A DNA stretch of 64,000 bases from positions 40,044,173 to 40,108,172 of the forward strand of contig OX031070.1 in the NCBI GenBank assembly GCA_943736015.1, read 5' to 3'. Numbering within the stretch: position 1 is the stretch's first letter; every line of letters starts with the position of its first letter. A program made the translations under genes and the position numbers. Origin of the DNA: Tridacna crocea (taxonomy: Eukaryota; Mollusca; Bivalvia; Cardiida; Cardiidae). The notes beneath the pieces were generated by a model that saw nothing but the letters and a program-made list of their open reading frames with translations, was not told the origin of the DNA and did not search any database. Shown here piece after piece: positions 1 through 64,000 of the stretch.

Positions 1-94
1 AAGAGGGCAGGATTTTTGACATAAATTGAAATCACTTATAGATTATACAGTAAATGCTTCTCAAATGGGCGAGAAAGACTGAGGCTAAAGTGTA

Positions 95-165
95 AATGGT
101 TATCAGCATTTTCTCCTTTTTCCACAATATTTTCAAAAGCATTCCTTTTTAGGGTTGTTACAGCT
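95..165. mobile_element. TTAA-MITE A remnant
   Basis: Half hairpin only: ATCAGCATTTTCTCC to TTTTCAAAAGCATTCC. Outer ends lost. Confidence 0.5.
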
Positions 166-569
166 TGGGGATTTTTTTTAGATATAGAGTGGTTCTTTAT
201 CATGGGGAAAGTTTTCGACAGGTCTGTTTTGAAAGTAGTTTTGTAGTACTGAATCACAATCCAAATGTGGCATGTGTGACTGTGTTGTCTTTGAAAGAAA
301 AGCAGGTATTGCTGGAGAAGAAGTTAAAAAATGGATGCCATTCTTTTTCTTACCTTTGTTTTCAAAAACTTAATAATAGGATGTTCTTGGTAATCCATGA
401 CACTAAAGGTTAGACTTGTTCTGTGAATATTCATTAACTGATTTATTGGTGCACTAGTGAGACATTTTGTACAGTCAATTTGCATGTTCACTATTTACTC
501 TGAAGAAAGGATTTTCCTAGTCTAATTATAGCAACAAAGTCTCAAATTCAGCTATTATCATACCTTAAA

Positions 570-786
570 GTAACCCTTTCCCAAACAACAAATTCTAGAC
601 TCTTCCAAACTGACAGAGTTTGGAGACAACAATTCTAAACTTGATAAATATGGTAGAAAGTTCTCCTAAAGAGTAGAAAATACTGTGGGAAAAGGAGAAA
701 TTGCTCGTTACGAGCAATTTCTCCTTTTCCCACAGTGTTTTCAAAAGACTTGTACTGCAGACAGGGCTTGTTTCGGAAAGAGTTTA
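570..786 (-). mobile_element. TTAA-MITE C, R arm first
   Basis: Core TTGCTCGTTACGAGCAA, ends TAACCCTTTCCC and GGAAAGAGTTTA, so one terminal TTAA is mutated. Confidence 0.8.
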
Positions 787-915
787 GGTTGATTAATTAT
801 AATTAAAAAACAAGTCTTAGTCATGAATATTGATGAAAACCTAATGTCAGCAAATTCCACATAGCTTGGGATGGAGTAGGCCAACAATAATAGCATTTTT
901 TTCTCTCATCTTCAG

Positions 916-28884
<27,969 letters not shown>

Positions 28885-28964
28885 GAAAACAAGAAACATT
28901 TACACAACATTTTATCAGTCAGTGAGAACACTTTTGATTCTAAAGGAAAAACTGATAAGAGATA

Positions 28965-28970
28965 AATAAA
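28965..28970 (+). promoter_or_regulatory. First AATAAA poly(A) signal after CLTC stop
   Basis: Hexamer AATAAA 81 bp after the stop; would give a very short 3' UTR. Confidence 0.4.
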
Positions 28971-29718
28971 TTCTTTTCTTCTTTTTCACTTTGTGGAGAA
29001 AAATTGCACTTGTTTTATTGCTTTATTAACCCTTCTAGCATTGCATTAATGAAAAGGACTTGTTATTTAGAGCAACTGCCAAAATATTGCAACAGCAAGG
29101 CTGTAAGAGCCGGAATATTTTATAAAACCGTGAATAGTGTTGTTTTTAGATCGGACTGCATTGTATATGCTGTCTTATCATGGTTTGCACTTTACATGAA
29201 TTAGTGAGACACAAATTCTGAATACTGCTGTAAGGGTTAATAGATTGAAAGTTAGGTGTGTAATTGTTGAAAATATTGTACATTTATAAGTAAGTGTTAA
29301 AAGATTTTTTTTTGAAATTCTATGTTGGCATAAATGATTGTGTACTGGTTGTATTGTACATAGCTCTTTTCAGAATAGACAATTTTTTCATATAATGCTA
29401 TAGTCTCAAGAGTTTGTTTTCAAATAAAATTAACCCCAAATTTTAAGCTTGAATAGTTAAACTGATCCATCCAAAGTGACGGAAATGTGGGAATTATTGT
29501 CTATTTGAAGAAAGGGTTTGTGAGTTAAAATGTCAATAAATGGGACCCAACATTTTTGTGTATGTAATATTTATTCAAATTTGTAGTATGTACCACATAT
29601 AGCTCATAGTTGATTTCTGTATCAAAGTAACATTTTTCCCATTAGAAGGTACAATTTTATCATTCTTGTTTTGTTTTATAAAGTGACAATGTTCAACTCT
29701 CAGTGCTCCAGTAAACCC

Positions 29719-29752
29719 AATAAATATCGGACATTAATAGTTTAGAAATAAA
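29719..29752 (+). promoter_or_regulatory. Paired AATAAA signals, likely distal CLTC poly(A) site
   Basis: Two AATAAA hexamers 28 bp apart (29719 and 29747), the last before repeats resume at 29904. Confidence 0.4.
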
Positions 29753-29903
29753 ACCCAAATGATTGTAATGTTGAAGTTGCCTTTGTCCAGAATTCTCGAG
29801 AATAGATCCAAGACTAGACAGCCCATTTTGGGTAGTCTGTTTTTGATCTATGCGGTCTACAAAGGCAGATCAAAATTGAAAGGGCAAATACTTTTTGGTG
29901 GAC

Positions 29904-30133
29904 AGTAACTCATTATCAAACGACAATATTTTAGGCTTCTCCGAATCAAAAGTATTTGCAGACGACAAAATAAAAGTGACTGAAAATTAGAAATTTGTTT
30001 TGTGAAAGGTAGAAAACATTGTGGGAAAAGGAGAACATGCTGGTTACCAGCATTTTCTCCTTTTCTCACAATGTTTTCTAAAGGCTTAGGTCTCAGGGTC
30101 ATCAAAAGTAGGGATTTTGTGGCAATGGGTTAA
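29904..30133 (-). mobile_element. TTAA-MITE A, complete
   Basis: First element after the CLTC 3' UTR. Left end GTAACTCATTATC, one unpaired stem base (GGAGAACATG). Confidence 0.88.
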
Positions 30134-31103
30134 TCTGCAAATTGATTAGAGCAGAGCATCAGTAGTTTCTCTTCAAGACAACTTGCGCAGTGAAAAAGGT
30201 TGAAACACTCACTGTGTTTATTTGTTATCTATGCATGTATGGTAGTTCTAATTTGACTTTAGATATTTAAAAAAGATTTGCAGAAGTAAACAATATAAAA
30301 TATTTTTCCTATCATGTGTAAGTTGTTAGTACATGCACGTGTCCATATGCATGTTTAAATTTGAGAAACTATGTTGAACTATGTTATAAAATAGTAAATA
30401 ATCTGCCTTTTAGACTTAAACACTCAAAAAGAGAGACTACTTCACAAATTTATGAAAAATTAACATAACTCTTAAGTGATACACAATCAATATGCTTAAA
30501 GTTCTTTCTACAGTAAAAGGGTGTTCCCGAGTTCACTGATTTTATAAATATTTAATTACGCATTATCTTACAGTGTTCTTCTTTTATAGTTTTTCTTGAT
30601 TTGCCTGTAATTATGTACTATAAGAGATGCATCCGTAAGACTCACATACAGCCTGTCTACAAAAGTCCATGTTTATGTGTGGTCTTCAAATTGTTTCAAT
30701 TTAAACAAATCTGAAATTTTGTCCTAGGATTGAGATTTAAAGTTGGAAAATAAATAGGAATGGATAAAGATAATAATGCATTTAAATAGGTAAGGAAAAA
30801 GATAATAATGCATTTCACGTGAGTTGACTTTTTGTTTGTTTTAGGATTAATCTTATGAGATTTGCTAGAAGCTTTTGTTGTTGATCAAATTGAATTGTTT
30901 CATTTTGGAATTGTCATTTTTTCTTGACTGTGACAAACTCATTATTAAAACAAAATCAGCTGATGATCATTTAATCATGTTGTGAACTACACTTTCTGTT
31001 TACTTCATTACCTTGTGAAACAAACGTACAGCTGACAAGTATATTAAAGATGAACACAAACAGAAATATGCGTGAAAATCATCGACATAAATGAAGAAAT
31101 TGC
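30134..31103. other. Intergenic stretch without recognised content
   Basis: AT-rich, no MITE, no exon-like similarity; a GATAATAATGCATTT word is duplicated at about 30770 and 30800. Confidence 0.4.
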
Positions 31104-31333
31104 TTGACCTATTACCACACAATCCCTAATTTTGACGGCCCTTAGAAAGAAGCCTTTAGAAAACATTGTGGGAAAAGGAGAAAATGCTGGTAACCAGCAT
31201 TTTCTCCTTTTCCCACAATGTTTTCTACCCTTCATAATCCAAATTTCAAATTTTCGGTCACTTTTTGTTTTGTCGTCTGGAAATGCTTTCAATTTAGACA
31301 AACCTAAAATTTTGTCGTTTGGTAATGAGTTAA
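31104..31333 (+). mobile_element. TTAA-MITE A, complete
   Basis: Left TTGACCTATTACCACAC, right GGTAATGAGTTAA; hairpin perfect. Confidence 0.92.
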
Positions 31334-31510
31334 TGGCAATTTAGGAGAAGATTCATAGACTTGTAACTGGCAAGAAACTTCTTATACTGCATAGTTTTCT
31401 ATAATGAGTGTGTCAAAGGATGTGAAGCTTAATGCCTAGTTACGAGTATAACCCAAAAATGTTTGTTTCTTGGACTTTGAAATAGTTTTCTATGTCACAC
31501 GTAAGTGGAT

Positions 31511-31698
31511 TTACTCTTTTCATAACAACAAAATTTTGATAACAACAATTGAGGATTAAATAATAAAATGTTTCTTGGGACTATTTAAAATGTTTTAAAA
31601 GAAAGAAGAAAATTCTGGTTTCCAAGGTTATTTCCTCAACCCAGAATGTTTTTAAAGGCTCTCTTCCCATGAAGGGTAGTAGAATTCAGAACTTTTTG
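31511..31698 (-). mobile_element. TTAA-MITE A, decayed
   Basis: GAAAATTCTGGTTTCCAAGG core; bounded on the right by the TTAA of the next element. Confidence 0.4.
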
Positions 31699-31931
31699 TT
31701 TAACCCTTTCCCAAACAAGCCCTTGTTAATGTTTTACGTGTCTGTGGTACAAGTCTTTTGAAAACACTGTGGGAAAAGGAGAAATTGCTCGTAACGAGCA
31801 ATTTCTCCTTTTCTTACAGTGTTTTCTACCCATTTGGAGAACTTTCTGCCATTTTTATCAAATTTGTAATTGTTACTGCAAACTCTTTCAGTTACGAAGA
31901 GTCTAAAATTTGTCATTTGGGAAAGGGTTAA
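31699..31931 (+). mobile_element. TTAA-MITE C, complete
   Basis: TTAACCCTTTCCCAAACAAG to GGGAAAGGGTTAA, core TTGCTCGTAACGAGCAA. Good reference for C. Confidence 0.92.
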
Positions 31932-32025
31932 GGATTGTGGGAGGTTTGTACAAGTAACATAGATATTATACAGGATAAATCTATCAATCTTTGTGATCTG
32001 ATGAAAAGTGCTTGACAACTAATGG

Positions 32026-32166
32026 TTAATTCTTTACCAGACGACAAAATCGTAGCATTTTTAGGAGAATGAAATGTTGCTGAAAAGATAGAATTTTTCT
32101 TTAATGATTTCAAAAGCATTCTTCCTCAGGGCTGTTAAAATTCGGGACTGTATGGTAGAGGGTTAG
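32026..32166 (-). mobile_element. TTAA-MITE with hairpin deleted
   Basis: Both ends present (TTAATTCTTTACCAGACG and GGTAGAGGGTTAG) but the palindrome is gone; 141 bp. Confidence 0.7.
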
Positions 32167-32288
32167 TTGACATAACTGTAGACTTTGTAGTTATACTCAA
32201 GTTGTGTTGTAATGTTGAATACTGAATATTGTGATGCACCTGATACCGTTCATAGAAATTTCTTTTCCTGGAGTTTTAGAAAGGCCCT

Positions 32289-32488
32289 TTAATGACCTTG
32301 AGGAAGAAGCCTTTTGAAAACATTGTGGAAAAAGGAGAAAATGCTGGTAACCAGCATTTTCTCCTTTTCCCACAATGTTTTCTACCCTTTACAAAACAAA
32401 TTTCAAATTTTCAGTCACTTTTATTTTGTCGTCTGCAAATGCTTTCAATTTGGACCAGTCTAAAATATTGTCGTTTGGTAATGAGTTA
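32289..32488 (+). mobile_element. TTAA-MITE A inside a short palindrome
   Basis: Missing the first roughly 25 bp of the L arm. Flanks AAGGCCCTTTAA and TTAAAGGGCCTTTATAAAAC are inverted copies. Confidence 0.85.
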
Positions 32489-32523
32489 AAGGGCCTTTAT
32501 AAAACTCTAATGTTTTCTACCTA

Positions 32524-32752
32524 TTAACGCATTACCAAACGACAATATTTTAGGCTTGTCCAAATCGAAAGCATTTGCAGACAATAAAAGAAAAGTGACT
32601 GAAAATTTAAAATTTATTTTGTGAAAGGTAGAAAACATTGCGGAAAAAGGAGAAAATGCTGGTTACCAGCATTTTCTCCTTTTCCCACAATGTTTTATAA
32701 AGGCTTCTTTCTCAGGGGTGTCAAAAGTAGGGATTGTGTGGCAATGGGTTAA
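32524..32752 (-). mobile_element. TTAA-MITE A, complete
   Basis: Left end TTAACGCATTACC; stem has GCGGAAAAAGG on one arm. Confidence 0.9.
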
Positions 32753-32761
32753 AAAAAAATA

Positions 32762-32940
32762 AACAGTTTGGGAAAAAGGAGAAAATGCTAGTAATCAGCA
32801 TTTTCTCTTTTTTCAATCAAAGGGTTTTCTTGTCTGTCGAGAAAAAAAATATCCCTTCGTTTGTGTCACTTTTGATATGTCATTCTGTGTCAAATGCTTT
32901 TGATACAGTAGAGTCTAAAATTTTGTCATCTGGTAAAGCC
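32762..32940 (+). mobile_element. TTAA-MITE A, 5' truncated
   Basis: Begins in the stem (CAGTTTGGGAAAAAGGAG), core ATGCTAGTAATCAGCAT, R end GGTAAAGCCC. Confidence 0.65.
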
Positions 32941-33237
32941 CATTATGAAATATTTTTAGTGAAGACTGTTTGTTTTAAAGACACTCATTGTTTTGTTTTC
33001 TCATTGAAAGTAGATGCAGTTTTGATTTATTATTTTTCTGTCTAATAATGCTGTTGTGAATGATTGTGTTTACAGATTTATGTTAAAGCTTTAGTTATGC
33101 ATATAAATTAAACTAGTGTGATTAAAAATACGGATTCACCATAGCTTTGCCCTCCCTTTTATCATATATTCATACTTCTCCTACCCAGTTGATTGAAATA
33201 CAGACAATTAATGCAGGTTTTAGCATGGATCGATCTT

Positions 33238-33580
33238 CAAATTGTTCTTGAACCTAATGTGAATATAGGCCATTCCATTTAAAAGTATTTGCAGATTACA
33301 AATTAAATGGGGCTTGGATGGCGGAAATATATCATTTTTAAAGGGTAGAAAATACAAATTAGCAGTAGATGATATTTCTACAATTCTTTTGGTAACGAGT
33401 ACCAATCAATGCACTGTTTTTATTAGCTTTGAGGTTTTTAAAAATATTGTGAAACATGGAGAAAATGCTTATAAACAGTGATGACAAATTCTTCAGTTGA
33501 GCTACATTTAAATTGCCATCTCCAAAAAGCTGAAATTTTGACTGGTCTACAATTTTTGTTATTTCGATGAAGAGTTGGAA
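33238..33580. mobile_element. Two decayed TTAA-MITE remnants
   Basis: AAAGGGTAGAAAATAC near 33341 and AATATTGTGAAACATGGAGA near 33441, without a closed hairpin. Confidence 0.4.
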
Positions 33581-33782
33581 GCAATATTTTAAATCATAAC
33601 CTCCTGCTGACTGACCAGATTTAAAGTATTGTGGCAGAAGGAGAAATTGTCAGTCCTTTTGTAACTATCTGCACTAGACCTTGATAATCGGCTTTCTACA
33701 AGGACAATTCGAAATTAGCAGCATATTTGCTTTTATAGGTAATTCCAGTATAATAAGTGAGCCATGCTTTTGAAAACGGAGC

Positions 33783-34014
33783 TTAGCTCTTTCCCAAGCA
33801 AGCCCTGATTTTTATGTGTCTGCAGTACAAGTCTTTAGAAAACGCTTGGGGGGAAAAGGAGAAATTGTTTGTAACGAGCAATTTCTCCTTTTCCCCACAG
33901 TGTTTTCTAGCCTATCGGAAAACTTTCTACCATTCTCATCAAATTCAAAATTGTCATCTGCAAACATTTTGAGTTTTGGATAGTCTAAAATTTTGTCATT
34001 TGGGAAAGGGTTTT
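33783..34014 (+). mobile_element. TTAA-MITE C, complete
   Basis: TTAGCTCTTTCCCAAGC to GGGAAAGGGTTTT; left core decayed to TTGTTTGTAACGAGCAA. Confidence 0.88.
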
Positions 34015-34105
34015 GATGCATCTCTAAGACGAATGATACCTAGCAAGACAATTATAGATCCGATTATAGATTCATAAAATACATTTCGTATAACAACTGA
34101 CAGAA

Positions 34106-34460
34106 TCATGAGGTACACTGGTCCTCTGACATACAGAAAATTGACCAATAGCAAAATGTTTCAACCCAGTTCTGCGCTGGCTGATCAGAGCCCCGTATTC
34201 ACCAACCATTCTTGAGAATATTCTTTGTCTTATTCTCCTCCAAGGTTTTCTAAATTTGTAAGAAACACAACTTCTGACTTGGTTTAGCCAATCAGAAGTT
34301 GTGTTACTTACTAATAGTAGAAAATTCTGGAGAATAAGACCAAAGAACATACTTTAATTATGGTTGGTGAATACGGGCCCAGGATCGTTACTTTTTGGAC
34401 ATGTATATAGCCCCCTTTTTACAAGGCATGGCTTAAAATAATTGTTTCATGCTGAAAATG
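34106..34460 (+). repeat. Dispersed AATCATGAGGTAC repeat, copy 2, split
   Basis: AATCATGAGGTACACTGGTCC to GCGCTGGCTGATC, interrupted by the palindromic element at 34191, then resumes with TAGCCCCCTTTTTACAAGGC. Confidence 0.55.
34191..34381. mobile_element. GTATTCACC palindromic MITE, complete
   Basis: Ends CCCGTATTCACCAACCATT and AATTATGGTTGGTGAATACG, a long inverted repeat; inner arms AAACACAACTTCTGA and AGAAGTTGTGTTACTTAC around TTTAGCC. Confidence 0.88.
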
Positions 34461-34773
34461 GGTCAATCAAAATTCTATATATCATGAATACTCACGTCAA
34501 AACAAGACATTTGAACCATTTGAGTAATGTTATGCCATTGATCATTTGGTTTCCATAGATTCCTTGCCTTTGCCTTGTACAGAGCAAAGGCAGTAACTGA
34601 ATGAGAGAAAAAAAAATGATAATATTAATGATGTAATTGTATTTACATTACACAAAAATAGTAATAAACTTGACTTTATGTATTATTACGAAATCTCCTG
34701 TGTTTTCTTTTATGGTATTCCATTCTATTGTCACCATCTAGTGAAGCCAAACAAAGACACTGTCTCTTCTTAA

Positions 34774-35002
34774 TTAACCCATTACCACACAATCCCTATT
34801 TTTGATGCCCCTGAGAAAGAAGCCCTTTTGAAAATACTGTAGGAAAAGGAGAAAATGCTGGTAACCAGCATTCCTCCTTTTCTCACAGTGTTTTCAACCC
34901 TTCCCAGAACAAATTTCAATTTTTCAGTCACCTTTATTTTGTCGTCTGCAAATGCTTTCGATTTGAACCAGTCTAAAATTTTATCGTCTGGTAAAAAGTC
35001 AA
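34774..35002 (+). mobile_element. TTAA-MITE A, complete
   Basis: Right hairpin arm lacks GCATTTT (AGCATTCCTCC); right end TCAA. Confidence 0.88.
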
Positions 35003-35029
35003 GTAACCATGCCCTTGCAGGTTTTTTCC

Positions 35030-35095
35030 TTTTAGACATTGTGGGAAAAGTGGCAAATAATTGTTGACAACAATCGCTCCTTTTCCCAGGATATT
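35030..35095 (+). mobile_element. TTAA-MITE hairpin scrap
   Basis: ACATTGTGGGAAAAGTGG to CGCTCCTTTTCCCAGG around GTTGACAAC. Confidence 0.45.
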
Positions 35096-35265
35096 GGTAC
35101 TGCTTAGTGAAGATACTTTTTCTTCAGATAGCTCTCGTGTCATTTGTGCAAGATGTTGTTGGCTTCAACCTAACTGTAATTTATAAAAAAAAAATCTTCT
35201 GTTTGTGAAATCACAAATATTAGGCATACTGTACAACAGAATCAAAATCCGGTCTATACATATAT

Positions 35266-35632
35266 TCTTGATTTAGAAAGTAACACAGCTTCTCATTAGC
35301 TAAACCATTTGGTCTAGTGAATCCGTAGTTGTGTTACTTTTAACCTTTTCCAAACAATCTCTGATTTTACGACCCTGAGGTAGAAGCCTTTTGGAAACAT
35401 TGTGGGAAAAGGAGAAAATGCTGGTAACCAGCATTTTCTCCTTTTCACACAATGTTTTCCACTCTGCTGGAAACAAATTCCAATTTTTGAGTTATGTTTA
35501 ATTTGTCGTCTGCAAGTGCTTTCAATTTGGACCAGTCTAAAAGTTTGTTGCTTGGTAAAGGGTTAAATGATAAAAAATATTGAGAATTTGACAAAGGATA
35601 TTCTTAAGATAGGTGAATTTGGATCCAGGCTT
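35266..35632. mobile_element. GTATTCACC palindromic MITE split by a TTAA-MITE
   Basis: Left part to AGTTGTGTTACTTTTAA, right part from 35563 (AAGGATATTCTTAAGATAGG, GTGAATTTGG). Confidence 0.65.
35340..35566 (+). mobile_element. TTAA-MITE A nested in another MITE
   Basis: TTAACCTTTTCCAAACAATC to GGTAAAGGGTTAA, hairpin near perfect. Confidence 0.9.
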
Positions 35633-35719
35633 CGTGTCTCATCTTGATCAGAACTGCACAAGGAATTTTAGAGTTATTCTGGAATAAAGTTGTTGATCTA
35701 TACTTTACAAACAATATCC

Positions 35720-35896
35720 TTAACCCTTTCCCAAACAATCCCTGGTTTTTACGGGTCTGGAATAGTAGCCTTTTGAAAACATTGTGGGAAAAGGAGAAAA
35801 TGCTGGTGACCAGCATTTTCTCCTATTCCCACATTGTTTTCCAAAGGCTTTCTTTCTCAGGGTCGTTAAAAGTCGGGATTGTGTGGTAAAGGGTTA
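35720..35896. mobile_element. TTAA-MITE A with two L arms (foldback form)
   Basis: 177 bp. Left CCCTTTCCCAAACAATCCC and right GGGATTGTGTGGTAAAGGG are both L arms; the long R arm is absent. Confidence 0.88.
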
Positions 35897-36009
35897 AAGT
35901 CATTATTTATTGATGACTCGAAAGCCATACTAAGCAAAAAGTCCATTTTTGGACAACAAATATAATTAATGACTTGATGGCCAATCCCTGATGGGTCCCT
36001 ATCTTACGA

Positions 36010-36167
36010 ACTAAGTTTGTAACAAAGAAACAAATGAACAAATTTATAGCAGAAATACAGGAACCAAGCAGGATTCTAATCTAGAATGCCTTGATGAAAG
36101 ACCAACGCCATAACCACTAGGCTGAAGAGAGTTCTCTAAAACACAGCTGTTAGGTATTGTATTTAAC
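36010..36167 (-). mobile_element. tRNA-derived SINE, decayed copy
   Basis: Parallels 50628-50789: AACAAAGAAACAAATGAAC, then CTAGAATGCCTTGATGAAAG and CACTAGGCTGAAG on the reverse strand. Confidence 0.6.
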
Positions 36168-36226
36168 CAGAATGAGGCCATGCATAGATGAGTAGTCTCC
36201 TGTAACAATCTGTAGACTTAATTTTT

Positions 36227-37020
36227 TAGCTCTACTGGCTTTTAGCCAGCAGAGCTTATGTCATGGCGTGGTTTCCGTCGTCCGTCCGTCCATTAGTCTT
36301 TTTCTTGTTTACGCGATAAAGTCTTCATTTCTGGTCAGATTTTCGTGAAACTTACACATTGTGTTTATCTCATCAATAGCTTTAACCCTATTGATTTTGA
36401 AAAAAATCCGACAAACAGTATGGGAAAAGTAGCCATTTCAAGTTTAAAATTTCCATTTCTTGTTTACATGATTAAGTCTGTATTTTGGTCAGATTTCCAT
36501 GAAAATTGCAGAGTTTGTTTATCTTATCAACAGCTTCAACCCTATCGATTTTGAAAAAAATCCAACAAACAGTATAGGAAAAGTAGCCATTTCAAGTTGA
36601 AAATTTTCATTTCTTGTTTACGTTATAAAGTCTTCATTTTTGGTCAGATTTCTGTGAAACTTACACAGTTTGTTTATTTTATCAATAGCTTTAAGCCTAT
36701 CGATTTTGAAAAAGTCCGACAAACAGTATGGGAAAAGTAGCCATTTCAAATTGAACAAATTCATTGCCTGTTTACATGATAAAGTATTTATTTATGATCA
36801 GATTTTTATGAATTTTTCAGCTTGTTTATCCCATCAATAGCTTTTTAACCTTTTTGAGTTTGAAAAAAATTCAACAAACAGTAATGGAAAAGTAGCCATT
36901 TTGAGTTGAAAATGTCAACTTTTTTGTCTTTTTGCGTAATGAATTCCTATGTATGCTTTATTTAAAAGCAAACTCTCTGCCAGTAGAGCATATTCAGGCC
37001 CTTTAGGGCCTTCTAGTTTT
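36227..37020 (+). mobile_element. TAGCTCTACTGG repeat, plus copy
   Basis: Begins TAGCTCTACTGGC with CGTCCGTCCGTCC near 36280, then four diverged units of about 145 bp each with TATGGGAAAAGTAGCC, and ends GGCCCTTTAGGGCCTTC. Confidence 0.8.
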
Positions 37021-37068
37021 GTCCTCTTATTCTTCTACAATTTCAACATAATTATTTTGCTAAATTTT

Positions 37069-37299
37069 TTAACCCTTTACCCCATGAGGCATTTCTATGG
37101 TATCTCTAATTGACCCTTAATAACAGCAAGGATGAAACCGTTTCTTATGTGTATATATGACACCTTTTGATAGCATAGAAAACATTGTGACAAAAGGTGA
37201 CATTGCTCGTAACGAGCAATTTCACCTTTTGCCACAATGTTTTCCAAAGGCTCCTACAAGAAATGCCTAGAAATGAGTATCTATGGAGTAAAGGGTTAA
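37069..37299 (-). mobile_element. TTAA-MITE B, complete
   Basis: Starts CCCCATGAGGCATTTC; core TTGCTCGTAACGAGCAA; CACCTTTTGCCAC right stem fully pairs apart from GGTGACA. Confidence 0.93.
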
Positions 37300-37514
37300 T
37301 GCAATTCCTCCTGCCATGTGATCTGATGCACCTGTGATTGTCATTATGATTGGTCGACTGTTACAAGCGTTATGGCCACTTGAAATTTCTTTGATTGAGT
37401 GACGAAACAAGACATTGGTGATGTCTGCATGTGACAGTTTTGGCTGCTCGTGACACTTCTTGTGTTCCTAACTTTCAAATAATGTCTTCTATGCAAATCT
37501 GCAGCAATCTTTTC

Positions 37515-37600
37515 GAAAGCCTGATGGGTCTTTGGCTCATTGGTAAATGTAGAGGACTTCAAACCTTATGGTCAAGGGTTCGATCCTTCATTTCAGATGG
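37515..37600 (+). repeat. tRNA-like sequence (SINE head or tRNA pseudogene)
   Basis: A-box-like TGGCTCATTGGTAAATG and B box GGGTTCGATCC spaced as in a tRNA, but the acceptor and anticodon stems do not pair well. It directly precedes the AGCTCACC-type repeat at 37607. Confidence 0.5.
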
Positions 37601-37606
37601 TGTGTT

Positions 37607-38030
37607 TTTAGCCCACCTAAGCACAACATGCTCAAGGGAAGCTTTTAGGACCACCCTGTGTCCAGACTTGGCTGGACTGTTCCTTTGGAGGTCCTCTTTA
37701 AAAAGTGTCCACAGAATTTGATTCCACTTAAAACTCCTTGCCATGGCAACCAATGGAATGTTCTAATAAATTATTTCAAAAATCTTCTCTGAAATTCTGA
37801 AATGTGTGGTCAGATTTTGAAATGATTTCACAGAAATATATCTTCCTTGACCCTGTTCAAAAATTGTTTGTAAAACTTTGATCCATTGAAAAACATTGCC
37901 GTGGAGCAGGGGTTGGCTCTTTGCATTCTATTGACTTGAAGAAATTCTTTGAAATTCTTCTTTTCTTGGACCACTCGTCAGATTTTAAATAATTTCACAT
38001 TCAATCCCTTGATGAATCTTTGCAATTAAG
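37607..38030 (+). mobile_element. AGCTCACCTG repeat, diverged copy
   Basis: TAGCCCACCTAAGCACAAC, CATGCTCAAGGGAAGC, CTTTTAGGACCACCC; two internal units only and no preserved right end. Confidence 0.7.
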
Positions 38031-38119
38031 TTTAAAAAGAATTGAATCAACACTATGAACTTCATTGCCTGAGCAAGAATTAAATTTTCAACTTTGAAAA
38101 GCTATTTTCCCAAACTAAT

Positions 38120-38955
38120 TGTCAGATTTTTTTTTTAAAAAATCAAGCTGTTTATGATACAAAGCAATTGTGCAAATTTCATCAAAAATGCTGACCTAAT
38201 CATGTAAACAAGAAATGGAAATTTTGGAACTTTAAATGGCTACTTTTCCTATATTGTTTGTTGGATTTTTTTCAAAATCTACAGGATTGAAGCTGTTGAT
38301 GAGACAAAGCAACTATGTGAGTTTCACAAAAATCTGAGTACAAATTTCATGTAAACAAGAATTGGAAATTTTTCAACTTGAAATGGCTACTTTTCCCCCA
38401 CATTGTTTATTGAATTTTTTTTTTCAAAATCAATAGGGTTGAAGATACTGATGAGATAAACAAACTGTGTGATTTTCATGAAAGTCTAACAAGAAATGCA
38501 GACTTTATCGCTTAAACAAGAATTGGAAATTTTCAGCTTAAAAATGGCTACTTTTCCCATACCGTTTGTTGAATTCTTTCAAAATCAATAGGGTTGAAGG
38601 AATTGATGAGATAAACAAACTGTGCAAGTTTTACGAAAATCTGGCAACAAATGCAGACTTTATCGAGTAAACAAGAATTGGAAATTTTCCAACTTAAAAT
38701 GGCTACTTTTTCCATACTGTTGGTTTGATTTCATTCAAAATCAACAGGGATGAAACTATTGATGAGATAAACAAACTGTGCAAGTTTCATTAAAATCTGA
38801 CCACAAATGCAGACTTCATCAAGTAAACAAGAATTGGAAATTTTCAACTTGAAATGGCTACTTTTCCCATACTATTTGATGGACGGACAGATGGACGGAC
38901 GAACAGAAACCCTGCCATGACATAAGCTCTGCTGGCTTTCAGCCAGTAGAGCTTA
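38120..38955 (-). mobile_element. TAGCTCTACTGG repeat, minus copy
   Basis: Mirror of 36227-37020: units with GGCTACTTTTCCCATA, GGACGGACAGATGGACGG near 38880, end AGCCAGTAGAGCTT. The two copies form an inverted pair about 1.1 kb apart. Confidence 0.8.
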
Positions 38956-38959
38956 CGAG

Positions 38960-40130
38960 AGGAAACTCCTAATTATCGCTGTGGATGGGTCTCAGATCTG
39001 TCCCGGATGCATTCTCCATCAGATTCCATTGGGATTTTATGGTCAAAGGGAAAAAACTCGAACAATCTTGTATCCATTAGCTATGAAGAGTGCTCTCCCT
39101 TATTGTTACCCCCCCTCCCAGGAATGGTCTTTTTTACAACTATTACAGTAACACCGACAGTTTTAAGAACCGGTGCAGGGTTAAATTTTACCCATGTGAT
39201 CTATCGAAAAACCCGGACACTGTTAACACTTGTTCTGCTAATAATCGACTTTTAAGCCGATTATTAAACTTAATCTTTGCTATCTCAAAGGAGTTTTCTT
39301 TTGGAAAAATGTTCTGAATGAACCGTGTAGATTCAAGATCAGCCTGCACGTTCATATATATATAGGTGCACCGAGTTACGTCTGTGTTGATGGTTTCGCC
39401 GCCGATATTTTTCAGTCAAAGGCAGGATGCTATTGCGTAATTTTAATTAAACCAATTTATTTTCTCAGCAGGGATCTCACATATACATGTATATAAGATC
39501 CCTGGTCTCAGGGATTAAGTGTTCAAACTGATAGAGAGTGACCTTCCATTTTACAACCTCGCTCTATCAAAAAAAAAAAAAAGGGGGGTGGGGTTCAACA
39601 TAAATAAAACCGGGAAAAAGTATAGCTTTCATCTCCATTTATTAGCTGGGAAGACTCAGACATGTATGCTTTCACAATCTGTCCCATGTTCCTTAAGGTC
39701 AATGATCAGAGAAATGATTGGAATTTGAAAATTCAGGCCATATTAGCGATATTTATCAATAACCTCGAAAACTTAGTTGAACGAAAACATGTCGTTTGTT
39801 TATAAGTTTAAATATTGTAACATATAAAGCTTGTTTATCGTCTACATTCATCAGTTGATAAATTTGATTGTAAAAATTGCATTTAGATTCTGCGTGAGCT
39901 CTTACTTTGATTAATCGGATTGTTACTTCCAAGTTTAAATTTCGGCGGTCGTCTTGTTTACAAATGTGACGAAGTAAAGGGAGATTACCACCTGTTAAAA
40001 AAAGTAACCTCGTCTGCAATTAGTTTTTCTTTCTTTTGTCTTCTGTAATAATATTTTCAGAAGTAGCAGTATTTTCAATCCTGTCTTAAACTTAACAGAA
40101 TATATGACAGCTCTAAGAACATTTTTTTTT
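38960..40130. other. Intergenic stretch, little recognised
   Basis: No MITE or exon. Contains a hairpin AGGGATCTCACATA/TATAAGATCCCTGG at 39471-39503 and a poly(A)/G run at 39569. Confidence 0.4.
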
Positions 40131-40132
40131 TT

Positions 40133-41004
40133 TCGATACTGATCGTCTTCACAAGCTGCGATGATATTGATTCGTCTTCGGTTTTATGCAATCTACATAT
40201 GTAAGGGAAGTAACTCTGTCATGAAAAAGTTGTGTCAGTAAATACGAGTTTTCTCCCTTCGACCATAAATTACTAGTAATTTTAGCCGGTTTGGGTTCAT
40301 GTCACACGGAACTTCACATTGCCTGATGGATTCCCACGCAAACTAGTGCAAACAGTATGGAGAGAATGAAAATGTGTTAATGAAAAACAGGAACTTCTAA
40401 AAGTCGCACAATTTAATATGAAAATAGGCAAAGCCTAGAAACGAGCGAAGAAGACTTTTTCTCCTAACACATTAATTATGTATACAACCAAATACAAACC
40501 GTACAACAACGAACCTGTGCAGATATGTTTATTTGAAACTGCCCAGCAAATTTTTGATAGCAGCAGATACATGTTTACTGTTTTAACTACCCAAGGATCT
40601 TATATCAGATCCCTGAACTACCAAACGACGAATTCTACACTTTTCTAAGTTGAAAACTGAAAATTGAAATATGCCACCGTATTTTTCCGATACAGACCGT
40701 CTTCACAAGCTGCAACGATTTTTATTCGTCTTCGGTTTTATGCTGTGTACAAATGTAAGGGACATAACTGCCATGAAAAGTTATCTAAGTAAATACGAGT
40801 TTTCTCCCTTTGACCATTATATTATTCCTAAGTTTAGCTGATTGTTGTTCGTGCCACACACAACTTACCATTGACGTAAATCAGTGTAAACAAAGTGGAG
40901 AAAAAGTAAAACTATCCATGAAATACAGGGACTTCTAAAAGTCACACAAATTAAGATGAAAATAGGCAAAGCCTCGGAACGGGCAAAAGGACTTTTTTCC
41001 TAGA
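40133..41004 (+). repeat. Two direct copies of a 330-bp segment
   Basis: Copy 1 40133-40468, copy 2 40684-41004, 551 bp apart. Shared words: GTCTTCACAAGCTGC, TTCGTCTTCGGTTTTATGC, AATACGAGTTTTCTCCC, GAAAATAGGCAAAGCC. Confidence 0.8.
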
Positions 41005-41028
41005 CATTGATAGCCCTCAACAGAGTCC

Positions 41029-41145
41029 AAAACATTGAGGAAAATGAAAAAATAAAACACTGGTTACCAGAATTTTCTCCTTTCCCCACAAGGTCTTCAG
41101 AATCATTCTCCTTCAGGTTCGTTTAGACTCGGGATTGCGTTATAG
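41029..41145 (-). mobile_element. TTAA-MITE A fragment
   Basis: AAAACATTGAGGAAAATG, core CACTGGTTACCAGAATTTT, then GGTTCGTTTAGACTCGGG. Confidence 0.55.
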
Positions 41146-41335
41146 AAGAAATTTGACTCCAAATTATCAAACACAGAATATAAACTTTGCATGAGAAAAC
41201 ACACAAGTTTCTTTACATTATTTATATTTACACATGTAAAAAAAAAAAAACATTTTCATCAAATCTACATAGCAATAACGGCATAAAATAAAAGTTGAAA
41301 ACATTGTGGTAAACTATCATTATATGTATTGGTGT

Positions 41336-41460
41336 GGATACGAGTTCTCAAAAAAACTCGTATCCGGGGTAAGACTTCTCTGGAGAACTCGTACCTCTGA
41401 GATTGGGGTATGAGTTCTCCAGGGTACGAGTTCTTCAGGGTACGAGTTCTCCTGATACCG
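41336..41460 (+). repeat. Cluster of ACGAGTTCTC words with hairpin
   Basis: GGATACGAGTT pairs with AACTCGTATCC (41336-41366); further (T)ACGAGTTCT copies follow at about 41400-41455 in both orientations. Confidence 0.6.
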
Positions 41461-41634
41461 TTCGAAGTGACTTCAAGAGCAACCTAACAATGTTTCAATG
41501 AGATTCCATGAAAAGAGAGACACCCTCATTCAAGAGAATGTTTGACGAGGCGTGCCGAACAGAGCTCTCCGCTTTCAGGTGTGCTTTATCTCTCACAATG
41601 ATAGAGACTGAGGCGGATTTTTATAGTAACAAAG

Positions 41635-41722
41635 CACAGGAATTTGACATTCTATAATGAAATTGATAACATATGAAAAAATATCCCTTCCCCATTTATA
41701 TAAAGAATGTCAAATTCCTGTG
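41635..41722. mobile_element. Small foldback with CACAGGAATTTGACATTC ends
   Basis: CACAGGAATTTGACATTCTA at the left, GAATGTCAAATTCCTGTGG at the right. The same terminal word opens the larger element at 42016. Confidence 0.75.
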
Positions 41723-42015
41723 GACAAAGATTGCCAACTTGAACTGACAGCTAGCAGAAGTGACTTTCACAACTCGTGCTATTTTAACAGAACACCGACA
41801 TTCAAGGATGGAGAAGGTAAATCAAACTCGATAAAATCAACCAAAACTTGCAAATGATGCGGTCACAATACTCTTTAAACGACTTGCATAAATGCAAGTA
41901 CAGAAGAAAATCTTCATTATTCAGAAATAATTACAAGGGTTGTTGTTTTTTCATTCAAAGATGACCAATGTCCCTGTCACTAGTCTAGTGTCAGTATTCA
42001 GATTCTGTCGATTCA

Positions 42016-42725
42016 CAGGAATCTGACATTCTATAACCGAAATAAATGATAAAATATGGAAAAAAAAATCCCCCCTATATAATATAAACACAAGGAGTGC
42101 AACGTCTCGATTGCTGGCGCGAGCTCCCGACAGCCTTTCCCATCCAAAATCACCCACGAAACAAACATTGATCATAATCATTTTGATTTATCCGGGTGGC
42201 CATTCACTGACGTCACAGAAAGTAGCAGGTAGCGTATTTTCGTATTACTTATTACTATTATTTTTTTCGTTTTTAAGATACTTATGGACATCACATGATA
42301 CTACAGATTTTTCTAGAATCTTTAGTATCATTTGATGTCCATAAATGCCTTAAAATCGAAAAAAATAATAGCAGTAAGTAATAAGAAAATACGCTTCCTT
42401 GCACTTCTTGTGATGTCAGCGAATGGCCACCCGGATAAATCAAAATGTCCTGATAGAGCTGTAAAACATGACGGATATCTCCGGTTGAAAGGTGTCTACT
42501 GAGGTATCGCCGGATGTCGCAGGTACATTAATTTCTTGTCTATCGCTAGGCTGAAGGAGATTATGATCAATGTTTGTTTCGTGGGTGATTTTGGATAGGA
42601 AAGGCTGTCAGGTGCTCGCGCCAGCAATCGAGACGTTTCACTCCTTGTGTTTGTATTATATAGGGGGGGATTTTTTTTCCATATTTTATCATTTATTTTG
42701 GTTATAGAATGTCAGATTCCTGTGG
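42016..42725. mobile_element. Large foldback element, about 710 bp
   Basis: Outer arms CACAGGAATCTGACATTCTA...GTCAGATTCCTGTGG; arms continue through GTCTCGATTGCTGGCGCGAG and CCGGGTGGCCATTC to an apex near 42310. About 105 bp (42450-42553) are in the right arm only. No coding capacity. Confidence 0.88.
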
Positions 42726-42972
42726 TTGATTCCAGGGTACCTTCAGTCTGAAGGTGTCTGCTCCGATGCTATTTTTGATACTGTTCTTCTCATACACCTT
42801 CACATCAGCCCTCATTAAAAGTATCTGGAGCTAATATGATTTTACCCGCATCTTTTCGAACGGCTCTGTGAGACAAAATTCCCTTTTACAACTCATAAAA
42901 TGGGCTTGGATCGTAAGATAATTAAATGATTAATCTTTAAAAAGAAAACTGATCTTACCTTCATGCGATTTA

Positions 42973-43416
42973 CGGATGTTTCGGTAACAGACGAGTTCGG
43001 TAACATAGACTTATAGAGTAAATCGATTGGATGTTTCGGTAACAAAGCAATCATAAAGTGTTTATGTATTGTGATGTTCTTTACACCAAGCACATGGCTT
43101 TATTTCGTTATTTAACACTTTAATTTGTAATTTCCATGTTTCATAAATATTTTTGGGTTTTGTACCTAATCTCATGCTGTATGTATTGATCATGTGGATT
43201 GCCTATCTTTCAAGCGAAAGAGGGTGGAAAGTGAAAAAAATAATATCTATCAAGGGATAACTTGGTGAAAAGTGCAAAAATAAAAGGTTTGAACATAACA
43301 AATCCATACATTAGGTATCACAGGACATAAGCACAATATAATTGCTTTGTTTCCGAAACATTCAATCGATTTACTCTATAAGTCTATGTTACCTAACTTG
43401 TTTGTTTCCGAAACAT
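42973..43416. repeat. Inverted repeat, 78-bp arms
   Basis: 42973-43050 (GATGTTTCGGTAAC, AAATCGATTGGATGTTTCGG) pairs with 43341-43416, spacer about 290 bp. Lies in the part unique to the left arm of the compound repeat. Confidence 0.8.
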
Positions 43417-44453
43417 CTGTCACCCCTTCATGCAAATCTGTACTTTTCAACATAAATAACCCTTGATAGGTACTTCACCACAAATTAAAACATGGTGATA
43501 CCATTCAATGCGCATGTCTCTGCAAAAATCACAGTATCTCTCAGTCTGACATGCTTCAGGAAGGTTTAGTTGTGAATTTTGCGGTTTACAAAGGCTCCTT
43601 GAGCGAAAACGGTTGTTAGAGTCAGGGAACCTGACTGTACAAAATATAGATTCCGTGGAGAGCGCATGCATGTTTAACGGAAGTCGCCGTATTACTTGTG
43701 TGCAAATTTCACTGGATTTATTTACATTGGTAAAAAGGTAAATCTCCATTGATTTAATGGTATATTGCAGCACAGTTTGTGTGATGTTAAAGATTAATCA
43801 TTTAAATAACGATCCATGCCCATTTCATTAGCTGTCATTGGAAATTTTCTGGCATAGACAGGGTTCGAATTTCATTTTTTTATCCACTTGCAAATTTTAG
43901 CAAGTAGCTTTTATTTCTACTTGCAAAATTAAAATCAGACTCTCATTTTTTTTTTCTTGCCCACCAAATAGTACTAATGGTAAAGAACAATTGGCCGGTA
44001 CGAACTGTTCAATTCTATTCTATTACGTAACCTGTCGGGTAGAGACAACAACCGAACAAAATGAAATGTTAATTGATATTAAAAGCCTCATTTAACCATC
44101 AATACAATTCCAGTTGAATTTCTGTTCTCAAACCAAGTTAAATTTATATAAAACTTACAATAGTGAACGATTTTGTAAATTAATTACGGACGTATCAGAT
44201 CCAAATATCTGCCTGTCCGGTAACTGGTTTAGCGAGTCCATCACGTCCGACTTGTTTCTGGTTGCTATTTGCTTATCTTATCTTTTCTTGAAAGATTGAC
44301 AAATATTTTTGTTTTGTAATCAGAGATTGTATTCCCTTGCAGTTTTTCCTTATAAAAACGCAAAACCTCAGTATCGGCTGTGAGTGCAGACGAACGAACT
44401 TGGCTCATGAAACTTGGATAACGAACGACAACTCAGAGACTTCAATGGCGTCG

Positions 44454-44620
44454 ACGGTCCTACTAAATACCACAAAGACACCCTAAACACCACAAAGACA
44501 CACAAAGACGCACAAAGACACACAAAGACACCACAAAGACGCACAAACACACACAAAGACACCACAATCACACACAAAGACACCACAAAGACGTTAAAAC
44601 ATGTAAAAAAAAAAAGAGTT
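44454..44620 (+). repeat. CACAAAGACAC minisatellite, left copy
   Basis: Irregular CACAAAGACAC(C) units bounded by TACTAAATACCACAAAGAC and GACGTTAAAACATG. Confidence 0.85.
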
Positions 44621-44857
44621 TTTTTGTTCTCTATCATTCAGAAACTAATTTCATGATTTCAATACTTGATTGGTGGTCTCCAACTTTGAGTCTGTAGGAG
44701 TCTGATAATTCTGTCGTTTTGTAAATAGCTTACAATTTTGCAGTGCAGAATAAGATAAAAAGAAAACGGCTAATGATAAATTGTCAACTGTGCCTTTGAA
44801 TATGCAAAATTGAACTTTATAGAAGGTTTTCAAGCGATATGCAAGCAAGTAGATATC

Positions 44858-44872
44858 ATCATCATCATCATC
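44858..44872 (+). repeat. (ATC)n microsatellite
   Basis: Five ATC units near the apex of the compound inverted repeat. Confidence 0.8.
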
Positions 44873-45029
44873 AATCATTTAACATGGTGTTTACTAGAGA
44901 AAATATTTGGTATACACGTATAAGAAATTAACAGCAGAATACAAAAATTATTCAAACACACCTAGGTGTGATTTGCACGATTTATTAATTTTTCCACCTG
45001 AGCATAATGCACACAACTAAAAAAAAACT

Positions 45030-45174
45030 AACTCTTTTTTTTTTTTACATGTTTTAACGTCTTTGTGGTGTCTTTGTGTGTTATTGTGGTGTCTTTGTGG
45101 TGTCTTTGTGCGTTTTTGTGTGTCTGTGGTATTTAGGGTGTCTTTGTGGTATTTAGTAGGACCCGGCGTCGAGG
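45030..45174 (-). repeat. CACAAAGACAC minisatellite, inverted right copy
   Basis: Reverse-complement units GTGTCTTTGTG bounded by CATGTTTTAACGTC and TATTTAGTAGGACC. The flanks mirror the left copy exactly. Confidence 0.85.
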
Positions 45175-45699
45175 GGTATTTTCAGGGGGACATGACCGAT
45201 GTTTATCCAGAACGAAGAGAATTAGTTAATTTCTATTGCAAGATTAAATTTAGTACATTTTTTTAACTGTTCTTCACTAATTTGCACTCGCAATTTTTTA
45301 GCAAGTGCTTGAAATTTCAACTCGCATTTTCCAATTCTGACTTGCATTTTGCGAGTAAATATGTGGGAATTTCGAACCCTGATAGAGCCATTCAAAAAGA
45401 TGCGGGTAAATCATATTAATTCCAGATACTTTGAATGAACGTTGCTCTGAACGTGTGCAAAGACCCAAAACAACAATATCATCGGAGCAGACCTTCAGAC
45501 TGGAGGTAATTCCAGGGTACCTTCAGTGGGAATCCCTTCAGTTTAGAGGGATTAAATCAATGGAAATTTCCCTTTTTTTCCCCAACATAAATAAATCCAG
45601 TGTGATTTGTAAACAACTAACATTGCAAAAGCCTTGTGGTTTGTCAGATCAAGACAGAGTCAAATTTTTACACAGGTTGGAATAAACCACCAAATGATT

Positions 45700-46700
45700 G
45701 CCATTCTGAAATTGATCCATGTGACTTTAATGGCTGGTAGATCGGTCGGTCCATCAGTAGACCTAACATTGTCTGGATGATAACTAGACACAGAGTTGAC
45801 CTATGTTCTTAGAATTTGGTAGAGACATTGGTGTCAGAGTGTAGGTGATCCCTATTGATTTTGAGGTCAATCGGTCAAGGGTTAAGATCACAGTGACTGT
45901 CAACATGTTTATATATAGACCAAACCTTGACTGGATGATAATTAGACAGAGAATTGACCTAGGTTTGTCACTTTTGATGCAGACATTTGTCTCGGAGTGT
46001 AGATGAGCCCTAACGATTTTGAGGTCAATTGGTCAAAGGTCAAGGTCACAGTTACGATCAACATGTTGATATATAGACCAAACCTTGTCTGGATAATAAT
46101 TTGACAGAGAATTGACCTAGGTTTGTTAGATTTTGCACAGACATGCATCTTGGAATGTAGATGATATCTATTGATGTTTAGGTCAATCGGTCAAATTTCA
46201 ATGGTCACAGTGACCATTAACATGTTGATATATATAGACCAAACCTTGTCCAGATGATAACTACACACAAAATTGATCTAGGTTTGTCAAATTTGGAACA
46301 GACACATGTCTTGGAGTGTAGATGATCCCTTTTGATTTTGTGGTCAATCGGTCAAAGTCACAGTGACCGTCAACATGTTGATATTTACACCAAACCTTGT
46401 CTGGATGATAACTAGACACAGAATTGATCTAGGTTCTTCATATTTAGCACAGACACTTGTCTAGGAGCATTGATGATCCCTATTGATTTTGAGATTAATC
46501 CATCAAAGGTCAAGGTCACAGTGGCCTTCAACTTAATGATACATGGTCCAAACCTTGTCCAGACGATAACTACACACATATTTGACCTAGATAATAGAAT
46601 ATAATCTTCTTGGAGTGTAAATAATCCCTGTTGATTGCAAAGTTAATCCATGAAAGGTCAAGGTCACAGTGACCACCAGATGATTCAGGGCTTGCGCTGC
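45700..46700 (+). repeat. Satellite of about 158-bp units
   Basis: About six units. GACCAAACCTTGTCTGGATG-type words recur at 45918, 46076, 46237, 46388 and 46546; each unit also has TTGACCTAGGTTTGTC and GGTCAAGGTCACAGTGAC. Units differ by 10-20 percent. Confidence 0.88.
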
Positions 46701-46970
46701 TGATCGCCACATGAGCCATTTGCTCTAGTTTCATTTGTTAAAGTGTCTCAAAATTCATCATAAGATGCTCAACTTGTGGCTCCAAGATTTTACTCGTGTA
46801 TTATTGGGGACGTCTTAGTATTAAGCATCGAAGTCAACTAGGAAAAAGCGGAAGCTGAAGGGGCGTTTTGATATCAGTTAATGAACTGTGCCACTTCCTG
46901 TATCAATGTGGCAGTATGGGGGCATGACTTTTTTACAAACAGACATCTTGTTTAGTACAGGTTTACATTC

Positions 46971-47113
46971 ATTCTTATGGAATATTACAGAAGCTCTTTC
47001 TATTTTTATGTAATATTACCGAAGCTCCCTCTGATATTTATTCTTATGTAATATTACCAAAGCTGCTTCTGATATTTATTCTTATGTAATATTACCAAAG
47101 CTCCTTATGATAT
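46971..47113 (+). repeat. Tandem repeat, 36-bp units
   Basis: TTCTTATGTAATATTACC followed by AAAGCTCCTTCTGATATT, three and a half units. Confidence 0.8.
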
Positions 47114-47706
47114 CAGTCAGGTATGAGTAACCCTTACAACTCCTGTCACATACAAAGTTACCTTTATCACAACTGTTCTAGACCAGACTACACAAAATGA
47201 TAAACATGCATGCTGATCTCGACCCACACTGTCTGCTTTACTGAGACTTATTGGACAAAATGTAATATTTAATTACTGCATAATTATGGATCTTATTTCT
47301 TAACCTAATGGGACCATTGATGGTATCCAGTGCTCTTAGAGTTAACTGATAGTGGGCTCTAGTAGTTCGCAATATATAATATGTACATTATATACTGGTA
47401 GATCATTGTTGATTTGTGTGTCCATCTCACAACAGTACATCAGTACTCTTATTAATGTTAATTGCATTATCAAAGATTTTTCTCTAGCAATTAAACAAAA
47501 GGAAAGAAATGGGAATTTATACAGATCATAAGGTAAACTTAAGCACTAATTTAACTTCCTGTTTCCTGATTGACTTCCTCCATTAAAGTTTTTCTGTAAT
47601 TTAATTCTTATCAAAAGGCTCACTATGTGTTTTTTTCCAAGAATTTTCAGTAAAAGTCATAAAGTCCTAAAACTTCCTCTACCAGATTATGTCTAAGGGG
47701 TGTTTC
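47114..47706. other. Intergenic stretch without recognised content
   Basis: AT-rich; no repeat or exon recognised. A 5' exon of the nucleotidase gene could be here but I cannot identify one. Confidence 0.35.
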
Positions 47707-47942
47707 TTAACCCAGTACCATACATTTACATACAAAATTTTAGATTTGTCCATATTGAAAGCATTTGCCGACGACAAAATAAAAGTGACTGAAAATTTAA
47801 TATTTGTTTCGTGAAGAGTAGAAAATATTGTGGGAAAAAGAGAAAATGCTGGTTACCAGCATTTTCTCCTTTTCCCACAATGTTTTCCGAAGGCTTCTTT
47901 CTCAGGGTCGTCAAAAGTACGGACTGTGTGGTAATGGGTTAA
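47707..47942 (-). mobile_element. TTAA-MITE A, complete
   Basis: Left end TTAACCCAGTACCATAC slightly extended; hairpin perfect apart from AATATTG. Confidence 0.9.
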
Positions 47943-48145
47943 CAACTCTGAGAGAGAAAGCTTATTTAAAACAGTATGGGAAAAGGAGAAAATGCTGGTG
48001 ACTAACATTTTCCTCATTTTCCACAATGTTTGTTGCCTTTTCAGAGGCTAATGACATTTGTTTTAGCTCCTTACTAATTCATCATTTGAAAATCTGCTTT
48101 AAATTTGAACTGGTCTATGACTTTCTCTTTTTGTCATGTAGTTAA
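47939..48145 (+). mobile_element. TTAA-MITE A, abutting, decayed
   Basis: Shares TTAA 47939-47942; L arm shortened; right end GTCATGTAGTTAA. Confidence 0.7.
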
Positions 48146-48167
48146 GAGCATATTATTTCAAAGATAT

Positions 48168-48362
48168 CTTCCATCTCTCTCTCTCTCTATCTCTCTCTCT
48201 CACCTGCTGCCTATTTCTACTCATTTTTACTTCATATCCCATATCTTCCATCTCTCTCTCTCTCTCCCTCCCTCTCTGAGTCTCACCCTCTCTCTCTCTC
48301 TCTCTCCCTCCCTCCCTTTCAGCTGCTCTCTCTCTCTCTCTCCTTCCCTCCCTCCCTCTCAT
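48168..48362 (+). repeat. (CT)n/(CCCT)n low-complexity tract
   Basis: CT-rich runs interrupted by CACCTGCTGCCTATTTCTAC, itself repeated near 48360. Ends 100 bp before the nucleotidase exon, so it could act as an extended pyrimidine tract. Confidence 0.85.
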
Positions 48363-48461
48363 CTGCTGCCTATTTCTCCTCTACCATTCTTCCATTATAG
48401 ATGGATCCTAGAATTTTTTTATCTGGTAAATCTGTAAAGTTCCCACTGTTTGAACTTTCAG

Positions 48462-48560
48462 ATACCAGAAATCAATCAAAGTCATGTACATATCAAGAAT
48501 GTTGAGGAAGTGAAGAAGAAACTGGAGAAGATTATTTCTGATGGTCCATCTAAATTGCAG
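48462..48560 (+). CDS. NT5C3: NT5C3-like common exon (N-terminal helix)
   Basis: 33 codons, phase 0/0, acceptor TTTCAG, donor GTAAGC. It encodes IPEINQSHVHIKNVEEVKKK and LEKIISDGPSKLQ, matching the family pattern PEF..S.VRIK followed by a basic helix and KLQ directly before the motif-I strand. Confidence 0.85.
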
Positions 48561-51500
48561 GTAAGCACAATATTCCATGGAGTAGAAAGTCATTGAACTA
48601 ATGATTCAATTGTCTTTTGAACCTTAATCTATCAAGTGCAAAGATTTTAGACTTTTCGTAATTTAGACAATTTCCAGATGGCAAATTATTCATGAAAAAA
48701 ATGATGGACATATGATAGAAAAAGTAAAAAATTCTGGTATAACCAGCATTTTCTCCTTTTCTCACATTGTTTTCAAGGCCCACAGCCTTCTACACCAAAG
48801 TTGTTTTAACTCTTTACCAGACAACATGATTTTAGACTTGTCCAAATTGAAAGCATTTGCAGAAGACAAAATAAAAATTACTCAGTTTTGAATTTTGGAA
48901 CAGAAGGAAAAAATTTGGGGAAATGGAGAGAATACTGGTTGCCAGCATTTTCTCCTATTCCCACAATTTTTTCAAGAGGCTTTCTGGTAACGGCTGTTTA
49001 AGTCATCACCTTGTGGTAAAGAGTTATACTTGTGTGGTTACAGTAAAACTGCTAAATATATCTATGGTAGATTAACAAACATTTTGTTTTACAGATAGCT
49101 GAAGCCCAAATATTTTCATGTCAATTTTCATCAAGCCAGAAAGTGTCACCATATTGGATAGTGTACATATAAGATCGAACTGCACTCTTAGTGTATTCTG
49201 ATTGTGATCTCTGTTCCTAAAAGTGCATTAACTCTTTCCCAAACAATCCCTGGTTTTTACGGATCAGGAATAGAAGCGGTTTGAAAACATCGTGTGAAAA
49301 GGAGAAAATGCTGGTAACCAGCATTTTCTCCTTTTCCCACAATGTTTTCTACCCTATCATATTGAAAAATCATCTTTTTAGCAACTGTTAATTTGTCATC
49401 TGCAAAATGCTTTCAATTTGGTCTGGTCCAAAATTTGCCGTTTGGGAAAGGGTTAAGGTGCCCTAGCAACTTACATTGCTACCTGAAATGGCCTGTTGTG
49501 CTTTGGCCACATTATAAAACTTTGTGGTGAAAGAAGAACCTGCTTATAGCAAGTTTCTCCTTGTGCCACACTGTATTATTAAGTATTTATCCATAATACC
49601 ATTTTTTTTTCATATTGATAATGCAAGTTTTTTCTTGGGCAGCTTGAGCTAGACCTAAAATGTTCACATTTATAAGTAAATCAGATTTGATAGGAACTGT
49701 GTCTCTATTCATCAACCATTGTTAAAATTCTTCTTTGCGTTATTCTCCAAGACTTTCAAAATTTGAAAAGTAACACAACTTCTGATTGAGATACAACCAG
49801 ATGTGGTGTTGCTTTCAAATTTCGAAAATGCTGTGGTGAATGGGACCCTGGCGAACCAAGGTTAACTTTAAACTCTTTACCAAACGACAAATTTTAAGAC
49901 TGGTCCAAATTCAAAGCATATGCAGACGACAAGATAAATGTGGCTCAAAAATGAAATTTGTTTTGAGAAGGTTATAAAATATTGTGGGAAAAGGAGAAAA
50001 TGCTGGTTACCAGCATTTTCTCCTTTTCTCACAATGTTTTCAAAAGGCTTTTCATTCATGGTTGTTAAAACACGGAATTGTGTGGTAAAGAGTTGGAGTA
50101 GTGTCAAGCCATTATCTGATAAGGTTTGGGGCAACAACCTTCTCGGACACTAGCCCTAGGATATCAAATAGAAGTGGACGACCTTGTCCTTTTAGGGTTA
50201 AAGGTTTTGCCAAAGATGGAAATTAACAAATGTACTTTGAAAACTAGATCTCAAAGATCTAAAGTTAGACTCCACAAGCAATTTTTTGTATATGTATATA
50301 ATACAAGTTCTTTTAAACCCTGAACAATATCAACCCTTTATCACACAATGACAACTTTAATAGCCCCTGAAATAGTAGTTGGTCACCAGCATTTTCTCCT
50401 TTTCCCACAATGTTTTCTACCCTATCAACTTTCTTTGAAGTGACTGACTACTCCTTCATACACACTAAAGTTGAGAGGTAAAAAATTTATTGGAAAGAAA
50501 GTACGGTAGCCAGGTATCAAACTCAGAATCATCAGGTCACAAGTCTGATACACTAATCTCTGAGGTACCCTGGCAAGTTAAAAGGGTAGAAAACACTGGA
50601 AAATGGAGAAAATGTTCTTATAAAAAAACAAAGTCTGTAACAAAGAAACAAAGGAACAAATGCATGGCATAAATAAGGGACCGGGAGGGATTCGAACCCT
50701 AGAATGCCCTGACGAAAGGCCAATACCTTATTCACTGAGCCAAAGATATAATCTCTCCAATGCAGTAACTGTTGTTAGGTACTGTATTTAACCCATTACC
50801 ACACAATCCCTCCTTTTGACGCCCCTGAGGAAGAAGCCTTTAGAAAACATTGTGGGAAAAGGAGAAAATGCTGGTAACCAGCATTTTCTCCTTTTTCCAC
50901 AATGTTTTCTGGTCTTCCCATATCAAATTTCGATTCTTCCATCACATTTATTTTGTCGTCTGCAAATGCTTTCAATTTTGACTAGTCTATACATGCACGG
51001 ATCCAGATATCTTTCTCATGGGGGGGTCCCACCGAAAACGCACTTGTCTTATATGATTTCCGGATTTCAGTGGATGTGAGTCATTTACAAGAAAAGTCAA
51101 CATTTCCAGTTCTAAACATGAGGAGGTCTCCACTGTTAGAACCTTTTTTTAGCTCACCTGAGCACAACGTGCTCAAGGGGAGCTTTTAGGATCACCCGGT
51201 GTCCGTCGTCCGTCGTCCGTCGTGCGTCGTGCGTCGTCCGTCGTGCGTCGTCAACAATTCTTTAAACATCAACTCCTCCTAAACCGCTGGGTGGATTTGG
51301 ACCAAACTTGGCAGGAATGTTCCTTGGGAGGTCCTCTTTAAAAATTGTTCACAGAATTTGATTCCATCAAAAACTCTGGTTGCCATGGCAACCAAATGGA
51401 ATTTTTTAGCAAATTCTTTAAAAATCTTCTCCTCTGAAACCGCTGGTTGGATTTTAAAATAATTTCACAGATATGTTCCTTGGGTGACCCTTTTCAAAAA

Positions 51501-54500
51501 TTGTTCGTGAAATTTTGATTGGTCAAAAAATGTGGCTCTGGTGAATGGGGGCTTCTTGCACTATACAGAAATGAAGGAATTCTTTAAAAATCTTCTCCTC
51601 TGAAACCGCTGGTCGGATTTTGAAATAATTTCACAGATATGTTCCTTGGTTGACCCTTTTCAAAACTTGTTCGTGAAATTTTGATTGGTCAAAAAATGTG
51701 GCTCTGGTGAATGGGGGCTTCTTGCACTATACAGAAATGAAGGAATTCTTTAAAAATCTTCTCCTCTGAAACCGCTGGTCGGATTTTGAAATAATTTCAC
51801 AGATATGTTCCTTGGTTGACCCTTTTCAAAAATTGTTCATGAAATTTTGATTGGTCAAAAAATGTGGCTCTGGTGAATGGGGGCTTCTTGCACTGTACAG
51901 CAATGAAGGAATTCTTAAAAAATCTTCTTCTCTGAAACCGCTGGTCAGATTTTGAAATAATTTCACAGAGATGTTCATTGGGTGACCCTTTTCAGAAATT
52001 GTTCGCGAAATTTCGATTGGTCGAGAAACATGGCTCTGGTGAATGGGGGCTACTTGCACTATACAGAAATGAAGAAATTCTTAAAAATTCTTCTTCTCTG
52101 AAACTGCTGGCCAGATTTTAAAATAATTTCACACAGATGTTCCTTGGGTGACCCTTTTTAAAAATTGTTTGCGAAATTTTGATCCGTCAAGAAACATGGC
52201 TCTGGTGAATGGGAGCTTCTTGCACTATACAGAAATGAAGAAATTCTTAAAAATTCTTCTTCTCTGAAACCGCTGGCCAGATTTTGAAATAATTTCACAG
52301 AGATATTCCTTGGGTGACCCTTTTCTAAAATTGTTCGCGAAATTTTGATTGGCCAAGAAACATGGCTCTAGTGAATGGGGGCTACTTGCACTAGATGGAA
52401 ATGAAGAAATTCTTGAAAATTCTTCTTCTCTGAAACCCGTGGTCAGATTTTAAAATAATCTGACAGAGATGTTCCTTTGGTGACCCTTTCCAAAAGCTGT
52501 ACATATAATTTTGATCCGTCAAGAAACATGGCTCTTGTGAATGGGGGCTACTTGCACTATACGGACATGATGAAATTCTTTAAAATTTTCTTTCTCTGAA
52601 ACCCCTGGTCAGATTTTGAAATAATTTCAGAGAGATGTTCCTTGGGTGACCCTTTTCAAAACTTGTTCGTAAATTTTGATCCATCAAGAAACATGGCTCT
52701 CGTGGATGGGGGTTACTTGCTCTTATACAGAAATGAAGAATTCTTAAAAATTCTTCTTTTTGAAACTGATGGTCAGATTTCGAAATGACTTTTACAGGTG
52801 ACCTTTTGAAAACTGCTTGGCAAAATTATAAATTTGGTTCCAATGTTTCAACGCTAAAAAAGAAAAAAAAAAAAATAGACTATGGTCATCTCAAAAATTC
52901 AGGTGAGCGATCCAGGGCCATCTTGGCCCTCTTGTTTAAATTTATGACTGTATTTAGATAAATTCTGTGCAGTATCAAACCAGTCCCATTCACGAATCTT
53001 ATAACCACATTTTTGCCAAAATTCCAGGGGGGGTCCTGACCCCCGGTTCCCCCTCTGGATCCGCCCATGCTATAAATTTGTCGTTTGGTAAAGAGTTAAA
53101 GCTGGACAAAGCCATACATGAAGGAGTGTACTCCCATAACAATGTTGGATATCAGCATTGGCCTCTTTTCTCACAGTGTTTTGAAAATTCTTCATACTCA
53201 AGGTTGTTAATATCAGGATTGTGTGAATTTGGAAATGAGTAAAATTTTGTTGTTTGGTATAGAGATGTGAAGTGTAGATTTTACGAATAATACCGCTTGC
53301 AGTTTGAAATACATGTATACTTTTCTGTAGCTGTGTGGTAGTTTAGCAAGCGTTTGAATACTGTTCACATATTAGGTATGTTCGGATTTTGATGCAACCA
53401 TTACTGCCCCGTCTGGCGCTTCCTCTTACGGTAAGTATAGGTGAAGGTTTATTTAACTTTTTACCAAACAACAAAATTTCGGACTCTTGGAAATTGAAAG
53501 CGTTTGCAGACAACAAAGTAAAAGTGAGAATTTGACATTGTTTCATGAAGGGTGGAAAAAACATTGTGGGAAAAGGAGAAAATGCTGGTTACCAGCATTT
53601 TCTCCTTTTCCCACAATGTTTTCAAAAGGCTTCTATCTCAGCGTTGTAAAAACCAGGGATTGTTTGGTGAAGGGTTTATTCTTAGCCCTTTTCTAGATGA
53701 CAACCAAAAGACTTGTCTAAATTTAAAGTATCTGCAGACGACAAATTAAGTATGCTTAAATTGTAAGATTTGTTTCCATTAGATCAGAAGTGGTCAGGAG
53801 AAAACTCCAGTATCGCAGCATTTTCCTATTTTTTCACATTTTTCGCATGCCTTCTTCCTTGGGGTCATGAAATCTTGGGGTTGTCTGACTCTCTGTTAAA
53901 GGAATTAAAAGACTATTCAGCTCTCAGTATACATCCTGCATTGAGCTCGCCTTACATTATGTAATATGAGAAAGGCAAAACCTCAGTGCAAGCATCATGA
54001 ATAATAATTCAAATGAAAACCCACATTTGATTTCTCATTTTCTTTTCCTATTATAGGTGAGTTAAGATAAATTTACCTTCGAGGCACTGTGTAGAATCCA
54101 ATACCATCGCATTGTCTCGAGAAGGCTTGTCCAATTTATTACCATGCAATAATGATCAAAGAGAGATAACTCTGTCTGACTGGCATTAATAAGTATTTAG
54201 TATTACTTTGTTGAAGTGGGTGAGATTGTAAAAACCTGAATAGCCCTGTTTTAATAGAAAGTCTAGATAAAATGTCAGTTTTGAAACTTACAGGTTTTGT
54301 TATTTACTTGATACCTTTGGAACCTATTATTAAATTTTGTAACTTGATTGTCAATTTATTGGTCAAATGCTGTAAATTGATTGGTCAAAAGTCTCACAAA
54401 GTCTCATTATGGAACCTATCAAAATTCTTTTTTTGTTATTTATGAGAACAAGATTTGACCAAATGTCGGTTGGTAAATAACTGATGTGAAGTAACGTTGG

Positions 54501-57500
54501 CAACAGATAGTGAACTTTGGTAACCTTTTACTAAACAGTCCCATACATTTTTACCCTGAGGAAGATGGCTTGGAAGAACATTGTGGGAACCAGTATTTTG
54601 CTCTTTTCTTACAATGTTGTGTCTCATTTCCAACACTTACAATCATATTCTCCAAAATCCAATTTGTTGTCTGAAAATATTTTCAATTTAGACTGGTCTA
54701 AGAATTTGTCATTTGGTAAAGAGTTTTAAAAGTAATCTATAGTGAGCTTTCAGCTGCCTTTCATTCAATCCTTCCCCTGATTCCAATACAGATGCAACAT
54801 GACACATCCACAGAAGCAGAATTCTGCCCAGGATAACTTAATTTACCCAAACACTGTAAGCTCGTGCTTATAATCAGTAATTTTTTGGGAAAAAAAGTTA
54901 GAAAACCATTTACCAGGCGACGAAATTTTAGAATTGTCCAAAATCAAAGAAAAATTTGCGGACAATGAATTTAAGTGTGACTCAAATGCTGAGAGTTGCC
55001 TTTGAAAGGATAGAAAGCATGCTAGTAACTGCATTTTGTCTGGTGAAGTTTTAACTCTTTACCAAACAACAAATTTTAGACTGGTCCAAATTCAAAGCAC
55101 TTGCAGGCGACAACATAAACATAACTCAAAAATTTAAGTTTGTTTTTTCCAGCAGGGTAGAAAACATTGTGGGAAAAGGAGAAAATGCTGTTTACCAGCA
55201 AAAGGCTTCCATCTAAGGGTCGTGAAAATAATTTGTCTTTTTGCCACAGTGTTTTTCACTAATAGTCTGCATAGGGAAGGATGTCATAAACTGATAAATT
55301 CTAATGAAACAATTTTAAGCCTTTACCAAACAATCCCTGGTTTTTAAGACCCTGAGATAAAAGCCTTTTGAAAACATTGTAGGAAAAACAGAAAAATTGC
55401 TGGTAACAAGCATTTTCTCCTATTCCCATAATTTTTTTCCATCCTGCCGGAAACGAATTTCAATTTTTGAGTTAGATTTATTTTGTTGTCTGCAAGTGCT
55501 TTCAATTCAGACCAGGTTTATTTTGTCATCTGCAAGTGCTTTCAATTCGACCAATCTTAAATTTTGTCATTAGGTAAAGACTCTGTAAAGTACCTTTCTG
55601 TTTTCTAGTTACCTGATTCACGGCAGGGAATCATGTGACACAACAACAACAAAAATGACCCAACATTTGAAAAAATTCCCCAACTTGAGGTAAGAAAATC
55701 TTCAATAATTCCGTTAATACATGACCGATTGGATTTTGGTTTGAAGCAGAGAAGGCGGAAGGACTCCAGAGATTTGCTTGATGTGTTAGATTTTTTAAAC
55801 AACGCCCGATAAAAAAGTTATTGACGAGCAAACAAATTTTTTACCCTGGATAATTTGTTTGCTCGTCAATAACTTTTTTATCAGGTGTCATTTAAAAAAT
55901 CTAACACATCAAGCAAATCCCCAGAGTCCTTCCACCTTCTCTGCTTCAAACCAAATTCCAATCGTCACATATTAACGGAATTATTGAAGATCTTCTTACC
56001 TGTAGTGGGGGAATTTCTTCAAATGTCGGTCATTCTTTTTGTTTTTGTGTCACGTGATTCCCCGTCGTGTGATTGGTCTGTATGTAAATCAAGGTCAGAC
56101 TACACAAAATGTTCAGTCTTATCTTTGATCCTCCCCATCCCAATTGCTGAGTCATTCTTAAAAACAGCAGCCTTGAACTTCCAACTATTTCTCGACTGAA
56201 AATTCAGGTTAGGGCTATGGTATATTTTGCTTTCTGATACTGTGGGCTGGCTCCTGTGTTGTGGGTCTTATCATTTTTTCCCTGCTTTCACCATTCTTCT
56301 GGGGCAGCGGCAAAATTGCTAGTACTTAGTGTTACCTTCATACCTTTACACATTTAGGTTTGCTCTGATTTCGATGCAACAATAACTTCTCCCTATGGGC
56401 CATGTTCATACAGTAAGTATTGCATTTGAGCTGTGTCCTTTTTAACATACACTAGAATGATGTGTTATATATTTTCGTGGATGTAATATCACAAAATTTA
56501 CACCAATATGAAAAATCCAGCGTTGTGTGATTTGAGGGTCCTGCGGTAGTGATGGCAAGAGATAATGTAGAATAAGCTTAAATCTTTACCAAACTACAAA
56601 ATCTGTCAAGATTAAAAGCATTTGCAGTTGACTAATGAAATACAGTCCAAATGATAAAATTTGCTTTTAACCCATTACCATACAATCCCTACTTTTGACA
56701 CCCCTGAGAAAGAAGGTTTTAGAAAACATCGTGAGAAAAGGAGAAAATGCTGGTAACCAGCATTTTCTCCTTTTCCCACAATGTTTTCTACTATGCTCGT
56801 CAAAATGGGGCTCAGTGGTTTATGGTTAACTCTTTACCACACGAGAAAATTTTAGACTGGTCCAAATTGAAAGCATTTGCAGACGACAAAATAAAGGTGA
56901 CTGAAAAATTGAAATTTGTTCTGGTAAGGGTAGAAAACACTGTGGAAATGAGAAAATACTGGTTACCAGCATTTTCTCCTTTTCCCATAGTGTTTTCAAA
57001 AGGCTTCTTTCTCAGGGGCGTCAAAAGTAGGGATTGTGTGGTAATGGTTTAAAAAAAACATGCTCCGTCAGGAGGGAGCTCATTGGTCCATGGGACCAAG
57101 CAAGCTATTGTATATTTATGGATCCATAGTATGGGCTCTTTTTTTTTTTTAAACTATCTTAATCATGAGGTAGACAGGTCCCTAGTTAAACAGAAAATTG
57201 GCCAATAGCAAAAGGATTCAGCATAGTTCAGCCTGCACGAACTGCGCAGGCTGACCGAGTCAATACTTATCGCAGATGCACTATTAGCCCCCTTTTCACA
57301 GTGCATGGCTCAAATGTTTGAACACAAGCTGAAGGCTTTTAACTGGCTACATGCCATTGGTTTATAGAATTTAAGAAAAATATGATTATCAGTATCTGAA
57401 ACTAAATATTCATTATAGAGATTTCTTATTCTTAAAAATTCCTCAGTCTCTAATCTTAAAAAGAAAAAGAGAAAAATGAGCAATATCACCTGATCCCAGC

Positions 57501-59122
57501 CGCACTTGGAACTTTATTTGAAAAGTTCAGTCAGTATTTGCTAATCTGTATGTTGTCATAATGCACTGTATTGTCTGCTTGTGTTAGTTCTAGGCTAGTG
57601 TTCAGTTAACCCTTTCCTAAACAAGCCCTGGTTTTTACATGTCTGCAGTCAAAGTCTTTGAAAACACTGTGGGAAAAGGAGAAATTGCTCATAACGAGCA
57701 ATTTCTCCTTTTCCCACAGTGTTTTCTACCCTTGTTTAGAGCTTTCTGCAATTTTCTCCAAATCTAAAATTGTCGTCTGCAAACTCTTTCAGTTTGGAAG
57801 GGTCCAAAATTTGTTGTTTGGGAAAGGGTTAAGCTAGTATTCAACTCCAGTTCTTGGCAAATATTTAACAGAAAGAGTTATCTCCCTTAATTAGAATTTC
57901 AGCCTTAAAGAATGAGTACTATATTCTGTGAACAGAATTTCACATTGGGGAAGGTGTTCCAAAGTTACCTGCCCCGAAACTAATTTCCTTAGGTGTCTGT
58001 TTTACAGACTTCACCAGCATTTCCTCTTGCACCACAATGTTTTTAAGAAGCCTGTATTCTTGTGGTTCATTATACCCCAAGAATTGGTGGAAATGTTAAC
58101 TCATTACCAAACAACAATATTTTAGGATTGTCCAAATCGAACGCATTTGCAGACCACAAAATTAAAGTGACTGAAAAATTGAAATTTGTTTTTTGAAGGG
58201 TAGAAAAACATCGTGGGAAAAGGAGAAAATGCTGGTTACCAGCATTTTCTCTGTTTCCCACAATGTTTTCTAAAGGCTTCTTTCTCCGGGGCATCAAAAG
58301 TAGGGATTGTGTGGTAATGGGTTAAATAACTTATCTTTGTTCTAACGAGACAAAAATGAAATAGAAATTAGAAAATTTTTTTCTTTTTTTTTTCCAATTT
58401 TGAAAATTGAAACCATACAATTTTTTTTACCCCTTCCTGACAGTATTTTCAGGAGTCATTAACTACAGCTTCCTTTATTCCCTACCAAAGAATCCAGATG
58501 TAAACAGTGTGAAAAAAAAAAGAGAAAATGTTGGGCACCTTATAAAAGAATTTTACTTGCATAAACAAATTTAGCCAATGTGTACCCTGTGCCAAACAGC
58601 AAAGTGTTTTAGACTTGTCCAAAATGAAAGCAAGTGCAGAAAACAGATTAACACTTTCTCACACAATCCCAACTTTTAACAGCCTTTTGAAAACACTGTG
58701 GGTAAAGGAGAGAACGCTGGTAACCAGCATTTTCTCCTTTTCCCACAATGTTTTCTTCTTCCCTTCCTGAATCAAATTTAAATTCTTTAGTCACATTTAT
58801 TTTGTCGTCTGCAAATGCTTTCAATTTGGACCAGTCTAAAATTTTGTCGTTCGGTAATGGGTTAAAGAAACCTGAAATGATGGGATTGGTCTTTGAAAGG
58901 GATTGAAAACAATCTGGGAAAAAGAAGGAAAAGCTGGTTACCAGCCTTTCCTTCTTTTCCACAATGCTTTCCAAAGTTTTATTTCTCAGAATCTTATAAG
59001 TAAGAGATTGTTTGGTGAAGGGTAAAGCAAATATTTCTATTTATACTTTCAGGTGGTGGCCGATTTCGATAGAACTTTGTCTAAGTACATGCATCGTGGA
59101 AACGTGTGTGCAACTTGCCACA
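48462..59122 (+). CDS. NT5C3: Cytosolic 5'-nucleotidase III-like, 5' exons with three alternative motif-I exons
   Basis: Family members are HAD-superfamily phosphatases that remove the 5' phosphate from pyrimidine nucleotides or 7-methyl-GMP in the cytosol. One common exon (48462-48560) ends in GPSKLQ, as the family does just before its catalytic motif. Three candidate next exons follow: 53376-53430 (VCSDFDATIT), 56358-56412 (VCSDFDATIT) and 59053-59122 (VVADFDRTLS...VCATCH). The last is the canonical family form. All keep the Asp nucleophile and second Asp of HAD motif I, enter in phase 0 and leave in phase 1. The cap domain and later motifs are not in the window, nor is the start codon, which should be on an upstream exon I cannot place. 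NT5C3A and NT5C3B cannot be separated from this much. Confidence 0.85.
48618..48805 (-). mobile_element. TTAA-MITE A, decayed
   Basis: AAAGATTTTAGACTTTTCG and TTCTGGTATAACCAGCATTT; bounded by the TTAA of the next element. Confidence 0.6.
48806..49027 (-). mobile_element. TTAA-MITE A
   Basis: TTAACTCTTTACCAGAC to GGTAAAGAGTTAT; left stem eroded (TTTGGGGAAATGGAG). Confidence 0.82.
49228..49455 (+). mobile_element. TTAA-MITE A with CCCAAAC ends
   Basis: A-type hairpin with C-like termini CTCTTTCCCAAACAATCCC and GTTTGGGAAAGGG: a mosaic of the two types. Confidence 0.9.
49490..49580. mobile_element. TTAA-MITE B hairpin remnant
   Basis: TTGTGGTGAAAGAAG, GCTTATAGC, TTCTCCTTGTGCCACACTG. Confidence 0.35.
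49698..49855. mobile_element. GTATTCACC palindromic MITE, diverged
   Basis: CTATTCATCAACCATTG, AAGTAACACAACTTCTGATT, then TGGTGTTGCTTTC and TGGTGAATGGGACC. Confidence 0.7.
49868..50096 (-). mobile_element. TTAA-MITE A, complete
   Basis: TTAAACTCTTTACCAAACG to GGTAAAGAGTTGG; hairpin near perfect. Confidence 0.9.
50331..50440 (+). mobile_element. TTAA-MITE A, left hairpin arm deleted
   Basis: CAACCCTTTATCACACAATG, then jumps to TTGGTCACCAGCATTTTCTCC. Confidence 0.7.
50628..50787 (-). mobile_element. tRNA-derived SINE
   Basis: On the reverse strand a tRNA-like head: A box TGGCTCAGTGAATAAGG and B box GGTTCGAATCC about 40 bp apart. Body includes TTTGTTTCTTTGTTAC. Second copy at 36010. Confidence 0.7.
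50992..53069. mobile_element. Element with CATG..CGGATCCAGA inverted ends
   Basis: Starts CATGCACGGATCCAGA and ends TCTGGATCCGCCCATG, with GGGGGGTCC near both ends; flanked by CTATA duplication. It carries the AGCTCACCTG repeat at 51150-52937 inside; without that it is about 290 bp and has no coding capacity. Confidence 0.8.
51150..52937 (+). mobile_element. AGCTCACCTG repeat, long copy
   Basis: Starts AGCTCACCTGAGCAC, has (CGTCGTC)n at 51202-51250, about nine tandem units of 166 bp (each with TCTGAAACCGCTGGTC, TTGGGTGACCC and GAATGGGGGCTTCTTGC) and ends AATTCAGGTGAGCGATCC, GGCCCTCTTGTTT. Confidence 0.88.
53150..53262 (-). mobile_element. TTAA-MITE A remnant
   Basis: GTTGGATATCAGCATTGG, TCACAGTGTTTTGAAAATTC, GGATTGTGTG. 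Confidence 0.5.
53376..53430 (+). CDS. NT5C3: NT5C3-like alternative motif-I exon 2a
   Basis: 55 nt, 18 codons plus one base: VCSDFDATITAPSGASSY. Acceptor ATTAG with a poor pyrimidine tract, donor GTAAGTAT (strong). The DFDAT signature of HAD motif I is intact. It is five residues shorter than canonical exon 2c, replacing the loop after the catalytic strand. It ends SSY, which recalls the SSY at the same place in NT5C3B-type proteins. Confidence 0.75.
53453..53679 (-). mobile_element. TTAA-MITE A, complete, after exon 2a
   Basis: Lies 23 bp beyond the exon 2a donor. Perfect hairpin; right end GGTGAAGGGTTTA. Confidence 0.9.
53683..53901 (-). mobile_element. TTAA-MITE A, decayed
   Basis: TTAGCCCTTTTCTAGATGAC, GCAGACGACAAATTAAG, weak hairpin around CTCCAGTATCGCAGC. 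Confidence 0.5.
54519..54727 (+). mobile_element. TTAA-MITE A, diverged
   Basis: GTAACCTTTTACTAAACAG, left hairpin arm mostly missing, R end GGTAAAGAGTTTT. Confidence 0.7.
54900..55050 (-). mobile_element. TTAA-MITE A, decayed
   Basis: CGACGAAATTTTAGAATTG, GCGGACAATGAATTTAAG; bounded by the TTAA of the next copy. Confidence 0.5.
55051..55230 (-). mobile_element. TTAA-MITE A, right hairpin arm deleted
   Basis: Left arm and stem to ATGCTGTTTACCAGC, then directly AAAAGGCTTCCATC: the 26-bp right stem is gone. Confidence 0.82.
55315..55583 (+). mobile_element. TTAA-MITE A with R-arm duplication
   Basis: TTATTTTGT(T/C)(G/A)TCTGC-type 40-bp segment occurs twice (about 55477 and 55519). Confidence 0.8.
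55621..56067. mobile_element. Foldback element with 215-bp arms
   Basis: Arms 55621-55838 and 55852-56067, apex ACAAATTTTTTACCCTGG. Outer ends GGGAATCATGTGACAC and GTGTCACGTGATTCCCC. Lies in the intron between alternative exons 2a and 2b. Confidence 0.9.
56358..56412 (+). CDS. NT5C3: NT5C3-like alternative motif-I exon 2b
   Basis: 55 nt, 18 codons plus one base: VCSDFDATITSPYGPCSY. Same length, phase and donor (GTAAGTAT) as exon 2a. Its first ten codons encode the same ten residues as 2a with six silent differences, so it is an old coding duplicate rather than a recent copy. Confidence 0.75.
56577..56666 (-). mobile_element. TTAA-MITE A, R arm only
   Basis: TTAAATCTTTACCAAACTAC, GCATTTGCAGTTGAC; ends at the TTAA of the next copy. 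Confidence 0.65.
56667..56829 (+). mobile_element. TTAA-MITE A, R arm shortened
   Basis: L arm and hairpin intact (GGTAACC loop); R arm replaced by GCTCGTCAAAATGGGG. Shares TTAA 56826-56829 with the next copy. Confidence 0.82.
56826..57052 (-). mobile_element. TTAA-MITE A, abutting
   Basis: TTAACTCTTTACCACACGAG to GGTAATGGTTTAA; left stem shortened (CTGTGGAAATGAG). Confidence 0.9.
57157..57330 (+). repeat. Dispersed AATCATGAGGTA repeat, copy 3
   Basis: AATCATGAGGTAGACAGGTCC, CCAATAGCAAAAGG, GCGCAGGCTGACCGAG, CCCCCTTTTCACAGTGC. Confidence 0.6.
57606..57832 (+). mobile_element. TTAA-MITE C, complete
   Basis: TTAACCCTTTCCTAAACAAG to GGGAAAGGGTTAA; core TTGCTCATAACGAGCAA. Confidence 0.92.
58005..58095 (+). 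mobile_element. TTAA-MITE hairpin right half
   Basis: ACCAGCATTTCCTCTTGC, CACAATGTTTTTAAGAAGCC. Confidence 0.5.
58096..58325 (-). mobile_element. TTAA-MITE A, complete
   Basis: TTAACTCATTACC to GGTAATGGGTTAA; one unpaired base in the right stem (TTCTCTGTTTCCC). Confidence 0.92.
58570..58647 (-). mobile_element. TTAA-MITE R-arm fragment
   Basis: GCCAAACAGCAAAGTG, AGACTTGTCCAAAATG, GCAGAAAACAG; ends at the TTAA of the next copy. Confidence 0.5.
58648..58865 (+). mobile_element. TTAA-MITE A, complete
   Basis: L arm shortened before CCTTTTGAAAACAC; R arm full, ends GGTAATGGGTTAA. Confidence 0.9.
58875..59030 (-). mobile_element. TTAA-MITE, divergent hairpin, before exon 2c
   Basis: Core AAAGCTGGTTACCAGCCTTT with stem GGGAAAAAGAAGGA; both hairpin arms changed together. 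L end GGTGAAGGGTAAA lies 22 bp before the exon 2c acceptor. Confidence 0.7.
59053..59122 (+). CDS. NT5C3: NT5C3-like motif-I exon 2c (canonical form)
   Basis: 70 nt, 23 codons plus one base: VVADFDRTLSKYMHRGNV then CATCH. Acceptor ATACTTTCAG is strong, donor GTACGA is weak. The DFD.TLS, RG and C..CH positions follow the known family pattern. Exit phase matches 2a and 2b. Confidence 0.85.
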
Positions 59123-59383
59123 GTACGAATCTTTATGATTACTTATAGAACTGTGTGTTTGCCCCGTTTCCTTACAGTTGACAGTTTGTTGTTTGGGTCT
59201 TTATAATTATGAGTTTATCGTTCTTACAGTTACTAGGCAGATTGAAAAAAAGTGTGTATCATTCTGTTGTCCCCAAAGATCCTGTAATTTACCCTCCCCC
59301 CACTCTGATAGTCTTTTTGACCAGAATGAAAAAAAGGATTTGAAGAAAAATCACAGTTCCAAACTATTTTGTGTATTATGTCA

Positions 59384-59591
59384 TTAACTCTTTACTAAAC
59401 AACAAAAGTTTTTGACTAGTCCAAATTGAAAGCATTTGCTGACAATGAAATAAACGTAACTCAAAAATCAAAACTTGTTTCCATCAGGGTAGAAAACATT
59501 GTTACCAGCATTTTCTCCTTTTCCGGCAATGTTTTCAAAAGGCCTCTATCTTAGGTTTGTAAAAACAAGGGATTGTTTGGTAACAGGTTAA
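59384..59591 (-). mobile_element. TTAA-MITE A, left hairpin arm deleted
   Basis: GAAAACATTG is followed at once by TTACCAGCATTTTC. Confidence 0.85.
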
Positions 59592-59658
59592 ACTTACTTT
59601 TATGGCAACGCTGCAATTTTTTTCAGGGAACAAGAAAAATAATTTATTTGTTTGGTGT

Positions 59659-59890
59659 TTTATCCTTTTACCAAATAATCCCTGGTTTTTACAACCCAGA
59701 GGAAGAAGCCTTCTGAAAACATTGAGGGAAAAGGAGAAAATGCCATTATTACCAGCATTTTATCCTTTTCCCACAATGTTTTCTACTCTTCTAAAGTCAA
59801 ATTTCAATTTTTGAGTGCTATTTATTTTATTGTCTGCAAATGCTTTCAATTTGGACAAGTCAAAAATTTTGTCGTTTGGTAAAGAGTTAA
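59659..59890 (+). mobile_element. TTAA-MITE A, complete
   Basis: Left TTTATCCTTTTACC, loop region ATGCCATTATTACCAGCAT widened. Confidence 0.88.
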
Positions 59891-60141
59891 AGCTGTTTCC
59901 AAGGTCATATTTTTGTCACAGTGGCCATAGCACACATCCATATAGTCTGGGTATTCAATGGTACATGGCATGCCATTCTTTCCAATCTACTGGCTGCTTT
60001 CTCATGAAGACATAGACATGACAGTGTTAAGTATGAGAGAGGAATGAATCTGGTAGCATTGACTATCGCCTGTCCTTGGAAGTAAAAAATGTGATGTGGA
60101 AAAGCCTTGAATCAAACCAGCTATCCTTGGATTTTAAAGCC

Positions 60142-60626
60142 CAGGCCTGTATTCACCAACTATTCTTAACCCTTTACCACACGTATGAATTTAGACCTAT
60201 CCAAATCGAAAGCATTTACAGACCATAATTTTATAGTGGCTCAAATGATGCAATTTTTCTTTGATAGAGTAGAAAATGTTGCGGGAAAAGGAGAGTAGAA
60301 AATGTTGCGAGTAAAGGAGAAGATGCTGGTTACCAGCATTTTCTTCTTTTCCCACAAAATTTTCAAAAGGCCTCTTCCTCATGGTCGTCAAAAGTCGTCA
60401 TTGTGACGTAAAGGGTTTAGAACGTTCTCTGTCTTATTCTCCAAAATTTTTCTACATTCGGAAGTAACACAACTGATTGGCTAAATCGAATACTAAACCA
60501 TTCGGTTTAGCCTGGCTAAACCATTCGGTTCAGCTAATCCGAAGTTGTGTTACTTACAAATTTAGAAAACCTTTGAAAATAAAGACTACGAATAATCTCA
60601 AGAATGGTTGGTGAATACAGGCCCTG
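60142..60626. mobile_element. GTATTCACC palindromic MITE with TTAA-MITE inside
   Basis: CAGGCCTGTATTCACCAAC at the left, TTGGTGAATACAGGCCC at the right, AACACAACTGATTGGC and AAGTTGTGTTACTTAC inside. Confidence 0.88.
60166..60419 (-). mobile_element. TTAA-MITE A, nested, with stem duplication
   Basis: GAGTAGAAAATGTTGCG is tandemly duplicated in the left stem. Inserted at the ATTCTTAAGAAC-like position of its host element. Confidence 0.9.
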
Positions 60627-60724
60627 TACATTTCTGAGTAAGCTAACAGGCTTGGTACAAACAAAATACACAGACAGGCTTTCATCAAGCTACTTAAGAA
60701 GTCTCATGTGTATCGGTCAACTAA

Positions 60725-60775
60725 CAAGGTAACGCAGTTGGTATATGTACAGGACTTTCGACTAGGAGTTGCTTG
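60725..60775 (+). mobile_element. SINE head, split by a MITE pair
   Basis: AACGCAGTTGGTATATG and ACAGGACTTTCGACTAGG match the tRNA-like start of the SINE at 7294; continuation at 61240. Confidence 0.5.
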
Positions 60776-61004
60776 TTAACCTATTACCACACAATCCCTA
60801 CTTTTGATGCCCCTGAGAAAGATGCCTTTAGAAAACATTGTGGGAAAGGGAGAAAATGCTGATAACCAGCATTTTCTCCTTTTCCCACAATGTTTTCTAT
60901 CCTTTACAAAACAAATTTCAAATTTTCAGTCACTTTTATTTTGTCGTCTGCAAATGCTTTCGATTTGGACAACCCTAAAATATTGTCGTTTGGTAATGAG
61001 TTAA
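60776..61004 (+). mobile_element. TTAA-MITE A, tail-to-tail pair, first
   Basis: Core ATGCTGATAACCAGCAT. Shares TTAA 61001-61004 with the next. Confidence 0.92.
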
Positions 61005-61228
61005 CTCTTTACCAAACAACAAAATTTCAGACTTGTCCAGATTGAGAGCATTTGCGGACGACAATTTCAATGTGGTTCTATAATCTGATTTATTGTTCGA
61101 TAGGATAGAAAACCTTGTGGAAAAAGGAGAAAATGCTGGTTACCAGCATTTTCTCCTTTTCCCACAATGTTTTCTAAAGGCTTCTTTCTCAGGGTTGTCA
61201 AAAGTAGGGATTGTGTGGTAATGGGTTA
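61001..61228 (-). mobile_element. TTAA-MITE A, tail-to-tail pair, second
   Basis: R arm variant CGACAATTTCAATGTGG; right end GGTAATGGGTTAA. Confidence 0.92.
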
Positions 61229-61239
61229 AATCCACATCT

Positions 61240-61310
61240 TGGCCACTTTGTTTCTGAGGATTGGTGATAGTCATCGTGACAGAATTCTTTCCTCTCTTAC
61301 TGCTAACCTG
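61240..61310 (+). mobile_element. SINE body fragment
   Basis: TTTCTGAGGATTGGTGATAG and TTCTTTCCTCTCTTACTGC align with the SINE at 7294-7560 after its head. Confidence 0.55.
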
Positions 61311-61313
61311 AGT

Positions 61314-61512
61314 TTCAAAATTTTAGACTGAACCAAAATGAAAGTACTTTTTGACCACCAATTCAGTTTAGCTCAAAAGATCAGTTCTGCCTTTGAAATG
61401 GTAGAATGCAATGGGAGAAAAGGACAAAACGAGGGTTACCCGCATTTTCTCCTTTTCCCACCATTTAGGCCCTCCCCCTCAAGGTTGTTTAGACATGCAA
61501 TCTTTTGGTATA
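61314..61512 (-). mobile_element. TTAA-MITE A, decayed
   Basis: Core AACGAGGGTTACCCGCATT; R-arm word TTTTAGACTGAACC. Confidence 0.6.
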
Positions 61513-61551
61513 GTGTCACATTTCACACATTTTTATCACCCTGCAAAACAA

Positions 61552-61738
61552 ATGTTTTTGGGGGGTATACTGGAATCAGCCTGTCTGTCCGTGTGTCCAT
61601 CTGTGTGTCTGTGCTTGTGTCTGTCCCTGTGTCCGCCAATGTGTCTATCTGTGAACAAAATACCAGTATTTGCTGGTTTCTGTCAAAGCACTGGCGGGGG
61701 TATTACTAGTAAGTCAGATTAAGTGACAGCTCTAGTTT
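61552..61738 (+). mobile_element. GTATACTGG...GACAGCTCTAGTT repeat with CTGTCTGTCC tract
   Basis: GGGGGGTATACTGGAATCAG, CTGTCTGTCCGTGTG, then GGCGGGGGTATTACTAG and AAGTGACAGCTCTAGTTT. Confidence 0.7.
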
Positions 61739-61768
61739 ATATTGCAAGAGTATTTTTCTTTTATTTAT

Positions 61769-61997
61769 GTAACCCTTTACCAAACAATCCTTAGTATTAA
61801 CTACCCTATGGAAAAATATCTTCTTGAAACATCATGGGAAAAAGAGAAAATGCTGGTAACCAGCATTTTCTCCTTTTCCCACAATGTATTTTTACCCTCC
61901 AAAGTTGAACTTACATTTTTGAGGCCCAGTTATTGTGTGGTGTGCAAAAGCTTTCAATCCGAGCAAGTCTAAAATGTTGTTGTTAAGTAGAAGGTTA
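61769..61997 (+). mobile_element. TTAA-MITE A, complete
   Basis: GTAACCCTTTACC to GTAGAAGGTTAA; hairpin core intact, R arm diverged. Confidence 0.85.
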
Positions 61998-62095
61998 AGG
62001 GAGATGATACATTCTTACATGAGATTTTAAAAATTTGGTCGAAGGGCAAAGACTAGCTGCATAGTGCATACATAGCACAGACTTTGCAGAAATGC

Positions 62096-62298
62096 CTTGA
62101 TAGATTTCACTTACTTTCAACCAACCAAGTTTCGTAATAAAAAGGGAGATAACTCCACTTACTTTCAACCCACCAATTTTCATCATAAGGGAGGTAACTC
62201 TACTTGCTTTCAACCCACCAATTTTCGTCATAAAAAGGGAAATAACTCTACTTGCTTTCAATCCACCAATTTTCGTCATGAAAAGGGAGATAACTCTA
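62096..62298 (+). repeat. Tandem repeat, four 48-bp units
   Basis: CTTACTTTCAACC/CTTGCTTTCAACC at 62109, 62157, 62203 and 62251, each with CCACCAATTTTCGTCAT and GGGAGATAACTC. Confidence 0.88.
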
Positions 62299-62472
62299 TC
62301 AAATGGTGAATGATTTTTGCTATGCATGGCTTTTTTCTTTTTTTCGTTCTAAGAGGTGTTCCTTGTACCCCTCCCAATAGTCAATACAAGCTAATATAGA
62401 CAAAATTTAACTTTACCTTGTATAGTTTTTATCCCATAATGTGCTAGAACTGTTTTAAGTTTCTTTACATTT

Positions 62473-62527
62473 TAGATAAAGATCAGACTGCACAGAACCT
62501 GCAGTCTGATCTCTGATCGACACTGTT
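62473..62527. repeat. Hairpin in GATCAGACTGCACAG repeat
   Basis: AGATCAGACTGCA (62480-62492) pairs perfectly with TGCAGTCTGATCT (62500-62512). Confidence 0.75.
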
Positions 62528-62582
62528 TGTTTCTTTGCTACTGTAAAACTACTTTACTTGTCAATACAGTAACTGTGTTTTT

Positions 62583-62811
62583 TTAACTGTTTACAAAACA
62601 AAAAAATTGTAGACTTGGCCAAGTTGAAAGGATTTGCAGATGACAAAATAAAATGCAGCTCAACAAATGAAATTTGTTTCCAGCAGGGCAGAAAACATTG
62701 TGGGAAAAGGAGAAAATGCTGGTTACCAGCATTTTCTCCTTTTCCCTCAATATTTTCAGAGGCTTGTTTCTCAGGGTCGTTTAAAGTCAGGATTGTGTGG
62801 TGAAGAGTTAA
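62583..62811 (-). mobile_element. TTAA-MITE A, complete
   Basis: TTAACTGTTTACAAAAC to GGTGAAGAGTTAA; perfect upper stem. Confidence 0.9.
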
Positions 62812-62863
62812 TGCGGCATCCGAAGTGTTAAGGAAACAGTATTGATTTTCTATTTTGATATAT

Positions 62864-62988
62864 GGAAAATTCTTTTTTCCCAGGACAAATCTGACAGAAT
62901 AAGACAGTAAAAATTTCTGTTTTATAGAAAATTCTTTTTTGCCAGGACATATCTGACAGTATCAGACAGTAAAAATTTCTATTTTATA
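62864..62988 (+). repeat. Two-copy tandem repeat, about 61 bp
   Basis: GAAAATTCTTTTTT(C/G)CCAGG and AGACAGTAAAAATTTCT occur twice. Confidence 0.85.
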
Positions 62989-63218
62989 TTAACCCATTAC
63001 CACACAATCCCTACTTTTGACGCCCCTGAGAAAGAAGCCTTTAGAAAACACTGTGTGAAAAGGAGAAAATGCTGGTAACCAGCATTTTCTCCTTTTCCCA
63101 CAGTGTTTTCTACCCTTCCCAAAGCAAATTTTCAATTTTTCAGTCACTTTAATTTTGTTGTCTGAAAATGCTTTCAATTTGGACCAGTCTAAAATTTTCT
63201 TGTGTGGTAAAGAGTTAA
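62989..63218 (+). mobile_element. TTAA-MITE A, complete
   Basis: TTAACCCATTACCACAC to GGTAAAGAGTTAA; stem ACACTGTGTGAAAAGG on the left. Confidence 0.92.
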
Positions 63219-63413
63219 AGTGTTTAAAGTGGGATTATTTGTTTGGCATTAAAGTTCCTTCACAAAGAAAAATAATCTTTGTCCAGTTTCTGCTGTAAGT
63301 TTTCATACTCTTCCATAAATACATGTAGTTTATCAATAACTTTCAATAACATCATTTATATAGTAGCTTTACAGGAGTAGTTTCAGAATGTGAATGTACT
63401 GTTCAGATCTTCT

Positions 63414-63642
63414 TTAACCCATTACCACACAATCCCTACTTTCGATGCCCCTGAGAAAGAAGCCTTTTGAAAACACTGTAGGAAAAGGAGAAAATGCTGG
63501 TAACCAGCATTTTCTTCTTTTCCCACAATGTTCTCTACCCTTCCCAGATAGAACTGCTATTTTTGAATCATATTTATATTGTCGTATAACTGCAAATGCT
63601 TTCAATTTGGACTGTCAATTTTGTCGTTCGGTCAAAAGTTGA
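63414..63642 (+). mobile_element. TTAA-MITE A, complete
   Basis: Right end decayed to GGTCAAAAGTTGA; right stem has TTCTTCTTTTCCC. Confidence 0.9.
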
Positions 63643-63696
63643 TGTTGCCATTTGAAATTCTTTAGAAATAGATTTAAATTCTCTTGTTTGTATTTC

Positions 63697-63914
63697 TTAA
63701 CCCTTTACCATACAATTCCAAGTTTTAACAGCTTGTAGAAGACAGCTTTTGAAAATATTCTGGGAATGGGAAATTATGTTGATAAACAGCATTTTCTCCT
63801 TTTCCACAGTGTTTTCTTTCTGTTCCTAGGCAATGTCATCATTTGAACCCTATTTTAATAGTTTATTGTCTGCACTAGCTTTCAATTTGGAGAAAGCTGA
63901 AACTTTGTTGTCCA
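63697..63914 (+). mobile_element. TTAA-MITE A, diverged
   Basis: TTAACCCTTTACCATACAAT start; core ATGTTGATAAACAGCAT. Confidence 0.75.
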
Positions 63915-64000
63915 AATGACAAATTTTGGGACTGGACCAAATTCAAAGCATCTGCAGCCAACAAATTCATCTTGGTAATATGATGATTTTCTGACCTGGA
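63915..64000 (-). mobile_element. TTAA-MITE A, R arm, cut by window end
   Basis: AATGACAAATTTTGGGACTGG and AAAGCATCTGCAGCC. Confidence 0.65.

Follow-up and report, generated by a model that had tools for sequence, protein, structure and literature searches.

The window, i.e. the whole stretch of 64 kb analyzed here, consisted of animal DNA with a G+C content of 35%. A clathrin heavy chain-like gene was located on the + strand at about 1.7-27 kb: PF00637 was detected for an open reading frame near 24.1-24.9 kb (E 6.6e-40), and the other open reading frames were assigned by eye. This gene lies upstream of the 5' part of a gene for cytosolic 5'-nucleotidase III (cN-III; NT5C3, UMPH-1, PF05822), of which a common exon and three alternative exons carrying HAD motif I were found:

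48462-48560, + strand: common exon of the cN-III (NT5C3-type) gene, 99 nt, IPEINQSHVHIKNVEEVKKKLEKIISDGPSKLQ
53376-53430, + strand: exon 2a, 55 nt, VCSDFDATITAPSGASSY plus one base (g); borders attag/...TTACG/gtaagt
56358-56412, + strand: exon 2b, 55 nt, VCSDFDATITSPYGPCSY plus one base (a); borders tttag/...ATACA/gtaagt
59053-59122, + strand: exon 2c (canonical), 70 nt, VVADFDRTLSKYMHRGNVCATCH plus one base (a); borders ttcag/...CCACA/gtacga

The positions given for these four exons in a preliminary description of the locus, made from the sequence, were all exact, with the splice sites, phases, and DFDxT motifs in place. The common exon (ctttcag/ATACCA...TTGCAG/gtaagc) is in phase 0 at both ends, and its product ends with ...PSKLQ. 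Exons 2a, 2b, and 2c lie on the same strand and 3' of it, spaced 2.6 to 4.8 kb; all begin in phase 0 after AG, close with a single split-codon base ahead of GT, and contain a complete DFDxT. Tandem homologous exons with a shared start and end phase (phase 0 to 1 in all three) are characteristic of mutually exclusive clusters, and the proteins encoded by 2a and 2b are identical at 14 of 18 residues. At the start of 2a (53376; AG/GTATGT), a donor-like sequence comes immediately after the acceptor, an arrangement known from recursive splice sites. A further candidate for the motif, SDFDTTLS at 26196-26219, was regarded as a chance occurrence; it is far upstream of the common exon, in an apparent intron of the clathrin-like gene.

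The product of the common exon aligned with residues 13-45 of mouse cN-III (within an alignment of residues 13-69), the N-terminal part of the enzyme. When joined to 2c, it matched mouse cN-III with an E value of 2.1e-10, all 57 residues being aligned; when joined to 2a, E values of 1.2e-4 and 7e-4 were obtained with Drosophila cN-IIIB and mouse cN-III, respectively. HAD motif I (DFDxT) after an N-terminal helix ending in KLQ, a trait of the cN-III family, was present. PF05822 was not detected in the exon fragments of the window (at most 56 residues), which gave only sub-threshold matches to unrelated families, while the full-length P0150 and P0148, both from Mya arenaria, carried this domain, and motifs II and III (FSAG; K...GDS.GD) were found in P0150. 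Relatives were collected using all three exons, X-padded, as the query: 29 of 121 candidates were scored, 26 of them from named molluscs, and all counts out of 29 in this text refer to this set. The best matches point to a mollusc, probably a bivalve, as the source of the gene. In a tblastn search of the window with these proteins, the common exon was matched by 24 of 29 and 2c by 28 of 29, and 2a and 2b were matched by one (P0150). The same search found no other cN-III exon in the window, three further matches (E 0.77-0.99) being taken as chance, and neither a second common exon nor a further cN-III exon was found from 48462 to 64000. The remaining exons of the nucleotidase gene are beyond the end of the window.

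The introns contain a dispersed palindromic repeat with the core ...GGAGAAAATGCTGGTNACCAGCATTTTCTCC... (for example at 53578-53625, 56745-56792, and 58722-58750), which looks like a MITE-type element: exact copies on the + strand of the window numbered 40 for its right half, ACCAGCATTTTCTCC, and 28 for its left half, GGAGAAAATGCTGGT. Between the common exon and 2a, the intron holds a tandem array (51411-52786) in which a 166-bp unit is repeated 8.3 times with 89% matches. Inspection by eye showed, at about 55640-56050 and ~300 bp upstream of 2b, an imperfect inverted repeat with long arms (~150 bp or more), which could promote folding of the pre-mRNA.

Both strands of the window were scanned for starts combining AG, DFDxT in the opening codons, an uninterrupted frame, and a GTA or GTG donor of matching phase. 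Exactly three starts were obtained, namely those of 2a, 2b, and 2c, and 200 dinucleotide shuffles of the window yielded one start in total. Of the 54 bases compared between exons 2a and 2b, 16 differ, with 2, 2, and 12 differences at codon positions 1, 2, and 3, respectively (P = 7.5e-5 for constraint over all 18 codons). None of the six differences in codons 1-10 alters the protein (simulated P = 7e-5); codons 11-18 contain four amino-acid differences, and constraint was not significant there (P = 0.15). Apart from dispersed-repeat and short scattered matches, the likeness between the flanks of 2a and 2b reaches only ~10 nt upstream and 8 nt downstream of the exon. Since it ends so close to the exon edges, the exon duplication is old, not recent or assembly-made; an assembly duplication in particular is ruled out by flanks that have diverged beyond ~10 nt. 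Judged from their sequences, 2a and 2b are an old pair of coding exons that is still under selection.

The lengths of the three exons (55, 55, and 70 nt) are all 1 mod 3. Placed after the common exon, each of the three pairs and the triple ran into a stop codon no more than a few codons past the first junction, and the omission of 2a, 2b, and 2c together causes a frameshift, since a common exon that finishes in phase 0 would then meet an exon that has to be entered in phase 1. The frame breaks unless exactly one exon is used, which is a further characteristic of mutually exclusive clusters, and as far as the reading frame goes, a productive mRNA can use exactly one of 2a, 2b, and 2c. The U1 duplex energies of the donors were -11.0, -11.2, -7.5, and -1.7 kcal/mol for the common exon, 2a, 2b, and 2c, respectively, and 58% of the 3629 GT sites in the window were at least as strong as the 2c donor (gtacga) in U1 pairing. 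By this one simple measure, the weak donor of 2c against the strong donors of 2a and 2b suggests that the use of 2c needs other signals. An alternative donor inside 2c (gtgcaa at 59108) is phase-matched and would give an exon of 55 nt, the length of 2a and 2b; its U1 pairing (-1.9 kcal/mol) is as weak as that of 2c's own donor, and it was disfavored as the true exon end by the full-length exon in 28 of 29 relatives.

The 2c type was found in 28 of the 29 relatives, in 27 of those directly after KLQ. The 2a/2b type was found in one relative, the predicted isoform X2 of Mya arenaria (P0150); since the protein database was clustered at 90% identity, isoforms differing only in the motif-I exon may be hidden, and 1/29 is a lower bound. 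P0150, a predicted full-length protein, reads ...GAKKLQ VCSDFDATITNYKGPCSY N VLEEGG..., corresponding to the common exon, a 2b-type exon, and the shared body, and its alternative exon agrees with 2b at 15 and with 2a at 13 of 18 residues. In P0148, also a predicted protein of Mya arenaria, a 2c-type exon is placed ahead of the same body (VVADFDRTLSKYKHNGHVCATCH N VLEEGG...), and the N-terminus is different and without the common exon. From this Asn to its end, P0148 has 191 residues, all identical to those of P0150; they fall into three blocks, between which the P0148 body is missing stretches of 13 and 27 residues (40 in total). The two proteins have the same longest contig listed, of 71,406,691 bases. 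We conclude from the two predicted proteins that one Mya arenaria locus has both exon types. The earlier interpretation was borne out in part: a single gene with exchangeable motif-I exons is supported by the body shared by the predicted proteins P0150 and P0148, and a separate gene for each exon, named in the preliminary description as the observation that would speak against it, is unlikely given this common body.

Among the sequences compared, the 2a-type exon was seen in the window only. The presence of the 2a/2b type in just one listed relative and the weak donor of 2c count against the exclusive-exon reading. A protein search with the common exon plus 2a, X-padded, gave eight candidates, none of which was scored. 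When the query consisted of the common exon, 2a, and the body of human NT5C3A, 797 matches were obtained, and the named organisms among the 120 listed were vertebrates. Two cN-III proteins each were present in Mercenaria mercenaria (P0123 and P0142) and Mactra antiquata (P0129 and P0131), all four of the 2c type; the two proteins of each species are listed with contigs of equal length, and the cN-III gene may be duplicated in tandem in these species.

According to Monecke et al. 2014 (PMC3946280), Trp120 and Phe75 flank the nucleobase on its two sides in Drosophila cN-IIIB. The counterpart of Phe75 is His68 in cN-IIIA, where Asn69 comes next, and Tyr60 in the human cN-IIIB enzyme; in the fly, Phe75 is followed by Gly76. 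In the three Phe/His mutant pairs described there, Km was higher with His for both CMP and m7GMP, and the mutants of its Table 3 do not include Tyr (PMC3946280). Both Tyr and His occur at the stacking position among cN-IIIB orthologues, and human cN-IIIA hydrolyses m7GMP well, with a kcat/Km value only 6-fold below that for CMP (PMC3946280); for these two reasons, Tyr alone is no proof of a preference for m7GMP, and the stacking residue modulates preferences but does not act as a switch on its own. The squiggle and flap are described as the features giving flexibility for the switch between the open and closed states (PMC3946280).

In our alignments, the last complete codon of the alternative exon encodes this base-stacking residue: His in 2c and Tyr in 2a and 2b, the latter aligning with Tyr60 of human cN-IIIB and His68 of cN-IIIA. 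Tyr or Phe at this position is a trait of cN-IIIB, the m7GMP-preferring enzyme, which has its lowest Km for m7GMP, and no strict marker (PMC3946280); the full flap after motif I, another trait of cN-IIIB, is not found in 2a and 2b. These two exons had been described as five residues shorter, and the alignment agrees and places the difference in the flap. In AlphaFold models, the flap of a 2c-type enzyme forms a hairpin, which is absent from the 2b-type P0150. The P0150 model keeps the fold and is least certain in the flap (mean pLDDT of 70 for residues 41-50; one of 27 alignment rows in the short form). In Mya arenaria, the residue after the stacking position, encoded by the split codon, is Asn with either exon. 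Since 2b and 2c end in a and 2a in g, the split codon probably encodes Asp in 2a and Asn in the other two, provided that the next exon is as in Mya. A Tyr-Asp pocket, as in 2a, was found in none of the sequences compared.

The preliminary description had proposed that the active-site strand and the loop after it are swapped. The loop does change, in the form of the flap; the catalytic residues stay the same, DFDxT being present in all three exons. The difference in the stacking residue between 2c and the other two exons is new over that account, and together with the flap it is the better reason for expecting a difference in substrate handling.

Taken as they stand, the exons make it likely that functional exons with an altered active site are spliced in a mutually exclusive manner in this mollusc cN-III gene, and enzymes that differ in their substrate pockets probably arise from one gene. 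Splicing in the species of the window, exclusivity in its transcripts, and the change in substrate preference are what we infer from these features. The spliceosome would pick one, and only one, of 2a, 2b, and 2c to follow the common exon and would continue with shared exons beyond the window. Any choice would supply the nucleophile and the acid/base aspartate (DFDxT), and each isoform should be capable of catalysis. Two parts of the pocket would be swapped: the flap after motif I (a full hairpin in 2c; in 2a and 2b, a loop with five residues fewer) and the base-stacking residue, His in 2c (cf. His68 of cN-IIIA) and Tyr in 2a and 2b (cf. Tyr60 of human cN-IIIB), while the split codon after it can alter the neighboring pocket residue as well. 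The 2a and 2b isoforms would likely have tighter base stacking and a more open flap, and the 2c isoform would be the standard one; the expected effect is an altered affinity for CMP and UMP versus m7GMP or bulkier modified nucleotides.

The exons might be truly alternative and the short-flap isoforms weak or inactive, lowering or regulating nucleotidase activity with no new substrate preference. The absence of five flap residues, the lack of a hairpin there in the AlphaFold model, and the flexibility that the squiggle and flap are described as giving the open/closed switch (PMC3946280) are in line with such a loss. However, 2a, 2b, and P0150 of Mya retain the two catalytic aspartates as well as the threonine, the changes between 2a and 2b over DFDATIT are silent only, and the stacking position is aromatic, not degenerate, in a fold that appears to be kept in the model; we regard this explanation as rather unlikely. 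The silent-only change also speaks against decay, as would be expected if 2a and 2b were pseudo-exons, or remnants or parts of a separate cN-III gene, neighboring or nested. Such an origin would fit a window without a downstream exon that links 2a or 2b and an exon type absent from 28 of 29 relatives, but it is very improbable, with neither a second common exon nor any other cN-III exon at 48462-64000 and with the 2b-type exon of Mya joined, in the predicted proteins, to the same body as the 2c-type exon.

A role of the cluster mainly in setting the amount of mRNA, the inclusion of two exons leading to a premature stop and transcript decay, was judged to be improbable. All two- or three-exon joins do reach a stop soon after the first joined exon, and the 2c donor is far weaker than those of 2a and 2b. 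On the other hand, 2a or 2b alone keeps the frame and offers a complete motif I under purifying selection, neither of which is needed by a poison exon, and P0150 of Mya is a full-length predicted protein with a 2b-type exon alone.

Exclusive splicing of functional exons, the reading that we prefer, leads to a more specific possibility, which is put forward tentatively: one bivalve gene may achieve by splicing what vertebrates do with two enzymes, its isoforms splitting the roles of cN-IIIA and cN-IIIB. The 2c isoform, with His and the full flap, would be cN-IIIA-like and the 2b isoform, with Tyr-Asn, cN-IIIB-like, and 2a would add the Tyr-Asp pocket. The acidic residue beside the stacking Tyr in 2a could favor the positively charged m7-guanine from mRNA caps, and the open flap may admit larger or otherwise modified nucleotides. 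If this is true, the catalytic nucleophile itself is on an interchangeable exon.

Alternative exons with an effect on substrate handling are known from coq-2, CYP4F3, and ketohexokinase, and the present cluster belongs with them. The exchanged part of CYP4F3 is outside the catalytic haem site, the exchanged exon of ketohexokinase is not known to carry the catalytic residue, and cN-IIIA and cN-IIIB are encoded by separate genes in vertebrates. Exons 6a and 6e of coq-2 in nematodes, flatworms, annelids, and molluscs (PMC7434440) are mutually exclusive homologous exons in the core of a metabolic enzyme near its substrates; COQ-2 is, however, a membrane prenyltransferase, both exons are 134 nt in C. 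elegans, and two helices near the substrate path are swapped, not the nucleophile strand. Exons 3 and 4 of human CYP4F3 (CYP4F3B and CYP4F3A, respectively; PMC12380495) similarly direct one gene toward arachidonic acid or leukotriene B4, in another enzyme class and with two exons instead of three. Exclusive exons 3A and 3C alter the substrate affinity of ketohexokinase, also a small-molecule enzyme, by tissue (PMC6464065), but this enzyme is a kinase; exons 4a and 4b of OGDH (PMC7969005) are likewise mutually exclusive in a metabolic enzyme, but reportedly set its calcium sensitivity and not the active site. Vertebrate cN-IIIA and cN-IIIB (NT5C3A and NT5C3B; PMC3946280; PDB 2bdu, 4fe3, 7zee, and 4nv0) share the fold, motif I, and the same variable pocket position with the present system; they are two different enzymes, each with a full-length flap, whereas the versions described here are exons of one gene and those with Tyr are short in the flap.

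No earlier description of swapped motif-I exons in cN-III was found in the open-access literature searched, and the preliminary description had also known of none; the Mya isoform is already in public databases through automatic annotation. The present cluster differs from these precedents in that the segment with the nucleophile is exchanged, that three versions exist, and that one length class is without most of the flap. Enzymes seldom offer alternatives of the segment bearing the nucleophile, and the precedents compared swap other parts; the segment exchanged here comprises the nucleophile, the acid/base residue, the flap, and the stacking residue. The cN-III family has solved structures and published mutants at the stacking position, making the prediction directly testable. 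If it is true, annotation pipelines with one model per locus would miss active-site variants, and the animal would tune nucleotide salvage or the clearance of cap nucleotides by splicing, without gene duplication.
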